Of a stretch of DNA of 64,000 nucleotides, positions 1 through 64,000 are shown in pieces (the stretch's first letter is position 1; each line of letters starts with the position of its first letter). A program made the translations under genes and the position numbers. Origin of the DNA: an uncultured Crocinitomix sp. (GTDB lineage: Bacteria; Bacteroidota; Bacteroidia; Flavobacteriales_D; Crocinitomicaceae); assembly GCA_937136425.1 (NCBI GenBank), contig CAKZON010000114.1, positions 1 to 64,000 on the forward strand, written 5' to 3'. Under the pieces are notes generated by a model, which was not told the DNA's origin, searched no databases, and saw nothing but the letters and a program-made list of their open reading frames with translations.

Positions 1-397
1 TTAATGAATGTTCTACTGAATTATTTGATTCAATAAGACTTATGAACTTATTAATCTCAGTTGTATTTGCCTTTACTTGAAGCATAGCATCCAAATACAT
101 TTCAAAATGACTTTTAGGTTCTCCTAACTCGTTAATATCACTCTCTTCTCCATGAACAATTTCATTTATGAATCTAGACAGTGTTGCATTTTTTGAAGGA
201 ACCCATGGAATTTGAACATTTGTCAATTTGATTTGTAGAGCTTTTAAAAGTGACATAAAGTCCCAAACTGCAAATACGTGATTTTCCATAAAAACTTTTA
301 TGTCTTCTACGCTCTTTAAATTTTCATAAAGATTATGATTTTGTAATTGATTCCGCAACTCTGAAATCTCACTTTCAATATGTTGTATTCTATTCAT
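1..397 (-). CDS. DUF3050 family protein, partial
   Basis: The gene runs off the left edge of the window, so only about the first 132 residues are visible. It starts at the ATG whose complement is at 395-397. The sequence carries the hallmark stretches [15 protein letters not shown] (about residues 41-55) and [11 protein letters not shown] (about 80-90), which I recognise as DUF3050, a family with a haem-oxygenase-like helical fold and no established reaction. The His and Glu residues in the second stretch are the sort of metal ligands used by that fold, but this is inference. It lies at the far end of the minus-strand accessory array and is probably a chromosomal or cassette gene; the missing 3' end prevents telling which. 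Confidence 0.8.
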
Positions 398-465
398 TCT
401 ATTATAAATTGTATCTGACGTTTAGTGTAAATTTTCGTTGCCGTAAGGTAGCACAAAAATGAAAT

Positions 466-1239
466 TTAAGTTTGTTGTGTTTTTATATTCTTCATTAACC
501 TAGTGGTGCACCATTCTGTTTCATTAACGATTATTGAATCAATTTTTTCATCAAACCTTATTTCATTTAGTGATGAAATGTTAAATTCCAATCGAAGTCT
601 TATTGATTGAATGAGAGCATCATGAGCTTGAATAGCCAGTGTTTTTAAATCGTAAGAAATTCTACCAGATTCTAATTGTAGACACAAATCTTGAAATTTA
701 TAAAATACATGTGTGTGCTCATCTACAGAATTGAATTGAACTCCTTTAGGGTTTATTGATTCATCCAACAACAGGTTTTCTAAAATAGGCTGTTCTATAA
801 GTGCTTTGGAAACTTCCAAAATGCAATAAAAATCACTTTTCCAGGAAGGGTCAGGTATATACCAAAGCAAGGCTCTTTCTAATGTTTCGTATATAAAATT
901 AAGTAGTATTTGGTTATCACTTATTTCAATTATAGAATCTAAATTGTTTTTCTCATGCGCCGAAGAATAACAAATAAAATTGATTAATTCCCTATGCGTT
1001 TCATTGAGTGATAAATTCAATTCGTCTTTTAGTACTGACAGAACTTCAGACTTTGATTCAAATGATATGCAGAGAAAAAAAAGTCTCAAAATATCATTCC
1101 TGACAGCCCATGGATATTTTAATTCAACTTCAGGCAGGTAGATATTAATCCATTCATATCGACTTTGAAGTAATTCTTGATTAATATTTAAATAACTCCA
1201 GTCTTCAACAGCGTTATTTCTTAGTGTTAAGCTAATCAT
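466..1239 (-). CDS. hypothetical protein, 257 aa
   Basis: I do not recognise this protein. It is a soluble, helix-rich, acidic sequence without signal peptide or membrane segment. It has a central run of leucine and isoleucine-rich helices and a Trp-rich patch near residue 125. The ATG at 1239 follows a short AT-rich leader (1240-1275), and the gene reads the same way as all neighbours up to 10 kb. About 68 bases separate its stop from the DUF3050 start; that gap contains ACGTTTAGTG and CGTTGCCG, which resemble the core triplets of the attC-like sites elsewhere in the region. It is therefore most likely a single-gene cassette. Function unknown. Confidence 0.6.
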   Translation of the reverse strand: MISLTLRNNAVEDWSYLNINQELLQSRYEWINIYLPEVELKYPWAVRNDILRLFFLCISFESKSEVLSVLKDELNLSLNETHRELINFICYSSAHEKNNLDSIIEISDNQILLNFIYETLERALLWYIPDPSWKSDFYCILEVSKALIEQPILENLLLDESINPKGVQFNSVDEHTHVFYKFQDLCLQLESGRISYDLKTLAIQAHDALIQSIRLRLEFNISSLNEIRFDEKIDSIIVNETEWCTTRLMKNIKTQQT

Positions 1240-1275
1240 ATTGAGGACAAATATAAGAGTTAAGAACCCTTTAAT

Positions 1276-1521
1276 CTAAATTTCAGGATATGCATTCACC
1301 ATTGCCTCTTGTTCGGTCATTTTCTCAACTTTAACAATTTTACCTAGCTCTATCGTAAGCCAAACATATGAATTAGGAAACCTGCAATTAATGGGCACAA
1401 TATTTTGCTTAACCCTTTGCAATCCACCTCCGTTATTATGTCCAAATCCGTATGCAACATGAATTTCAATCGTTCCAGGCTTTAGGCTTGCAAAAATTTT
1501 TCCTCTGGTTCTGGGTTGCAT
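1276..1521 (-). CDS. hypothetical small protein, 81 aa
   Basis: This is a short basic protein with a glycine-rich loop (FGHNNGGG, about residues 26-33) and a single Trp in a VWLTIELGK strand. The predicted pattern is mostly beta. No signal peptide or membrane helix is visible and I do not recognise the family. The start codon directly follows an A-rich leader, as is usual for Bacteroidota genes without a Shine-Dalgarno sequence. An attC-like segment (1568-1619) lies upstream, and the next gene begins 36 bases downstream. Size and setting fit a cassette gene. The reading frame could in principle be spurious, but its amino-acid composition looks protein-like. Confidence 0.5.
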   Translation of the reverse strand: MQPRTRGKIFASLKPGTIEIHVAYGFGHNNGGGLQRVKQNIVPINCRFPNSYVWLTIELGKIVKVEKMTEQEAMVNAYPEI

Positions 1522-1567
1522 TTTTTATTGTTTGTTTTTTTTGAATTAGAAGATTCTTTCGATTATT

Positions 1568-1619
1568 CGCAACGTTATGGCTAGGCTACATTTTAATTCC
1601 GTTTAGGAGTCGTTGTGGT
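1568..1619 (-). repeat. short attC-like segment A
   Basis: The segment between two cassette-like genes begins and ends with complementary cores on the minus strand: ACAACG near 1616 and CGTTGC near 1572. TAGCC and CTCCTA elements lie between them. It is much shorter than sites B-D and could be a degenerate or differently sized member. The assignment rests only on position and core resemblance. Confidence 0.3.
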
Positions 1620-1627
1620 GTCGTTTT

Positions 1628-1879
1628 TTATTCTTTGCCATCTCGAACGGTATCTCTCGCTTTCTTTAAAATTTCTTTATAATCTGCTCGAAATAGCTCA
1701 CTTAATTCTTTTTCTAAAATACATTCTAAATCCCAAAGAACTCTATGCTCCGATTGGTCTTCAAAACTGGTTAAGTTGTCATTCTCGTTAAATCTGCAGA
1801 GAAATTCGAAAAGGACGATTGCTTCATCCTTAGTCAATTCGATATTTACTTTTTTGTCAGCCATTTTTTTTCTTTCCAC
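1628..1879 (-). CDS. small conserved-looking acidic protein, 83 aa
   Basis: The protein has a regular pattern: a strand-forming lead (KVNIELTKDEAIVLFEFL), then RFNEND, then an EHRVLWDLECILEKEL helix. This layout of a small helical protein with an acidic amphipathic C-terminal helix is one I have seen in many unannotated short genes of bacterial accessory regions, but I cannot attach a function. Translation may start at 1879 or five codons later at MADKK; the second start fits the family length better. It sits between attC-like sites A and B and overlaps a possible 34-codon reading frame at its 5' end. Confidence 0.6.
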   Translation of the reverse strand: MERKKMADKKVNIELTKDEAIVLFEFLCRFNENDNLTSFEDQSEHRVLWDLECILEKELSELFRADYKEILKKARDTVRDGKE

Positions 1880-1950
1880 AATTCATTCATATATGGTGTC
1901 ACTTTCCAACTGTTGGTAAGATTCTCGCCAAAACAACTCCAATAAAACAT
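1846..1950 (-). CDS. possible overlapping 34-aa ORF
   Basis: An ATG at 1950 opens a 34-codon frame rich in aromatic residues (start MFYWSCFGEN). It ends inside the first codons of the following 83-aa gene in another frame. The frame stays open about 17 codons upstream of that ATG, so the stretch could also be the tail of a lost gene. Its composition looks more protein-like than the usual noncoding AT-rich spacer. Real expression is unproven. Confidence 0.2.
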   Translation of the reverse strand: MFYWSCFGENLTNSWKVTPYMNELWKEKKWLTKK

Positions 1951-2001
1951 TGTGTATTCGTGAATTTCAAAGTCCCGTATTATTCTTTGTTTTAATTGTT
2001 T

Positions 2002-2132
2002 CTAACGGTCTTGTATATGAAAAGTAGCGAATTTCTACTCACTAACCTTTCAGTTTAGCACTGACCTTAAATTTATAAAATTCATTTTTGTTTAAGCACT
2101 TAAACAGCTATTTTTTATATACGTTGTTGTAG
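2002..2132 (-). repeat. attC-like inverted-repeat site B
   Basis: Two imperfect arms, CTAACGGTCTTGTATATG (from 2002) and TATATACGTTGTTGTAG (to 2132), pair with GTATAT and AGTAGC/GCTATT blocks. The centre holds CCTTTCAGTTTAGCACTGA (near 2046-2065), the inner motif shared with sites C and D. On the minus strand the site begins within the last codons of the GNAT gene and ends with a GTTAGAA core. Cores, arm pairing and gene-following position match the logic of an integron attC, though no integrase gene is present in the window. Confidence 0.5.
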
Positions 2133-2695
2133 TTAGTTATCTCCCACTCATCTCTTAAAATTCCATAGCTTACAGAATCGAAATATTCTCCATTTACAAT
2201 TCTAGCTTTTCTATACCTTGCTTCTTCTTTCATCTCTAACTTTTTTGCTAGTTTAATCATACCTATATTCCCAGACCAAGTCGTAATTCCAAGTCTGACA
2301 ATATCATCTTTAGCTATAAAAACTTCATTTATCCATAACTTAAGAGCTGTATAACCAATTCCTTTATTCCAAAACTTATCATTAAAAATAACGATACCTA
2401 TTTCAAGCCAATTAGTCTCTTTAGATTTCCAATACCAACTGACTTCTCCAATCATTTCATTTTCTTTATTGGTAATAATTCTAATATTTTCCAAAACTTC
2501 ACTTCCTCTTTGAAATTTTAACTTTAATGCTTGTATTTGTTGTTCAATTTTTTTCTCTGAGGATTTCTTAAAATAAGGACCATTTAATAAATGATAGTTA
2601 TGCTTAGGATGCTTCCAATATTTATAATCATCAAGGTTCTCTACTTTAAGTTTTTTAAGTAGCACTTTATCATTATGTTCTTTATATTTTGTCAT
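2108..2695 (-). CDS. GNAT-family N-acetyltransferase (RimJ/RimL-like)
   Basis: A 195-residue protein with the GNAT layout. An N-terminal region leads into an IGEVSWYWKS strand, the LEIGIVIFNDKFWNKGIGYTA segment (about residues 97-117) is motif A with the acetyl-CoA loop, and a conserved NIGMIKLAKKLEMKEEA helix-turn forms motif B (about 143-159). This resembles RimJ/RimL-type transferases acting on protein N-termini or small amines; the substrate cannot be read from sequence. It ends inside the left arm of site B, so the last few residues are encoded by the recombination-like site. It lies 6 bases after the 89-aa gene and likely shares a transcript with that gene and the decarboxylase. Confidence 0.8.
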   Translation of the reverse strand: MTKYKEHNDKVLLKKLKVENLDDYKYWKHPKHNYHLLNGPYFKKSSEKKIEQQIQALKLKFQRGSEVLENIRIITNKENEMIGEVSWYWKSKETNWLEIGIVIFNDKFWNKGIGYTALKLWINEVFIAKDDIVRLGITTWSGNIGMIKLAKKLEMKEEARYRKARIVNGEYFDSVSYGILRDEWEITNYNNVYKK

Positions 2696-2701
2696 TCTAC
2701 T

Positions 2702-2971
2702 TTAGTCTGTAAAAAAGAAATCAAAGACCAAGTTAACTTGGTCTTTGAAATTTTGAGTTAATAAATTACTTCTAAATAAATAACCCAAGGTAATATCTTC
2801 AATAATAACTTTATCTATATTATTTTTAGTAATTATCGCTTTCAATTCATTTGCATTGTTTTTTGTAACTGAAGAACCAATAAATTGACCATTAGAGGTA
2901 AAACAAGTAGGTACTTTTTTTCTGATTTCAGTTATGATTTCAAATCTGAGTATTTTTTCACTTTCTAACAT
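2702..2971 (-). CDS. hypothetical small protein, 89 aa
   Basis: I do not recognise this protein. It alternates short strands and helices, with a VTKNNANELKAIITKNNIDK segment and an aromatic C-terminus ending in FDFFFTD. No signal peptide or membrane helix is evident. It lies 14 bases downstream of the PLP decarboxylase and 6 bases upstream of the GNAT gene on the same strand, so the three are probably cotranscribed. The context suggests an accessory role next to an amine-producing enzyme and an acetyltransferase, but this is speculative. Confidence 0.55.
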   Translation of the reverse strand: MLESEKILRFEIITEIRKKVPTCFTSNGQFIGSSVTKNNANELKAIITKNNIDKVIIEDITLGYLFRSNLLTQNFKDQVNLVFDFFFTD

Positions 2972-2985
2972 AGTATGAATTTCAT

Positions 2986-4362
2986 TTAATTAAACTGATT
3001 TACAACTTTAAGCAATGCTTCCATACTCATGTCAATATCTTTTTTAGTGGTTGACCATCCAACTGTACTAATTCGCATAGCTTCTTTACCATGCCAATTG
3101 GTACCACCAAACCAAGCAGTTCCTTCTTTTTGAATGGCTTTTATTACTGCTTTTGTTTTTTCATCAGAGCCAAATGAAACCATTACCTGATTAAGCTCTA
3201 CTTTGTTTAAGATTTCAAAGCCTTCTTCTCTTAATCTTCGCTCAAAATACTTAGCTAAATCACAAGATTTGCCTATCATATCCGAGACACCTTGTCGCCC
3301 TAAACTTTTTAAGGCTGCCCAAACCTCTGTTCCTCTAGCTCTTCTTGAAGTTTCTAAAGTTCTGTTCATTGGGTCATCATTACCTTGAACGAGGTAATTA
3401 CCTTTTAAAGTTAGAGCTTTTTTAATAACCATTTCATCTTTGTAAAATGCCATACCAGAATCATAAGGTACATTCAGCCATTTATGAGCGTCCGTAGCCC
3501 ATGAATCTGCTTTCTCAAAGCCTTTCATTAAATACTTTAATTTTGGATTTGAAGCAGCCCATAAGCCAAAAGCTCCATCTATATGTACCCAAGCATTATA
3601 TTTTTTGGCTTTTTCAATAATAACATCAAAAGGATCAAAAGCTCCTGAATCTACATTTCCTGCCTGTAAACAAATAATAGTTGGTTCATCTCTAAACTCT
3701 GGAAGTTTACTAGCATCAATTGCACCATTATCATCTACTGGAATTTTTTCTATTTGAGCATTTCCAATACCTATCGCCCTTAAAGCTCTTAGCATAGTGG
3801 TATGTACTTCTTCACCAACAAGAACTCTAATTTTTGGAGCTCCAAATACTCCATTGGTTTGAATATCCCATCCATATTGTTCTAATACATGATTTCTGGC
3901 ACCAAGTAAACAAACCATATCAGCGGTTGTAGTACCAGTTACAAAGGAACAACGTGTCTGTTTGGGTAAATGTAAAACGTCAACCAGCCATTTTTCAGCC
4001 ACTTGTTCTAATTTACATGCTAGTGGAGAAAGTACTGCCATGTTAGGCAATTGATCCCAAGCAGCAGCCAACCATTGAGCTGCTACGGTAACAGGTAAGT
4101 TTGCACCGGTTACAAATCCAAAAAATCGTGGACTTATTGTTACCATAGCCCCCTTACTACCAATATCCTCTAGTTCTTCAATAACCTTTTTAGATGGCAT
4201 TGGAATTTCAGGAAAAGGACCATCTAATAAAGAAAGATTTCTAAGGGCTTCATCCGTTGGCTCAATAGCTCTTGTTTGTGCTTCATTTAAAAAAGCTATT
4301 GCTTTTTGTGCAGCATAATTTAAAGTTTCATCTCTTTCAGAGAGTATTTTACGTACATCCAT
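2986..4362 (-). CDS. PLP-dependent group II amino-acid decarboxylase
   Basis: The 458-residue length and motifs fit the pyridoxal-phosphate decarboxylase family that includes glutamate, aromatic amino acid and diaminobutyrate decarboxylases. Visible features are His187 in GEEVHTTM (ring stacking), Asp262 in HIDGAFGLWA (pyridine nitrogen contact) and Lys294 in TDAHKWLNVPYDSG (Schiff base). The family removes the alpha-carboxyl group of an amino acid to yield an amine and CO2. The substrate cannot be deduced. The gene lies between an AraC-type regulator (66 bases upstream, same strand) and a small protein plus acetyltransferase, suggesting an inducible amine-forming and amine-acetylating unit. 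It is unusually large cargo for a cassette-like region. Confidence 0.9.
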   Translation of the reverse strand: MDVRKILSERDETLNYAAQKAIAFLNEAQTRAIEPTDEALRNLSLLDGPFPEIPMPSKKVIEELEDIGSKGAMVTISPRFFGFVTGANLPVTVAAQWLAAAWDQLPNMAVLSPLACKLEQVAEKWLVDVLHLPKQTRCSFVTGTTTADMVCLLGARNHVLEQYGWDIQTNGVFGAPKIRVLVGEEVHTTMLRALRAIGIGNAQIEKIPVDDNGAIDASKLPEFRDEPTIICLQAGNVDSGAFDPFDVIIEKAKKYNAWVHIDGAFGLWAASNPKLKYLMKGFEKADSWATDAHKWLNVPYDSGMAFYKDEMVIKKALTLKGNYLVQGNDDPMNRTLETSRRARGTEVWAALKSLGRQGVSDMIGKSCDLAKYFERRLREEGFEILNKVELNQVMVSFGSDEKTKAVIKAIQKEGTAWFGGTNWHGKEAMRISTVGWSTTKKDIDMSMEALLKVVNQFN

Positions 4363-4428
4363 TTTTTATTCTGTTTTAATGAGAAACAAAATTAAAATAG
4401 TGAGACCTTAAAAAATTGTATAATCTTG

Positions 4429-5277
4429 TTATTGGGAAATGGAAGACTGATATTGTTTGGGTGTGATACCTAAAAACGATTTGAAATTTCTTGTGAAGTG
4501 ACTTTGGTCGAAGAACCCAACCATGTAGCCTACTTCTGTAACAGAGTTTTTAAACTTCAATAATTCCTGAGCTTTATTGAGTCTTATGTTCATCAAATAC
4601 TTATGTGGAGGAATACCAATAGATTTTGAAAAAACTCTATTTAAATAATAAGTGCTTAAACCAGAAACCTCCGACAATTGTTCTAATGTTATTTTGGAAT
4701 CAAAATAGGTATGTAAATAATCTTTTATACGGTTAGTGATGATGGAGTTTGTAGAAATTTCGCCTGCTTTTACTTTACTTGAACTGTGACTTTTTATGAG
4801 ATAAGCAAATGTTTCATAAAAACAATTTTGATTTTGAATAGTATCAAACTGATTCGAAAAAAGATAATTATGTAGATGTAATAATTGTTCTTCTAGATGA
4901 TTATCTTTTACAGTAACCTTATCAAAATTTGGAAGAGAAACTTCATCCTGTGCTATATCATTTGCAATCTGTTGAAAAACTTCTGGCTGTACATTAAAAG
5001 TTCTATACCTGTAGCCTTTGTCATCAATGTTTTTGTTGCTATGGATTCTCTCAGGATTTATCATTGAAATATGCCCCTTAGAAATTATTTTTTCTTTAGG
5101 TGATTTTGGACAATATGATTGCACACCACTTTCCATTACTCCAATAATAAATTCAGGGTGATAATGTAAAGAAGCTTTATTCGACTTGAAATTAGCGTCC
5201 ATTAACTCAACTCCAGAAATATCATTATTAACATGAAATTTCAAGATGTTGCTTTTTATGTTTTTTGCTTCTTTCAT
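4429..5277 (-). CDS. AraC-family transcriptional regulator
   Basis: The 282-residue protein has an N-terminal cupin-like sensor region (about residues 15-150, with LHYHPEFIIGVMESG typical of AraC_binding) and a C-terminal double helix-turn-helix (about 180-280). The latter includes ITLEQLSEVSGLSTYYLNRVFSKSIG and the classic second-helix signature VGFFDQSHFTRNFKSFLGITPKQY. It probably senses a small molecule and controls the decarboxylase just downstream, the usual AraC arrangement. The ATG at 5277 lies 10 bases past the junction of the 238-bp repeat copy 1, making this the first gene after that site. Inducer unknown. Confidence 0.88.
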   Translation of the reverse strand: MKEAKNIKSNILKFHVNNDISGVELMDANFKSNKASLHYHPEFIIGVMESGVQSYCPKSPKEKIISKGHISMINPERIHSNKNIDDKGYRYRTFNVQPEVFQQIANDIAQDEVSLPNFDKVTVKDNHLEEQLLHLHNYLFSNQFDTIQNQNCFYETFAYLIKSHSSSKVKAGEISTNSIITNRIKDYLHTYFDSKITLEQLSEVSGLSTYYLNRVFSKSIGIPPHKYLMNIRLNKAQELLKFKNSVTEVGYMVGFFDQSHFTRNFKSFLGITPKQYQSSISQ

Positions 5278-5287
5278 AATTAACTAC

Positions 5288-5525
5288 AACACCCAAATAA
5301 ACACACCTTCCAAGTGTAAACGTTTGTAAATGCTTATTTCGGGTTAATTTTCTACTAAAAATACGCAAAGATTCAATTCTAACGTGACATTTGGCAAAAA
5401 ACATGTTGATATAAGTGTAAAAACCCAATCCGTTCACTCCCAACTAATTCTTCAATAAAAAAGTTTTAGCCTTGCCTTGGTTGGAAATCGTTATAATGAT
5501 TGTTTTGTCTTTGAATTTTACCTGA
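5288..5525 (-). repeat. 238-bp direct repeat, copy 1
   Basis: This segment matches 9879-10116 without gaps and with about a dozen mismatches. The first 107 bases (5288-5394) are identical. On the minus strand it consists of the last codons of an FG-GAP/ASPIC protein gene, its stop codon, and about 155 noncoding bases ending in GGGTGTT. Homology stops exactly after that GTT, where this copy continues GTAG and the other continues ATGC. The noncoding part is better conserved than the coding part, pointing to selection on a site rather than to a merely recent duplication. Confidence 0.9.
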
Positions 5526-5584
5526 TCATAATTATATGCAAAGAATATGGAATCACCAGAATTTACTGACTGAATGGAATTTGA
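5444..5584 (-). pseudogene. 3' remnant of an FG-GAP/ASPIC lipoprotein gene
   Basis: Read on the minus strand, this fragment encodes about 46 residues ending in QVKFKDKTIIITISNQ and AKTFLLKN. This is nearly the same C-terminus as the intact 1103-residue protein at 10035-13346. Upstream of 5584 the frame is closed by a stop (5585-5587) and similarity fades. The residues just before the shared block (SGDSIFF) resemble but do not copy the intact gene, so this is probably the tail of a diverged paralog, not a very recent partial duplication. Confidence 0.75.
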
Positions 5585-5754
5585 TTACTTAATGCGAGTA
5601 ATTAAGGAAAATCATGAATTAAAGCAGGTTAATATTGAAGATTTACGGTTCTTTTTGTAGGAAGAGACGCAAACAGATGAATTAAAAATCGTTCTCGTAG
5701 AGAATTTAAAATTGACGAAGGAGATCTCGCTGAAAAAATAAATGATGGATTCAT
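5526..5754. other. gene-free debris next to the repeat
   Basis: Apart from the pseudogene tail, this stretch has only short broken frames. On the plus strand a 28-codon frame starts at the ATG near 5577 and stops near 5660, and another protein-like frame follows to about 5770 in a different phase. They look like pieces of a decayed gene, but I could not identify it. No attC-like arms were seen here. Confidence 0.35.
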
Positions 5755-6474
5755 CTATATTAAGTCTATAATCAGAATATTGGTGTGTTCACTTTTAATT
5801 TCGTTCTTGACATTGCTAAACTGAATAAGGTAACTGTCAGCGCAATAACAGAACAGATAATCATATGGGAATGTTATTTTCTGATACCAATCCCCTTTTT
5901 GTTCTATCTTTTGATACTCCTTATAGATAATAGGAATTTCTTCCTCTAAGGCTATTTGAATTCGTGATTCATTTTTTCTTGCTTCTTTTAATACGTTTGC
6001 TTCGGCAATATAAGTTTGGAGCTCATCATAAATGGCATCTGTTTTTATGACGAAATCTGCTGAAAGAAGAATCATATAATCAACAAACATTAAAAATACA
6101 TTTCGTTTTACGTTGTATTTAAAATCACCTATAAAATGATCGTTTAAATGAGTCATAAGAGCATATGCCTCGTCCCTTCGGACAGAAATAATTTCTTTGA
6201 TTCCATAGCAATTAAGGGCATTATCTTCTTCCTCGAAATTAATAATTGTACGAATATATTCAATTATAGCCAATAGATTTTCAGGGTCTATTTGATTTAT
6301 ATCATTTGAAATTACGTTTATTGTTTCATCAAAACATGAAGAAGTAATCCATTTTTCTGAAGCACAAAATTTTTTAAATGAAACAGGCGATTTAGCATGA
6401 TCTTTCAAATCGGGCAGAAGAATTTCTTTTGCTTTTACTTTGTCTAATTTATAAAACCATGTATCTCTTCCCAT
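5755..6474 (-). CDS. hypothetical protein, 239 aa
   Basis: I do not recognise this protein. It is a helix-rich, acidic, apparently cytosolic sequence starting MGRDTWFYKL. Early cysteines (CASEKW, SSCFDE) and a FCYCADSYLIQF segment near the C-terminus do not form an obvious metal site. No signal peptide is present, although a hydrophobic helix (about residues 125-140, NVFLMFVDYMILLSADF) could be buried. It is the last gene before the decayed segment adjoining repeat copy 1, and it follows a short core-like segment (6478-6517). It is probably a cassette gene of unknown function. Confidence 0.6.
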   Translation of the reverse strand: MGRDTWFYKLDKVKAKEILLPDLKDHAKSPVSFKKFCASEKWITSSCFDETINVISNDINQIDPENLLAIIEYIRTIINFEEEDNALNCYGIKEIISVRRDEAYALMTHLNDHFIGDFKYNVKRNVFLMFVDYMILLSADFVIKTDAIYDELQTYIAEANVLKEARKNESRIQIALEEEIPIIYKEYQKIEQKGDWYQKITFPYDYLFCYCADSYLIQFSNVKNEIKSEHTNILIIDLI

Positions 6475-6477
6475 TTT

Positions 6478-6517
6478 TTTAACGTCATTTTATTCAGTTC
6501 TCGCCAAACGTTATCTG
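6478..6517 (-). repeat. minimal core-like segment between cassette genes
   Basis: On the minus strand GATAACG follows the end of the 151-aa gene and ACGTTAAA occurs about 30 bases later, directly before the next start codon. The TAAC and GTTA cores are in the same order and orientation as in the longer sites, but the pairing arms are almost absent. This may be a collapsed attC-like site or coincidence. Confidence 0.25.
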
Positions 6518-6966
6518 CTTTTTTCCTCCTTCAATTTATAGCCTTTAAATGCGCATCTATTCCAGCTAAATTTTGTCAAAATTCCGTTTTCGTGTAAATC
6601 TTCAATTGATTTAATCCAATCTTCTTCGCTAATTTTTGATTCAGAATTCAAACTTTTGAAATGCGCGAATGACCAATAAATATCAATTTCCTCAATATCC
6701 AAATAATCGACTTTTTCAACATGTTTTGGTATAAAATCGAATTCAATTATTTCATTATCACATTCTATCCTGACACCAACCCCGTGTTTGCTCCATTTGC
6801 TAATCCCGAAATCAGGTATTGAACCAGAATAGATTGGTTCTCCGTTACTAGGGTTTTTCTTGAACCAACTATCTAATGCTTCATTCCAAGTTATCCAAAG
6901 GTCTTGGGTTCTTTTAAGATACTTTCTTAGATGTTCTTCAACTATTTGATGGGTTGTTTTATTCAA
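6511..6966 (-). CDS. DUF6896-like protein, 151 aa
   Basis: The pattern GVGVRIECDNEIIEFDF, followed by IDIYWSFAHF, resembles the DUF6896 layout: a small alpha/beta protein with a compact beta sheet ending in a Trp- and Phe-containing strand. The assignment is from memory and moderate at best. No secretion signal is visible. The N-terminus is helical and contains two Trp residues in a DLWITWNEALDSWF stretch. It stands alone between short spacers in the minus-strand array, so it is probably an independent cassette. Proteins of this kind often turn up singly near polymorphic-toxin or cassette loci, but no toxin is visible here. Confidence 0.5.
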   Translation of the reverse strand: MNKTTHQIVEEHLRKYLKRTQDLWITWNEALDSWFKKNPSNGEPIYSGSIPDFGISKWSKHGVGVRIECDNEIIEFDFIPKHVEKVDYLDIEEIDIYWSFAHFKSLNSESKISEEDWIKSIEDLHENGILTKFSWNRCAFKGYKLKEEKSR

Positions 6967-7037
6967 TTTGTACGAGTTACGTTTTATCTAATTTTTATTA
7001 TCATTCGATTATTGTGAAAATAAATCACTTACATAAT

Positions 7038-7286
7038 TTATCTAAATATTTTAATAAATTCAGGTTCTTTCTCTTTATTTGCAGTACTAAAGTAACATCT
7101 AAATTCCGCATACTTTTGTTTAATAAAAAGAGAATCTGTCTCCTGTAAACCATGTCTCAGTAATTCGTCAACCATTTGGTAAATGTACTTATACCAAGAT
7201 TGTGCACTCGATATATCAAAATAGCCTTCATATAGGCTCAAATATTTATTGATTTGGGTGTCTAAATTTGTTTTATATGAATCCAT
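7038..7286 (-). CDS. hypothetical small protein, 82 aa
   Basis: A small helical protein with a Tyr- and Leu-rich N-terminal half (INKYLSLYEGYF) and a YKYIYQMVDELLRHG helix. I do not recognise it. No signal peptide is seen. It begins 13 bases after the inner end of attC-like site C, as expected of the first gene following such a site. It is followed by a 71-base spacer that contains no clear second site. It may be part of the same cassette as the next gene or the sole gene of a short cassette. Confidence 0.5.
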   Translation of the reverse strand: MDSYKTNLDTQINKYLSLYEGYFDISSAQSWYKYIYQMVDELLRHGLQETDSLFIKQKYAEFRCYFSTANKEKEPEFIKIFR

Positions 7287-7298
7287 TATGTTGTGATT

Positions 7299-7497
7299 AC
7301 GTACAACGTTTAGTATATGGCAAGTAGTGTAGAAGAAAGCAATAAACTTTCAAGTTTGCACTGAGCCAAAACGTTGTATTTTGTTTTTAAATTTATTCAT
7401 TCTTAAAAGCCAAATCAACGATTTGGCGGTGTTTGTAAATAGCACTGAACTTTCGTAAAACAATGAACAACCTATTTGCTATATACAGTGTTACATG
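7299..7497 (-). repeat. attC-like inverted-repeat site C
   Basis: The outer arms ACAACGTTTAGTATATGGC (from 7301) and GCTATATACAGTGTTACA (to about 7495) are imperfect inverted copies with matching TATA, GCAAGTAG/CTATTTGC and core blocks. Inside are ACTTTCAAGTTTGCACTGA, homologous to the inner motif of sites B and D, and an internal perfect hairpin GCCAAATC-AAC-GATTTGGC. On the minus strand the site starts at the stop codon of the 141-aa gene with ATGTAAC and ends with CGTTGTAC. At about 200 bp it is larger than the other sites. Confidence 0.55.
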
Positions 7498-7916
7498 CTT
7501 TTTTCCTTTAATAATTCTGAGAGATTACCTTTGACAAATTCAGAATTTAGGGCATTCATTAAGAAAGTTCTGAACTGACTTTCATTTTCAGCTTTTCCTA
7601 TGACATCTCTATATGGTCTGAATAGGTTGACTGTTGCAGGGTACCACCCATCATCAGCAACATCAATTTCTAAAATTTTGATTTGAGCAGCATCTTTTTT
7701 ATGTACTTTAGAAAGGTATAAGGAGTAAATAAAATTGGTTCTATCTCCGTTTGATTGTTCGGTAAAACGAGCAGTTAGAATTCCCCATATCTTCTTATCA
7801 TACACGTTATAAACTGCTTCTGCTATTTCACTTAATACTCCGTATGGTGCTTTGTCAACAGAGTTTCCATCATTTAATTCTTCTGGGGATGGCCACATAT
7901 TTTTATTATTATCCAT
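7491..7916 (-). CDS. partner protein of the EEP nuclease, unknown, 141 aa
   Basis: I do not recognise the family. The start is a polar linker rich in Asn and Asp (MWPSPEELNDGN). A compact domain follows, with a YDKKIWGILTARF strand-helix unit and a KILEIDVADDGWYPATV strand. The ATG lies two bases past the stop codon of the EEP-family gene, so the two are almost certainly translationally coupled. The stop codon forms part of attC-like site C. Such coupling suggests a stable partnership, for example a regulator, inhibitor or complex subunit of the nuclease-fold protein. Confidence 0.6.
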   Translation of the reverse strand: MDNNKNMWPSPEELNDGNSVDKAPYGVLSEIAEAVYNVYDKKIWGILTARFTEQSNGDRTNFIYSLYLSKVHKKDAAQIKILEIDVADDGWYPATVNLFRPYRDVIGKAENESQFRTFLMNALNSEFVKGNLSELLKEKSM

Positions 7917-7918
7917 GA

Positions 7919-8854
7919 TTAATTTTTTAGTTTAAATGCTAAAGGTAAATGGTCACTGTATTTATCTTCATTTGGTATTAAGTTTCCTTTTAATAAATCA
8001 TCATTTTTGTAAATAGAACGTACATACTTGAATTCATCAAATTGAAATTTATCGATAAGTTCTTTTCTCATTATTACTTGGTCTAGTACATACCAATAAT
8101 ATTTTAAGTCTCTTGAAGATTCGTAATAATAGCTGCCTGCTGGTTTACGTTGCACAACTCCCTTTTTAATTTCATGATCACCAAATTTAGACCAACTGGG
8201 GTTATAAAATGTTTTATAAGGGGTCTCGTAAAAGTTAATTGATTCTTCCATTTCTTGGTAGGGTAAAGCATGAAATCCTTCGTGGTGTATCATTCCATCT
8301 TCAAATGGGTTCATGTTAAAATCCCCTACAATTAAACTTGGTAGGCTAAACTTAGATTCTATTTTTTCAATGAATTTTCTGAAATGGACAGCTATATCTT
8401 TTTGTTTTCTGACTGTGGCATATATTCTGCTTGGAAAATGAATGGGTACAAGTAGAAAGTCTAATTTTTTATAATTTATTTTTAAAAAAATCATTCTTTC
8501 AAAACGATTTAAGTATTGAGCGAAATACTCAGAATCATTTTCAACGTGAATGTCAGTTAGGTCAGAAGGGGATTTTAAATTGTTATATTTTTCGACTAAC
8601 TCAATATTAAGGTCTTTTTTTTCTTTAATCCATACATGTATCCACGAGTTTTCTTTACCTTGTATATGCGTTAAACCCGTTTCTTTGGACACAGAATCTA
8701 TTACATCTTGAATAGTTTTATTGAGTTTTTCAAGAGATTTTTTACTTCCAGTTAATTCTGAAATAATAAGTATATCTACATCTTTGGATAGTGTTTTTAA
8801 TTCATCTGTTAGTTGAAGACCTTTCTTTTTTATGTTCCAGAATAATAACTTCAT
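7919..8854 (-). CDS. endonuclease/exonuclease/phosphatase (EEP) family protein
   Basis: From the ATG at 8854 (MKLLFWNIKKKGL) the protein is 311 residues. A longer frame extends upstream but runs through attC-like site D and is not credible. EEP-fold signatures are visible: an N-terminal FWNIKK strand, the acidic SELTG motif, VPIHFPSR, the metal-binding VGDFNMNPFEDG, and a C-terminal SDHLPLAF with the catalytic Asp-His. The family includes DNase I, exonuclease III and phosphodiester-cleaving enzymes; the substrate is unknown. It is cytosolic (no signal peptide) and is coupled to the 141-aa unknown gene. All key motif residues appear intact, so an active phosphoesterase is likely. Confidence 0.8.
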   Translation of the reverse strand: MKLLFWNIKKKGLQLTDELKTLSKDVDILIISELTGSKKSLEKLNKTIQDVIDSVSKETGLTHIQGKENSWIHVWIKEKKDLNIELVEKYNNLKSPSDLTDIHVENDSEYFAQYLNRFERMIFLKINYKKLDFLLVPIHFPSRIYATVRKQKDIAVHFRKFIEKIESKFSLPSLIVGDFNMNPFEDGMIHHEGFHALPYQEMEESINFYETPYKTFYNPSWSKFGDHEIKKGVVQRKPAGSYYYESSRDLKYYWYVLDQVIMRKELIDKFQFDEFKYVRSIYKNDDLLKGNLIPNEDKYSDHLPLAFKLKN

Positions 8855-8861
8855 ATGTATT

Positions 8862-9000
8862 GCATGTAACGGTTTGGCTATGCGTATTGCGGGTTTCCGA
8901 AGCACTTCACTTTCAGTTTACCACTAATTTTTATTACTTGCATAATCTTTCAATTTACTAAAAACCCCGCATTACGTAAGAGCCTTTGTTAGGCACTGGT
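8862..9000 (-). repeat. attC-like inverted-repeat site D
   Basis: This is the clearest member. On the minus strand it begins two bases after the cyclase-like gene's stop with GCCTAAC, which matches the RYYYAAC core. It continues AAAGGCTCTTACGTAATGCGGGG, spanning 8971-8987 and beyond. It ends with CCCGCAATACGCATAGCC and a GTTACAT core (8864-8870), close to GTTRRRY. Arms are complementary over about 22 positions with mismatches. The centre carries CACTTTCAGTTTACCACTAA, the shared inner motif. Length is about 135 bp. Confidence 0.6.
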
Positions 9001-9002
9001 TT

Positions 9003-9878
9003 TTATTCGATTCCTGTTGTGTTTAAATTTCCTACAGTGGTTAAAAATCTTTTATAATCTCTTTTTAGTGCAGGAACACTTAGACTCAATTGAATTTTTA
9101 AGTTGAATACTTCCAATTCTGTGTTTTTTGATTTTATAGTTCCAATTTTCAGTAAATCAAGTGATTTTATTTTTCCACTTGAATTAAATATTAAACTATG
9201 TTTATCACTATCATAATCTTTAAAATAATTAATTTTTGAGAAATCATCTTTTTTTATAACCATAAGATTTTCAACAGTATTGATATGTTGATAAAACCAG
9301 TTTACAGTTGGATAATCAACTAGTAACCTATTCAGATTATCTTTTGCTAATATTCTTGCATTATTAATAATACCAGCTCCAAAAAAATTATTATCATATG
9401 AAAAGATCTTATCGAAAGTAATGACATATCTCAGTTCTATTCGACCAATTATTTCAAAAAGATTTTTATTAAGATTTGTTGTCAAACTACCCGAATTAAA
9501 TCTATTAATTATCAGTTGAAAGTATGATGCAAAAAGTATTGACTGTATTGGGTTGTCAAATATTTGAAAACCTCCATCACCAGTACTAATAAAGTTTTCT
9601 TTAAATTCCTCATGTTTGTTATAGCTCTTTTGAAAAAAGAACTTTTCTTTTGAGATACAAACCCTAACTGTTTCTTTGTACAGAGAATTGAATAAAACAG
9701 GAACATATACTTGTACTTTATCTGGATATGCACTGTACTTATATATGTCGATACCAAGAATTGATTTGTGTTCAACAAAATCTAAATGGAATTCTAATTT
9801 TTCCTTTTGAGTTAGTTTTTTAGCCAGTTTACTTTCTGGATTAAATTTTTTCATTATTGTGTTTTTAAACTTGTGCAT
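9003..9878 (-). CDS. class III nucleotide-cyclase-like protein
   Basis: The frame extends to 10034, but that part reads through the repeat. The credible start is MHKF at 9878 (or MKKF at 9854), giving 291 residues. I see a cyclase homology domain: GIDIYKYSAYP with Asp44 at the first metal position, STGDGGFQIF with Asp101 in the second metal motif, ELRYVITFD (about 148-156), and FFGAGIINNARILAK (about 165-179), which keeps the Arg175 expected of the transition-state arginine. The usual catalytic Asn is Ile171. The domain normally makes a cyclic nucleotide from an NTP; the changed residue leaves activity uncertain. No effector gene adjoins it. It is first after repeat copy 2. Confidence 0.6.
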   Translation of the reverse strand: MHKFKNTIMKKFNPESKLAKKLTQKEKLEFHLDFVEHKSILGIDIYKYSAYPDKVQVYVPVLFNSLYKETVRVCISKEKFFFQKSYNKHEEFKENFISTGDGGFQIFDNPIQSILFASYFQLIINRFNSGSLTTNLNKNLFEIIGRIELRYVITFDKIFSYDNNFFGAGIINNARILAKDNLNRLLVDYPTVNWFYQHINTVENLMVIKKDDFSKINYFKDYDSDKHSLIFNSSGKIKSLDLLKIGTIKSKNTELEVFNLKIQLSLSVPALKRDYKRFLTTVGNLNTTGIE

Positions 9879-10116
9879 AACACCCAAATAAACACACCTT
9901 CCAAGTGTAAACGTTTGTAAATGCTTATTTCGGGTTAATTTTCTACTAAAAATACGCAAAGATTCAATTCTAACGTGACATTTGGTAAAAATCACGTTGA
10001 TATAAGTGTAAAAACCCAATCCGTTCACTCCCAACTAATCCTTTAACAAAAAAGTTTTAGCCTTGGCTTGATTGGATACCGTTATGATGATTGTTTTGTC
10101 TTTGAACTTTACCTGA
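9879..10116 (-). repeat. 238-bp direct repeat, copy 2
   Basis: This is the intact-gene copy of the repeat described at 5288. It covers the last 27 codons of the FG-GAP/ASPIC gene (10035-10116) and the following noncoding 156 bases. On the minus strand the noncoding part ends in GGGTGTT, immediately followed by ATGCAC, the start of the cyclase-like gene. The block contains two TTTACACTT elements and a GCGTATTTTTAGTAGAAAAT stretch conserved base for base in both copies. Confidence 0.9.
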
Positions 10117-13100
10117 GTCATATCTTTGCAATCATTATTCTCAAAAAAGCCAGATTCTAAGGGTGAAAGTTGTTTGAATTCTCCTGTGCCATCACCCAAT
10201 AATAAAGCACCTCTTCCGCCGTCGTATCGAATAGTCTCCACCTCAACGCCAAAGTTGTTTCCAACAACCAGCACATCCAAATGTCCATCATTATTATAAT
10301 CGTCCACCAAAGAACGGTTGATTGGCCCCAACTGACAATAAACAGGTAATTGGTTGACTTGATAACCATCCTCATTACTGATAAAAGCCGCGGAACTAAA
10401 ACTTGTTGCAGAAAAATGAATAGCATTTTCTAAATATTCTTCTCCGTAAATGGTTGTAATATCTGCCACAGCAAAATCTGCATATGTAGGAAATTTATCT
10501 GCAATAAAAGGCATTTGTTCTGAGGAACATTGTCTGCCTCTTACAGGATAGCAAATATTATTTTGATACTCACCCAAAACAATATCGTTTTTCATATTTC
10601 CGTCAAAATCACCGCAATAAATTTCAAGAGGATATTGTTGTGCGGGATGAAACTTATTGTTTTCTCCCAAATTACCCACAATAAAATCCATTTGTCCATC
10701 TCCATTAAAATCTCCTTTTTCAATTGAATACCACCAACCAGAATCCTGTGTTGGATTATACCGAGCCGTAACATTTGAAAAAATGCCTTTATTATTTTCA
10801 AAAAAACTAACCGGCATCCATTCGCCCACCACAATTAAATCTTGGTCGCCGTCTGAATCAATATCATCAAAAACAGCATCTGTTATTAAACCAGGATTTT
10901 TCATATCTGGTGACAAAGCCGTAACATCTTTAAATTGCCCATCATTATTTTCAAATAGGTAACTGTTTTCAGGATATGGATAGAAACGCGGAACTTGTCG
11001 TCCACCAATAAATAGATCTAAATCACCATCTTGATCGTAATCTGCAGAAACTACGCATTGACCTCCAATAGGAATTTGTGGAAGTCGGTTGGATTCATTG
11101 GTAAAGTTTCCATTTCCGTCGTTTATATAAAGTTGATCCATTAATAATGGAGACTTCCGATCAAACTCGTTTCCGCCACTTACCACATAAAGGTCCAAAT
11201 CCTGATCGCCATCTGCATCAAAGAAAACAGCATCCATTTCTTCCCGCTTGCTTTCCTTAGTCCATGGCCCTGCTTTTTCTTGAAAACCTGTTGAAGTTTG
11301 AAGATATAGTTTGCCTGATTTACCAGATGGTCCGCTTATGTATATGTCCTCCAATTCATCTCCATTGGCATCTCCTTTTGTAATAAAAGGACCTGATTGA
11401 GATAGTTTATTAGGAATTAATAATTCGTGTTGAAAATCATCATATGAGTTTTCTGAATGTTTAAATTCCAGTAATGAATCTGTTATATCTGCAAATAAAG
11501 GAGAGTAATTTAATGGTGGTAATGGGTTCTTGTTTCCTTCTGAATATTTTAGTTCAATTGCACTATTAATAGCTACACCATTTCTCTCTAAAGTTGTTCC
11601 ATCAGGCCATTCAACTGTAATCTTATTTACTTTTTTTGCACCTCCCAAACCAAAATGAAGCGTATTTTCTACCGCGGACATATATCCTCTAGAAACCTGT
11701 AATTCCTGATATTGAAGACCTGCATCAGTATAAACAGTCACTTTTGCGCCAATAGCTTGTTTATTTTGCGCATACCCATCAATTTTTAAACGAATGTAAT
11801 TGCAAGATGAGCCTTCCAATTTATTCTCAAAAATAGAAGCAACATCATCCACATTATTCATAACCAAATCTAAATCACCGTCATTATCCAAGTCTGCATA
11901 AGCCGCTCCGTTAGAATTAAGAGGAATATCTAAACCCCAATTTTCTGAAACTTTTTTGAATTGAAGATCCCCCTCATTTCTGTACATGTAGTTCACAATT
12001 TTTGTTGCAGGAATTAAGTCCAATTCAGCTTGCAACTCTCCCACCTCATCATTTGCCTCTTTTTGTAAATATTCACTGATATAATCCACATCTCTTACAT
12101 CACGTTTATATCCATTTGTAATAAATAGATCTTTACGCCCATCATTATCAAAATCAGCAAATAAAGGCGCCCAGCTCCAATCCGTTTTGGATACTCCAGC
12201 CAATTGCGCAATTTCTGAAAAGGTTCCGTTTCCATTATTTAACTGCAAGCCATTAAACATATACTGATGATGGAATCCCATACTTACCAGATTCTCAAAT
12301 ACCTCAGTGCTCATTGCGCCCATATTCCTTTTTGAGCGAATATGATCTTCACTTACCATGTCTAACGTCATAATATCAAGCAAACCATCATTGTTGAAAT
12401 CTGCAACCTCATTTCCCATTGAGAAATTGGAGATGTGATTTGTTTGGTTCTGAATATTCTCAGTAAAGGTTCCATCTCCATTGTTTAAGAATAAAAAATC
12501 AGGGCCAGAAAAATCACTTGAAATGTAAATATCGATATCTCCGTCATTATCCAAATCACTTGCCGCAATGCCTAAGCCATAGGTATTGCTCTGAATTCCT
12601 GCAGCTAAAGAAACATCTGTAAAATGTCCATTATCATTTCGGTAGAGGACATCTGCATCTTCCCCTTCAATGATAAATTGCTTCATTTTTTCATCTGATA
12701 AATTGTCTGATCCATTCGTTTTTGGATGATTGAGGACGTATAAATCTAGGTCTCCGTCATTATCATAATCAAAGAAAGCAGAATGAGTTGTTCGCCTATC
12801 ACAATTGACACCAAACTCCTCCCCTTTTTCAGCAAAAGTATTGTCACCATTATTAATGAAAAGCAAGTTTTGCAATTGCGATCGATCATCTGTAATACCA
12901 GATTTTCCGACATAAATATCCAAGTAACCATCAGCATTTACATCAGCAAAATTAACACCTGTATGCCAACCACTTGCCAAGTCATGCTCAATAGCTGCAT
13001 TTGTAATATCCTCAAAAACCATATTACCTTTATTGAGGTAAAGTTTATCTGAAGTATTATTCCCTGTAAAATAAAGATCTTGCAGGCCATCATTATTAAT

Positions 13101-13346
13101 ATCACCAACGGCTACTCCTGCACCATTATACATGTAGTCAAAGTTGAAAAAGTTTCGCTCTTCTGTTTCTTTTACAGCATTGACAAAACCTATTCCAGTT
13201 TGGCTTTCAGACAATAATTCAAACCCTACGCGTTCTTGAATTGTATCATTTTCATTAGATATTTGATCTTCTTCAGACGCCGTGCCACACGACAAAAGCA
13301 TGAGTAATACCGAAACAATAAAAATTTTGTTGATGTTTAATTTCAT
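10035..13346 (-). CDS. FG-GAP/VCBS repeat lipoprotein with ASPIC/UnbV domain
   Basis: A 1103-residue surface or periplasmic lipoprotein. The signal sequence ends at the lipobox LLSC-G (Cys20). More than ten FG-GAP repeats follow, each with a calcium-binding D-x-N/D-x-D-G motif such as GDINNDGLQDLY, DYDNDGDLDLY and DFNNDGLLDIM, building a beta-propeller-like fold in two blocks. Between the blocks, roughly residues 530-605, lies an ASPIC/UnbV domain (IGAKVTVYTDAG, SRGYMSAVE, VEWPDG). Such CRTAC1-like proteins are common in Bacteroidota, often near SusCD-type uptake genes, but their role is unclear. Its 3' end is duplicated at 5444. It is the last core-like gene before the accessory region. Confidence 0.9.
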   Translation of the reverse strand: MKLNINKIFIVSVLLMLLSCGTASEEDQISNENDTIQERVGFELLSESQTGIGFVNAVKETEERNFFNFDYMYNGAGVAVGDINNDGLQDLYFTGNNTSDKLYLNKGNMVFEDITNAAIEHDLASGWHTGVNFADVNADGYLDIYVGKSGITDDRSQLQNLLFINNGDNTFAEKGEEFGVNCDRRTTHSAFFDYDNDGDLDLYVLNHPKTNGSDNLSDEKMKQFIIEGEDADVLYRNDNGHFTDVSLAAGIQSNTYGLGIAASDLDNDGDIDIYISSDFSGPDFLFLNNGDGTFTENIQNQTNHISNFSMGNEVADFNNDGLLDIMTLDMVSEDHIRSKRNMGAMSTEVFENLVSMGFHHQYMFNGLQLNNGNGTFSEIAQLAGVSKTDWSWAPLFADFDNDGRKDLFITNGYKRDVRDVDYISEYLQKEANDEVGELQAELDLIPATKIVNYMYRNEGDLQFKKVSENWGLDIPLNSNGAAYADLDNDGDLDLVMNNVDDVASIFENKLEGSSCNYIRLKIDGYAQNKQAIGAKVTVYTDAGLQYQELQVSRGYMSAVENTLHFGLGGAKKVNKITVEWPDGTTLERNGVAINSAIELKYSEGNKNPLPPLNYSPLFADITDSLLEFKHSENSYDDFQHELLIPNKLSQSGPFITKGDANGDELEDIYISGPSGKSGKLYLQTSTGFQEKAGPWTKESKREEMDAVFFDADGDQDLDLYVVSGGNEFDRKSPLLMDQLYINDGNGNFTNESNRLPQIPIGGQCVVSADYDQDGDLDLFIGGRQVPRFYPYPENSYLFENNDGQFKDVTALSPDMKNPGLITDAVFDDIDSDGDQDLIVVGEWMPVSFFENNKGIFSNVTARYNPTQDSGWWYSIEKGDFNGDGQMDFIVGNLGENNKFHPAQQYPLEIYCGDFDGNMKNDIVLGEYQNNICYPVRGRQCSSEQMPFIADKFPTYADFAVADITTIYGEEYLENAIHFSATSFSSAAFISNEDGYQVNQLPVYCQLGPINRSLVDDYNNDGHLDVLVVGNNFGVEVETIRYDGGRGALLLGDGTGEFKQLSPLESGFFENNDCKDMTQVKFKDKTIIITVSNQAKAKTFLLKD

Positions 13347-13676
13347 TCGTGTAGCGATTAACTTTTAAAACTGAGAGAACTTTCTGAAGACAGTTCTCTA
13401 GCTTTGCAAAAACCATTAAATCATTATGAATTAGCTATTTGTAAATATAAGTTTTTTTTTTAGAGAGAATTATAGGGCTAGAATTTCAGTAAATAGTGGT
13501 GAATTTTATCTGAGTCGCAACAACAAAAACATAATAGAAGTAAATCAAAAGGAAAGTATATGGAATATATTTATGTTTCTATTTATCGTGAAATTCCTGT
13601 AGTTAATCGTTTCTATTGTCAATATTCTTGCAAATTCACATACCTTTCATTCTTTATTAAATGACTTGAACTTTTT
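13347..13676. promoter_or_regulatory. divergent intergenic region with hairpin
   Basis: This 330-base gap separates the divergent FG-GAP lipoprotein and LytS-like kinase genes and must hold both promoters. An exact inverted repeat AGAGAACT-N10-AGTTCTCT lies at 13375-13400, about 30 bases upstream of the lipoprotein start, where it could be a leader hairpin or an operator. A TACCTTTC box near 13641 upstream of the kinase resembles the TAnnTTTG promoter element, but no well-spaced partner was found. No other gene was seen. Confidence 0.45.
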
Positions 13677-15548
13677 GTGAAACCAATATCACTTAACAAT
13701 CAATTTTTTTCATTGAAACAGTTATTCTCTATTGTTTTAACAGTAATTACACTTTTTTCTTATGGACAAAAGAATCATAAGATTAACCAATCTTTTCTGT
13801 TACTTGATGGTGAAAAAGCCTTGTTTTTGATAAATGAAGCCGAACAAGAAAATGAGTTGAGTAATCTCTTATTACTTAAAAAGGCTTTTTCATATTTACT
13901 ATTGGCAGATGAGCGCTATCTCTCTATTGTTCAACAATTCAATGATGACTCTTTCGAACCTCAATCAGAGGCTTATTTTTTATACCATTACATCATGTCG
14001 GTTCACCTCATGCAATCGAATAAAAAATCTTCAGAGTTTGCCCATTACATTTTTAAAACGCTAAAATGTATCAAAACATCAAGCGAACTGCCAGCTTATG
14101 CTACACGTAAAGAATTTAATTGCTACAATAACCTGTCCTATATCTTTCATCAAACAGGGGATGATAAAACTTCTGAAAAATATTTAAAACTGGCCTATGA
14201 CAAAGCGGTAGAATTCAACGATTCTCTCAACATTTCATTAACATCAAATAACCTTGGAATTATTTTTAAAAATCAAGGAAAATACAATCAAGCATTTTTT
14301 CGGTACCAAGAATCACTATCTATTAGCAGAGCACTAGGAGATGACGTTGGAATTATTAAAGCTTTAAATAATTTAGGAATACTCCAAGAAACAGCCAACA
14401 ATGACCAAGCTAACTACTCTTACAGCCTTTATAAAAAAGCACAAGAAATTGCAGAAGAAAATGACCTTAACAATATTAACTCTCCAATGCCTAACTTAAA
14501 AGAAGGCAAATTTGAATTGGCGCTATCACAATACCAATCTAAATTATTAACAGCGCTGGAGACAAGTGATTTAACGAGGGCAAAATCAGCTGTTTTGGGA
14601 ATAGCCAATTGTTATGATTCATTAGAAATGTATAAAGATTCAAAAGAAGCTTATCAATTATACCTGACTTTTGAAAATGAATTACAACAGGAATTAATCA
14701 ATGAAAAAACGAAGGAGATAGAATCACGTTATCAACTATTTGAAAAGGAAACTAAAATAAATCAGCTTGAGAAGGACAAAGAACTCCAACTCGCAAAAGA
14801 AAGAGAGAACAGTTTGACATTTTGGTTGATTATTATTTTTATTTCCTTAACCTTAATCATTAGCCTATTGCTTTTTCAAAAACGATTATTAACCGCAACC
14901 ATAAAGCAAGAACAAACGGAAAATCAACTTTTGCGCTCACAAATGAATCCGCACTTTATTTTTAATACACTATCTGTGATTCAATCACTTATTCAAACAG
15001 AAAAATACGACAAAGCCGTAACTTCAATTGGAAAATTTGCAAAATTAAATCGGAATATTTTGAATCATTCAAAACAAAAACTGATTCCGCTTAGAGAAGA
15101 AATAGAAGGTTTAGCTGATTATCTCGATTTACAATGCATGCGATTTTCAGATCAGATCACCTATAATTTTAAAACCAGTAATTTAAATCTTGATCTTATT
15201 AAAATACCGCCCAATTTAATTCAACCATTGATTGAAAACTCAATAAAACACGGCATTTTACCAAGCACTAATAAAGGTGAAATTAATATTTCCTTTAACT
15301 CGGACGAAAAAACGCTCATTTGCGTCGTTCAGGATAATGGAATTGGTTACCTTAATTCAAAACAACTAAATACGAATGAATCAAACCGCGAATCATTCGG
15401 CATTTCAATTTTAAAAGGAAGGTTATCCTTTTTAGAAAAAACATATAAACAAGAAACCTCGTTTCAAATTGAAGAGTTAACACAAAATGGCCATGCAATT
15501 GGCACCAAAGCAGTATTAACCCTTCCTATAATCAAAGAACATGCTTAA
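13677..15548 (+). CDS. TPR-containing LytS-type sensor histidine kinase
   Basis: The 623-residue protein has an N-terminal signal or anchor (about residues 12-30) and a TPR-rich periplasmic region (about 150-345, for example LGIIFKNQGKYNQAFFRYQE). A short coiled coil and one membrane helix (about 381-400) follow, then a His_kinase domain with His426 in RSQMNPHFIFNTL. The ATPase part has the N box around Asn521 (ENSIKHGI) and a DNGIG box at 553-557. It is expected to autophosphorylate and pass phosphate to the LytTR regulator, whose gene overlaps its end by 8 bases. A GTG or other start is not needed; the ATG at 13677 gives a plausible signal peptide. Confidence 0.88.
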   Translation: MKPISLNNQFFSLKQLFSIVLTVITLFSYGQKNHKINQSFLLLDGEKALFLINEAEQENELSNLLLLKKAFSYLLLADERYLSIVQQFNDDSFEPQSEAYFLYHYIMSVHLMQSNKKSSEFAHYIFKTLKCIKTSSELPAYATRKEFNCYNNLSYIFHQTGDDKTSEKYLKLAYDKAVEFNDSLNISLTSNNLGIIFKNQGKYNQAFFRYQESLSISRALGDDVGIIKALNNLGILQETANNDQANYSYSLYKKAQEIAEENDLNNINSPMPNLKEGKFELALSQYQSKLLTALETSDLTRAKSAVLGIANCYDSLEMYKDSKEAYQLYLTFENELQQELINEKTKEIESRYQLFEKETKINQLEKDKELQLAKERENSLTFWLIIIFISLTLIISLLLFQKRLLTATIKQEQTENQLLRSQMNPHFIFNTLSVIQSLIQTEKYDKAVTSIGKFAKLNRNILNHSKQKLIPLREEIEGLADYLDLQCMRFSDQITYNFKTSNLNLDLIKIPPNLIQPLIENSIKHGILPSTNKGEINISFNSDEKTLICVVQDNGIGYLNSKQLNTNESNRESFGISILKGRLSFLEKTYKQETSFQIEELTQNGHAIGTKAVLTLPIIKEHA

Positions 15549-16254
15549 AGTAATCGTTTTAGAAGATGAAATACATACTAGAGATGCGCTGATCTTCTTA
15601 ATTAAAAAAGCGAATCTTAATTTGGATATTATTGGACATGCTGGCACACTTCAGGAAGCCCGAACCTTACTCACATCATGCGATTTTGACATATTGGTTA
15701 CGGATATCAACCTTTCAGACGGGAATATTTTTACAGTACTGGAAGAAATTCCTATTCGCTTTCAAATCATTTACTCTACAGCGCATGAAGAATATTCATT
15801 AAAAGCCATAAAAACTGGTTTTTTAACGGATTACATTCTAAAACCAATTGATTTTAATGAATTAAAAAAAGCGTTATCAAATGCCATTGCTAGAATTGAC
15901 AAAAAAATAGCAAACCCTCAAGCCGACAACAACAAGATTATCATCAGCACCCTTAATGAATATAGAATATTAAAAGCTGCAGAAATACGCTATTGTAAAT
16001 CAGAAGGGAGTTACTGCGAATTCCACATGCAAAATCAGGAAAAAGTTGTCACTTCAAAACCGTTGAATAATTATAAGGATTTATTGACAAGTTTTGGATT
16101 TATTCAAACCCACCGTTCACATATTATTAACCCTCAGCATGTCACAGGATATAATAAAGAGCAAAACGAGATAAACTTAGAGGGCAATGTCAACATTCCA
16201 CTTTCAAGACGTAAGAAAAATGACATTTTAAAAGCGTTATTTTCAATGCAATAA
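15541..16254 (+). CDS. LytTR-type response regulator
   Basis: A 237-residue two-domain regulator. The receiver (1-120) has the acidic pair in LEDE, phosphoacceptor Asp55 in VTDINLSDG and the conserved Lys in YILKPIDF. The LytTR DNA-binding domain (about 135-235) shows the IRYCKSEGSYCEFH and FIQTHRSHIINPQHV patterns. Its start overlaps the kinase gene, so the two form a two-component pair. The adjacent module at 16362-20393 is a likely target: it starts 107 bases later on the same strand behind reiterated ACCGC boxes, and LytTR proteins bind direct repeats. Confidence 0.9.
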   Translation: MLKVIVLEDEIHTRDALIFLIKKANLNLDIIGHAGTLQEARTLLTSCDFDILVTDINLSDGNIFTVLEEIPIRFQIIYSTAHEEYSLKAIKTGFLTDYILKPIDFNELKKALSNAIARIDKKIANPQADNNKIIISTLNEYRILKAAEIRYCKSEGSYCEFHMQNQEKVVTSKPLNNYKDLLTSFGFIQTHRSHIINPQHVTGYNKEQNEINLEGNVNIPLSRRKKNDILKALFSMQ

Positions 16255-16257
16255 ATA

Positions 16258-16324
16258 ACCGCATTTATATTTAGCACCGCCGTTTAGAAAATCAACCTGA
16301 CCGCATATATGTTTCGGCAGTTTC
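16258..16324 (+). promoter_or_regulatory. reiterated ACCGC boxes, candidate LytTR operator
   Basis: ACCGC occurs at 16258, 16276 and 16300 in the 107-base gap between the LytTR regulator and the membrane module. The first and third copies extend to CCGCATTTATATTT and CCGCATATATGTTT, with two mismatches in 14 and a 42-base offset, about four helical turns. Same-face direct repeats are the usual form of LytTR binding sites. The link to the adjacent regulator is inference. Confidence 0.45.
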
Positions 16325-16361
16325 TCCATAATATCTTACCCACCTTTGGAGAAAAAAAGAT

Positions 16362-16781
16362 ATGATATACGGAATTACACTTATTATTTTAAGCATCTTG
16401 GCGGTACCGTCATTAATCCTTTCTAAGCGTCCTGATGCGCAAGAACTTCTTAACAAAATAGCCCCCTACCAAGGATGGATTGGTTTAGTGTTTTGTTTTT
16501 GGGGAGTTTGGGGAATTATTCAAGCCATTCTCAACATTAGCCTATTAGGAGATTTTCCAATTTGGTGGGTGACATGGATGGCAGGAAGCGTTGTTGAAGC
16601 CGTTTTAGGGTTTATACTAGGTTATGGAATGATTAATCAACTTTTACTTTCTAAAAATGAAGAAGCAAAAAAGAAAGGAAAAGCGCTTTTAGCAAAACTA
16701 GCACCAATTCAAGGAAAAATGGGCGTGTTAGGAATCATTGTAGGAGTATGGATGATTATTGCAAGTTTTCTATTTCTATAG
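16362..16781 (+). CDS. small integral membrane protein, 139 aa
   Basis: Hydrophobic segments at about residues 2-20, 38-60, 70-95 and 118-138 suggest four membrane helices. Two polar loops each contain a related motif, [13 protein letters not shown] and [13 protein letters not shown], so the protein looks like two homologous halves with two helices each. I do not recognise a named family. It is the first gene of the six-gene run ending at 20393, preceded by a TTTGGAGAAAAAAAG leader. It probably forms part of a membrane complex with the SPFH protein. Confidence 0.65.
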
Positions 16782-16814
16782 TCTCCTCATTATTTAATTA
16801 ATAAATCTAGAATT

Positions 16815-17012
16815 ATGACAAAAATTGGATCAACGCTAATTGGACTAGGCATACTTGCGATTATTTTAAATTTTGCCAACATGGTACCTAATGTATTGCT
16901 GTGGATATATAACTGGGGAGAAGGAGTTGCTTGGGGAATAAAACTAGGATTAATAGCAGTGGGAGCAATCCTATTATTAGTTGGAAGAAGAGAAAAAGAA
17001 GAAGGAACTTAA
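16815..17012 (+). CDS. small two-helix membrane protein, 65 aa
   Basis: Two predicted membrane helices (about residues 5-28 and 38-57) are joined by a short WIYNWGEG loop. The tail RREKEEGT is charged, probably cytoplasmic. It lies 33 bases after the four-helix protein and 12 bases before the next gene, so it is part of the same transcript. No family is recognised. Small anchors of this kind often recruit peripheral proteins to the membrane, and here the SPFH protein and zinc-ribbon proteins are the candidates. Confidence 0.6.
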   Translation: MTKIGSTLIGLGILAIILNFANMVPNVLLWIYNWGEGVAWGIKLGLIAVGAILLLVGRREKEEGT

Positions 17013-17024
17013 AAAAGGAAAATT

Positions 17025-17960
17025 ATGGGACTATTTAGTAAACTAAAAAAAGTAACAAAAGAGGTTACAGGAATCGATTTGGAAGGAGCTGATGAAGCTA
17101 AAATTGATGCCAATGATTCTCAAAAAGAAGAGAACACATACGATAATGGCTCTAATAAATTCATTGGAAATGTAGAATTACCCGCAGGTTGGGAAGATTA
17201 TACAGGTAAAGAATTGAGATACCACACCACACAATTATTATTGCAGATTTCGAACGTCGCAGACGGAGATGCAGAAGCTAGAACATTAGGATTTAAAGAC
17301 GAAGATCATTTTCGTGCTTTGCATGAAATTTCGAATAACTCAGATTATTTTCCAGAGTTACTAGATGCAGAAGGCAATCTAGACCAAGGAGCTTCTACGA
17401 TCGAATATCAAAACTCGGTACGAGAGCAAGCAAAAAACATGGAAGGTGAAGGAGAAATTTTAGCCCCAATTGATGGAGTTTCATGCGCCACTTGGGCAAG
17501 TGCTAACGCTAAAATTGCAAGTAACGGTGATTGGACAGATGAAGTTTTAACCATTATTAGCGGAGATAAAGCTAAATGGGACAAAGTAAATAATGCCTGG
17601 CAAGAACGCATGTCAAATGACACATCTTTTGTTATTGCGCAAATTTATGGAGATGCTTTTAATGCAAGTGCAACAGGGAATTTAGGAGGAATGGCTGACA
17701 TTAATGAAACTAATTTCCCCTTTGAGAAATACATAGAGGTATCTGTAGCTATGAAGCACATGACAGATCAAGGAAAGGATCCTCAACAAGCCTTGAGTTT
17801 ATTCGACTTGACAGTAGCTGATTATTCAAACGTAAGTACATTTTGGAGTAATAAACAAAATGAAAACATAAACTATTACCACGAACTGCGCATACAGCTT
17901 GAGGAGAAATTTGATAAAAAATATGAGGCCGGGGATCTTAATGACGATATCTCTTTCTAG
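17025..17960 (+). CDS. conserved-looking acidic protein of the SPFH module, 311 aa
   Basis: The N-terminus MGLFSKLKKVTKEVTG is a basic amphipathic helix, shared in style with the SPFH gene's MGLFNQFKSV start and suited to membrane surface contact. After an acidic linker comes a globular region with AGWEDYTGKELRYHTTQLLLQISN (in pieces from about residue 55) and a Trp-containing C-terminal half. There is no signal peptide or membrane helix. I do not recognise the function. It is 2 bases from the next gene and is clearly an operon member. Confidence 0.65.
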   Translation: MGLFSKLKKVTKEVTGIDLEGADEAKIDANDSQKEENTYDNGSNKFIGNVELPAGWEDYTGKELRYHTTQLLLQISNVADGDAEARTLGFKDEDHFRALHEISNNSDYFPELLDAEGNLDQGASTIEYQNSVREQAKNMEGEGEILAPIDGVSCATWASANAKIASNGDWTDEVLTIISGDKAKWDKVNNAWQERMSNDTSFVIAQIYGDAFNASATGNLGGMADINETNFPFEKYIEVSVAMKHMTDQGKDPQQALSLFDLTVADYSNVSTFWSNKQNENINYYHELRIQLEEKFDKKYEAGDLNDDISF

Positions 17961-17962
17961 AA

Positions 17963-18565
17963 ATGTTCGGTAAAAAAAGAAAAATCAAAAAAGAAGAAGC
18001 GCTAAATAAATTGAAGAATGATGAAACTCAACGATTGCAAATAGAACAGCATATCGCCGAGTTTCATGTTCAGCTTTCCAGTCTACAAAAAAAAGGATTG
18101 CATAACAAAGATGAATGGCAGTCTGTTTTGTCAAACTATAAGGTTACTGCTTTAACAGCATTAGAACTAGAAACTATTGAAAAATCTGGAGTTCCGCTTA
18201 CTAAAAGTGCTTACCCAGTTGAGTTTAACAGAGCTTTAACCAGCTTTATTCAAATTGCAGCGCAGGAGACAGAAGCACTACTCTTAGAGTTAAAGAATAG
18301 TGAAAGTGTTGCAATGCTTCATCATTTCAAAGATGAACTGTCAAGCATAAAGCAAGTTACTTTATTGAGTTATATCGAGCAAGCAAAACCAAAAATGAAT
18401 GTCAGTGCTATTTTTCAAAATGCTGCTCCCTCACTTAATCAGTATTCAAAATATGCCACAACAGACAAAGTGGAGAGTATTAAATGTAAAACATGTGGAG
18501 CAGCCCGTTTAGAAACAGACCAATATGATGTTTGTTTTTATTGCGGAACCCCTCTTTTCGAATAA
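17963..18565 (+). CDS. helical protein with C-terminal zinc ribbon, 200 aa
   Basis: Residues 1-165 are helical, with a basic N-terminus (MFGKKRKIKKEEA). The last 30 residues contain CKTCGAA and CFYCGTPLF, two CxxC knuckles making a zinc ribbon. The layout of a helical body plus a terminal zinc ribbon occurs in proteins encoded beside SPFH and PspA-like genes. The gene sits 2 bases after the preceding frame and 8 bases before the next. It probably acts in the cytosol as a partner of the SPFH scaffold. Confidence 0.65.
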   Translation: MFGKKRKIKKEEALNKLKNDETQRLQIEQHIAEFHVQLSSLQKKGLHNKDEWQSVLSNYKVTALTALELETIEKSGVPLTKSAYPVEFNRALTSFIQIAAQETEALLLELKNSESVAMLHHFKDELSSIKQVTLLSYIEQAKPKMNVSAIFQNAAPSLNQYSKYATTDKVESIKCKTCGAARLETDQYDVCFYCGTPLFE

Positions 18566-18573
18566 AAAAAATC

Positions 18574-19368
18574 ATGTCTAAAAAAGAAGAATTAATCCAA
18601 AAATGGGACGTATTTCTAGCTAAAATAGAAGAACGATTTAATGATTTATTGGCAGAAGCAAATGAAAATTGGCCTTTGGTAATAGAACAATTAGAGTATG
18701 ATAGTAGTGTCATTTCAAATGCTTGGAATGGCATCAGTAATCAAGTAGATAGTCTTCAAAATAAAATTGATGACACATGGGATGAAAAAATGGATCCGCT
18801 ATTTGGAATGATGGATGAAGTATCAGGGGCTGAAAGAATGGAGCAGCTTTATAAAGGCAAGGATTTGGATAATAAAATGTCTGGCATCCTTACAGAACAA
18901 CGCATAAAAATTAGCGCTGATGCTGGACGAAAGATTTATGCCAACGTTATTGCACATATTGATTTAAATAAAATACACGCTTGCAAACAATGTAGCGCGC
19001 CATTGCCAATTCAAATTTACTCCTTCGTTGCAAAAAACATAAAATGTGACGCATGTGGAACAGTAAATTCCTACGAACCTGATTCTCGAATTCGCTCTTT
19101 AGAATACTATGCTATGAATCAATTAGCAGAAGAATTAGTCATTTCTGAAATTGTAAGAGAAGAGGAAATTGGATATGAAATGTGGAAACTAGATGCTCGC
19201 ATTGCTAGTGAAAAAATAATTGTAGATGAATTATCAAAAGAATTGGTTATCGTACGAAAAAAACGCATTAACACCTATTACAATTATTTAATTGAAAACA
19301 TTGCTGATAAAGCAACAATTTATGAAAATCAAAAAAATGAACGCTTAAAATGGGCGGAAAAGGTTTAA
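18574..19368 (+). CDS. helical protein with internal zinc-binding knuckles, 264 aa
   Basis: The frame can be extended upstream to 18532, but the ATG at 18574 (MSKKEELIQKW) avoids overlap with the previous gene. The body is coiled and helical. In the middle, about residues 130-165, CKQCSAPLP and CDACGTVNSY form a second zinc-ribbon-like site of the operon. The C-terminus is a long basic coiled coil. It probably pairs with the preceding zinc-ribbon protein. I cannot name the family. Confidence 0.65.
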   Translation: MSKKEELIQKWDVFLAKIEERFNDLLAEANENWPLVIEQLEYDSSVISNAWNGISNQVDSLQNKIDDTWDEKMDPLFGMMDEVSGAERMEQLYKGKDLDNKMSGILTEQRIKISADAGRKIYANVIAHIDLNKIHACKQCSAPLPIQIYSFVAKNIKCDACGTVNSYEPDSRIRSLEYYAMNQLAEELVISEIVREEEIGYEMWKLDARIASEKIIVDELSKELVIVRKKRINTYYNYLIENIADKATIYENQKNERLKWAEKV

Positions 19369-19400
19369 AACAGCACTTCTAATTCATTAAAAACAAAAAA

Positions 19401-20393
19401 ATGGGACTATTCAATCAATTCAAATCAGTTATTCAATGGGAAAACCCTGGGCAAAATGAATTATTTGTAAAATTTACTGACCGTGGAGATGAAATCAAAA
19501 ACGCATCAAAACTCATATTGCTTCCTGGACAAGGATGCATATTCACTTATGAAGGAGAAATTAAAGGTGTTTTTGAAGAAGAGGGAATTTATGACATAAA
19601 TACTGACAACAAGCCTTTTCTCACTACAATTAAAAAGTTCCTGGCATTAAGTGTTGAAAGTGAGCATGTTGTTGGTATTTGGTTTTATAAAAAAGGTGAT
19701 TTATTGAATATAAGATGGGGAACGCGCGCTCCAATTACCTATGTCGATCCCATTTATACTTTCCCTGTTGAACTAAGGTGTTTTGGGAACTTCTCGTTAA
19801 CAATAACTACACCTGAAGAGTTTTTTCGAAATGTTGTGGCGGGTGAAGAACTTTTTTGTGTTTCAGAACTGCAAGAAATACTAATTTCTCGATTAGTACA
19901 ACCACTTACAGACTATTTAGCCAATGCAAAATTCTCTTATGCCGAGATAGATTCCAATGTAAATGAAATTGCATTAAATGCAACAGAAAAAACAGCTGAT
20001 ATTTTTATTCAACTTGGTTTTAGATTAACTGATTATAGAATTGAAGGAACTTCATTTACTGATGCAACAAATGCACAAATTGCTAAAATAACAACGGTGC
20101 AAGCAGATGTGCAAGCTGCACGCATGGCAGGATTAGACTATACACAAATGGAACAATTAAAAGCCATGCGAGATGCAGCTAAAAATGAAGGAGGCGCAGC
20201 TGGAATTGGAATGGGATTAGGAGCTGGAATGCAAGCAAGACAGAATATGAGTCAAGGTCTTACACAGCCTCCCGTAAATGCAGAAAAATCTGCAATGGAA
20301 AAATTAAAAGAACTAAAATCTCTATTTGAAATGGAATTAATTTCAGAAGAGGAATATAAACTCAAAAAGGAGAAAATTCTTAACCAATTGTAG
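19401..20393 (+). CDS. SPFH-domain protein with SHOCT tail (YdjI-like)
   Basis: The 330-residue protein resembles the virion-core/YdjI-type SPFH family. An amphipathic N-terminus (MGLFNQFKSVIQWENPG) precedes KASKLILLPGQGCIFTYEGEI and a long SPFH body (about residues 20-220). The ITTVQADVQAARMAG helix, a Gly-rich linker (GIGMGLGAGMQARQ) and a C-terminal SHOCT helix pair (EKLKELKSLFEMELISEEEYK) follow. SPFH proteins build membrane-bound oligomeric scaffolds, and in Bacillus subtilis ydjI lies in an operon with pspA and ydjG. No PspA is visible here; the zinc-ribbon and small membrane proteins are its likely partners. It closes the operon. Confidence 0.8.
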   Translation: MGLFNQFKSVIQWENPGQNELFVKFTDRGDEIKNASKLILLPGQGCIFTYEGEIKGVFEEEGIYDINTDNKPFLTTIKKFLALSVESEHVVGIWFYKKGDLLNIRWGTRAPITYVDPIYTFPVELRCFGNFSLTITTPEEFFRNVVAGEELFCVSELQEILISRLVQPLTDYLANAKFSYAEIDSNVNEIALNATEKTADIFIQLGFRLTDYRIEGTSFTDATNAQIAKITTVQADVQAARMAGLDYTQMEQLKAMRDAAKNEGGAAGIGMGLGAGMQARQNMSQGLTQPPVNAEKSAMEKLKELKSLFEMELISEEEYKLKKEKILNQL

Positions 20394-20431
20394 AACGATT
20401 GACATTGCTCATGACCAAATACCTAACGCAC

Positions 20432-20454
20432 AAAAAGGGTCCCACCTTTTTTAT
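20432..20454 (+). terminator. intrinsic terminator of the SPFH module
   Basis: AAAAAGG (20432-20438), a six-base loop and CCTTTTTT (from 20445) form a seven-base-pair stem with a T run. It lies about 40 bases after the SPFH stop codon. The rest of 20394-20728 holds no gene; a GTGCC-GAAGTT-GGCAC hairpin at 20697-20712 sits just upstream of the next start. Confidence 0.6.
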
Positions 20455-20696
20455 AACGTATTAACCGATTGAATTGATTTCCTCTAACCTGCTTTAATTA
20501 ATCTGAAAAGGTTTCAATTTAATACTGAACAAAATCAAATTTTCCAACAATTGAAAAGAGATTAATGACTGTCTTTTTTCATAAAAATAGACAGGTATAA
20601 AATAACATTAGTTTTTATCATATGTTTTTTAAGTGTCTGAAATATCTGGACACCCATTCGCTAGTTTTGGATTGTGATATCACTCTTCAAACCTGG

Positions 20697-20712
20697 GTGC
20701 CGAAGTTGGCAC
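20697..20712 (+). promoter_or_regulatory. leader hairpin upstream of T9SS cargo gene
   Basis: A five-base-pair hairpin, GTGCC-GAAGTT-GGCAC, ends 16 bases before the ATG of the following gene. Nearby CACCCA (20651) and TGGGTG (20694) could form a longer outer stem enclosing about 40 bases. This suggests a structured leader, although the stems are short. Confidence 0.3.
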
Positions 20713-20728
20713 TTATAAAACAAAAATT

Positions 20729-21892
20729 ATGAAAAATAAACAAACGTTTAAAAAAGCTATGTTCACGACTATGCTTTCAATTTTAACAACGCTATCTTCT
20801 TGGGCTAGCACCTCGAGTTTTGAGACAGTCCCCTGCGGAGGTTCTTCCTTTTATGCGCTAGGCACTGGTTGTTTCGGTGCTTGGACAGTAAACTTACCTG
20901 ATGGAACTTTTTATACTGCTACAGCACATTCCATCACTGTTGATTGGGGAACCACAACTGGTACGGGAAGTGTTTTTGTTACCATTGATTGTGATGGACT
21001 CGGAACAACTACAGAAACAATTACTGTCAATGTTGTCGCCCCACGCTTAAATCGACCATTGTTGTCAGTACCAAATCATGTTTGCAATAACGAAACATTT
21101 ACGGTTAGTATTCCCCCAGTTGACGGAGCAACAGACTACACTTATACTGTTCCAACGGGCTGGCAAATAAATGGAGAAATAATGACTTCATTGACAACAG
21201 AAGCTACTTCTATTACAGTGACGTCATCCATGTATAGTGCTGGATCAGGACTAATTAAGGCGCGTGCCAATGGAGGGACATGTTCTATGGACAGTCATAA
21301 CGCTGTAAGAACCATAAGTTATGGGGCACTTAGCCCTACGATTTTAGGGCCATCATCAGCTGATTTAGGAGACCTTGTCACTTTCGTAGCTACATATTAC
21401 CCATATACAGATATAGAATGGTCGTATCCAGATGCTTGGGCTTTTGGAGCTCCAGAAAATCATATTTTACATGCAATGGCGGACGGTTCAACAGGAACGT
21501 ACCCTGTAACTTTCAATGCCAATTTATGTGGTATTCCTGTATCGGCATTCAGAACCATTACGATTTATGAAGGAGAAAATCCAGGTGGTGGCGTGATTGT
21601 ACCAGCTTTTACGCGCGGAGCAATATCTGACAATTCAGGCCAGATAGAGACCCCAGTAGAAATAACGACTTATCCAAACCCGTCTCAAGGAGTTTTTGAT
21701 GTTTTAGTAGAACACAATGAGTTACCTTTTGAAATTAATGTTTACGATCAGTTGGGACAAGTGGTTTATCATTCGACAGAAGAAAATCAGCAGGTAAGTC
21801 TTGATTTGCAACATTTACCAAAGGGAATATACATATTACAAGTATCAAATAGTACGCTTAACCAAACCGTTAAACTTAGCTTAGTAGATTAA
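20729..21892 (+). CDS. secreted protein with T9SS type A sorting domain
   Basis: A 387-residue exported protein. A Sec signal peptide (about residues 1-26, ending near SSWAS) is followed by PKD/Ig-like beta domains with paired cysteines. The C-terminal sorting domain of about 75 residues contains TYPNPSQGVFDV, INVYDQLGQVV, LPKGIYILQV and KLSLVD. Such domains direct cargo through the type IX secretion system and are removed at the outer membrane. The cargo function is unknown. It stands alone between hairpins at 20697 and 21905. Confidence 0.85.
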   Translation: MKNKQTFKKAMFTTMLSILTTLSSWASTSSFETVPCGGSSFYALGTGCFGAWTVNLPDGTFYTATAHSITVDWGTTTGTGSVFVTIDCDGLGTTTETITVNVVAPRLNRPLLSVPNHVCNNETFTVSIPPVDGATDYTYTVPTGWQINGEIMTSLTTEATSITVTSSMYSAGSGLIKARANGGTCSMDSHNAVRTISYGALSPTILGPSSADLGDLVTFVATYYPYTDIEWSYPDAWAFGAPENHILHAMADGSTGTYPVTFNANLCGIPVSAFRTITIYEGENPGGGVIVPAFTRGAISDNSGQIETPVEITTYPNPSQGVFDVLVEHNELPFEINVYDQLGQVVYHSTEENQQVSLDLQHLPKGIYILQVSNSTLNQTVKLSLVD

Positions 21893-21904
21893 AAAAACTA
21901 AAAT

Positions 21905-21933
21905 GCGACCGCCGTACATTATGCGGTGGTTGC
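21905..21933. terminator. terminator-like hairpin after T9SS cargo gene
   Basis: GCGACCGCCG (21905-21914) and CGGTGGTTGC (21924-21933) pair over ten positions with two G-U pairs. It begins 13 bases after the stop codon. The plus-strand T run is weak, so termination efficiency is doubtful. The rest of 21934-22201 shows no gene. Confidence 0.4.
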
Positions 21934-22201
21934 ATTAACACACCACAAGCTGCACTAAAATGATTTACAGAAAATCAAAGTAATATAAAATTGCGGCCAC
22001 GGATTAGAGTAAACTGAGAATCTTTGAATATGAAATTTTATACAGTATGTTTTAGTTATTTATGAGTTGTTGACCAATTCAATTTATAAATTCTCAATCG
22101 TTTTGCCAAGTGGAACCGACAAACGCTACATATACGAATGATTCTTTTTGATTCAGTCGTACCTACATGTAAAAAGTAAAGCACGGATTTTGAATTCTAG
22201 C

Positions 22202-23002
22202 TTAAATCATAAATCGAAAACCAAGTAACAAATCCAACCTCCTCCCTTTACTCGGAATCTCTCCTCTATTGTGAATCCAATTATAATTGAATCCTCCAAA
22301 CACACCCCACTTCGTCTGCAATTCCAAATCTAATTGCCCAAAACCTGGTAATGGATAATCGTCTGATGGGTTTGTGGCGTAGGTAAGGTCAAGTGCTTTC
22401 CAATAGGAAAAAGAATACGCATTAGACATTTCAAGCATCAACCAATTATTGAGCATATAATTAATTTTTAAAACTGGTCCTGCAGCAAAATAATAGCCTT
22501 GCGGATCTAGACTTGCCCATGATTGCGAAGGGATAGTGTCAACGGAATAAGTTGATCCGTAAAAATAATCATGATGATTAATACCAATGGAAAACTGGTA
22601 ACGCTTATCAGGTTTATTAAGAGCCCAAGTAAAATCTACCCACCCTATTACTCCACAAGTTAAGGCTGTATTTTCTTTACGATCAATGGCTGAAACATCT
22701 TTTGTTAAGGCTTTTCCTATCGTTAAAAAAACATCTATCAACATTTTATGTTGCCAGTTCCAACTCATTTTGCCACGTTCAAAATTGACATTTCTAAAAC
22801 TAAAATCTCCTGTAAACGCATTTAACTGATGTCGCTCTGGAAAAGGTGCAACTTTATTACTCATAAAGGTATATGTTGGGTTGAGGCCTATATAAGTTTC
22901 ATTTGCCCCATAAATCTCTCCCAAATACTCAAACTTATCCAATCGTTGTGCCAACGAAACTTGATTGATGACTAGAACAAGTAATATTAAAATGTCCTTC
23001 AT
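22202..23002 (-). CDS. outer-membrane-like beta protein, second of a pair
   Basis: The frame opens further upstream, but the start at 23002 (MKDILILLVLVINQVSLAQ) gives a clean signal peptide and places it just after the stop of its partner. The mature part (about 248 residues) is beta-rich, with alternating aromatic strands (RYQFSIGINHHDYFYG, KWGVFGGFNYNW) and a last strand LLGFRFMI ending in an aromatic-hydrophobic pattern. That matches an outer-membrane beta barrel. No named family is recognised. The pair is divergent from a NarL/kinase pair, which may regulate it. Confidence 0.65.
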   Translation of the reverse strand: MKDILILLVLVINQVSLAQRLDKFEYLGEIYGANETYIGLNPTYTFMSNKVAPFPERHQLNAFTGDFSFRNVNFERGKMSWNWQHKMLIDVFLTIGKALTKDVSAIDRKENTALTCGVIGWVDFTWALNKPDKRYQFSIGINHHDYFYGSTYSVDTIPSQSWASLDPQGYYFAAGPVLKINYMLNNWLMLEMSNAYSFSYWKALDLTYATNPSDDYPLPGFGQLDLELQTKWGVFGGFNYNWIHNRGEIPSKGRRLDLLLGFRFMI

Positions 23003-23004
23003 AA

Positions 23005-23916
23005 CTACCGCTTCACAATTGTAACTCCCAAACCTGCAGTAATAAACCAACCTTGATATGGCTTGTAACCGAATTCCCCCAAAGCAGCCATACCAAACTT
23101 TTTTAGTGTCATTTTTCTTTTTTCAATTTGATAACTTCTAAAACCTACTCGAAACCCAAAAGGCAGTACAGATTTAAAATCTTTTACGGTTTCAGTTACC
23201 AAGGCTCCTTCTGCATTTAAATCTTTAAAGCGATTAACTGGAACAAAAAAAGCATCAAAATAAACATCTCTACCTATTGAATTCATTGAGCGTCCAAAGT
23301 GGTCATCAGTTATGATAATATTGGTTAAATTTCTAAAAGTCAACCCTCCATAAAGTCCCATGCTTGATATTTTGGTTTCGTCAATTCCTGACGGGTTTGC
23401 ACCATCTGTATATTCATCAAAATTAAATGGCCCTGATTTCGAATAGAGTCCTCCTCTAAAGCCAAAACGTTTGATATGTTGCGCGGGCGCCATTATGTAA
23501 GTAGTAGAAGTAATAGTCTCACTTGAGGTTCGCGTTTCGGTTTGCTTTAAAACAATTTTGGTGTTTTTAGTAACGTTTCGGTTTGTTAACCAAAAATTGA
23601 CACCTGTATTGAGTTCAAAATTCCCTGGATATTCTTTAAAGCCTATTTTACCTAATGCTAACCAACTTTTATGAATATTAAAATCGATTTCTAAGGGTTG
23701 AACAACCTGCACAAAACCAAATAACCCAAGGTTCATACTCATATTATCCAATCGAAGGTTAGGATACCCTGTATTCATATCCAAATTAAAAAAGTCAAGG
23801 TTAATTGAAACGTTGGGTTCCTTCGGTTCGTCCTTTAATACTTCATAGTTTATTTGTTGATTATAGGCACTTAAGCTAAGTGTCAACATAAATAGTATGC
23901 AAATTCGATTTTTCAT
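23005..23916 (-). CDS. outer-membrane-like beta protein, first of a pair
   Basis: The likely start is MKNRICILFMLTLSLSAYNQ at 23916, giving a signal peptide and about 285 mature residues of alternating strands. There are several Gly-rich turns (GFRGGLYSKSG, SMGLYGGLTF) and a final GWFITAGLGVTIVKR strand. The stop codon lies two bases before its partner's start, so both are made from one message. It probably folds as an outer-membrane barrel or is a surface-exposed protein of a bacterium-specific pair. Function unknown. Confidence 0.65.
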   Translation of the reverse strand: MKNRICILFMLTLSLSAYNQQINYEVLKDEPKEPNVSINLDFFNLDMNTGYPNLRLDNMSMNLGLFGFVQVVQPLEIDFNIHKSWLALGKIGFKEYPGNFELNTGVNFWLTNRNVTKNTKIVLKQTETRTSSETITSTTYIMAPAQHIKRFGFRGGLYSKSGPFNFDEYTDGANPSGIDETKISSMGLYGGLTFRNLTNIIITDDHFGRSMNSIGRDVYFDAFFVPVNRFKDLNAEGALVTETVKDFKSVLPFGFRVGFRSYQIEKRKMTLKKFGMAALGEFGYKPYQGWFITAGLGVTIVKR

Positions 23917-23955
23917 TTTCTTTTTTAGCAAAGGACATGAAAATGAGAAGGTTTT

Positions 23956-24004
23956 GAAATACGCAATTCTTCGTATTTTTAAAAAATACGAAATAGATCG
24001 TATG
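23956..24004. promoter_or_regulatory. 23-bp palindrome in divergent promoter region
   Basis: TTCGTATTTTT (23970-23980) and AAAAATACGAA (23982-23992) are exact inverted copies around one base. Further half-sites GAAATACG (23956) and ATCGTATGG (about 23997) flank it. It lies in the 113-base gap between the outer-membrane gene pair and the NarL-type regulator, a typical place for an operator shared by divergent transcripts. A TAATTTTG promoter-like box (24026-24033) lies next to the regulator start. Confidence 0.55.
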
Positions 24005-24044
24005 GTAATAAAATGAGATTAAGCCTAATTTTGAGTCAAAAAAC

Positions 24045-24689
24045 ATGATTAAAGTCGCAATTGCAGAAGATATCAGTAAAATTGCTGAGGCGCTCAGAGA
24101 AAAAATCCAGTTGTCTTCGGATTTTGCAGTAACCTTTAGTGCAAAAAACGGGAAAGAAATACGAGACTATATTTTTGATGGAAACACCGTTGATGTCATC
24201 ATTATGGATATAAATATGCCCGAAATGGATGGGATTGAAGCAACGCAACTCATTACGACCTTACGACCAAACATCAAGGTAATCATGAGTACAGTTTTTG
24301 ACGACGAGCAGTACTTGTTTGACGCAATCATGTCGGGAGCTTCTGGCTATCTGCTAAAAGACGAACCTCCGGCAAAAATTCATAAATCTATTTTTGAAGC
24401 TTTAGAGGGCGGAGCTCCTATGAGCACAATAATTGCCCAAAAATCACTACAATTGATTCGTAAGAATCATCAAAACGAAGTGAAAATCCAACCTGATTAC
24501 GAATTAACCAAACGTGAACTCGAAATTTTAGAAGAAATATCAAAAGGACTGACATACGATCAAATTTCAGATCGTTTATATATTAGTAACGGAACAGTTC
24601 GAAAACATATTGAAAATATTTACCGAAAAATGAAGGTCCACAATAAGATTGAAGCGATAGAGAAAGGAAAAAAAGGCGGTCTAATTTAG
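24045..24689 (+). CDS. NarL/FixJ-family response regulator
   Basis: A 214-residue regulator: receiver domain (1-120) with acidic AEDI residues, Asp55 in IIMDINMPEMDG and a Lys in YLLKDEPP, then a LuxR-type helix-turn-helix (about 145-210). The latter shows ELTKRELEILEEISKGLTYDQISDRLYISNGTVRKHIENIY in pieces. The next gene is its TPR kinase 18 bases downstream. The palindrome at 23970 is a candidate site for self-regulation or for control of the divergent outer-membrane pair. Confidence 0.9.
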   Translation: MIKVAIAEDISKIAEALREKIQLSSDFAVTFSAKNGKEIRDYIFDGNTVDVIIMDINMPEMDGIEATQLITTLRPNIKVIMSTVFDDEQYLFDAIMSGASGYLLKDEPPAKIHKSIFEALEGGAPMSTIIAQKSLQLIRKNHQNEVKIQPDYELTKRELEILEEISKGLTYDQISDRLYISNGTVRKHIENIYRKMKVHNKIEAIEKGKKGGLI

Positions 24690-24707
24690 GGCAACAATAC
24701 TAACCGA

Positions 24708-26558
24708 ATGCTTAAACTAACACTAATTACAATACTATTTTCTGCTTTCCAATTTGGAGCATTTTCATCCGTTGTTGATAGTTTAAAAGAAATTTATCCT
24801 GATCAACCCAATGCCGAAAAGGCCCTAACACTTTGCGAACTCTGTTACCAATTGGCTTATTCAGACACCAAAGAAGCGATACATTATGGTAGATTAGGTT
24901 ACGAGGCAGCTGAGAAAACAGGAGATCAAGCATTAAAGGCACAGGCTTTAAATGACTGGAGCATTCCATATTTAGTCATGGGTGATTATGATTCGGTATT
25001 TGTGCTTTGCAACCAATCATTAGAAATTAGACAAGAGCTTGGCGATAGTGTTGGCGTAGCAAAATTGTTAAACAAAATGGCCAATGCCCAATATGAACTT
25101 GGTAATTTAGACGAATCTTTAGCTCTAAATTTACGTGCCTTAGAGATTTTTGAATCAAATGATCTAAAAGGGTTTGCGGGACGAGTGCTTTCTAATATAG
25201 GCGTCATTTATGAAAAAAGTGGGTTGTTTGAAAAAGCCTTAGTCAATTATCGCAAAGCGAAAGAAGTTGCTCTAGAAACCGATAATTCACATGCCTACTA
25301 TACTGCATTATCATCTGAAGCTGTTTGCCTATCAAAACTTGGGAATTACGCTGAAGCTGATCAAAAGTTAAATGAAGCTTTGAGCTATTATATTGAAGAG
25401 GCAAACACAGATATGATTGCAGGAGTGTATCAAAATTTAGGATTCAATGCCCGTTTGAATAAGGATACACAAAAAGGAAAACGTTATTATGAATTGGCGT
25501 ACACAACATATGAGACTAATAATAATGAATCTGGTCTAGGTACAATTTCTTGCAATTTAGGTCAAGTTTATATGGATCTCGGTCAACTAGACTCGGCGGA
25601 GACATACCTTAATAAAGGATTGGAATTAGCAAAAAAAAACCACTCATACTATCAACTTTCTGATGCCTACAAAGGGTTAATGCGTCTTGAAAACTTAAAA
25701 GGAAACTTTCAAATTGCAGAAGAATATTTTGATTTATATGAACAACAAGTCGATTCAATTTACAATTCTGAAACGGCCACTGCCATCTCAGAGATGCTGG
25801 TGAAATACGATACAGAAACCAAAGAGAAAGCACTAATAAACGAGCGCCTTGCAAATAAAAACAACCAACTGCTCCTCATCTTATCTGGTGTAATTATTCT
25901 CATATTAATTCTTTCAATTGTCCTTATTCAGTACCGGCGTAAATTATACAGAGAGAAAGTGAAAAATGAAGAGTTGCAGAGCTTAGAAAATGAACGCGGA
26001 AGAATTGCTAGAGACTTGCATGACAATTTGGGCGCCGAATTGACTTTAATTACTTCAAAAATTGATATCGAAGCTTATAAAAATCAGGAAACAACCTTGG
26101 GCCAAACGCTGGATGATATTTCTGAAATAAGTAAAAATGCAAATCACCAACTGCGAGAAACGATCTGGTCAATCCATAATTCAACTATCAGTTCACAAGA
26201 GTTGCTAAAAAAAATCAAGTCGTATTTTGATCGAATTAAAAATAGCGCTTCAATTGAACTAATAGTGACTAATGATTCACCCAACAATTCGTTTTCTCCA
26301 GCAATTGGATTGAACCTTTTCAGAATCAGTCAAGAAGCCTTGAATAATGCCGTAAAATATGCAAATGCAAGTAATGTTTCTATTAAACTAAATACTAACA
26401 GACTGGAAATTGTGGACAATGGAGACGGATTCAACCTTCAAACCGTGCGCAGAGGTTATGGTCTCAATAATATGGCAGAGAGAGCAAAAGAAACCGAAGG
26501 TAAATTAATCATCCATTCGGACAAAAACGGAACACAAATTATTTTGGAATTCAATTAA
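24708..26558 (+). CDS. TPR-containing NarX/DesK-type histidine kinase
   Basis: A signal peptide (about residues 1-21) leads to a periplasmic TPR array (about 40-345). One membrane helix follows (about 388-408) and then a cytosolic HisKA_3 kinase with His438 in RIARDLHDNLGAELT. The ATPase motifs are SQEALNNAVKYA (N box near 547), DNGDGF (570-575) and RGYGLNNM. The 616-residue layout is common in Bacteroidota. It is cotranscribed with the NarL regulator, its expected phosphate acceptor. The periplasmic ligand is unknown. Confidence 0.88.
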   Translation: MLKLTLITILFSAFQFGAFSSVVDSLKEIYPDQPNAEKALTLCELCYQLAYSDTKEAIHYGRLGYEAAEKTGDQALKAQALNDWSIPYLVMGDYDSVFVLCNQSLEIRQELGDSVGVAKLLNKMANAQYELGNLDESLALNLRALEIFESNDLKGFAGRVLSNIGVIYEKSGLFEKALVNYRKAKEVALETDNSHAYYTALSSEAVCLSKLGNYAEADQKLNEALSYYIEEANTDMIAGVYQNLGFNARLNKDTQKGKRYYELAYTTYETNNNESGLGTISCNLGQVYMDLGQLDSAETYLNKGLELAKKNHSYYQLSDAYKGLMRLENLKGNFQIAEEYFDLYEQQVDSIYNSETATAISEMLVKYDTETKEKALINERLANKNNQLLLILSGVIILILILSIVLIQYRRKLYREKVKNEELQSLENERGRIARDLHDNLGAELTLITSKIDIEAYKNQETTLGQTLDDISEISKNANHQLRETIWSIHNSTISSQELLKKIKSYFDRIKNSASIELIVTNDSPNNSFSPAIGLNLFRISQEALNNAVKYANASNVSIKLNTNRLEIVDNGDGFNLQTVRRGYGLNNMAERAKETEGKLIIHSDKNGTQIILEFN

Positions 26559-26755
26559 TTTCATTTTTCTTACATCATCACATTAGTTCTGATCTCATTT
26601 ATCACCTGATAAGATTTACTATTTTTATTCATATTTACAGTTATTATTCCGTCCCATAAGTTTGTAGAATATCCTTATATTTTACTATTCAAATTGAATA
26701 GAGATTTAAAACCCTACCTTTATACTTGCAATTAGCTCAGTTTAAACTTGTAACA

Positions 26756-27232
26756 ATGAAAATTTCAATAATAGTATTACTTATTTCTATCACTCTTTTA
26801 AACTGTAATAAGAATGAGCATGAGAATAAAGATTTTTATATAGACAATATACATGACCAATTTATGGGAGCGTATAATTTTACAATTTGGAAAAGTCGTA
26901 CAGAAGATCATTCTATGGTTTACAATTTTAGTGACAAGTATTCTGCAAGCGGCAATATTAGTAAGTTTAATGAAAAGAAAATAAGTTTAGATTATATGCC
27001 TGACTCATTTTTGCCTCCTGATAGTATTTGGCTTTATGAAAGAACACCAGATACTCTTCTTTTATCCATTTTTGATGAAAAAATATTGAGTTATCCAGAA
27101 TATGTCGAACAGAATAACGAACGTGGGTTTAGCGGAGGATTTGTTGATAACGATTCTATTATCATACACTATGGTGTTTGGGGTGCTGACTACAGCTATT
27201 CGACAAGAATTGCAGGAAAGAAAATTGAATAG
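26756..27232 (+). CDS. lipoprotein of unknown function, 158 aa
   Basis: From the ATG at 26756 the protein begins MKISIIVLLISITLLNC with a lipobox cysteine near residue 17, then a polar linker and a beta-rich mature domain with several Trp and Tyr residues. An upstream ATG at 26726 is in frame but spoils the signal sequence. No family is recognised. It stands alone on the plus strand between the kinase operon and the tRNA. Promoter elements were not resolved in the 197 bases upstream, which contain no other gene. Confidence 0.6.
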   Translation: MKISIIVLLISITLLNCNKNEHENKDFYIDNIHDQFMGAYNFTIWKSRTEDHSMVYNFSDKYSASGNISKFNEKKISLDYMPDSFLPPDSIWLYERTPDTLLLSIFDEKILSYPEYVEQNNERGFSGGFVDNDSIIIHYGVWGADYSYSTRIAGKKIE

Positions 27233-27351
27233 TTAATTTACCTAAGAGTTGCCAGACATAAAATCTAAAAAAGCATCATTATTGAATTATGCTTGCAAGT
27301 ATTTTCATTTTTCGAAATTACTTTGATAGAAAAAGGAATATAATTAACCAA

Positions 27352-27386
27352 AAATCCCCTTACTAAAAATAGTAAGGGGATTTTTT
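27352..27386. terminator. bidirectional intrinsic terminator
   Basis: TCCCCTTACTA (from 27355) and TAGTAAGGGGA form a strong stem with an A- and T-flanked loop. T runs occur on both strands. It lies six bases past the 3' end of the minus-strand tRNA and also downstream of the plus-strand lipoprotein, so it can serve both transcripts. Confidence 0.8.
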
Positions 27387-27392
27387 CACTAG

Positions 27393-27473
27393 TACCCGAG
27401 GCCGGGCTCGAACCGGCACTCCAATGGAACACGAGTTTGAGTCGTGCGCGTCTACCAATTCCGCCACTCGGGC
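27393..27473 (-). tRNA. tRNA-Leu (anticodon CAA)
   Basis: On the minus strand the cloverleaf reads: acceptor GCCCGAG with matching CTCGGG (the first pair G-U), a D arm with GGTAGACGC, the anticodon stem CACGA/TCGTG around loop CTCAAAC, a class II variable arm, and a T arm GCCGG-TTCGAGC-CCGGC. The anticodon is CAA, read as leucine, and the long variable arm fits tRNA-Leu. CCA is not encoded at the end. Confidence 0.95.
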
Positions 27474-27588
27474 ATTTTTAAAAGACCTTTGTCTTTTTTG
27501 CGGATGGCAAATGTAAGAAAAAAATAAAATTGCTCCCTTATTTATTTAAAAAGAATCGAAAATTTATTTCCCGCTCTCTTTTTACTTC

Positions 27589-28611
27589 TTATTTGAATGG
27601 ATTGCGGAATTCCTTTTTCTTTAAAAACTCTTTATCTGTCAAACAGTTTAAGAATTGAATCAAATCAGCTGTTTGCTCTTGATTTAAGGTAAAAGGCTTC
27701 AATATTTCGCTTTTATTTTTGTGCACAGCTCCTCCAGTTTGATAATGTGCAATAACCTCCTCTAAAGTTGCAATACTGCCATCATGCATATAGGGTCCAG
27801 TAAGCTCAATATTACGCAAAGTTGGTACTTTAAACATGGCTCTATCTGACTCCAGTTTAGTTACACGCTGTCTTCCAGAGTCGGCATAAACTTCGTATAA
27901 TCCATTATTTGTAGTTGAATAATTCGTAAAATTAAATCCTGAATGACATTCAGTACAATTGAGTTCATTAAAAAACAAATTCATTCCACGCTTTTCAGAC
28001 TTGTTCATTACATTTCTACCTTGATAGATTTGTTGATCGAATTTTGAATTCCCACTAATTAAAGTGCGCTCAAATGCAGAGATTGCGCGTGTAATAACAA
28101 AGGCATCTGGTTTTCGGTTATAAGCAGCAAAACTCATACGCACATAGGTTGAATCTTTACGTAATAATTTAGCAATTTCAACAATATTAAAAGCCATTTC
28201 TGCATGTTCACCAATTGGTACCAAAACTTGCATTTCCAACGTTTTTAAATGCCCATCAAAAAGCAAGGTTGGGTTATAGGCTACATTTGCTAAAGTAGGC
28301 GCATTGCGCATTGCTAAGCGATCTTCCACTCCTGGGGTAATTGATCGATTATCTGCAAATGCTAAAGTCTGATCATGGCAAGACGCACATGAAATACTGC
28401 TGTCAATAGAAAGTATTGGATCATAAAAAAGCATTCTCCCTAAATCAACGCGCTCTTGTGTTAATTCATTTCCTTCAGGCATTGTAGGAGCCGGAAATCC
28501 TTTAGGAATTTCTAATTCATAAGTAGACACTTCGCCACCTTTATTCTTTCTTATAATTCCGCATGACAAAAGAATAGCGAACAAAGTAAATATGTAAATG
28601 CTTCTTTTCAT
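27589..28611 (-). CDS. di-haem cytochrome c peroxidase / MauG-family lipoprotein
   Basis: A 340-residue protein with a lipobox at LLSC-G (Cys17). Two haem c sites are visible: CASCH (75-79) and CTECH (219-223). Family landmarks include LGRMLFYDP, PTLANVAYNP, LTGPYMHDGS and the C-terminal QTADLIQFL. The family couples two haems for hydrogen peroxide reduction or, in MauG and MbnH members, protein oxidation. The setting, with an MbnP-like protein divergently encoded nearby, makes an MbnH-like role plausible. Its ATG overlaps the stop of the Usp-like gene. It probably resides in the periplasm, anchored to a membrane. Confidence 0.85.
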   Translation of the reverse strand: MKRSIYIFTLFAILLSCGIIRKNKGGEVSTYELEIPKGFPAPTMPEGNELTQERVDLGRMLFYDPILSIDSSISCASCHDQTLAFADNRSITPGVEDRLAMRNAPTLANVAYNPTLLFDGHLKTLEMQVLVPIGEHAEMAFNIVEIAKLLRKDSTYVRMSFAAYNRKPDAFVITRAISAFERTLISGNSKFDQQIYQGRNVMNKSEKRGMNLFFNELNCTECHSGFNFTNYSTTNNGLYEVYADSGRQRVTKLESDRAMFKVPTLRNIELTGPYMHDGSIATLEEVIAHYQTGGAVHKNKSEILKPFTLNQEQTADLIQFLNCLTDKEFLKKKEFRNPFK

Positions 28612-29375
28612 GATTTAATTAGAATCAAAGGTACTTTAATACGGGCTAAATTCGAAATTTCAGCCGATTTGATGTACTCAATTATAATCAAGTCACAATT
28701 TTTCAACTTAGTGAACTCAGCAATTCCCTCATCATGACGTTGCGAATTAAACACTTCAATTCGTGTTTTATTGAAGCCTGATTGATTAATGGATTTTTTT
28801 ATGCGATTGACACTACTACTTGTTGATTCAAATTCTTTCTGTGTATTAACAAAAAGGAAATGCTTGTGTAAGTCAATTTGATTAGAAAGCCTCAAAATTA
28901 AGTTTAGCGTAACTTTTTTCAATGGTTTTTGAAAACAAGAATTAATGACTAAATCATTAAATTGACGAGGATCAATAAAGGTTGATAACAACATTATATT
29001 TGTTGCTTTAACCCAGTTGGCAATATCCAATTTCCAAAATGATTTTGAATCCCACAGAAGCAAGTCTTCCGAATTACAATTGAGAGCGACGCTCTCTAAC
29101 TCCTCCTGCACTATAATTCGTTTTGATGCATTAACACCGCAACTTCGCAAATCTCTTAACAAACCGTCAAACTTTTCACGAGCATTCGCAATTTTCAGTT
29201 TACAATCGGGATGTCTATCTTTTGCCGTTCTCGATAAAAGACTCCACTCTGAAGGTCCTTGCACATGATACAAAAACTCAACTTGAACGTTAAAGAAAGT
29301 TGCTATTTTAATTGCTGAATCGATCACGTGTTGATGATCAGAATCAGCTGCCGTGAAGGCAATAATTTTAAACAT
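28608..29375 (-). CDS. universal-stress-protein-like protein
   Basis: The start MFKIIAFTAADSDHQHVIDSAIKIA and a VNASKRIIVQEE central segment follow the alpha/beta pattern of Usp proteins, with two Usp-like halves in 255 residues. The ATP-binding Gly motif (GxxGxxxxSVS) typical of active Usp domains is not evident, so nucleotide binding is uncertain. The second half ends with DLIIIEYIKSAE and VPLILIKS. It is cotranscribed with the di-haem peroxidase (four-base overlap) and lies 75 bases downstream of the HYC_CC_PP gene. Confidence 0.6.
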   Translation of the reverse strand: MFKIIAFTAADSDHQHVIDSAIKIATFFNVQVEFLYHVQGPSEWSLLSRTAKDRHPDCKLKIANAREKFDGLLRDLRSCGVNASKRIIVQEELESVALNCNSEDLLLWDSKSFWKLDIANWVKATNIMLLSTFIDPRQFNDLVINSCFQKPLKKVTLNLILRLSNQIDLHKHFLFVNTQKEFESTSSSVNRIKKSINQSGFNKTRIEVFNSQRHDEGIAEFTKLKNCDLIIIEYIKSAEISNLARIKVPLILIKS

Positions 29376-29450
29376 ACTATTTGATTAATCTATTTTTAAA
29401 TGAACAAACACTCCAGTTTAAAACTGAAGAGATCAATTAAAAGCGAACAA

Positions 29451-29912
29451 TCAAATACGAAACACTTGATAAAGAACAGAGAGATTTTCTCTGGGAAGTG
29501 GGGGCTGATAAATGCGATACCCTGGCTCAGCATCACTAGTTTCTGCTGAAAAATAATCGCAAAGAACGTATAAAAGAACAGCGTTAACCGTTTCAATGTT
29601 TATTGAGCCATCCGTTTCAGCAACATCACCCGGCACATCATAATTAAAGCGTTGGTTATGACAGCATTTTTTCTTGCAAACACCTTCTTGATTCTCATCT
29701 TCGGAAGACATTTTTTTCTTACATTTTTTATGACAAGAGGATGCATCAACCTCCTTATTCGAAGACACATTCATATCACAACCGTCTGCTTCAAAAAAAG
29801 AAATATCTTTTATTGAATTCTTACAAAAATGGACATCAAAAGTAAATCCAATGCTTGACAATACAATGAGTGGCAGCAGTAATAATGGACCTATTTTTCG
29901 AATTATTTTCAT
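29451..29912 (-). CDS. HYC_CC_PP family protein
   Basis: Starting from ATG 29912 (MKIIRKIGPLLLLPLIVL), the protein has a signal anchor and then the family landmarks: VHFC in place of HYC, KKKCCHNQ for the CC motif, and IYQPPLPRE for the PP motif. The cysteine-rich middle (CHKKCKKK, GVCKKKCC) could bind a metal ion. Such proteins are found in flavobacteria next to metal-related and TonB-dependent genes, but their function is not established. It is the first gene of the minus-strand arm of the divergon facing the MbnP-like gene. The longer frame upstream to 30014 has no credible start. Confidence 0.75.
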   Translation of the reverse strand: MKIIRKIGPLLLLPLIVLSSIGFTFDVHFCKNSIKDISFFEADGCDMNVSSNKEVDASSCHKKCKKKMSSEDENQEGVCKKKCCHNQRFNYDVPGDVAETDGSINIETVNAVLLYVLCDYFSAETSDAEPGYRIYQPPLPRENLSVLYQVFRI

Positions 29913-30099
29913 CTTTGAATTAGTAAAGATAATCAATTTTAACAATGGTAAAAACCACCTATGCTTTATACTAAGATGCATTCTTTCAAAAACCCCTAAT
30001 TTACAGAGGTTCAAAACCGCAGATCAATAGGCTTTCAATACCTATTAATAAATAATTCATTTAATGATCCAACATAATTTCACTTACTTATCAAATATC

Positions 30100-30118
30100 C
30101 TTAACTTAGTACGTTAAG
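30100..30118. promoter_or_regulatory. inverted repeat in copper-type divergent region
   Basis: CTTAAC (30100-30105) and GTTAAG (30113-30118) are exact inverted half-sites with seven bases between them. They lie about 40 bases upstream of the MbnP-like start and about 190 bases upstream of the HYC_CC_PP start, so a regulator bound here could influence both. The repeat is short and chance is possible. Confidence 0.35.
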
Positions 30119-30157
30119 TATGAACATGCCAAAAATGGTTGTTCTAAACTTCTGATT

Positions 30158-31123
30158 ATGAAAAAATTAATTCTTTTAGGGCTTATCCTTATAACTGGAG
30201 TATTTGCAAATGCACAAACTGACGTCAGTCTAAAAATCAATCACAAATTAGGATTTGAAGATTTTACATTAGGTGCTGTTGGAACCAATAATTTAGGATA
30301 TGATTTTAAAGCATCACGTTTACAATATTACCTATCTCAAGTAACAATCATTCATGATGGCGGAACAGAAACGGCAGTGCCATTAGAGGTTTTAGCATTG
30401 ATTGAACCCCAAGAAGAAATTTCAACAACAATTGAATTAGGTAGTTTTGACGTAACTACAATTGAGTCTGTTCGTTTTTATATTGGTGTTCAAGAACCGG
30501 AAAATAACGCTGATCCATCTTTATGGCCAGAAGATCATCCTTTAGCTCCAAAGTCTCCAGAAATGCAATGGGGTTGGGCTGCAGGTTACCGATTTGTTGC
30601 TTATGAAGGAACTTCAGGTGCTGGATTTGGTAGTTATTTTGGATTACACGGACTAGGCAACGAAAACTACTTTGAAGTTTCTACAGATGTTGAAGTTGAG
30701 GCAGTGGGAGAAGCTTTAGTAATGAATGTGATGGGAGATTATTCTCAAGGATTAAATGACCTAATTTTAAATACTGATAATATATCACATGGCCCAACAG
30801 GAGCAGCTCAGCAAATTTTATTCAATTGGAGAGATGATGTTTTTGGTCTTTTTTATTCTGAATTACCAGAAGAAACAAAGGTTTTAAACTGGAGTATATA
30901 TCCTAACCCTTCTACAGAGAATGTTACGGTTAATTTTGCTAAAGAAACAGAGGTTGATCATGTAACAATCACTAACGTATTAGGTGAAATTGTTCAAACA
31001 ATAGTTGTTCCATTAAATCAGCAACAATTAGAGATTAGTATTGAAGAGGCTGGAATTTATTTTATTAATGCAATGAGTAGTAACGAAGAAATGTTAGCTA
31101 CTGAAAAATTGGTAATTGAATAG
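30158..31123 (+). CDS. MbnP-family protein with T9SS sorting domain
   Basis: A 321-residue exported protein. A signal peptide (1-20) precedes an MbnP-like domain (about 21-230) with the family signature DHPLAPKSPEMQWGWAAGYRF near residues 126-146, including Trp138 and Trp140. The last 75 residues are a T9SS type A sorting domain (SIYPNPSTENVTVNFA, GIYFINAM, EKLVIE). MbnP proteins bind copper through a kynurenine made from Trp by the di-haem enzyme MbnH; whether that holds here is inference. It faces the operon carrying a di-haem peroxidase across a shared promoter region, suggesting a secreted, oxidised metal-binding surface protein. Confidence 0.8.
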   Translation: MKKLILLGLILITGVFANAQTDVSLKINHKLGFEDFTLGAVGTNNLGYDFKASRLQYYLSQVTIIHDGGTETAVPLEVLALIEPQEEISTTIELGSFDVTTIESVRFYIGVQEPENNADPSLWPEDHPLAPKSPEMQWGWAAGYRFVAYEGTSGAGFGSYFGLHGLGNENYFEVSTDVEVEAVGEALVMNVMGDYSQGLNDLILNTDNISHGPTGAAQQILFNWRDDVFGLFYSELPEETKVLNWSIYPNPSTENVTVNFAKETEVDHVTITNVLGEIVQTIVVPLNQQQLEISIEEAGIYFINAMSSNEEMLATEKLVIE

Positions 31124-31133
31124 AAGATTGGGG

Positions 31134-31526
31134 TTAGGCAAATATTTGAGCTAGACTTGCTGAAGTGAGCGGCTTATGAATAACCTTTTTAACTTCAGGC
31201 ATCATTGCAATTTTCATCATTAATATATCCGAATTTCGGCTCGTTAAAAAGTAGACTTCAATATCTTCATTGTCCTCAATTTTCATCCGTTCGATATACT
31301 CGGTCAATTCCATCCCCTCTAAATAAGGCATTATTTCATCTAAAAACACCGTCGTTTTTTTGTTTGAATAATTATTGCCAGAAAACTCTCGCTTTAAAAA
31401 TCGCAAGGCTTCCTCGCTATTGTCAATAATAGAAATATCAATGTCATTATTCCAACTTCTTATTAGCGCCTCGTGTGTAACATTGTCTTCAGTATTATCA
31501 TCTATTAAAATTACCTGACTGTTCAT
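31134..31526 (-). CDS. single-domain response regulator receiver
   Basis: A 130-residue receiver domain without output. The acidic pair in LIDDN (about residues 8-11), the phosphoacceptor Asp in TVFLDEIMP (about 62-67) and the conserved Lys in IHKPLT are present; the Thr/Ser switch lies in YFLTSRNS. It resembles CheY-type shuttles. A paralog lies 125 bases upstream on the same strand. No kinase is adjacent. Candidate partners are orphan hybrid kinases elsewhere in the genome. Confidence 0.85.
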   Translation of the reverse strand: MNSQVILIDDNTEDNVTHEALIRSWNNDIDISIIDNSEEALRFLKREFSGNNYSNKKTTVFLDEIMPYLEGMELTEYIERMKIEDNEDIEVYFLTSRNSDILMMKIAMMPEVKKVIHKPLTSASLAQIFA

Positions 31527-31651
31527 TCTCCTCGTTTTTTTTGTTCAAGATAGTGCGAACTTACACAGTAATTATAACCGCTCTATTAAACGACAAGATT
31601 AATTGATAAAATGACCAAAACCTGTATTAAACACCTAGAAAACAAACCCTT

Positions 31652-32041
31652 CTATAAAGAAATCGACTCGATTAACGCTGCAGTTAATGGCTTATGAATT
31701 ACACGCCTTACACTTGGCATAATAGCAGTCTTTTCTAATAATGATGAAGAAGTATCGGTAGTTAAGAAGTATACCTGAACTTGATTATTCTTGATCATTT
31801 CCATACTTTCCAATGATTCCATGATTTCTACACCGCGAATTTGCGGCATAATTTCATCCAAAAAAATGGTTGTTTTCATTTCCAAAGATTTCTTGGAAAA
31901 TTCTTGTTCCAAAAATTTCAGAGCTAACCTGCTATTATCAATAATGGAAATCTCAATGTCTTCATCAAAGTTTCTCAACATCTGTTCATGCAGTACATTA
32001 TCAACGGGGTTGTCGTCGATTAGAATCACGTGGCTTTTCAT
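31652..32041 (-). CDS. single-domain response regulator receiver, paralog
   Basis: A 129-residue receiver-only protein. It has the same pattern as its neighbour at 31134: LIDDN, FLDEIMP with the phosphoacceptor Asp, YFLTTDTS and IHKPLT. The two are clear tandem paralogs, but surface residues outside the catalytic pocket differ. Without an output domain it likely acts in phosphotransfer or protein-protein signalling. It is 110 bases from the DUF4252-like gene upstream, too far to infer an operon with it. Confidence 0.85.
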   Translation of the reverse strand: MKSHVILIDDNPVDNVLHEQMLRNFDEDIEISIIDNSRLALKFLEQEFSKKSLEMKTTIFLDEIMPQIRGVEIMESLESMEMIKNNQVQVYFLTTDTSSSLLEKTAIMPSVRRVIHKPLTAALIESISL

Positions 32042-32151
32042 CTTAATCGTTTTTCTAAAAATAGAAAAGAAAACTATTCAACTAAACCGCTTTTCCATTA
32101 AGCGACACATTAAACAGATGAAATACATAATTGATAATCAATCATTTCAAA

Positions 32152-32631
32152 TTACAGCTCTTTCGCCAACATTGGTAAGTACTGAATTTGCTTTTCGCTT
32201 AACTTACCTTTACCCAAAATGAGAATAAACTGTGATTTAGTTTCTACTATTCCAATTATTTTGCGGACTTTGCCCCGTTTTTCAACTCCGTAAACAGAAA
32301 CTTTTCGTACCCCATCTTCATTAACCAATAGCTTAGAATAATCCCCTTTAGCTGAAACGGCTTGCTTAGCATATTTTTTTACACGCTTTTGATCGCCATT
32401 GTAATTCAAATATTTTAAAGCGGTTAAAGATTGCAAAACATCAATTGCTTCTTCCTCATCATCATCCAACATTAACGAAGCCATTTTTGGAGGTATAGCT
32501 CTAGCTTCCATTCCAATATCATTTTTATGCGCCTTGTAATAATCATTAATTGGTGTAGCAAAAACTACTATAGAAAACACAATACCAACCAAACTTAATA
32601 CTAATTTTAACTTATTTCTTCCCCTATTCAT
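32152..32631 (-). CDS. DUF4252-like exported protein, 159 aa
   Basis: A hydrophobic N-terminus (about residues 9-26) could be a signal anchor. The rest matches the DUF4252 layout loosely: IPPKMASLMLDDDEEEA, then ALKYLNYNGDQ, a GDYSKLLVNEDGVRKVSVYG strand-turn, and IIGIVETKSQFILILGKG. The acidic cluster DDDEEE is notable. DUF4252 proteins occur next to RNA polymerase sigma factors in Bacteroidota, but none is visible here. Assignment is tentative; function unknown. Confidence 0.5.
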   Translation of the reverse strand: MNRGRNKLKLVLSLVGIVFSIVVFATPINDYYKAHKNDIGMEARAIPPKMASLMLDDDEEEAIDVLQSLTALKYLNYNGDQKRVKKYAKQAVSAKGDYSKLLVNEDGVRKVSVYGVEKRGKVRKIIGIVETKSQFILILGKGKLSEKQIQYLPMLAKEL

Positions 32632-32832
32632 ACTCTACCTGTTTTTAATTTCTTACTTGCATTTATATAATGCTTAGCGCAAAAAATGGTTACAGCTAAA
32701 TCTTTTAGATAGTATACAAATTGGATTATTTATTTTAAATAAATGAACAATAAAACCGAGAATTAAAATGAAATAGAAATTTATAAATTGTTTGTTTTTA
32801 ACATGTTATAATCTACCAATCACTTAAAAAAC

Positions 32833-32864
32833 AAATCCCTCGCTACCGAAGCAACGAGGGATTT
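32833..32864 (-). terminator. intrinsic terminator of the PKD/T9SS gene
   Basis: AAATCCCTCG and CGAGGGATTT pair over ten positions and are followed on the minus strand by a T-rich run (GTTTTTTAAG). It lies 22 bases beyond the stop codon of the 854-residue secreted protein. Confidence 0.75.
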
Positions 32865-32886
32865 CAAACCAACATTTATCTGTAAC

Positions 32887-35451
32887 CTATTTAAGGATGG
32901 TTACATGTCCTTTATGTTGAATGATTCTATCAGTATCTAATTCCTTAAACTCAATGCTCCAAGTGTATACTCCGGGCTGAACAATACCTTCAGATCCGTA
33001 TGATCCATCCCATCCGCCTGCGGCATTGAATGATTCAAATACTACTTCGCCATATCTGTTATACACCGCCATATGGAAGTTGTAAGGGTCAAATCCTGAT
33101 TGGAATACAGGCTTAAACGTGTCGTTTAACGCATTTCCATCTGGCGTAAATGTATTTGGAATATAATACAACACTATGTCTTTCACTTTGATGTGAGCGG
33201 TAATACTGTCAGCGCATCCCAAATCATTTTCTGCATATAATGTGATGTCATAGATTCCTGCAATCGTTGGGTAATCATGAATTGGATTTTCGTCAGTTGA
33301 AAGCGGAGAGCCATCACCAAAGTTCCATTCGTAACTTGTTGCACCTGTTGATGTATTAGTAAAGGTAACCTCTGTATCATCTGTATATACACTTCCTGGA
33401 GAGAAGGTGAAATTTGCAGTTGGACCAGGTCCTATAATTACAGTAAAGATTGCAATATCAGAATCACAAGGACCAGAAACAGCCGACACATAGTGATAAG
33501 TATAAACTCCCACTTCCAAATCAGACGCATCCAATATTCCTGTAACAGGATCAAATTCATCAGAAGGTGTCATTTCAACCCAAGATCCTCCAGGGTCATT
33601 CCCATCCAATAGTTCATTCAAGTCAACCTCAATTCCAGGCGCGCTACAAATCTCTATTGATCCATCTAATCCTGCATTATTTTGCTCAAATATTGTTAAT
33701 TCAATCATAGCAGTATCTGCAGGACAAGGATACTCACCAACAATGTAATAGAACTCATAATCACCTGCAGGGACATCTAATGGTGTGAAAACTCCCGTTA
33801 AATTATCCAGCCCTGCTTCAGCGGCTAAAGGATCCACCTCCCAAAAACCACCTGGATTTGCATCCGTTAGATAATCTGTTAAGTTTATTGAAGAACCATC
33901 TAGGTTGCACAAATCAGGTGCTGTACCGTTTGGTCCTGCAGATATTTCGTTAAACTCAACTTTGATTGTATCTACATCATAGCATCCTGTTTCTGTATTT
34001 TCAACCAATACATAAACAACATCTCCTTCTGATATATAATCTGATGGCCACAAACCTGTTATATCATCTACTCCGTCAGGGTAATCCTCATAATAAGTTG
34101 TGGTAGTTTCCTCTACTCCTGCAGTATCGATAACCTCAATATCTGTGAGTAAAATAGAGTCGGCACAAATAACACCAGGATCTGGCACATAAATTTCTGG
34201 AGATTGAATCGTTATTAATACATATTCATTTGCTAACCCAATTCCTCCGAAACAATCACCTAACAATAAATAACAAGCAATGTGTGCGGTGTCTGCATCA
34301 GTCCCTTCAATTATAGTGGTATAAGCCTCTGTTCCTAAAGTGTCTCCTTCATCCATATCCATCCAAGCTAAATTATACTCAGAAATCACTTCTCCTGGAG
34401 CCTCAACCCAAAGGACGGTTGGTTCAGTTGTACATCTACGAATTGTATCAACAACTCCATCTGTTTCATAAATAACTCCTCCAGTTTCAATGTAAGCAGT
34501 TGTATCTTGACAAGCTTCTCCCAAATCTGGTCCATCTTCATATGTAAAATGGAACATATCTAACATAGCCTCGTTTACTTGACTGCCATTCATTACTACA
34601 ACAAACTGAAATGTAGTAGATTCTCCATCAGGTATTGTTCCGTCTTTATGGCAAATTGAAATGGCTTGATCACTAAACATAGTTGAACCAACAGTGCCAA
34701 CATAAGGCCCTACTCCGTTCCAAACATCTGATGCATCATCTACATAAAAGCCTCCATACGCAACACGCATATCTTCACCAATTGCACCTAAACCAATATA
34801 ACTTTCCCAACCATTATTGTCGGTTGCAGTAACTAGCGCTTTTGGACATTCAGGTGTGGGTTGCTCTACAATGGTATTAAATGTTGCAAAGCCCCAACCT
34901 AAATCCATATTGTTATCCGGATCAAGCGCTTTATAGAAATAGACATCATTTTTATCAGCACCAGAAGTGTTTGTTAAGGTAACCTGAACGGTGTAAAAAT
35001 GATCTGTAGAATCCATTTTATATGTCATATGAATGTCTATTCCAGCCACCGATCCGTCCCAGTCTATAAATTTACATTTGTCGATTTCTTGGTAATTTGA
35101 AAGCCCCTCACTTGCAATTGAAGAACCTAAAGCAGAACTATTAAAATAAGTTACGCCGTCTACTTCAATTCCAAATCTGCATTCGGGTGCACCTGGCATA
35201 AAAAAATCGCCATCATAATTTACCCAATCGTCATTTTGTGGATTTGCTAAAAAGCCAAGACGCCCAGTTGCGCCTCTGTAATGTGTTGGAAATGGAGGAA
35301 GACCTTGCGAGCCTTCATAACCTTCTTGATGAATTCCAACTTCAAGTCCGGGGGCCATTAAAAAGCCATCTGTCCCGACTATTTGAGCAAAAAGGTTACC
35401 CGAAAATAGGCATACCAATAGTGCTACAAAAGATATTTTTGTCTGAATCAT
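32887..35451 (-). CDS. large secreted PKD-domain protein, T9SS type B
   Basis: An 854-residue exported protein with a signal peptide (about 1-22). A long beta-rich region has cysteine-bearing modules, then a PKD domain (about 690-765, with YEWNFGDGSP), and the final segment is the CHU_C type-B sorting domain (about 770-854: YIPNTFTPDGNALNDTFKP, IYNRYGEVVFES-like, WDGSYG, GVYTWSIEF). Type-B domains direct T9SS cargo that is often polymer- or matrix-related. The N-terminal portion, with ENNGWESYIGLG and FTYEDGPD stretches, resembles no enzyme I recognise, so an adhesin or structural role is possible. Confidence 0.85.
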   Translation of the reverse strand: MIQTKISFVALLVCLFSGNLFAQIVGTDGFLMAPGLEVGIHQEGYEGSQGLPPFPTHYRGATGRLGFLANPQNDDWVNYDGDFFMPGAPECRFGIEVDGVTYFNSSALGSSIASEGLSNYQEIDKCKFIDWDGSVAGIDIHMTYKMDSTDHFYTVQVTLTNTSGADKNDVYFYKALDPDNNMDLGWGFATFNTIVEQPTPECPKALVTATDNNGWESYIGLGAIGEDMRVAYGGFYVDDASDVWNGVGPYVGTVGSTMFSDQAISICHKDGTIPDGESTTFQFVVVMNGSQVNEAMLDMFHFTYEDGPDLGEACQDTTAYIETGGVIYETDGVVDTIRRCTTEPTVLWVEAPGEVISEYNLAWMDMDEGDTLGTEAYTTIIEGTDADTAHIACYLLLGDCFGGIGLANEYVLITIQSPEIYVPDPGVICADSILLTDIEVIDTAGVEETTTTYYEDYPDGVDDITGLWPSDYISEGDVVYVLVENTETGCYDVDTIKVEFNEISAGPNGTAPDLCNLDGSSINLTDYLTDANPGGFWEVDPLAAEAGLDNLTGVFTPLDVPAGDYEFYYIVGEYPCPADTAMIELTIFEQNNAGLDGSIEICSAPGIEVDLNELLDGNDPGGSWVEMTPSDEFDPVTGILDASDLEVGVYTYHYVSAVSGPCDSDIAIFTVIIGPGPTANFTFSPGSVYTDDTEVTFTNTSTGATSYEWNFGDGSPLSTDENPIHDYPTIAGIYDITLYAENDLGCADSITAHIKVKDIVLYYIPNTFTPDGNALNDTFKPVFQSGFDPYNFHMAVYNRYGEVVFESFNAAGGWDGSYGSEGIVQPGVYTWSIEFKELDTDRIIQHKGHVTILK

Positions 35452-35492
35452 AATTGTATTTATTAGGGGATACTGCTAAACGAAGAAGTCGT

Positions 35493-35852
35493 TTATAGTG
35501 GTTTAGATAATTGATTTAAATAGGTTTGAACTTGCGCTAATGACGCTTCTTCTCCTAAATATTCAGTGTGAATTTGAACAATCAAATATTGCTCAGTGAA
35601 ATGGGGAACTGTTGTTATTAAATTGGCGGTTAAGTAGTATCCGCATTGTTTAATCAAATCTGCCTCAGTAGCAAAATCAAGATGTGAAATATCCACATAA
35701 TAATAATTTGAAACAGGGGTTTCTGAATCTAGGGTCAGATAGAAATTTGAATTTAGCGTTGCTGTTGGAAGTTCTTCCAAAGGAACATCTTGAGCTATTA
35801 ATCCGAAGGCGGATAATGCAATAGTCAAGAAAAGGGTTTTTAAAATTTTCAT
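35493..35852 (-). CDS. small exported protein, 119 aa
   Basis: A clear signal peptide (MKILKTLFLTIALSAFGLIAQ) precedes about 98 mature residues with beta strands and Tyr pairs (FYLTLDSETPVSNYYYVD). No family is recognised. It lies 41 bases upstream of the 854-residue T9SS gene on the same strand, so the two may be cotranscribed. Its size suggests a periplasmic accessory protein. Nothing else was seen in 35853-36105 except an AT-rich spacer. Confidence 0.55.
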   Translation of the reverse strand: MKILKTLFLTIALSAFGLIAQDVPLEELPTATLNSNFYLTLDSETPVSNYYYVDISHLDFATEADLIKQCGYYLTANLITTVPHFTEQYLIVQIHTEYLGEEASLAQVQTYLNQLSKPL

Positions 35853-36105
35853 TTGCTTTTTATTTGGTTAAAGCACATATTTTTAACATTTACACAGAGT
35901 GTATCATTTTGATTCCCAGAAGTATATGTTGAAAATGTGTGGTCTGATTAATAGACGCTACTCTTTTTATTTAAGTTGCTTTTTTCCATTCAAAAAATTA
36001 CAAATCTTTCAAAAAATTGAAAAAAAGAAAAAACTAAACCTTTAAAAAACAAGGCTTTATAAGGGATCTTTTAATTTTATTTTTTTTTCAATTATCTCAC
36101 ATGAG

Positions 36106-36714
36106 TTATTGAACTACTTGCGCGTTTTCCATAAATAAGTCGCGTAAACGTTCTAATTTTGAATCGTATTTTTCTGCAAAAACGATATGTTGGCACTTTT
36201 GAATGCTTTCAGAAATTCGATCAATATGTGTGTGAAAACTTGTTCCTACTAAAAATTCGGCATCTTCTACAATGATCATTTGTAGTTCCATCAAATTAAT
36301 ACCATTTAAGAAATAAAGTTTACTTAACCTTTTAGGAGTTGAAATTACAATGTCTGCGCCGCGATAGACTTCATCCTTTTGCTGATTGATGTTTTGCTCT
36401 TCAAATACCGCACTTACTCGGATACCAGAAAATTCAGTGTATTTTTTAAATCGTTCTGCTAATCCCACCACTGCATCTCTATCTTTCGCATAAATTAACG
36501 CTACTGGATTATCGCCTTTGGCTTTCATTTGTAATTTTTGCAATACACTTATTACTAAGGCCTCTGTTTTTCCAGCTCCCTTAGGACCTACAGCAAAAAT
36601 ATTAGCACCACTTTTAATTTTCGGAATTAGAACTTTTTGCAATGAAGTAGGCTCTTCTAGTCCTATTTCAGCAATTTTATCTAATAAGCTTTCATTTAAT
36701 TTTTTGAATGGCAT
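36106..36714 (-). CDS. lone DEAD-box-like N-terminal ATPase domain
   Basis: The 202 residues correspond to the first RecA-like domain of a DEAD/DEAH helicase: an upstream Q-motif region (EEPTSLQKVLIPKI, Gln26), a Walker A motif GPKGAGKT (43-50) and VISTPKRL. The motif II position reads VEDAEF in place of DEAD. No second RecA domain follows; the frame ends in a stop and the next gene is separate. Nucleotide binding looks possible, while helicase activity is unlikely. It may be a regulator or remnant. It follows a 159-aa unknown gene (33 bases away). Confidence 0.75.
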   Translation of the reverse strand: MPFKKLNESLLDKIAEIGLEEPTSLQKVLIPKIKSGANIFAVGPKGAGKTEALVISVLQKLQMKAKGDNPVALIYAKDRDAVVGLAERFKKYTEFSGIRVSAVFEEQNINQQKDEVYRGADIVISTPKRLSKLYFLNGINLMELQMIIVEDAEFLVGTSFHTHIDRISESIQKCQHIVFAEKYDSKLERLRDLFMENAQVVQ

Positions 36715-36746
36715 ATGATGCTATTAATAATGTATATGTAACAAAG

Positions 36747-37226
36747 TTAACGGACTAATTTAGGGTGTCCCCGATAAAATCCCTTAACATTCTTTTTTGC
36801 GCTCTTAAAACGACTAACAAAAGGTTTCCAACCTGCATTACCCTTTGCGTTATTAATTAAAACTCCACTCCCCCACCAGGTAGAATAAACTTTAAATTGT
36901 TCTATGTCATCAATTGGACAACATTGACTTTTTGGAATCTCCTTTTTAATTTTTTTTCTTAAGAAATCTTCTAGTTCGGCAACACTAGTTCCACGGCGAT
37001 TAACAAGGTCATGAATAACCTCTGAAACGGGTTTTCCTTTAAAAAAGAAAGTAGGTGCAACTGGTTTTCCTTTCCGAGTTTTTCGAATATCCTCAGTAGT
37101 ATTAACGGGCACAAAGAAGAGGTATTTATTTGTACCTATAAAAATACCTTGCAAGGACTCTGACAAAGATTTCTCTCCTATAAGCCTTGCATTATTTGCT
37201 AAAACATAATCTTTTAACTCCTCCAT
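36747..37226 (-). CDS. hypothetical basic protein, 159 aa
   Basis: I do not recognise it. The protein is basic, with a QCCPIDDIEQFKVYSTWWGSG segment (about residues 101-121), a KKKIKKEIP patch, and a Lys/Arg-rich C-terminal tail (RFKSAKKNVKGFYRGHP) that might contact RNA or DNA. No signal peptide is present. It sits between ApbE (9 bases) and the DEAD-like gene (33 bases), all on the minus strand, and is probably cotranscribed. Function unknown. Confidence 0.6.
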   Translation of the reverse strand: MEELKDYVLANNARLIGEKSLSESLQGIFIGTNKYLFFVPVNTTEDIRKTRKGKPVAPTFFFKGKPVSEVIHDLVNRRGTSVAELEDFLRKKIKKEIPKSQCCPIDDIEQFKVYSTWWGSGVLINNAKGNAGWKPFVSRFKSAKKNVKGFYRGHPKLVR

Positions 37227-37234
37227 AACATTTC

Positions 37235-38323
37235 TTAAAGTTCAATCATTTTACCAAATGCTGGAGTATAATAAGTTTGGTACTCATCATGTTCGTTGAT
37301 AAAAATCAAATAAACATCCAAGCCAAGCACTGTATTTTCTTCAATAAATGCAATAGATTTTTCAGGCCCCATCACCATAAATGCAGTTGCCATAGCATCC
37401 GCCATTGCGCAAGATTCTGCCACTACAGTTGCACTTAATAAAGAATGTGTAACTGGATAACCAGTTAAGGGGTTAAGTGTATGCGAATATTTAATTCCAT
37501 TTTTTTCATAGAATTTACGATACGAACCGGAAGTAGCGATACTTTTGTTCTCAACACTTACAATTTCTTGTAATTCACGCGTATTTTCATCTGAATTTTC
37601 TACTGGTTTATCAATACCAATTCGCCAAGAAACACCATCAGCGTTATATCCTTTAACCTTAATCTCTCCACCAATTTCAACAAAATAATTTTTGGCTCCA
37701 CGCTTTTCTAATTCTTCGGCTAAAACGTCCACAGCTAAACCTTGCGCAATAGCGTTAAAATCTAACTTGGCGCCAGGCGTGTTTTTAATAATTTTAGAGG
37801 TTTTCAAAGAGTCTTGCGACACTTCACCAGAAAAATTGAAATGATATCCATTCTGAAAGCCTAATAGTGCTCTTAAAGAATCTACTGTAATAGAATCTGG
37901 CACTACATCTAAATCTTTCATGAATCCCCATCCATCAACCAAAGGGTATACTGTAGGATCAAATGCTCCACTTGTCAATTCATGCACAGAAAGTGCCATC
38001 TTATAACAACGATTAAAATAGTTATGTGCGTCCTGATAAACAAAAGTGCCTGCACCAGACTCATTCAATTTGGTTAAAATAGAATTAGGAATATAACTAC
38101 TTAATGCGTCATCAAAATTGGATAAAATTTGATTCACCTCATCCATTGAGATGGTAATAGAGTCGTTGCAAATTATTGCAAATGTTGTTCCTTGCGTGCT
38201 ACCATATAACTCAACCGTTTCTGCAACTGGAGTTTCATTACTTTCTGTAGTAGCGTTTGTGGAGTCACCGCCGCAACTTAAAAAGAAAAAAGGAAAGGCA
38301 AAAAGTAAATAATAATGCTTCAT
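37235..38323 (-). CDS. apbE: FAD:protein FMN transferase (ApbE family) lipoprotein
   Basis: A 362-residue lipoprotein with a lipobox at LSCGG (Cys17). ApbE landmarks are LSSYIPNSILTKLNESG, PTVYPLVDGWGF, IAQGLAVDVLAEEL, YFVEIGGEIKVKG, TSGSYRKF, HTLNPLTGYPV and ADAMATAFMVMG. The enzyme attaches FMN from FAD to a threonine of target proteins on the outer face of the membrane, for example Na+-NQR or Rnf subunits. Those partners are not in this window. It lies 49 bases after the 1742-residue repeat protein. Confidence 0.88.
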   Translation of the reverse strand: MKHYYLLFAFPFFFLSCGGDSTNATTESNETPVAETVELYGSTQGTTFAIICNDSITISMDEVNQILSNFDDALSSYIPNSILTKLNESGAGTFVYQDAHNYFNRCYKMALSVHELTSGAFDPTVYPLVDGWGFMKDLDVVPDSITVDSLRALLGFQNGYHFNFSGEVSQDSLKTSKIIKNTPGAKLDFNAIAQGLAVDVLAEELEKRGAKNYFVEIGGEIKVKGYNADGVSWRIGIDKPVENSDENTRELQEIVSVENKSIATSGSYRKFYEKNGIKYSHTLNPLTGYPVTHSLLSATVVAESCAMADAMATAFMVMGPEKSIAFIEENTVLGLDVYLIFINEHDEYQTYYTPAFGKMIEL

Positions 38324-38371
38324 GTGAAATTTATTGGAGCAAAGTTATTTCTTTTTTTGGGAAGAAATGGT

Positions 38372-41300
38372 TTAATTACGAACTAAGTCCGCAGCATCTG
38401 TTTTATCCTCCCATTCAAACTCAGAGATTCCATGTCCGTTGCATGTATATGAAACCGTACCAAATTTAGTTTGGATCATTTCATATAAATTTCCTGCACC
38501 GTTACGCACAACTACACGCCGTACAACATAAGAAACCATTAAGCCATCTTCATCATTAAGTGTATAAATCTCTTCTGTCATGCCCTCAGGGAATTGATCA
38601 CCCAAAGCATTTTTCATTTCTTCATCAATTTTCGTTACATCAATATCTTTTAATGACTCAACATAATCTTCTGATTTTTCAAGATCTTCCTTACTTTTTT
38701 CACCAAGCTCATTATTCTCCTCCTTCATCTCTTCCACCATATCAGAAGTATTATCGATTACTTTATCTGCAGTTTCATCCAATTCTTTATTTGTTACCTC
38801 TTGATCATTTTTATTTCCTTCCAAATAGTTAACAGTTGAATGGCTTTCATCTAATGTTTCGGCTGTTTTATTCTCCAAGTAATCTTCTTTATCTTCACTA
38901 ATTTTATTCACGACAACTTCATATCCTTCACGGTTCTTATCGTCCTCTATTTTATTTTCAACAATTTCAATTTCCATTTTCTCCACTTCAATATCGGTAT
39001 TGAACAGTACGTTGTTTTGATCAATCGTCAATTCATCAATCTTATCCTCATTTTCTAAGTTTTGCTTTTCTGTAAAGCCCTCCATACGTTCACGTGGAAT
39101 GTCATTATTCAAATTCTCTATTTCAATTTCATTAATAATACCCTCTGTATATTTCTTTTGATCAATTGATACATCATAATGATCATCTTGCATGCTAGCA
39201 TCCACCTCAATCATTGTTGTATTCACCTCTTCTATTCTCACTTCACCTAATTCTCTTGGCATATCTGCAGTCAACTCAATCACTCTAATTTCATCAATCA
39301 TTTCTTCAGTGTCATCCTTCACCTCCATTACAACGTCTTCTTGATCCCATGAACTAGTATTCGTTGCATTCACAATATCAACATGATGATTTTCGACATG
39401 ATTTTCAGTATTCAATCTTGGAATATCTCTTTTAGGGTCTCCTTCAATTCTATTCTCCTCAATTGAGGTAACATAGTTCTTTTGAGAAAAAGTTTCATTG
39501 GTTTGTGCGACATTTTCTAAATTACTTTCTAAGATAATTTCTGTTCGAATTTGTTCCACATCTAACAAATATCCTTCTCTTGGCAAATCACTTTCGTTAT
39601 TTACTTCTTCCAACTCTACATTAATATTATTAACTACCTGCGTTTGTAATTGAACATTATTATCGTTCATTTCAACCCTTTCGCGATCCTCGACAGATTG
39701 ATCATCAACCATCACTTCAACATATTCAGATGCTATTACTCGCTCTTCGTTTGGCTGAATTCCATAATTATCAATGTCCTCATTAATTCTAACCACTTTT
39801 TCTCTTGTTTCAAAGTTTTCATCTGTTTGCTCAGTTGTATTTTCCCCAACAGCATCAGCAGCATCTAATCCTTGTTGCTCTGTTTTTTGCGCCATTATGT
39901 ATTTTCTTTCTGCCTCAGCATTTGCCAACATATTTGCCACATCAACAGAATTAGTTGATCGGTTAGGATCACCGTAGTTGGTCATATTTGTTTTAGTCTT
40001 TACAACAGCTTGCGGGTTAAGAATTTCTTCAATTTCTTTTAACTTATCTTTTGGATATTGATCTTGAGGTTTAAATCCAATTGCTCGTTCATAACGCGTT
40101 TTAGCATTGGCATAATCGGCATTTTTAAAATATTGATCTGCTTTTTTAATCAACTTTTCATAACTCTTATTTAATTGCTCATCAGTTTCTGATTTCATAT
40201 TATCAGTACACAACTTAATGCGCTCCTCAGGCCAACTTCTATTAAATAAATTATAAGCCTTTAAGTAATTTTCTTTAGCATCTTTCCAATCCCCTTTTTC
40301 AAATTGATTATCTGCATCTTTGATATAACCATTGTACTCATCCTCTAACTTATCAGCTTCATTCGACTTTAACTGAATTTGTTTGATTTCATCAATTTTT
40401 CTTTGAGGCAATGGATCAGTTGGCTTTGTTGTAAGTGCAGTTTGATATAAAGTTAAGGCTGCATCATACTCTTTCAGATCAAGTTTATTTTGCGCATCAG
40501 CCAAAAGTTTTTGATAAGCTTCTTCCGCTTTATCATCTGAATTTTTCGATAACATATCGTTTGCTTCATCAATCTTATCTGTCGGATACTTCTCGCCTGG
40601 TTTAATTTTAAGAGCCTCATTGTAAGTTGCAATTGCTCCTGTATAATCATTACTATTAAACTCTTGGTCGCCTTTAGAAATTAGCGCCAAATAATCTGCT
40701 TCTTTTTGTTTTGCTAAATCGTCTGCACTCATTTTGCCTTCAATCTCTGCAATTTTATTAAGCGGATATGACTCTCCAGGTTTCAAAGCAAGTGCAGCGT
40801 TAAATTTGTCCAAGGCTTGTTGCCAACTGTCAACATTCATTGCTGTTTCACCTTCTTTAATTAAAGCATCATACTGCTCCTCTAATTTTTTCTCTTCAGA
40901 CAGTTCATTCTCACGATCTCTTTTTATTTGTTCAATTTTCTCAATCTGAGCCTGAGCATATGCATCTGTTTTTTTAATCGTTAATGCTCTATTATAATAA
41001 CTCTTTGATTCTTCTAACTTATCTTCATCTAAAAGTGCATCTGCTTTATCAATAATTTTTTGATATTGACGTTGGGCCTCATCTTCAGACTCAGCCTTCA
41101 TTCTCTTCTCAATCTCAGCAATTTGCTCATCAGAATAAGTTTCTGAGTTTTTGATTGTTCGTGCGTCCTCATACAATGCTCTAGCGCCATCCCAATTTTC
41201 ATCTTTAAATGCCGCATCAGCCTCAGCTATTTTCTTTTCATAGCGTTCCTGTGTGTCTGCATTCTCATTCTCTTCATCCAACTTAAGACCAACCTCTTTT

Positions 41301-43600
41301 ATCTTATTTGAAATTTCTGAATCTGGCTTTACTTTAATTGCAGCCTTATAATTATCCAATGCTTTCGAGTAATCCGCGGCTGCATAAGCTGCATCAGCCT
41401 CCGCTACAAAAGCAGCAAATTCTTTTTCTTTTGCATCAGCTTCTTCATCCAACCTCAACTGCTCTTCTAACTTTACAATTTTGTTTTTAGGGTAATCATC
41501 CTCTTTAATTGAGTTAGCAGCCTTGTACTTATCAATTGCTGTTTGTAAATCATTCGATTTTTCAGCTGCTTCAGCCTCAGCTATTGCCGCATCATATTTA
41601 GCCTTAATCTCCGCCTCTCCTTGACTTTTCGCTATTAGATCATCAATCTCTTTAACCTTTGCTCTTATACCTGCATCATCTTTAATTTCCAATGCTTTAT
41701 TATAGTTCAGCTTAGCCTTATCGTAATCATCAACATTAAAAGCTTGTGCCGCATCTGCCACAAAACCGTCAAATTTAGCTTGCTCTTCGGCTAATTTATT
41801 TTCTGCATCAATGACCTTATTTACTTCATCTATTTTAGCTTGTGCGGCAGCATCTCCTGGTTTTGCTTCTAGTGCTTTTTTATAACGATCTATTGCCTGT
41901 GTATAATCCTTACGATCATTCGCGGCATCACCTTCAGACATCATATTATTATACTGCTCCTCTTTTTCAGCAGCTTTGGCTTCATCAGCTAAAAGCAAAT
42001 CAATTTTAGCTATTTCGTCTTTTGGAGCTTGCTCTTGTGGTTTAACACCTGACGCCGCATTATATTCAGCTTTGGCCTCAGTATATTTTTTTTGATCAAA
42101 AAGAGATTGTGCCTCTTTCATATGTGCATCATATTCCGCATTGAGCTTTTCTTCTCCCGCGGCCTTTTCTTTTTCCTTTGCAATTAAGTCTAACTGAGCA
42201 AGTGCTGCTGAATCCCCAGGCTTCAAATCCAACGCTTCTTCATACTTAGCTTTTGCATCATCCCAAGAACGTTGATTGATTTTATCTTTTCCTTCATCCA
42301 TCAATCGATTATAGTCTGCTTCCAATTGATCTTTGGCAGCCTTTTCGTCTGCTCTCTTTTTTAGAATTTCATCAATTGTTTGTATTTGACTTGTTGGCAA
42401 ATCAGCCCCTGGTTTCATTTTTAAAGCCTCTTCGTAAAATTTTCGAGCCTCTTCATATTTCTCAGTATCAAAAGCCCCATCTGCAGATGCAATAATTTGA
42501 TTGTATTTATCTTGATTCGCCTTTTCTTCAGCCAAAGCAGCTTCCTTATCGGCCTTTTGCTTTTTCGCTGCCTCTAGTTTAGCTGTCACACCAGCATCAT
42601 CTTTCAAATCTAGTGCGGCTTCATATTTTGAAATTCCTTCGTCGTAATTCTCTATTCCAACAGCATTATCTCCTTCAGCAACAAGCTTATTAAAGGCTGC
42701 TTCATTGTTTTTTTGATCTGCCAATTCTTTTTCAATTTCGGCGATATATGTTTTCGGAAGTTGTTCAGATGGTTTAAGACCAGATGCCTCTTTGTATAAT
42801 GTTAAGGCTTTTTCCAATTCCTTTGCAGAACGGGCAGTTTTAGCTTCGGTCATCTTAGAATTAAACGCTTCTTCTTTCTCTGCATTTGCTCTTAATTCTT
42901 CTAATTTAATTTTAGCATCCTGAATTTTATCTTTTGTAGGTTGATCTTCTGGCTTAAGGCCTAATGCTAATTCATATTGACCAATAGCTTTTTCATAATC
43001 TGTTTTTTTCATTGCAGCATCACCAGCCTCAATGTATGCGTTAAAATCTGCCTCTCGTTTTTCATTCTCCTTCGCTTCTTTTTCTAACTCCTCTTTCTTT
43101 TCTTCCATCTTCTTGCGAAGGGCTTCAATTTTTTTCTTCATCACCTTGATCTTTTGTTGGTCAAAACCAATGAAACCAGAAGGTTCGATAGCAAACTCTA
43201 CCATAGGTTCTTTCTCCAAAAATGAAAAATCAATATCTGGAACACTCTCAAAAATTCCTACTTCAAACTTTTGCTCTACTGTTCCTGGAGGAAGTTCTTC
43301 AGGATAATCGGCATGCCCATCCATAATGGCCATTTTTGTAACAAACCCTGATTTTTTAATGAAAATTTTATAGGTACACCCCATACAAACAGGAAGCTCT
43401 ATCGGTGGAACTTTACCGTTCGACCCCGAACTTTCTTTAGCAATTAAAGCTCCATTTTTGTATACTTCAATTGTTGCTCCATTCAATGATTTACCTGTAT
43501 CGTCATTTCTAACCACAGGTTTTAATTCAATCACCGTGGTTTGACCATAGGTATACCCTGCAGTCAAAATTATTAACGCTAAAATGATTATTCTCATCAT
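38372..43600 (-). CDS. giant exported protein with TPR-like repeats, 1742 aa
   Basis: A signal peptide (about 1-19) leads to a carboxypeptidase-regulatory-like N-domain (about 25-115) and a coiled coil. About seventeen TPR-like repeats of 60-70 residues follow (about 190-1210), each with YxxAxxxYxxALxxKP and a closing KIxEI helix. Then comes a long acidic, asparagine- and glutamate-rich region (about 1250-1650) with recurring xxPRE motifs, and a conserved C-terminal segment (FPEGMTEEIY and RRVVVRNGAGNLYEMIQTKFG-type strand). The repeats suggest an extended scaffold. Family role unknown; similar giants recur in Bacteroidota. A start at the second Met is possible. Confidence 0.75.
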   Translation of the reverse strand: MMRIIILALIILTAGYTYGQTTVIELKPVVRNDDTGKSLNGATIEVYKNGALIAKESSGSNGKVPPIELPVCMGCTYKIFIKKSGFVTKMAIMDGHADYPEELPPGTVEQKFEVGIFESVPDIDFSFLEKEPMVEFAIEPSGFIGFDQQKIKVMKKKIEALRKKMEEKKEELEKEAKENEKREADFNAYIEAGDAAMKKTDYEKAIGQYELALGLKPEDQPTKDKIQDAKIKLEELRANAEKEEAFNSKMTEAKTARSAKELEKALTLYKEASGLKPSEQLPKTYIAEIEKELADQKNNEAAFNKLVAEGDNAVGIENYDEGISKYEAALDLKDDAGVTAKLEAAKKQKADKEAALAEEKANQDKYNQIIASADGAFDTEKYEEARKFYEEALKMKPGADLPTSQIQTIDEILKKRADEKAAKDQLEADYNRLMDEGKDKINQRSWDDAKAKYEEALDLKPGDSAALAQLDLIAKEKEKAAGEEKLNAEYDAHMKEAQSLFDQKKYTEAKAEYNAASGVKPQEQAPKDEIAKIDLLLADEAKAAEKEEQYNNMMSEGDAANDRKDYTQAIDRYKKALEAKPGDAAAQAKIDEVNKVIDAENKLAEEQAKFDGFVADAAQAFNVDDYDKAKLNYNKALEIKDDAGIRAKVKEIDDLIAKSQGEAEIKAKYDAAIAEAEAAEKSNDLQTAIDKYKAANSIKEDDYPKNKIVKLEEQLRLDEEADAKEKEFAAFVAEADAAYAAADYSKALDNYKAAIKVKPDSEISNKIKEVGLKLDEENENADTQERYEKKIAEADAAFKDENWDGARALYEDARTIKNSETYSDEQIAEIEKRMKAESEDEAQRQYQKIIDKADALLDEDKLEESKSYYNRALTIKKTDAYAQAQIEKIEQIKRDRENELSEEKKLEEQYDALIKEGETAMNVDSWQQALDKFNAALALKPGESYPLNKIAEIEGKMSADDLAKQKEADYLALISKGDQEFNSNDYTGAIATYNEALKIKPGEKYPTDKIDEANDMLSKNSDDKAEEAYQKLLADAQNKLDLKEYDAALTLYQTALTTKPTDPLPQRKIDEIKQIQLKSNEADKLEDEYNGYIKDADNQFEKGDWKDAKENYLKAYNLFNRSWPEERIKLCTDNMKSETDEQLNKSYEKLIKKADQYFKNADYANAKTRYERAIGFKPQDQYPKDKLKEIEEILNPQAVVKTKTNMTNYGDPNRSTNSVDVANMLANAEAERKYIMAQKTEQQGLDAADAVGENTTEQTDENFETREKVVRINEDIDNYGIQPNEERVIASEYVEVMVDDQSVEDRERVEMNDNNVQLQTQVVNNINVELEEVNNESDLPREGYLLDVEQIRTEIILESNLENVAQTNETFSQKNYVTSIEENRIEGDPKRDIPRLNTENHVENHHVDIVNATNTSSWDQEDVVMEVKDDTEEMIDEIRVIELTADMPRELGEVRIEEVNTTMIEVDASMQDDHYDVSIDQKKYTEGIINEIEIENLNNDIPRERMEGFTEKQNLENEDKIDELTIDQNNVLFNTDIEVEKMEIEIVENKIEDDKNREGYEVVVNKISEDKEDYLENKTAETLDESHSTVNYLEGNKNDQEVTNKELDETADKVIDNTSDMVEEMKEENNELGEKSKEDLEKSEDYVESLKDIDVTKIDEEMKNALGDQFPEGMTEEIYTLNDEDGLMVSYVVRRVVVRNGAGNLYEMIQTKFGTVSYTCNGHGISEFEWEDKTDAADLVRN

Positions 43601-43836
43601 TGCTTTATACCCTTATTTAGCAAAAAGGTTCATTTTATTTTTACCCTTCAACTATCAATGTATCAAACCTTAAAAAGTAACTCCTACCAATCGTTTAACA
43701 CATTGTTGTTTGCAACTTGCACATAAGCCTACACAAACCAAGGTCACTTTTCTTTAGTTTTATGAGGTTGTCCAATTAAACAAATATCCGAAAAAAAAGC
43801 GACCTATGCTAGGTTTAAACCCATATAATTACTGCC
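43601..43836. promoter_or_regulatory. divergent spacer between giant protein and oxidoreductase
   Basis: The spacer holds both promoters and no gene. A perfect ten-base palindrome GGTTTAAACC (43812-43821), preceded by ACCTA-TGC-TAGGT, lies 15-35 bases before the oxidoreductase ATG and may be an operator. No other structure was recognised. Confidence 0.3.
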
Positions 43837-44970
43837 ATGCTTGAAATTAACGCACTCAGTTATTGGGAAAAAGAAACCTACATAAACCATACCGATTTTT
43901 TGGTAGTTGGCTCAGGTATTGTCGGACTCTCAACGGCTATTCACCTTAAACAACGTCATCCATCTAAAAAAGTAACAGTTTTAGAAAGAGGTTATTTACC
44001 GACAGGCGCTAGCACTAAGAACGCTGGCTTTGCTTGCATTGGCAGTCCTTCTGAATTATTAGCAGATCTAAAGGAGCAACCCGAAAACATTGTATTTAGC
44101 ACTGTTCAAAAAAGATGGGAAGGACTAAAGTATTTACGCCAGCTATTGGGAGACGAAGAGATTGAGTATAAATCTTTAGGATCTTATGAACTGTTTACCA
44201 GTTCTCAAAAAGAATCATTTGATGAATGCATTAAAAGTTTAGATAATTTAAATATCAAATTAAAAACAATCACAGGGATTGAAGAGGTATTTCAAGTAGA
44301 TGAAAACATTTGCAAAAAAGCAGGATTCATCAAGTTTAAGCACGCCATTAAACATAAGGCAGAAGGTCAAATTAACACAGGTAAAATGTTGGATGCACTT
44401 TTGAGATTAGCACAATCTAAAGGAATTCAAATTTTAAACGGAATTGAAGCAAAAAAAATACAGGCGCAAGAATTATTGACCAATATTGGAGTTTTCCAAT
44501 TTGAAAAATTGGCAATTTGCACAAACGGGTTTGCAAAAACACTTCTACCCAATGAAGATGTTGCACCCGCTCGTGCACAAGTAATTGTCACCAGCCCAAT
44601 TAATGATTTACCCTTTAAAGGAATCTATCATTTTGATGAGGGTTATTACTATTTTAGAAACATTGGCAATAGAATACTGTTTGGCGGAGGTAGAAATTTA
44701 GATTTTAAAGGAGAAACAACAACAAAATTAGAAACGACAGAGCAAATCATTTCTCATTTAGAAAAAATACTGAAACAAAACCTATTGCCTAATATTGATT
44801 TTGACATTGAACATCAATGGGCAGGAACAATGGGCGTAGGAAAATCAAAATCTCCTATTGTTAAAAAATTGTCAGATCATACCTATTGCGGTGTGAGATT
44901 AGGAGGCATGGGTGTAGCCATTGGAACACTTATAGGTAAAGAATTAGCAGCACTTATTTACAATGAATAA
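43837..44970 (+). CDS. FAD-dependent amino-acid-oxidase-like (DAO) enzyme
   Basis: A 377-residue oxidoreductase. The Rossmann FAD motif VVGSGIVGLSTAIHL is at residues about 23-38, followed by a VTVLERG acidic strand and ASTKNAGFACIG, typical of the DAO family (glycine, D-amino acid and sarcosine oxidases). The C-terminal part includes GGGRNLDF, HQWAGTMGV and RLGGMGVAIGT. It oxidises an amine or amino acid; the substrate is not resolvable. It lies 31 bases upstream of murQ, with which it may be cotranscribed. Confidence 0.85.
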   Translation: MLEINALSYWEKETYINHTDFLVVGSGIVGLSTAIHLKQRHPSKKVTVLERGYLPTGASTKNAGFACIGSPSELLADLKEQPENIVFSTVQKRWEGLKYLRQLLGDEEIEYKSLGSYELFTSSQKESFDECIKSLDNLNIKLKTITGIEEVFQVDENICKKAGFIKFKHAIKHKAEGQINTGKMLDALLRLAQSKGIQILNGIEAKKIQAQELLTNIGVFQFEKLAICTNGFAKTLLPNEDVAPARAQVIVTSPINDLPFKGIYHFDEGYYYFRNIGNRILFGGGRNLDFKGETTTKLETTEQIISHLEKILKQNLLPNIDFDIEHQWAGTMGVGKSKSPIVKKLSDHTYCGVRLGGMGVAIGTLIGKELAALIYNE

Positions 44971-45001
44971 GTTAGTGCTTAATTGACATTATAAAATTGA
45001 A

Positions 45002-45820
45002 ATGAAACAAGAAGACAGAATAACAGAAAGCAGTTCAAACCATGATGACTTAGAAAAAATGAGCATCAATGAATTGCTTACAAACATTAATCAAGAAGAT
45101 AAATCAGTCCCCTTAGCAGTTGAAAAAAGTATTCCTCAAATTGAAGCCTTTGTATCAGCCGCCTTGCAAAAAATGAAAGCTGGTGGACGTCTTTTTTACA
45201 TTGGCGCAGGCACAAGTGGCAGATTAGGTATTGTTGACGCCTCAGAATGCCCTCCAACTTTCGGAGTAGAACACGGCCTTGTTGTAGGAATAATAGCTGG
45301 TGGAGATTCAGCCATTCGTAAAGCAGTTGAATTTGCGGAGGATGACATGGAGCAAGGTTGGGAAGATCTAATGGAATTCAAAATCAATGACCAAGACTGC
45401 CTAGTTGGAATAGCCGCATCTGGCAGTACACCGTATGTTATTGGTGCCTTGCAAAAGGCAAACGAAATGGGCGTTCTTACTGCCGGAATAACTTCCAACC
45501 GAAACAGTCAGTTAGCCGCCACGGCACAATTCCCAATTACTCCCATTGTTGGACCCGAATTTGTAACTGGAAGTACTAGAATGAAATCAGGAACAGCCCA
45601 AAAATTAGTCCTTAATATGATTTCAACCAGTTTAATGATTGGTCTTGGACGTGTAAAGGGCAACAAAATGGTAGATATGCAATTGAGCAACAACAAACTG
45701 GTAGATAGAGGCACCACAATGGTTATGAATTCGCTTGATATTAGTTATGAAGCAGCAAACAAACTGCTCAAAACTCACGGTAGTGTTCGCAAGGCTGTTG
45801 AAGCAGGGAAAGAGGAGTGA
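45002..45820 (+). CDS. murQ: N-acetylmuramic acid 6-phosphate etherase
   Basis: A 272-residue SIS-domain protein. MurQ signatures include YIGAGTSGRLGIVDASECPPTFG (in parts, residues about 65-87), ASGSTPYVIGALQ (about 142-154) and TGSTRMKSGTAQK (about 193-205). It cleaves the lactyl ether of MurNAc-6-phosphate in cell-wall recycling, yielding GlcNAc-6-phosphate. The neighbour DAO-like gene and the reverse-strand nuclease gene do not share this pathway. Length is slightly below the usual 300, mainly because the C-terminal helices are short. Confidence 0.92.
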   Translation: MKQEDRITESSSNHDDLEKMSINELLTNINQEDKSVPLAVEKSIPQIEAFVSAALQKMKAGGRLFYIGAGTSGRLGIVDASECPPTFGVEHGLVVGIIAGGDSAIRKAVEFAEDDMEQGWEDLMEFKINDQDCLVGIAASGSTPYVIGALQKANEMGVLTAGITSNRNSQLAATAQFPITPIVGPEFVTGSTRMKSGTAQKLVLNMISTSLMIGLGRVKGNKMVDMQLSNNKLVDRGTTMVMNSLDISYEAANKLLKTHGSVRKAVEAGKEE

Positions 45821-45826
45821 TTTTTA

Positions 45827-45868
45827 GTATCTAGTACTTGGTACTCGGTATTTAGTAGTTGGTTCTTG
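45827..45868. repeat. degenerate short tandem repeat between convergent genes
   Basis: Between convergent murQ and the nuclease gene runs a series of near-copies of a six- to nine-base unit: AGTATCTAGTACTTGGTAC, TCGGTATTTAGTAGTTGG. The unit is roughly GTA(C/T)TTGGTA. It is probably a slippage-prone spacer and may act as a weak bidirectional terminator. No coding function is seen. Confidence 0.5.
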
Positions 45869-45886
45869 ATAATTGAAGTTTACCAA

Positions 45887-48703
45887 TTAAACATCACAAT
45901 GCTCGCAATATGTTGCTTTGGAGTTGTGTTCAAAAAAGAAATCATCTTGATAAAGTTCTTCAATTGAATAACGTAATTCTTCCTCAAAAGCATCCAAAAT
46001 TTCATTGGTTAGAATTTCAGAATCACCTTTTTTAGGAATAACATTCTGCACCCAATCATCCACATTTACCATTGATATAATACCTGCAGAAAATTGTTCA
46101 AACTCAGGATAAGTTGCTCGAAACATTAATGCATACATTAATAATTGACGACCATATCCCTTTTTATCATGCTGCATTAAAGTTCTCATCCCCCCTTCAC
46201 TCAACACCTTTGCACCTAAACTAATTTTATTAAAATCACACTTACCTGATTTATAATCAATGATTCGATAATGCGAACCAAATTGCTCAATCCTATCTGC
46301 ATTTCCTTCGATTTTAATGGTTTTCAAATCTCCATTAATCTTCCATTGATAAGTTGCGGACAATGTTTTTTCTAAATCAATTATAAAAATTGGACTTTCT
46401 GTCTTTTTTATTTCTGCAATTTGCTTGACCAAAAACCGATCTACAAAACCTAAGGACACATCAAATGACAATTTATTTTGTCCGAATTTTATATCATTTT
46501 CACTAAAATCTTCCAGATATGCTGCTTTAAGATAACCTTCAACATTTTTTCTTTCAGCCTCTAAAACCTGCGCATCTAATTTTGTTTTTTTATCTAAAAA
46601 ATTTCGCTGAAAAATATCTTCTAATACATTGTGGATTTTTGTTCCGAAGGTTGAAGATTCAATATTTTCTTCGACGGTCACATTCTCCTTCATTCCTAAA
46701 ACATAACGATAATAAAAATCAAGCGGACAAGCCACTAATTTATTCAAGGCAGATGGAGACAAACCGTTTTCTAAACGATCATCTAATTTTTGTTGCACGG
46801 CTTCTGTGCTCGCATATTTCAAATTAGAAATTTCAGCAGCTCGATCGTCAGACGTATATGTAAAAAACTGCATATCATGCCCTAAGTCTACTCTTAATTC
46901 ATTTTCAAGCTGGGTTATAAAACGACTTTTTTCACTCGCGCCAATTCCATCCGTTGTTGAATTATAAGTGAAAAATATATTTTTAGAACGGTGCAATAAA
47001 CGGTAAAAGTGATGCGCAAATATCGCTTGTCGATCCTCTTCAACTGGTAAACCGTGATTTAGTTTTAAATCTCTTGGAATAAATGTATTTACAACATTGG
47101 TCTTAGGCAAATTACCTTCATTCATTCCTAATATAATGAGATTTTCAAAATCCAACGTACGTGTTTCCAAAATCCCCATCACTTGCAAACCTTCTATTGG
47201 ATTCCCTAAAAAAGAAAGAGATTCAGATTGCCAAAATTGGTAAAACAAAACCTTAAATGATTTTAAGTTTAATTGATGCGGATATTGCAATGCAATGGCT
47301 TCGAATTTTTTAAACCCTCTGGCAAAATGATAAACTATTTCAAGATCAATTTGGCGATCTGTACCAGCACTTTTTAATGATGCATAAAGTGCACGTGTTA
47401 ATTCGTTAAACGCTATAAAACCATCTCGCAAAGGAGTTTTCCACACTTGAAATAAATGGCCAATTGCATTTAACTCAGGAAAAACATGAAGCAACTCTTC
47501 CCGTTGAATAAATATTTTATTTTTTTCTACTATCTCATTTTCAAAATCATTTAATCGGTTTGGATCGCCTATTAGTTCAACCAAATATGGATGATCCAGA
47601 TAATTCAATAGTGATTTATGATAAATACGAGTTGAGTTGAACTTTTGGAAATTAAATTGCAATTCAAAAACAATATCTACCAGCCCCTTTAAATGAGAAA
47701 ATTTTAAAGGATATCCCATTGTAATATTGGCACGTTCAATAGTCTCTGGCAACGACCTTGTCAAAGGTATAAGCAAAGACTCATCTGCCAAAACAATTGC
47801 TGTTTGATCCATATTAGCATCATTTGCAACCAATTTTTCTATAATACTACCTGCAATTTTAGTTTGAGCAATTTGTTGCGCGGTTTCTATTACTTCAATT
47901 TTTTTAGGCTGTGAATTAAAGTGATTTCCTACTTCCTTTTTTGTCCCCCAGTGTTTTACAATTTTCCGATAAAAATGCCCGGCCTCATGCTCAATATTCT
48001 CAAAATAACTTTGATCAACATCAAAGAAAACATCAGCCAGTTTTTCCTTGCGCAAATAATTAATGATTTGCTCTTCACTATTTGACAAAGCATTAAACCC
48101 GATAAAATAATAATGTGCAGCAAATTCAAAACCACCTTCAGGATTAATCAATTGATCATAAAAATTTTTATATGCCGCTCCCTGATATATAACTTGTCTT
48201 TTTACAAGCTCTGTATTCAACTTTTGGTAATATTCAGGTAATTTATCCCAAAGTGACAAGTATTTCTCTTGCCCATCAGACAATTCTTCTTCTAGAAAAC
48301 TCCAATTTTCAATCTCCTTTATATTTCTAAGATCTCTAAAAATTAATTTAGACGGGATCAGATAACGATCAATCTCATCAAAATCAGACAAAATAATACG
48401 TCCCCATTTAATAAAACTATTAAAATCTTCCGCTTCATCCTTTTCAATTATACAATGAATATCGAAAAGGATAAACAACAATTCAATTTGCGTGATTATT
48501 TTTTCATCAGTATTTAAATCAACCCATTCATTAATTGTCAAAATCTCTGGTGAAAATTGTGCTTTTCCTTTTTGCTCGGCCAAGTAGCTTTGAATATAAA
48601 CTGATGCACGTTTATTTGGTATAATAATGGAAACATCCTTTAGATCATTTGGATGTGTCTGATAAACAAGCTCAATCTTTTCCTTTAGAAAGGTTTCCAT
48701 CAA
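45887..48703 (-). CDS. AddB-like PD-(D/E)XK nuclease
   Basis: A 938-residue protein with inactivated helicase-like regions (about 1-620, including IIPNKRASVYIQSYL and IILGMNEGNLPKTNVVNTFIPRDL) and a C-terminal nuclease domain. SPSALNKLVACPLDFYYRYVLG is followed by STFGTKIHNVLEDIF and the catalytic IDYKSGKCDF. C-terminal CEHC, together with the earlier CPLDFYYRYV cysteine, fits the iron-sulfur cluster of AddB. The protein would act in double-strand break processing with AddA. No AddA gene adjoins it here, and it is convergent with murQ. Confidence 0.75.
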   Translation of the reverse strand: MMETFLKEKIELVYQTHPNDLKDVSIIIPNKRASVYIQSYLAEQKGKAQFSPEILTINEWVDLNTDEKIITQIELLFILFDIHCIIEKDEAEDFNSFIKWGRIILSDFDEIDRYLIPSKLIFRDLRNIKEIENWSFLEEELSDGQEKYLSLWDKLPEYYQKLNTELVKRQVIYQGAAYKNFYDQLINPEGGFEFAAHYYFIGFNALSNSEEQIINYLRKEKLADVFFDVDQSYFENIEHEAGHFYRKIVKHWGTKKEVGNHFNSQPKKIEVIETAQQIAQTKIAGSIIEKLVANDANMDQTAIVLADESLLIPLTRSLPETIERANITMGYPLKFSHLKGLVDIVFELQFNFQKFNSTRIYHKSLLNYLDHPYLVELIGDPNRLNDFENEIVEKNKIFIQREELLHVFPELNAIGHLFQVWKTPLRDGFIAFNELTRALYASLKSAGTDRQIDLEIVYHFARGFKKFEAIALQYPHQLNLKSFKVLFYQFWQSESLSFLGNPIEGLQVMGILETRTLDFENLIILGMNEGNLPKTNVVNTFIPRDLKLNHGLPVEEDRQAIFAHHFYRLLHRSKNIFFTYNSTTDGIGASEKSRFITQLENELRVDLGHDMQFFTYTSDDRAAEISNLKYASTEAVQQKLDDRLENGLSPSALNKLVACPLDFYYRYVLGMKENVTVEENIESSTFGTKIHNVLEDIFQRNFLDKKTKLDAQVLEAERKNVEGYLKAAYLEDFSENDIKFGQNKLSFDVSLGFVDRFLVKQIAEIKKTESPIFIIDLEKTLSATYQWKINGDLKTIKIEGNADRIEQFGSHYRIIDYKSGKCDFNKISLGAKVLSEGGMRTLMQHDKKGYGRQLLMYALMFRATYPEFEQFSAGIISMVNVDDWVQNVIPKKGDSEILTNEILDAFEEELRYSIEELYQDDFFFEHNSKATYCEHCDV

Positions 48704-48859
48704 TATTTTTGAATTAATTATTTAGGGAGCAGAGCCTAAAAATTTTATTGCAGCTTAAAGCTAGCTATTTCGGATGAATTAGAAGAAATAAATTAAAAAA
48801 CAGCTTGATTATTTTTAAAATAAATCCGAAAAAATAAACAGAGATAAAACAATTTTGAT

Positions 48860-48867
48860 TAATTTTG
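48860..48867 (+). promoter_or_regulatory. TAATTTTG promoter box upstream of bcp
   Basis: This matches the TAnnTTTG -7 element of Bacteroidota. It would start transcription about six bases downstream, near 48873. That leaves about 22 bases before the ATG at 48895, supporting that start over the in-frame ATG at 48877. No good -33 partner was found. Confidence 0.4.
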
Positions 48868-48894
48868 TGTCGAACAATGATTAATTATTCGTCC

Positions 48895-49362
48895 ATGACA
48901 AATTTAAAAATAGGAGACAAAGCCCCCTCATTCAGTGGTAGAGATGAGAATGGTAATCCGATCAATTTAAGTGATTATGCAGGAAAGCGGCTAATCATGT
49001 ATTTCTACCCTAAAGATATGACGCCTGGGTGCACTACAGAATCTTGCAATTTGCGAGACAATTATGAAGCCTTATTAGAAAAAGGATTTGAAATATTAGG
49101 AGTAAGTGCAGATGATGAAAAGCGTCATTTAAAGTTTATTGACAAGCATGAATTACCTTTTCACTTGTTGGCAGATGTTGACAAAGAAGTTATCAATGCA
49201 TACAATGTATGGGGACCAAAAAAATTCATGGGTAGAGAATATGATGGTATTCACCGCACAACATTTGTTATAGACGGTGATGGAATAATTGAGGCTGTGT
49301 TTAAGAAAGTAAAAACAAAAGCACATACTGAACAAATTTTGGAAGAATTAGAAAATAATTAA
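48895..49362 (+). CDS. bcp: thiol peroxidase of the Bcp/PrxQ family
   Basis: From ATG 48895 the protein is 155 residues. The peroxidatic and resolving cysteines appear as PGCTTESCNLRD, with Cys46 and Cys51 spaced as in BCP-type peroxiredoxins. YFYPKDMTPG and TTFVIDGDG are also typical. It reduces hydroperoxides using thioredoxin. In-frame upstream ATGs at 48865 and 48877 are less likely. The gene stands 66 bases upstream of recA and could share its transcript. Confidence 0.9.
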   Translation: MTNLKIGDKAPSFSGRDENGNPINLSDYAGKRLIMYFYPKDMTPGCTTESCNLRDNYEALLEKGFEILGVSADDEKRHLKFIDKHELPFHLLADVDKEVINAYNVWGPKKFMGREYDGIHRTTFVIDGDGIIEAVFKKVKTKAHTEQILEELENN

Positions 49363-49373
49363 AAAAAATAAGG

Positions 49374-49396
49374 AGAACGTAAATAGATTACGTTCT
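49374..49396 (+). promoter_or_regulatory. inverted repeat upstream of recA
   Basis: AGAACGTAA-ATAGA-TTACGTTCT is a perfect nine-base-arm inverted repeat in the 66 bases between bcp and recA. It could be an operator for a damage-response regulator or an RNA hairpin separating the two genes. It does not match the known E. coli or Bacillus LexA box. Confidence 0.5.
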
Positions 49397-49428
49397 GGTA
49401 GAATTCCTTTGTATTAAAATTATTAATT

Positions 49429-50454
49429 ATGGCAGAAGTAAAATCAGAAAAGTTAAAGGCGTTACAATTAACCCTTGACAAATTAGAAAAAACGTATGGA
49501 AAAGGTACGGTAATGAAATTGGGCGACAGTGCCATTGAAGACATTGATGTAATTTCATCCGGATCATTAACTTTAGATATCGCACTTGGCGTAAAAGGTT
49601 TCCCAAAAGGTAGAATTGTGGAAATTTACGGACCAGAATCATCAGGTAAAACGACATTAGCCTTGCACGCTATTGCAGAATGTCAAAAAAACGGTGGCAT
49701 TGCTGCATTTGTTGATGCGGAGCACGCTTTTGACAGGTATTATGCCGAATCATTAGGAATAGACACAGAAAACCTATTGGTTTCACAACCAGACAACGGA
49801 GAACAGGCTTTAGAAATAGCTGACAATTTGATTCGATCTGGAGCTGTTGACATCCTAATTATAGATTCAGTGGCAGCACTTACTCCAAGAGCAGAGATTG
49901 AAGGAGAAATGGGTGATTCACAAATGGGACTACAAGCCCGTTTAATGTCGAAAGCCTTGCGAAAATTAACAAGCTCTATTAACAAAGCAAACACATGTTG
50001 TATTTTCATTAACCAGTTGAGAGAAAAAATTGGTGTAATGTTCGGAAATCCAGAAACAACAACAGGTGGTAATGCATTAAAATTCTATTCATCTATTCGT
50101 GTTGACATCAGACGTTCAAGCCAAATTAAAGATGGTGACGAAGTAATTGGTAATAGAACACGTGTAAAAATTGTAAAAAACAAAGTAGCTCCTCCCTTTA
50201 AAAAAGCCGAATTTGATATCATGTATGGTAAAGGAATCTCTAAAGTAGGTGAGATTTTAGACCTTGGTGTTGATCACGGAATTGTCAAGAAAAGTGGTTC
50301 ATGGTTTAGCTATGGCGACACCAAACTTGGCCAAGGAAGAGATGCGGTTAAATCATTGATAAAAGACAACCCAGAGCTAATGGAAGAGTTGGAAGCTAAG
50401 ATAATTGAACAAATTAAAGGCCCTGCTGTTGAAGAAGCGGCGGCGGCAAAGTAA
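49429..50454 (+). CDS. recA: recombinase A
   Basis: The 341-residue protein is full length and carries the Walker A motif GPESSGKTT (about 68-76), [20 protein letters not shown] (Walker B and loop L1), [28 protein letters not shown] (loop L2, in parts) and the RIVEIYGPE lead. RecA forms filaments on single-stranded DNA and drives homologous recombination and repair. The palindrome at 49374 is the main candidate regulator site. A strong terminator follows at 50476. Confidence 0.98.
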
Positions 50455-50475
50455 AGCTTTACTTCTACCAAAGGC

Positions 50476-50520
50476 GAAAAGGGTCGTTCATCTGCAGGTG
50501 AATGGCCCTTTTCAGTTTTT
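50476..50520 (+). terminator. intrinsic terminator after recA
   Basis: GAAAAGGG..TTCA and TGAA..CCCTTTTC pair with two bulged or wobble positions, followed by AGTTTTT. The stem starts 21 bases after the recA stop codon. Confidence 0.8.
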
Positions 50521-50653
50521 AACCAATTTAAGCCCTCTACTTGCATCCCTCCTCCTCTAAACCATATTGCACAAAAAACAAGCAATATTCATTCTCTTTA
50601 CACGCGTTAAAATTGTATCTTTAAATTCATACAATACAGTAAAACATTCTATT

Positions 50654-51037
50654 ATGAACGCCACGTTAGAATCAAACAAAGAAAATGCTATTGCTTTTTA
50701 TAAAATGGCCTATGAAGGCGAACCAAGAAAAGCGGTTGAATTATATGTTGGAGAAGACTACATCCAACACAATCCTTTAGTAGGAAATGGCAAAGAGCCA
50801 TTTATTCTTTATTTTGAAAGAATGCAACGTGAGTATCCAGAAAAGTCAATAGAATTTGTTCGCGCAATAGCACAAGACAACCTAGTCGCTTTGCATACTC
50901 ATCAAACCTGGCCAGGTAATCAAGAATATGTAACTATGGATTTTTTCAGATTTGATACTGCTGGAAAAATTGTTGAACATTGGGATGCCATGCAAGAAAT
51001 TCCAGCAGAAACCCTTAATGGCAATACCATGTATTAA
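50654..51037 (+). CDS. SnoaL-like / NTF2-fold protein, 127 aa
   Basis: From ATG 50654 the protein begins MNATLESNKENAIAFYKMAYEG. The pattern AVELYVGEDYIQHNPLVGNGKE and MDFFRFDTAGKIVEHWDAMQEIP is typical of SnoaL-like NTF2-fold proteins, small cone-shaped enzymes or binding proteins. The frame extends upstream to 50567 but without a credible coding sequence. A related shorter gene lies at 51351. The frame continues open after its stop codon (see 51038). Confidence 0.75.
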   Translation: MNATLESNKENAIAFYKMAYEGEPRKAVELYVGEDYIQHNPLVGNGKEPFILYFERMQREYPEKSIEFVRAIAQDNLVALHTHQTWPGNQEYVTMDFFRFDTAGKIVEHWDAMQEIPAETLNGNTMY

Positions 51038-51286
51038 AACATACTTTATGATAATAAACCCAGCCAGATTGAGATTACTCAAGTATTCCAAAAGTATGCT
51101 GGATTACGGGTTGAATACATTGGTCTAAATTCTCACTTTGACGAACTCGCTGAAACCATCTATTCCATTAGTCAATTCATTTGCGAAAAATGTGGTAATA
51201 GCGGCAGCCACACCATTATTGATGGTTGGGAAACCACCTTATGTAATGAACATTCACTATCAATTGAGGAGAGCACAAAACTCTGA
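51038..51286 (+). pseudogene. start-less zinc-knuckle reading frame
   Basis: Directly after the stop of the SnoaL-like gene, in the same phase, 82 codons stay open without any ATG, GTG or TTG. The translation contains CEKCGNSGSH and LCNEHS, a plausible zinc site, and reads like a real protein (SHFDELAETIYSISQF). It may be the surviving 3' part of a gene that lost its start, or the tail of a former fusion with the preceding gene. The rest of the gap to 51351 is empty. Confidence 0.5.
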
Positions 51287-51350
51287 TAATTATAACCACT
51301 GAACAAAAGTTTGATTAAATTAACGCTAACAACACCCAAAACAACACATT

Positions 51351-51704
51351 ATGGCGCAAGATCAAGATTTAAATAAACTTATTGCATATTATTTCTACAT
51401 AGTCTCATTTAATGGAGACCCAAGTTTAGCGCTTAGCTTATTCACTGGAAACACATTTGAAATTGACAATCCTATATTAGGAAATTCAAAAGCATCATTC
51501 ATTCGTCATTTTGAAGAATTTGACAATAGTTACGAAGATAGAAGTATCGTTGTTGAAAGATCCATTGCAAGTAAAGACCTTGTAACAATGCAAACCACCC
51601 AAACATGGGCTACTAATAAAAAATATGCTTCAATGAATTTCTTTAAGTTTAATGAAGACGGTGAAATTATTGCATATTGGGACAAAGTATCTTCAATAAA
51701 TTAA
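51351..51704 (+). CDS. SnoaL-like protein, second copy, 117 aa
   Basis: A paralog of the protein at 50654, with FNGDPSLALSLFTGNTFEIDNPILGNSKASFIRHFEE and ASMNFFKFNEDGEIIAYWDKVSS in the same positions. It lacks the terminal extension. The ligand or reaction is unknown. It lies 13 bases before the thioredoxin-fold gene and likely starts a short operon of stress-related small proteins. Confidence 0.75.
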   Translation: MAQDQDLNKLIAYYFYIVSFNGDPSLALSLFTGNTFEIDNPILGNSKASFIRHFEEFDNSYEDRSIVVERSIASKDLVTMQTTQTWATNKKYASMNFFKFNEDGEIIAYWDKVSSIN

Positions 51705-51717
51705 CTCCTAAGTATTT

Positions 51718-52272
51718 ATGGCACTAGTAGAATCAAACCCTATGGAATTAGGCACAATAGCACCTAGCTTTACATTGTTAAACGTAGCAAATGGACATTA
51801 CAATCAACTCAATGAATTGTGCGGTACCAATGGAACTGTAATTATGTTTATCTGCAATCATTGTCCATTTGTCATCCATGTTAACCAAGGTATTATACAA
51901 TTGGCAAATGACTATATATCCAAAGGAATTAGTTTCATTGCGATTAGCAGCAACGACATTAACTCCCATCCGCAAGATGGACCTGAGCATATGAAAACTG
52001 TTGCCACTACACTCAATTATCCTTTCCCTTACCTATACGACGAAACCCAAACAGTTGCCAAAGCCTACAATGCTGCCTGCACACCAGATTTCTATCTATT
52101 TGACTCTGAACTAAAATCAGTCTACCACGGGCAACTAGATGATTCAAGACCTGGAAATGGGAAACCAGTTACAGGAAACGACCTAAGACAGGGTATTGAT
52201 GCCCTCCTACAAAACACAACAAATAGCGCTATCCAAAAACCTAGTATTGGATGCAACATTAAATGGAAATAA
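51718..52272 (+). CDS. thioredoxin-fold AhpC/TSA-like protein
   Basis: A 184-residue thioredoxin-like protein with CNHCPF (Cys46, Cys49) as the redox motif after GTVIMFI, PEHMKTVATTLNYPFPYLYDETQTVAKAYNAACTPDFYLF and a cis-Pro region. It resembles the redoxin subgroup with CxxC and no signal peptide. Partners are not defined. It lies between SnoaL-like and VOC-family genes, a setting of small oxidative or electrophile-handling enzymes. Confidence 0.8.
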   Translation: MALVESNPMELGTIAPSFTLLNVANGHYNQLNELCGTNGTVIMFICNHCPFVIHVNQGIIQLANDYISKGISFIAISSNDINSHPQDGPEHMKTVATTLNYPFPYLYDETQTVAKAYNAACTPDFYLFDSELKSVYHGQLDDSRPGNGKPVTGNDLRQGIDALLQNTTNSAIQKPSIGCNIKWK

Positions 52273-52328
52273 CTCTTTCACTATTGTTTTTTAAATGACT
52301 ATCTTGTCCATAGACAAAATATAACAAG

Positions 52329-52700
52329 ATGAAATTAGGAGCATTTTCAGTGAGTTTAAATGTTAAAGATATCAACGCCTCGCAAGCTTTTTACGAAAAA
52401 TTAGGATTCGCAGTTTTTGCCGGCGATTTAAAAATGAATTATCTCATCATGAAAAATGGAGATACACTTATTGGTCTTTTTCAAGGCATGTTTGAAAACA
52501 ACATACTAACCTTCAATCCTGGTTGGGACCAAAACGCAGGTAATCTAGCATCATTTAATGATGTTCGAGAAATTCAAAGTGAACTGCAATCGGCAGGAAT
52601 TAAGCTAGAAAAAGAAACCGACAGCGAAACCACAGGACCTGCCAGCATTACTATGATGGATCCAGATGGAAATGTCATTTTAATAGATCAACACCGGTAA
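52329..52700 (+). CDS. VOC-family (glyoxalase-like) protein
   Basis: A 123-residue protein with the two beta-alpha-beta-beta-beta units of the vicinal oxygen chelate fold. [30 protein letters not shown] and the terminal [14 protein letters not shown] are all typical. A metal-binding Glu or His is not certain at each position. The fold covers glyoxalases, dioxygenases and resistance proteins; the reaction cannot be assigned. It is 15 bases upstream of the GNAT gene. Confidence 0.78.
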
Positions 52701-52714
52701 ACAGAATTGGATCA

Positions 52715-53275
52715 ATGAAAACATTGGAAGAAATCTATACGCCACAACTTAAACTAAGGCGAATGGAATTGAGTGATTTACCCTCATTAATCAAATACGC
52801 AAATAATAAAAAAATTGCCGAAAACATTTTCAACATATCATATCCATACAAGGAATCTGATGCTGTTTTTAGATTCAATGTAATTTTGCAAGGATTAGAA
52901 AATGAAAACAGATATATTTTTGCTATCACGTATAAAACGCATAATGAACTCATTGGTGAAATTGGCTTAAACATAGACAAAGAGCACAAACGAGCTGAAG
53001 TTGGCTACTGGATTGCAGAAGAATTTTGGGGACAAGGTATAGCCACAGAAGCTCTTGGGGCAGCACTTAGTTTTGGTTTCAAATCATTGAAGCTTAACAA
53101 GATTTTTGCCACACGCTTTTTAGATAATGTTTCATCTGAAAAAGTACTCACTAAAAACGGCATGATTAAAGAGGCTGAACTTATAGAACATTATAAAATT
53201 GACGGCGTTTACAAAAGCATTAATCAATACAGACTCACTAAAAAGGAATACTTTACTATACACCAGCAAGATTAA
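52715..53275 (+). CDS. GNAT-family N-acetyltransferase (RimJ/RimL-like)
   Basis: A 186-residue acetyltransferase: LKLRRMELSDLPSLIKYANN at the N-terminus, AEVGYWIAEEFWGQGIATEALGAALSFGF (motif A with the acetyl-CoA loop, in parts) and NVSSEKVLTKNGM (motif B). It is most like RimJ/RimL transferases acting on amines or ribosomal protein N-termini. It likely belongs to one transcript with the VOC gene upstream and the lipoprotein two bases downstream. Confidence 0.82.
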   Translation: MKTLEEIYTPQLKLRRMELSDLPSLIKYANNKKIAENIFNISYPYKESDAVFRFNVILQGLENENRYIFAITYKTHNELIGEIGLNIDKEHKRAEVGYWIAEEFWGQGIATEALGAALSFGFKSLKLNKIFATRFLDNVSSEKVLTKNGMIKEAELIEHYKIDGVYKSINQYRLTKKEYFTIHQQD

Positions 53276-53277
53276 TA

Positions 53278-54351
53278 ATGAATTACAAAATGAAAACCAA
53301 TCAATCCCTACTCACACTAATTATATTATTTCTTGCCTTTACAAGCTGCAAAAAAAACGACCCCATAACTGACCTAAAACCAGGTTTAATAGAAAACCAA
53401 ACCTTTAACCAAACTGTACTCATTGATGGACATGACTATGACGGTACTATTATTCGAAATTGCGTTTTTGAAGATATCAAAGGAGATGCTTTACAAATAA
53501 GAGATGTTAACAATCTTTGCATTGAAAATTGCACATTTAAAAGTATTTCTGAAAATGCCATTCGATTTAGAAATAGCGGAAGTTCAGATGGCGTAAAGAT
53601 TTTAGAAAACACCATTTACAACATTGATCACAACGGAATATTGGCAGCAGAAAATCATATCAACACAACTATTAAAGGAAACAACATTCGCAATGTGGGT
53701 TTATCAAACGCTAGCAGTATTGCTGGTCATCCTCACCACGGTATCTATTTCCAAGGCTTTAATGTTAACATTAGCGAAAACATTATTCATGATGTGATAA
53801 ATGACCAAGGAAACTGTGTAAGTATTCGGACTTACGGACAGGTTTCAAAAAACGTTCTCTATAACGCAACGGATCATGGAATAAGTTATTATTCGGATCA
53901 TCCCGGAAATGATGGTTTACTTTTAATTGAAAATAATTTCATTTACGACAATGGTAAACGAGGAGTCAATTTAGCCAGCAACGGAACATCAGCAAATCAT
54001 ATTGGCGAAGTTATTGTTCGATTTAACACGATTATCACCAATAATAAATCGCCAATTAGCACTAATGAATCACTTACAGACGTTGCCCTTAGTTTTATTG
54101 GTAACATCCTCATTCGCACAGACGGTGGTACTGAATTCATCTACAGTAGTCAAACATATTCCGACCTGTACAACCTTACTACTTCAGGTGACCTCAATTT
54201 TCAAGACTTTACCAACCGCAACTTACACTTAACTGAAACTTCAAGCGCACAAAATTTTGCAACAGGTGCTGAAAATTTTCCGGACGAAGATATTGACGGT
54301 GACATCAGAGATGTAACTAACTTAGACGCAGGAGCAGATCAAAAAAATTAA
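53278..54351 (+). CDS. right-handed beta-helix lipoprotein
   Basis: The signal peptide runs to a lipobox (LAFTSC-K, Cys near residue 22). The rest has many short repeats of NxIxN and ENxxxNxG type (GVKILENTIYNIDHNG, NVSKNVLYN-like), characteristic of a parallel beta-helix of the pectate-lyase or NosD class. An acidic segment (FPDEDIDGDIRDVTNLDAGADQ) ends it. No catalytic site is visible. It is possibly a surface carbohydrate-binding protein. The start at 53278 may instead be 53290 (MKTNQSLL). Confidence 0.75.
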   Translation: MNYKMKTNQSLLTLIILFLAFTSCKKNDPITDLKPGLIENQTFNQTVLIDGHDYDGTIIRNCVFEDIKGDALQIRDVNNLCIENCTFKSISENAIRFRNSGSSDGVKILENTIYNIDHNGILAAENHINTTIKGNNIRNVGLSNASSIAGHPHHGIYFQGFNVNISENIIHDVINDQGNCVSIRTYGQVSKNVLYNATDHGISYYSDHPGNDGLLLIENNFIYDNGKRGVNLASNGTSANHIGEVIVRFNTIITNNKSPISTNESLTDVALSFIGNILIRTDGGTEFIYSSQTYSDLYNLTTSGDLNFQDFTNRNLHLTETSSAQNFATGAENFPDEDIDGDIRDVTNLDAGADQKN

Positions 54352-54361
54352 TTATTAGAAT

Positions 54362-55072
54362 ATGAACGAAAAGTCTCTTTTTGACTCATTCCCAACACTT
54401 CAAGATGCAAGTGAACTAACCAGTATCTTAGAAAGTAACAACATAGAGTTTAGTATTGTAGAAAATTCATTTGATGTAGACATTACTTTTACAGGAAATA
54501 AAATTTCTGGGATTCAAGTTTTTATAGATCCTGACAACTTTGACTTGGTCAACAAATTATTAGAAGAACAAGCTGAAAATCAAATTGACTTAACAGACAA
54601 AACACATTATCTTTTCAAGTTTTCAAATGAAGAATTGTACGACATTTTAGCCAAGAGAGATGAATGGAGTACATATGACTATGCCTTTGCCAAAAAATTA
54701 CTACAAGAAAGAGGTGAAGATATTTCTCAAGAAAGATTAAACTCTATTAAAACGGAACGTAATAAAGAACTGGACCACCCAGAAAAAAGCTCTAGCATAC
54801 AAATAGCCATAGGTTATGGCTGTGCAATTCTCGGAGGAGCATTAGCAATTTTAATTAAAGGAGTATTATTTCTTCTATTTATAACCGTAATGGGGCTGCT
54901 AATAGGTTGGTATTTATGGAAGTCAAAGAAAACTACGTCGAAAGGAGACAAAGTTTTTGCTTATTCAGAAAATGATAGAAAACATGGAAAAAATATTAGC
55001 ATTATTGGTATTGTAATACTTGTAGGATACTTAACCTATCGCATAAGTATTTTCCTAAGCCAAGTTTCTTAA
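54362..55072 (+). CDS. membrane protein with N-terminal DUF2007-like domain
   Basis: A 236-residue protein. Residues 1-80 look like a small alpha/beta domain of the DUF2007 type (FSIVENSFDVDITFTGNKISGIQVFIDPDNFDLV). The middle is a helical linker, and residues 145-195 and 215-232 hold about three membrane helices. The charged loop SENDRKHGKN probably faces the cytosol. It is convergent with mazG (ends two bases apart), so a shared termination region is likely. Function unknown. Confidence 0.6.
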   Translation: MNEKSLFDSFPTLQDASELTSILESNNIEFSIVENSFDVDITFTGNKISGIQVFIDPDNFDLVNKLLEEQAENQIDLTDKTHYLFKFSNEELYDILAKRDEWSTYDYAFAKKLLQERGEDISQERLNSIKTERNKELDHPEKSSSIQIAIGYGCAILGGALAILIKGVLFLLFITVMGLLIGWYLWKSKKTTSKGDKVFAYSENDRKHGKNISIIGIVILVGYLTYRISIFLSQVS

Positions 55073-55073
55073 T

Positions 55074-55400
55074 TTACTTGAGTTTTTCATTTTCCAGATG
55101 CCGCTTATTATCACGTTTGGTTTTCTTATCAAGGTTCTTTTGCAATGCTGCTTCTAAATCGATCCCTGTTTGATTAGCGAGACAAATTAATACCCAAAGT
55201 ACATCTGCCATTTCATCTCCAAGATCTTTATTTTTATCTGATTCTTTTTCAGATTGCTCTCCATAGCGCCGTGCAATAATTCGAGCAACTTCACCAACCT
55301 CTTCGGTTAATTGAGCCATATTCGTTAGCTCATTAAAATAACGAACCCCATAGGTTTTAATCCAGTTATCTACTAATTCTTGCGCTTCTTTTATCGTCAT
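55074..55400 (-). CDS. MazG-family nucleotide pyrophosphohydrolase
   Basis: A 108-residue all-helical protein of the MazG/iMazG type, with MTIKEAQELVDNWI, LTEEVGEVARIIARR (the acidic EEVGE metal site), KDLGDEMADVLWVL (the second metal site, EMAD) and a basic tail. It hydrolyses NTPs to the monophosphate plus pyrophosphate. Which pool is cleaned cannot be told. Its ATG overlaps the stop of rfaE2, implying cotranscription. Confidence 0.85.
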   Translation of the reverse strand: MTIKEAQELVDNWIKTYGVRYFNELTNMAQLTEEVGEVARIIARRYGEQSEKESDKNKDLGDEMADVLWVLICLANQTGIDLEAALQKNLDKKTKRDNKRHLENEKLK

Positions 55401-55912
55401 TTCTTTAATTTATTAATCAAATTTGTGGTTGAAAAACCATCTACTAAATCAATTGTTTTTACTTCTCCGTCATTCTCCAACACAACATCTCTACCTACAA
55501 TATATTTTTTTGCTTCCTTATCCTCTTCAGTTGGATCGTAATCCCCGCCTTTCACCAACACATTAGGTTGGAGCGATTTAATCAAATTATAAGGAGTGTC
55601 AGAATCAAACTCAATCACATAGTCAACAAATCCTAATCCTGCAATAACAGTTGCTCTTGCATCAAAATCATTTACTGGACGATCATCTCCCTTTCCTTGG
55701 CGACGAACTGAAGCATCACTATTAAGTCCTAATACAAGTACATCTCCACAGTCGGCAGCAGCAGCAAGATAGGTTACGTGACCTTTATGCAAAATATCAA
55801 AACAACCGTTTGTGAACACAACTTTCTTACCTGCATTTTTGCAGGCTTCTAACTCCAATAAAATTTGAGATTCGTTAAGAATTTTCTGATTCAGTTTCTG
55901 TAAGTGGCTCAT
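55397..55912 (-). CDS. rfaE2: heptose 1-phosphate adenylyltransferase (RfaE2/HldE-C-like)
   Basis: From ATG 55912 the protein has 171 residues. The cytidylyltransferase-type motif TNGCFDILHKGHVTYL, LNSDASVRRQGKGDDRP and VLVKGGDY are hallmarks of the RfaE/HldE C-domain. It activates D-glycero-manno-heptose 1-phosphate with ATP for lipopolysaccharide core synthesis. The upstream in-frame ATG at 55939 is less likely. It overlaps the preceding membrane gene by 38 bases and mazG by four, so the three genes are translationally linked. Confidence 0.85.
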   Translation of the reverse strand: MSHLQKLNQKILNESQILLELEACKNAGKKVVFTNGCFDILHKGHVTYLAAAADCGDVLVLGLNSDASVRRQGKGDDRPVNDFDARATVIAGLGFVDYVIEFDSDTPYNLIKSLQPNVLVKGGDYDPTEEDKEAKKYIVGRDVVLENDGEVKTIDLVDGFSTTNLINKLKK

Positions 55913-56933
55913 TCTTGTCAAATTTAACATTTTTGCCATTAAGTGCTAGCGAAATTAATCCAAGCACTATCATTAATATGGTTTGAGAAGTCCAATTAAT
56001 CCAACCAATTGCTAAGGCATCAGGTAAGATTCCACTATACTCTGGGCTTGCCAAATAGATTGTTAGTATTAAACCAACAAAAGCCGGGTAAACGCCAATA
56101 CCTCCCTGAACTAAAATCATTCCAAGTGTACCCGCGACAAAGCCAGCAAGGACAGCATCCCATCCTAAATTTGCAGTTGAATCAAGCGCGTATAAGCAAA
56201 CCGTAAAATTAGCTACGTACATTAGCCAAACGAATAATGTGTGTCCTATAAACGGTATTTTTTGATCTGTTTTAAAGATAGAAAAGATCCCTTCAAATAA
56301 CCCTTTTACAAAATTTACAATCTTAGTTCTGAACGACTTCTTGAAAACTGTTAAAACAACAACTCCAATAACACCAGCAATAATTGCATATTTCACAACC
56401 ATTCCTAAAATAGAGAATACTGCACCGTTTCCACAAGTAGACATCCCTTCATTAAACGTAGCAATTTTATGTTGAAATAAATCTATCTTATCATACTGCA
56501 GTGCTAAAGCGATTAAAGAAACAATACCTAACATAACAACGTCAACAGCACGTTCTGCTACAATTGTTCCAAACCCTTTTTGAAAAGGTACATTCTCTGT
56601 TTTTGAAAGCACTCCTGCTCTACTCGCTTCGCCTGCTCTTGGAAAAACGATATTAACAATATAGCCAATCATTAGAGCATGATAAGCATTCCAAAAATTA
56701 ATTTTGTACCCCATAGGTTTGAGTAAATATCGCCAGCGATAAGCCCGACTTACATGACTCAAAAATGCAAAACTTAATGCTATAAAAACCCAGAAGTAAT
56801 TTGCTTTGCCAAATGCAGCAAACAAGTCCTTTTTCTGATCTTCACAAAGTGCGTCATAAAACAGCCAAATCAAGAATACGCCAAAACCTAGTGGCAAAAC
56901 AATCTTTAGTGCTGAAATAATTTTAGACTTCAT
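55875..56933 (-). CDS. lysylphosphatidylglycerol-synthase-like membrane protein
   Basis: A 352-residue polytopic protein of the LPG_synthase_TM/YbhN family. Recognisable segments are SHVSRAYRWRYLL (about 59-71), VNIVFPRAGEASRAG (about 93-107) and FGTIVAERAVDVVMLG. About seven to eight membrane helices are spread across its length, including GFVAGTLGMILVQGGIGVYPAFVGLIL near the C-terminus. There is no aminoacyl-transferase domain, so a lipid-flipping role is more likely than lysyl transfer. The start overlaps no neighbour; the C-terminus overlaps rfaE2. Confidence 0.8.
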   Translation of the reverse strand: MKSKIISALKIVLPLGFGVFLIWLFYDALCEDQKKDLFAAFGKANYFWVFIALSFAFLSHVSRAYRWRYLLKPMGYKINFWNAYHALMIGYIVNIVFPRAGEASRAGVLSKTENVPFQKGFGTIVAERAVDVVMLGIVSLIALALQYDKIDLFQHKIATFNEGMSTCGNGAVFSILGMVVKYAIIAGVIGVVVLTVFKKSFRTKIVNFVKGLFEGIFSIFKTDQKIPFIGHTLFVWLMYVANFTVCLYALDSTANLGWDAVLAGFVAGTLGMILVQGGIGVYPAFVGLILTIYLASPEYSGILPDALAIGWINWTSQTILMIVLGLISLALNGKNVKFDKNEPLTETESENS

Positions 56934-56991
56934 TCAGTGGTTTTTGAAAATATGCAAACTGCATTAACGAAGAACTAATCAACTAATTGTG

Positions 56992-57342
56992 TTAATCTAG
57001 TTTATTTGTCTCCGTGTTAGGAAAAATTAAGGATGGCTTAAATGTTTTCGCTTCTTCAAACTCCATATAAGCGTATCCAATAATGATAATAACATCTCCG
57101 ACAGCTACACGACGCGCAGCAGGCCCGTTTAAACAAATACCACCTTTACCACGCTCTCCAGCGATAATATAAGTTTCAATTCGTTCGCCATTATTAATAT
57201 TGACAATTTGTACTTTTTCGCCCTCAATCATATTGGCCGCCTCCAAAAGGTCTGGATCAATAGTGATACTTCCGATATAATTCAAATCCGCCTCAGTAAC
57301 TTTTACGCGGTGGATTTTAGACTTTAATGCTTGTATTAACAT
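56992..57342 (-). CDS. panD: aspartate 1-decarboxylase
   Basis: A 116-residue precursor with the cleavage motif NYIGSITID, in which Gly24-Ser25 self-cleaves to make the pyruvoyl group. Other typical segments are [34 protein letters not shown] and [13 protein letters not shown]. It forms beta-alanine from aspartate for pantothenate and CoA synthesis. It lies 58 bases upstream of the LPG-synthase-like gene on the same strand. No other pantothenate gene is adjacent. Confidence 0.95.
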
Positions 57343-57494
57343 ATCCTGAAATTGTGGTGCAAATTTAGCTATTTTAGATAAACAATTGTCAATTGCATCA
57401 TTTACTTCAATAATGAATTGACCAAATTGTCCCTGACCACATTAATTGGTTAAGCAAGAATCACGCCGAAAAGCTGAATAATATTAAGTACACA

Positions 57495-57929
57495 CTACTT
57501 TTCTAACACATAACGAAATCGACCATCCTTCTCTTGATAAGAAGCTTGCATTTTTCGATTGCAAACATTTGCGTTTTCTAAAACAACTTGGCTTAACTCG
57601 CCATTTTCATCATCTGTAAATGATGCATAGATAGTGTTAACACAGTTATCATCCGAATAAGATTGCGTTAACTCCCAAAGTCCAGTTCCTGTTTCTCCTG
57701 TTGCTGAATTAAAATAATTAGCCGAAAAATCTGCATTAAAATCCAGTTGTATTGTTTCATAATCTGATGTTAGGTCTGACGCAGAAACAGACCAAGACCT
57801 AGTATACTTCACCTTGGTATAATCCCAAGATCCAACAATTTTTCTTTCTGTATAATTTAAGCCGTCCTTTTCACAGCACACGAATAAAAAAGCTGCAAAT
57901 ACAGCCATAATTTGTAATCCTTTTTTCAT
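57495..57929 (-). CDS. lipocalin-like lipoprotein, 144 aa
   Basis: The signal peptide ends at FLFVCC (lipobox cysteine near 18). ERKIVGSWDYTKVKYTR opens a lipocalin-like small beta barrel, with QLDFNADFSANYF, GLWELTQSY and RYVLEK strands. Paired cysteines (DNCVNTIY, NVCNRKM) may form a disulfide. Such outer-membrane lipoproteins are common in Bacteroidota and mostly of unknown function. It is a single gene here. Confidence 0.65.
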   Translation of the reverse strand: MKKGLQIMAVFAAFLFVCCEKDGLNYTERKIVGSWDYTKVKYTRSWSVSASDLTSDYETIQLDFNADFSANYFNSATGETGTGLWELTQSYSDDNCVNTIYASFTDDENGELSQVVLENANVCNRKMQASYQEKDGRFRYVLEK

Positions 57930-58028
57930 AATTCTATTTTTTGCGATTCAACAAAAATCTGCAAGAATCATGCCTTTAGAATAAAAGCTTATTTAAAACG
58001 GTTAAGTAATCTAAAAAGAATAAAAAGT

Positions 58029-58967
58029 CTAATTCAAAACAACCTTTACCTTTTCAACGCCTCCATTTTGTAAACGAATTTCAAAGAAATAAATACCTGA
58101 CGATAAAGTTGAAACATCCATTCGAACAGCATAGTCATCTGCATCAACAAGCATAACAGATTCACCAGTATAAGAATAAACAGTCACTAAGTCTATTTCT
58201 TGACTTGCGGTTACATCCAGTGACGTAGATGCTGGATTAGGGTAACAAGCAACCTGACTTAATTGGGTGTTTTCGGGTAGCCCTACCACCTTAGTACAAG
58301 AATTACTTGTTGGATTATAAAGGGAAAAGGAATCATCTTCAAAACACAAGAATCCAAAATAACCAAATTCAGTTGGCAAGTCATCTGGAATCCCTTCGCA
58401 ACCATATTCTTGCGGAAACAAATGTCTAAATCGCTCTAAACCTGTAGATACTAAACCAAATCGCTCTACATATCTTCCTTTAAAACCAAACGGAGAGTTT
58501 GGTGTTGGCTCTAAATCCAGATAACGATAGGACTCTCCTGCAATATCCATCACTCCAGTATCCATTACTTGAATAACTGACAATTCATCACAGTCCATAA
58601 ACTCGTCAGATGGTACATCCGAAATCACCCAAGTATCACCAACCTCTGCTCCAAAATCAAATAGAACAAAAAACTCATCATTATTTCTGTAAAACACTGT
58701 ATCTCCAGATACATAAGTAATCTCCAATGGATACTTCATTTCTCCAGCAAAATCACCTCCATCAAAAAACTTATAAAGAGTACTCTCGATCACTTGGCAA
58801 GAAACACCATCAATTAAAGTATCTCTGTCATAATTTGTTTCAACATATCCAGACATTAGTGGCCCCCAAAACTCTTGGTGCCAACTTGCACCATTATCAA
58901 CCCAAACTTGGGAATATGAAGATTGAAAAGTAAAACATAAAAAGATTAGTAAGTTAATTTTGCGCAT
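58029..58967 (-). CDS. secreted protein with T9SS type A sorting domain
   Basis: A 312-residue exported protein with a signal peptide (about 1-19, ending FQSSYSQ). The beta-rich body contains cysteines (DCDELS, YGCEG), and a type A sorting domain occupies about 240-312: CYPNPASTSLDV, VTVYSYTGESVM, LSSGIYFFEIRL and KVKVVLN. The cargo role is unknown. The gene ends 60 bases past the prfB stop; both are on the minus strand but probably separate. Confidence 0.85.
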   Translation of the reverse strand: MRKINLLIFLCFTFQSSYSQVWVDNGASWHQEFWGPLMSGYVETNYDRDTLIDGVSCQVIESTLYKFFDGGDFAGEMKYPLEITYVSGDTVFYRNNDEFFVLFDFGAEVGDTWVISDVPSDEFMDCDELSVIQVMDTGVMDIAGESYRYLDLEPTPNSPFGFKGRYVERFGLVSTGLERFRHLFPQEYGCEGIPDDLPTEFGYFGFLCFEDDSFSLYNPTSNSCTKVVGLPENTQLSQVACYPNPASTSLDVTASQEIDLVTVYSYTGESVMLVDADDYAVRMDVSTLSSGIYFFEIRLQNGGVEKVKVVLN

Positions 58968-59028
58968 AGTATTGGGTAAATAAGATTATACCCCTAACAC
59001 GCAAGAACAACAAATAAGGTTGGTAATT

Positions 59029-60111
59029 TTAAGAATTACTCATTAAAAATGCCTTTAAGAACTCATCAATTTCACCATTCATTACCCCATCTACATTTGA
59101 AGTTTCATAGCCTGTTCTCACATCTTTAACAAGTTTATAAGGCTGCATAACGTAATTTCGAATTTGAGAACCCCATTCTATTTTCTTTTTCCCAGCTTCA
59201 ATGGCATTTTGCTTCTCCATTCGTTTACGCAATTCTAACTCATACAATTGTGATTTTAACAATTGCATAGCTTTTTCTTTATTCGCCAATTGCGATCGCG
59301 ATTCTGAATTCTCAATAATTATTCCAGATGGGGCATGACGCAAACGCACAGCAGTTTCTACCTTATTTACATTTTGTCCTCCTGCGCCACCTGCACGGAA
59401 AGTTTCATAGGTAATATCAGCTGGATTAACGTGAATCTCAATAGAATCATCTACCAAAGGATAGACATAAACGGAGGCAAATGATGTATGACGTTTCGCA
59501 TTAGAATCGAACGGTGAAATTCGAACTAGGCGGTGAACACCATTTTCCCCTTTTAAATAACCAAAAGCAAAATCACCATCAAACTCAAGCGTCACAGTTT
59601 TAATTCCTGCAACATCTCCAGCCTGATAATTTAGCTCTTTAATTTTCATTCCATTTCTTTCTCCCCACATGATATACATCCGCATTAACATAGATGCCCA
59701 ATCACAACTTTCAGTACCACCGGCACCAGCTGTAATTTGAAGCACGGCTTTAAAATTATCCTCTTCCGCTTTAAGCATGTTTTTCAATTCCAACTCTTCC
59801 AAACGGTTCAATGAAGTATGATAGTGCTTCATCACCTCTTCTTCCTCCACCTCATCCATTTCATAAAACTCGATTAAGACTTTTAAATCTTCCAACTCAG
59901 TTTTAACCTCTTCGTGCGCAGTAATCCAGAATTTTTTATTCCGCATTTTCTTTAAAACCAACTCAGCTGCCTTTGGATCATCCCAAAAAGTAGGATCTTG
60001 AGACTTTAGTTCATCCTCACGAACATCAATAAGTTTATCCTCTATTTTGAGGTATCCGTATAATTCATTTACACGTCTTTCGAAATCCTTGAGTTGATCT
60101 GATGTTACCAT
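59029..60111 (-). CDS. prfB: peptide chain release factor 2
   Basis: A 360-residue class I release factor. The stop-codon anticodon tripeptide SPF is at residues 199-201, as in RF2, and the universal GGQ motif is at 244-246 ([10 protein letters not shown]). The programmed frameshift of many prfB genes is absent: [10 protein letters not shown] reads through that position in one frame, without an in-frame UGA. It hydrolyses peptidyl-tRNA at UGA and UAA. It is adjacent to the T9SS cargo gene but functionally unrelated to it. Confidence 0.95.
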
Positions 60112-60261
60112 GTTACAAAAATTAGATTTTTTTTTGTTTTGATCCGTACAAACAACAAATAATTAATTGATTTGGGTCATTTTTTTTATTCGGTTAAAAT
60201 AACTTTATAACCAAAAATCACCAAAGTTTTAACAAGCCTATTAATTATTACAATATTATTC

Positions 60262-60269
60262 TAAATTTG
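60262..60269 (+). promoter_or_regulatory. TAAATTTG promoter box upstream of gcvH
   Basis: The box matches the TAnnTTTG element. It lies 28 bases before the gcvH ATG, giving a predicted start near 60276 and a short leader. The -33 partner is weak. Confidence 0.45.
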
Positions 60270-60296
60270 TGATACACTTTTTAAAGAATTAAGAAC

Positions 60297-60674
60297 ATGA
60301 ATGTACCAGCGGATTTAAAATACACTAAAGACCACGAATGGGTTAAAGTTGAAGGCGATACTGCTACTATTGGAGTAACAGACTTTGCACAGAGTGAACT
60401 AGGTGATATTGTATACGTTGAAGTTGAAACAGAAGGAGACACTTTAGATAAAGAAGAAGTTTTTGGATCAATCGAAGCAGTAAAAACAGTTTCAGATTTA
60501 TTTATGCCAATTAGCGGAGAAATCACTTCGTTTAATGAAGAATTAGAATCTAATCCAGAAGTTGTTAATACGGATCCTTACGGTGAAGGGTGGATGATTA
60601 AAGTTGCTATTTCTGATCAGTCAGAAATTGATGCTTTAATGTCTGCAAGTGATTACGAGGCATTAATTGGTTAA
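60297..60674 (+). CDS. gcvH: glycine cleavage system H protein
   Basis: A 125-residue lipoyl carrier. Lys63 in [13 protein letters not shown] is the lipoyl attachment site; [24 protein letters not shown] and [13 protein letters not shown] are family typical. H protein shuttles the aminomethyl group between the P and T proteins in glycine degradation. The other gcv genes are not in the window. A VanZ-family gene overlaps its end by eight bases. Confidence 0.95.
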
Positions 60675-61065
60675 GAGGTTTCTTTACCATATCCCTTGGA
60701 TAATTTGGCTTTTAATCATTATGGTTTTGAGCCTAGTTCCCGGAGATCAGCTTCCAAGCATTAAATTTGATTGGATCTCGATAGACTCCGCCGTACATTT
60801 CGGCATGTATTTCATCTTGAGCATCCTATTTTTATTCGGTTTTTTAACATTTGAAAAAAAAATCAAAAAAAAACTGAACCTTTCAAATTTACAGTTGTAC
60901 GGAGTAGTGATATTGGTTGGTATATTGATTGGATATGCCATAGAACTAATACAGGGGAATTTTATCTTTCGGCGGTATTTTGATGTAGCTGATATTGTAA
61001 TGAATAGTTTTGGTACAATTTTTGGTGTAATCATGTACAGTTTGACTGGTAGAAAATTAACATAA
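60667..61065 (+). CDS. VanZ-family membrane protein
   Basis: A 132-residue polytopic protein with four predicted helices (about 7-24, 43-62, 74-96 and 108-126). The VanZ signature shows as [20 protein letters not shown] and [29 protein letters not shown]. VanZ proteins are of unclear role, originally linked to teicoplanin resistance and widely present in cell-envelope settings. It overlaps gcvH and is therefore cotranscribed with it. Confidence 0.8.
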
Positions 61066-61107
61066 ATTTAAAGCGCTCTTAATACAGATTTTTGTAATTT
61101 AGCGTTG

Positions 61108-61121
61108 TTCAAAATTTTGAA
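61108..61121. promoter_or_regulatory. 14-bp palindrome before tonB paralog 1
   Basis: TTCAAAATTTTGAA is a perfect palindrome ending one base before the ATG at 61123. It could form a leader hairpin or bind a regulator. The same start region of the second paralog carries ACCAAAATTCAA instead. Confidence 0.4.
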
Positions 61122-61122
61122 A

Positions 61123-61794
61123 ATGGAACTAAAAAAATCAAAAGAAGCAAACTTAGAGAACAAAAAGAACGGTTTTCGACTTGTAGGTCTTGTTATGATC
61201 TGTGCAATTGTCGGAATGGCTTTTGAGTACACTGGGTTTACAGCCTTGGAAGGCAACAACATTGTGCAAGAAAACACAATGGATGATGATTTAATCTTCG
61301 ATATACCTGAAGAAGAAGAGCCACCACCACCAGAAGAAGAAGCACCACCACCACCGCCAATCATTGAAGAAATTGAGGTTGTTGATGATGAAGAAGAAGT
61401 GGAAGATGTGGATTTATCTGTAGTGGATGATGTTGTTGATGAAGTTCCGGATGAAGAGCCGCCTGCACCAGTTGCGGAAAAGGTATTTGACTTTGTTGAA
61501 GTTGATCCAAGTTTCCCTGGTGGACCTGCTGCTATGAACCAATGGATTGTTGACAATGTAGAATATCCTGAATTAGCTCGTGAAATGGGTGAACAAGGTA
61601 TTGTTTATGTTAAATTCGTTGTTAACAGTAAAGGAAGCATTGAAAAAGTATCTATCCGTAAAGGAATTTCAGATGCATTGGATGCTGAAGCGAAAAGAGT
61701 TGTTAAAAAGATGCCTAAATGGGTTCCTGGTGAGCAAGCTGGAAAACCTGTAAGCGTAAACTTTACACTCCCTATTCACTTTAGACTAGGATAA
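61123..61794 (+). CDS. TonB-family energy transducer, paralog 1
   Basis: From ATG 61123 (MELKKSKEANLE) the protein is about 223 residues. A membrane helix lies at about 20-36 (LVGLVMICAIVGMAF), then a Pro- and Glu-rich periplasmic stalk (EEEPPPPEEEAPPPPP). A TonB C-terminal domain occupies about 130-223 (FPGGPAAMNQWIVDNVEYPELA, VKFVVNSKGSIEKVSIRKG, VKKMPKWVPGEQ, LPIHF). It transmits proton-motive energy to outer-membrane receptors. No ExbB, ExbD or receptor is in the window. It has a tandem paralog at 62044. The longer upstream start at 61105 is less likely. Confidence 0.85.
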   Translation: MELKKSKEANLENKKNGFRLVGLVMICAIVGMAFEYTGFTALEGNNIVQENTMDDDLIFDIPEEEEPPPPEEEAPPPPPIIEEIEVVDDEEEVEDVDLSVVDDVVDEVPDEEPPAPVAEKVFDFVEVDPSFPGGPAAMNQWIVDNVEYPELAREMGEQGIVYVKFVVNSKGSIEKVSIRKGISDALDAEAKRVVKKMPKWVPGEQAGKPVSVNFTLPIHFRLG

Positions 61795-61812
61795 AAAACA
61801 AAAAATTATATA

Positions 61813-61845
61813 AAACCGTTCTAATTTTTATTAGGACGGTTTTTT
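61813..61845 (+). terminator. intrinsic terminator after tonB paralog 1
   Basis: AAACCGTTCTAA and TTAGGACGGTTT pair with one wobble, and a T run follows. It is 19 bases after the stop codon. A similar hairpin follows the second paralog, so each gene is transcribed as its own unit. Confidence 0.75.
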
Positions 61846-61933
61846 TATGGAATAACATTTCGCCCTAACCTACTAGAACACCACAACAACACAACTAAAC
61901 TGCTCTCCATAAGCAACTTCACATGTTTTAAAA

Positions 61934-62039
61934 TTGAATTTTGGTATAATTCTTGGTGTTTACGAATTATGATTATCAAACGATAATTCTAACACCTAAG
62001 AGACTTCGCAATCTCTTAAGGCACTTAACCAAAATTCAA
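61934..62039 (+). ncRNA. nested inverted-repeat leader element before tonB paralog 2
   Basis: Three perfect stems are nested. An outer stem TTGAATTTTGGT (61934-61945) pairs with ACCAAAATTCAA (62028-62039). Inside lie GGTGTT-TAC-GAATTAT paired with ATAATTC-T-AACACC (61955-61996), and TAAGAGA paired with TCTCTTA (61997-62018). Drawn as RNA this is a three-way junction closing four bases before the ATG. It could be a cis-regulatory leader that hides or exposes the start, or a palindromic insertion element. No known riboswitch class was recognised. Confidence 0.55.
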
Positions 62040-62043
62040 AAAT

Positions 62044-62712
62044 ATGGAACTAAAAAAATCAAAAGAAGCAAACTTAGAAAAGAAAACTTTGAGCTTTCGC
62101 CTCATGGGACTCGTTATGGTTTGCGCCGTTGTTGGTATGGCATTTGAACACACCGAATATGAAGCAATAGATGAAGCACCAATCATTCAAGAAGAGTCAG
62201 ATATAATTTCATGCTTCTTCGACCCGCCACTGGTGGAACCAGTAGAAGAAGAGACTCCCCCTCCACCACCAATTCAAATTGAGGAACCAGTAATCGTTCC
62301 AGATGAAATAGAAGTAGAAGATCTTGATTTGTCTATTATTGAAATAATTCAAGAGGAAGCACCTATTGATCCTTCACCAATGTCTCCAGAACCAGAAATA
62401 ATTTACAACAATGTGGACATTGAACCAACCTTTCCTGGCGGATATGCAGCAATGAATCAATGGATTGTTGACAACATAAGCTACCCAGAACTGGCTAGCG
62501 AGATGGGTGAACAAGGAAAAGTTTATGTGGGATTTGTAGTAAACAAAAAAGGGAATATTGAAAAAGTTTCGATTCGTAAAGGAATCTCTGATGCTTTGGA
62601 TGCTGAAGCCAAACGCGTAGTTAAAAAAATGCCCAAATGGGTTCCTGGAGAAAAAAATGGCAAACCAGTAAGCTCTAACTTCACTCTTCCAATCCACTTT
62701 AAAATAGGATAA
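62044..62712 (+). CDS. TonB-family energy transducer, paralog 2
   Basis: A 222-residue paralog of the gene at 61123. The first 35 bases of both genes are identical, the membrane helix and C-terminal TonB domain are highly similar, and the stalk is more diverged (PLVEPVEEETPPPPPIQIEEP). Both proteins share FPGGYAAMNQWIV, PELASEMGEQGKVYVGF and VKKMPKWVPGE. The tandem pair may serve different receptors or conditions; different leaders (palindrome versus three-way junction) support separate control. Confidence 0.85.
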   Translation: MELKKSKEANLEKKTLSFRLMGLVMVCAVVGMAFEHTEYEAIDEAPIIQEESDIISCFFDPPLVEPVEEETPPPPPIQIEEPVIVPDEIEVEDLDLSIIEIIQEEAPIDPSPMSPEPEIIYNNVDIEPTFPGGYAAMNQWIVDNISYPELASEMGEQGKVYVGFVVNKKGNIEKVSIRKGISDALDAEAKRVVKKMPKWVPGEKNGKPVSSNFTLPIHFKIG

Positions 62713-62730
62713 AAAACACAAATTTTATAT

Positions 62731-62766
62731 AAATCCGTCTTGAAATCTATCAGGACGGATTTTTTA
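62731..62766 (+). terminator. intrinsic terminator after tonB paralog 2
   Basis: AAATCCGTC and GACGGATTT pair over nine positions with a T run, 19 bases after the stop. The stem closely resembles the terminator of paralog 1. Confidence 0.75.
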
Positions 62767-62908
62767 TGCCTTCAATCCTACAAAAGAATCAAAACTATTT
62801 TGTCGGCTACAAGAAATAACAATAGGAATTCGTTATTTTAAAAGGCAAGGCTTAATTTTGTAAAACTTCAATTGCAGATTGCTGGAATGATTAATTTGAT
62901 ACACTTAT

Positions 62909-63697
62909 ATGATATTATTATCTAAAATATTAAAACAACCAATAATCGCTAAGAAAGAACTTGTACTTGAGTTAATCTCTTATATTGATTTAACAACTTT
63001 AAGTGAATCTGACACCAAAGAAAGTGTTTTAGAACTAGTAAAAAAAGCAAATAAAGGATTTAAGGGCACACATCCAGCTGCAATATGTAGCTACGCCCGT
63101 TTTGGAAATTTAGTTCAAGAAAACCTTACCCCACCTATGCAAACAGTTGTGGTTGGAATGGGGTTTCCGTCTGGGCTAAGTACAACAGAAGAAAAAATTA
63201 TTGACGCTGAAACCATAGAGAAATCGGGCGCACAGGAACTCGATATTGTTTTGAATCATACCGATTATTTTGAAAACAACTACAATAAAATAACTACCGA
63301 AATAAAAAAAGTTAAAGCTGCACTTAAAGGAAAACACTTAAAAGTCATATTAGAAACTGGCGCGTTAAAAACAGCTGAAAATGTAAAAAAAGCAAGTAAA
63401 GTTGCTTGCAATGCAGGCGCAGATTTTATTAAAACGTCAACAGGTAAAATTCCTATAGGGTCAACTCCTGAAGCGGTATATGAAATGTGTTTGGTTATTT
63501 CGGACTATTATAAAAAAACTGGGCGCCGAGTAGGCATTAAACCCTCTGGTGGAATTCGCACATTTGAAGATGCTGCCCTCCTTCACTTAATAATAAAAAG
63601 CACACTTGGAAATGATTGGCTAAACCCAACCTTATTTAGAATTGGAGCAAGCTCATTATACGATAACTTGATTGAAAAATACAAGGAACTATCATGA
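62909..63697 (+). CDS. deoC: deoxyribose-phosphate aldolase
   Basis: A 262-residue TIM-barrel aldolase with YIDLTTLSESDTKE (start of the barrel, in place of IDHTLLKP), LDIVLN (Asp112), FIKTSTGK with Schiff-base Lys175, and GIKPSGGIRTFEDA with a second Lys (211). It splits 2-deoxyribose-5-phosphate into acetaldehyde and glyceraldehyde-3-phosphate. The N-terminus is longer than in short DeoC forms. Its stop overlaps the cysQ start, so the two genes are coupled. Confidence 0.9.
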   Translation: MILLSKILKQPIIAKKELVLELISYIDLTTLSESDTKESVLELVKKANKGFKGTHPAAICSYARFGNLVQENLTPPMQTVVVGMGFPSGLSTTEEKIIDAETIEKSGAQELDIVLNHTDYFENNYNKITTEIKKVKAALKGKHLKVILETGALKTAENVKKASKVACNAGADFIKTSTGKIPIGSTPEAVYEMCLVISDYYKKTGRRVGIKPSGGIRTFEDAALLHLIIKSTLGNDWLNPTLFRIGASSLYDNLIEKYKELS

Positions 63698-64000
63698 AGA
63701 AAAAAAACATCCAAATTGACTGGATAAAGGCAGCCGTTACTGCAGCCAAAGAAGCATCTGAAGCTATCCTTAAAATTTATGACACTGGATTTGAAGTTGA
63801 CTTAAAAGCAGACCAATCTCCAGTTACGGTGGCTGATAAAACATCTAGTCAGATAATTTCTAAACATCTTAGCAAAACTAATATTCAGATTATCTCTGAA
63901 GAAGAAGAAGCGGCTAGTTATACTGAAAGACAAAAACAAGAATATATTTGGATTATAGATCCACTTGACGGAACAAAAGAGTTTATTGCAAAAAATGGTG
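63694..64000 (+). CDS. cysQ: 3'(2'),5'-bisphosphate nucleotidase, partial
   Basis: Only about the first 102 residues are visible. SPVTVADKTSSQII and the IDPLDGTKEFIAKNG motif (metal-binding Asp residues of the inositol-phosphatase fold), plus the SEEEE acidic cluster, identify CysQ. The enzyme removes the 3' phosphate of adenosine 3',5'-bisphosphate made in sulfate and lipid metabolism. The ATG at 63694 overlaps the deoC stop by four bases. The gene runs off the right edge. Confidence 0.9.
   Translation, partial: MKKKNIQIDWIKAAVTAAKEASEAILKIYDTGFEVDLKADQSPVTVADKTSSQIISKHLSKTNIQIISEEEEAASYTERQKQEYIWIIDPLDGTKEFIAKNG

Follow-up and report, generated by a model that had tools for sequence, protein, structure and literature searches.

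A sigma-54-type promoter and a small leader hairpin as the probable basis of a palindromic fold before the second tonB paralog of a Crocinitomix relative

Sigma-54 promoters, TonB and structured leaders in flavobacteria

Promoters recognized by sigma-54 follow the pattern GG-N10-GC, with a TGGCAC-like element at -24 and a TTGC-like element at -12. A survey of predicted sigma-54 targets, in which the elements TGGCAC and TGC are centred at -24 and -12, places COG0810 (TonB) prominently among the targets in Flavobacteriia and calls this prediction unconfirmed (PMC12316311). In Flavobacterium psychrophilum, for which one sigma-54 and three PF00158 proteins are reported, sigma-54 motifs precede genes for protein quality control, envelope stress, gliding and exported proteins (PMC9723704). 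The same account lists TonB-ExbBD among the genes that are highly expressed in all samples, which does not favour a conditional promoter in that species, and it describes 64 structured 5′ UTRs in flavobacteria (PMC9723704).

The locus described here belongs to a genome whose nearest named relatives, among the matches listed, are Crocinitomix, family Crocinitomicaceae. It lies in a stretch of 64,000 nucleotides, which was analysed as a whole and is called the window below, and consists, in this order, of a VanZ-like ORF, tonB1, tonB2 and a gene for a DeoC-like aldolase. The window also contains a pair of direct repeats of 238 nt (5288–5525 and 9879–10116, 95% identical). The link between sigma-54 and TonB that we propose is the same as that predicted in the published survey, where, in its account of targets, it is made at the level of the class (PMC12316311), whereas here it concerns individual sites, orthologs, tandem paralogs and a leader structure in Crocinitomicaceae. 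The site resembles the SM4 motif of F. psychrophilum as given in its description, with TTGG at -24 and a correctly spaced TTG at -12, and the two systems are also alike in having exported-protein genes among the targets and one sigma-54 together with three strong PF00158 activators in the genome; in contrast to sigma-54/SM4 promoters as described there, however, the -12 element here ends in GG rather than GC (PMC9723704). Like the structured flavobacterial 5′ UTRs of that report, the leader studied here is a structured one in front of a coding gene, but what sets it apart is a small hairpin immediately upstream of tonB, with arms that covary (PMC9723704).

The palindromic fold before tonB2

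The features of the locus, all on the forward (+) strand of the window, are as follows.

60667–61065, +: VanZ-like ORF, 5′ of tonB1 (ORF and domain search)
61009–61026, +: matching sigma-54-type site of tonB1, within the 3′ end of the VanZ-like ORF
61123–61794, +: tonB1, the first tonB paralog, 223 aa
61814–61846, +: hairpin resembling an intrinsic terminator, with a T run, 3′ of tonB1 (read by eye)
61934–61945, +: 5′ arm of the outer stem, TTGAATTTTGGT, overlapping the -24 element (pairing and fold)
61940–61957, +: putative sigma-54-type -24/-12 promoter, TTTGGTATAATTCTTGGT (motif, and conservation in the G005 and G006 orthologs)
61955–61996, +: inner arm, helices 2 and 3 (fold; no both-side changes seen)
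61968–62043, +: predicted 5′ UTR of 76 nt, its start placed 12 bases after the -12 G
61995–62021, +: 5′ UTR hairpin, CCTAAGAGA–loop–TCTCTTAAGG, which includes helix 4 (fold, compensatory changes, permutation test)
62028–62039, +: 3′ arm of the outer stem, ACCAAAATTCAA, A-rich, preceding the start codon and kept in the compared tonB2 orthologs
62044–62712, +: tonB2, the second tonB paralog, TonB_C, 222 aa

A sequence-only reading of this DNA had drawn attention to the palindromic fold at 61934–62039, and its geometry was confirmed: the twelve outer pairs (61934–61945 with 62028–62039) are perfectly complementary, four bases separate the outer stem from the ATG at 62044, and the inner perfect stems are present. 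Helix 2 pairs 61955–61960 with 61991–61996, helix 3 (61964–61970/61983–61989) is nested on it, and helix 4 pairs 61997–62003 with 62012–62018. When 127 nt (61924–62050) were folded, the energy was -30.3 kcal/mol; shuffled versions gave a mean of -14.96 (s.d. 3.02, i.e. z = -5.08), and none of 200 folded as well. The fold is thus indeed unlikely to have arisen by chance, as had been claimed, yet strong folds are not unique within the window. Scanning both strands in frames of 106 nt at steps of 12, with z-scores calculated for the 400 frames of largest GC-corrected excess only (60 shuffles each), placed the tonB2 leader lowest among these 400 (-6.84 for the frame at 61933; -5.99 when the frame at 61934 was scored again), and z ≤ -5 was reached at 11 distinct places including this leader; by eye, some of the other ten resemble terminators. 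When up to one mismatch is allowed, the window contains the arm sequence in two places, namely at the two arms themselves, but a single arm is unremarkable, because shuffled windows yield 2.08 such occurrences on average.

The inverted-repeat shape would also suit a palindromic mobile element or repeat, which had been offered as one explanation. The whole leader, however, matches only itself in the genome of 6.09 Mb (E ≤ 0.001), and along its length it finds a counterpart among 58 other genomes in G005 alone (71% over 105 bases), with four further genomes matching over 21–30 bases only and set aside as chance; nor did the search of viral contigs reveal the arm pattern. Since a single genomic copy was found, this explanation was rejected, and we regard it as very improbable.

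A second possibility is that all 106 nt are transcribed from a promoter further upstream and fold into a sensor RNA with a three-way junction that controls tonB2. Conservation of the helices was counted in three orthologous tonB2 leaders (G000, G005 and G006), a comparison of low power: helices 1, 2 and 3 have no pair changed on both sides (72, 72 and 50% of cells pair), whereas helix 4 has two of its seven pairs changed on both sides, with 90.5% of cells paired, and is the sole helix that behaves as a conserved RNA hairpin. The compensatory changes that had been proposed as a check in relatives are thus confined to helix 4, and measures of the whole structure in these three leaders were matched by 99 of 500 shuffles. 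A junction RNA could account for the strong, non-random fold, for the invariance of five outer pairs (TTTGG/CCAAA) in all three orthologs and for the best fold of G005, in which a stem of eight pairs joins the same two outer regions; judging from these folds, the outer pairing does not appear to be wholly private to the present genome. Yet one side of the five kept pairs is the GG region of the promoter and the other is the A-rich region at the start, each of which is conserved as sequence. Moreover, folding is weaker in the G005 leader (-18.6 for 116 nt, compared with -29.6 for 120 nt in the present one), and no outer stem forms in the best fold of G006.

The local sequence, too, speaks against a transcript that enters from upstream. 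The terminator-like hairpin at 61814–61846 should keep the tonB1 and tonB2 transcripts apart, and between 61795 and 62043 there is no TAnnTTTG-like -7 box (at most one mismatch) with a TTG at a spacing of 17–23, the one-mismatch boxes at 61822, 61929 and 61936 being without a TTG partner. A housekeeping -33/-7 promoter with a TTG partner was discarded for tonB2 for this reason. Rfam 15 returned 11 hits over 61800–62100, none of them at the gathering score and the best of them located on the tonB1 terminator region, so a known riboswitch or leader family was discarded as well. That the region is cis-regulatory for tonB, as first proposed, is supported, but its description as a three-way-junction RNA is probably wrong, and a full-length sensor RNA of this kind seems unlikely to us. 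Nothing was found that points to iron or energy as the signal. Rather, the palindrome is best seen as the TTTTGG of a promoter meeting the CCAAAA of a conserved A-rich start region, plus some extra matching flanks; that the -24 TTTTGG and this CCAAAA complement each other in the present species would be a coincidence.

A sigma-54-type block and its distribution

The promoter block contains GG at 61943–61944 and GG at 61955–61956 with ten bases between them, a spacing which we take to be the geometry of a sigma-54 -24/-12 promoter, and TTTGGTATAATTCTTGGT is overlapped by the 5′ arm of the outer stem. Before tonB2 the block reads TTGGTA(C/T)A-N4-TTGG, so that the -24 element and the spacing fit, but a G replaces the C of GC; this -12 element, TTGG instead of the canonical TTGC, is found before tonB1 and tonB2 alike. 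In the alignment of the three tonB2 leaders (G000, G005 and G006), the block TTTGGTAYAATTCTTGGT is variable in one of 18 columns and, with 17 of 18 columns kept, represents the longest nearly invariant stretch, with flanks that diverge. The second longest conserved stretch comprises 14 columns adjoining the start codon, and bases 61934–61939 of the outer 5′ arm are not conserved. Of the eight other genus genomes compared, two (G005 and G006) carry the motif in a tonB2 leader, and in G001 the gene taken as tonB2 has a leader without the block. A shared enhancer site was not clearly visible by eye in the 170 upstream bases aligned in the three orthologs. As far as sequence can tell, 61934–62039 most probably represents the promoter and 5′ UTR of tonB2, i.e. 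a sigma-54-type promoter followed by a small leader hairpin.

The tonB2 leader of G001 (L023, G001:C105:1-270) carries, by eye, an inverted-repeat insertion with the ends TAGTGTCTGGTCG and its near-complement, which resembles a small non-autonomous transposon.

All nine genomes of the genus encode a protein with PF04552 (rpoN), and the RpoN of the host genome has the three sigma-54 Pfam domains and contains ARRTVAKYR, presumably the RpoN box. There are ten PF00158 matches in the genome, of which three are strong (E ≤ 1.9e-68) and seven weak (E ≥ 1.4e-8). By eye, two of the three strong activators (L144, L145 and L146) have response-regulator-like sequence. The third, again by eye, adjoins a MiaB-like gene and is possibly an envelope-linked regulator.

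With these components, the RpoN holoenzyme would bind the -24/-12 site at 61940–61957 and wait there until one of the three enhancer-binding ATPases of the genome opens the complex, and transcription should then start near 61968, 12 bases downstream of the -12 G. From such a start it follows that 61934–61960, with the 5′ arm of the outer stem and that of helix 2, would be promoter DNA and absent from the mRNA. The leader of about 76 nt would retain one hairpin (61995–62021), situated some 20 nt before the AUG, which probably shields the 5′ end or keeps the initiation region open. A role of this hairpin at initiation is plausible because the phylum does without Shine–Dalgarno sites: Bacteroidetes mRNAs do not carry them, and structure as well as adenines close to the start tune initiation (PMC6847099). 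If this is true, the energy supply for uptake across the outer membrane would be under activator-dependent transcription, and what appeared to be a riboswitch candidate becomes a testable promoter.

In the genome of 6.09 Mb, six sites match the strict pattern YTTGGYAYRNNNYTTGSW; each of them precedes an ORF start, and two are those of tonB1 and tonB2. Across the nine genomes of the genus there are 30 strict-pattern sites against 18 sites of the reversed pattern, a modest numerical enrichment. Position separates the two patterns: according to a script, an ORF start follows within 18–200 nt at 27 of the 30 sites but at 2 of the 18 reversed ones, and by our own reading the ATG in question is internal to a larger ORF in one of the 27 forward cases and in both reversed cases. 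The remaining 26 sites precede tonB-type genes in 11 cases; in the other 15, the genes encode proteins that are outer-membrane-lipoprotein-carrier-like (5), small and exported (5), of an MRKKKQ type (4) or of one other kind, with all these labels read from the translations and not from a family search. A LolA-like exported protein has an identical site, TTTGGCATAGATTTTGGA, near its start in five genomes of the genus (L138, L164, L165, L174 and L175).

A third type of tonB, whose protein begins with MIAKK, was noticed in G003:C21, G002:C89, G004:C106 and G000:C85. Near-canonical sigma-54 sites of the form TTTGGCAT...TTGCA lie about 50 bases before the ATG of this type, and in G002, G003 and G004 the sites that precede it read TTTGGCAT...CTTGCA.

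Four of the tonB sites sit within the VanZ ORF, where their bases encode FGTIFG, and conservation of the motif at these embedded sites may be partly driven by the protein. This raises the question of whether the block before tonB2 is a remnant of the 3′ end of VanZ that was copied along with tonB, with tonB2 using another promoter, as could be imagined for tandem paralogs of which tonB1 has its block of the same kind inside the VanZ ORF. The block before tonB2 is kept in G000, G005 and G006, however, although the surrounding VanZ sequence is unrecognisable there, and the third-type tonB genes have more canonical sites that lie outside any long ORF. We consider such a relic improbable and continue to read the block as a sigma-54-type promoter of tonB2.

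Beyond the genus, 34 of the 80 loci from a search for relatives were scored, namely those matching from the first query residue. Among the first 12 of them (Crocinitomicaceae and close MAGs), 11 scored at least 19, as against 3 of the other 22, one of these three being a Crocinitomix third-type tonB. Crocinitomix catalasitica and C. algicola (L058 and L060) have a site of the tonB1 type. In a family set of 60 tonB upstream regions, hand-picked from the match list, 47 scored at least 19 compared with 126 of 6000 shuffles. The weights used for both sets were chosen by hand from the sigma-54 consensus, at a stage when the motif was already known. The sites usually lie at -39 to -63 or at -94 to -129, with two of the 47 (L211 and L222) far outside these ranges, and a C at -12 is lacking from most of the 60 family sites. 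Several genomes are common to the set of 34 loci and the set of 60 upstream regions, and the scores are supportive but not independent tests. At the level of single sites and backed by orthologs, the data lend support to the prediction, published but unconfirmed, that TonB is driven by sigma-54 in flavobacteria.

The leader hairpin

In each of the three tonB2 leaders, the predicted transcript folds with a hairpin ahead of the start region, and a similar hairpin with other stem sequences is present in the majority of the tonB1-type leaders from Crocinitomix and from L196–L201; it was absent from the folds of L207, L233, L245 and L247. Because the tonB2 hairpins stayed out of register when 16 leaders were aligned with MAFFT, covariation was assessed by an alignment-free permutation test, in which the native arms of a hairpin located 10–26 bases before the ATG are compared with arms whose 5′ halves have been swapped between leaders. 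From 24 folded leaders 18 were kept, after leaving out the near-duplicates G005a and G001a and the four leaders without a hairpin (L207, L233, L245 and L247), and dropping these four favours a covariation result. In the 18 long leaders the native arm match was 15.61 against 12.63 after permutation, with none of 20000 permutations as high. The same count of 0 in 20000 was obtained when the four hairpin-less leaders were restored (22 leaders) and when the two near-duplicates were added to the 18 (20 leaders), and it rose to 1 in 20000 over 28 long leaders, which include eight from the family with their best site beyond -90.

These eight extra family leaders showed no arm covariation when taken alone (11166/20000), and none was found in 35 tonB genes with short leaders (4128/5000) or in a broader set of 46 short leaders, some with far or weak sites (4218/5000). 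Six windows shifted upstream by 20–120 bases gave between 684 (shift of 40) and 18932 of 20000, so that one of the shifted windows was fairly low (684). Many leaders taken singly are unremarkable against their shuffles. In the four tonB2 leaders alone hairpin covariation was not significant (5840/20000). The signal is therefore due mainly to leaders of the tonB1 type from Crocinitomix and near relatives, and it is extended to the element before tonB2 on the grounds of position and helix 4.

It is conceivable, although we put this forward tentatively, that in Crocinitomix and its near relatives the long leaders of tonB contain an undescribed, covarying cis-acting RNA hairpin that couples sigma-54 transcription to the translation or stability of TonB. 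Such a hairpin would be lineage-specific, since it is not seen in the short-leader tonB genes or in the eight other long leaders of the family, and it may be new; with its covarying arms it is worth testing.

A further element was observed in many tonB1-type leaders, where TAnnTTAGC recurs some 28 bases upstream of the ATG (61095–61103 in the window; also L196–L200); no such box was seen in the G000 tonB2 leader. It resembles the -7 box of Bacteroidota, given as TAHHTTTG (PMC6847099). Upstream of 54 ORFs in the window, TAnnTTAG occurs 7 times in sense and 4 times in antisense orientation, and TAnnTTTG 11 and 4 times, respectively. TAnnTTAGC may represent a second promoter, or it may belong to the hairpin.
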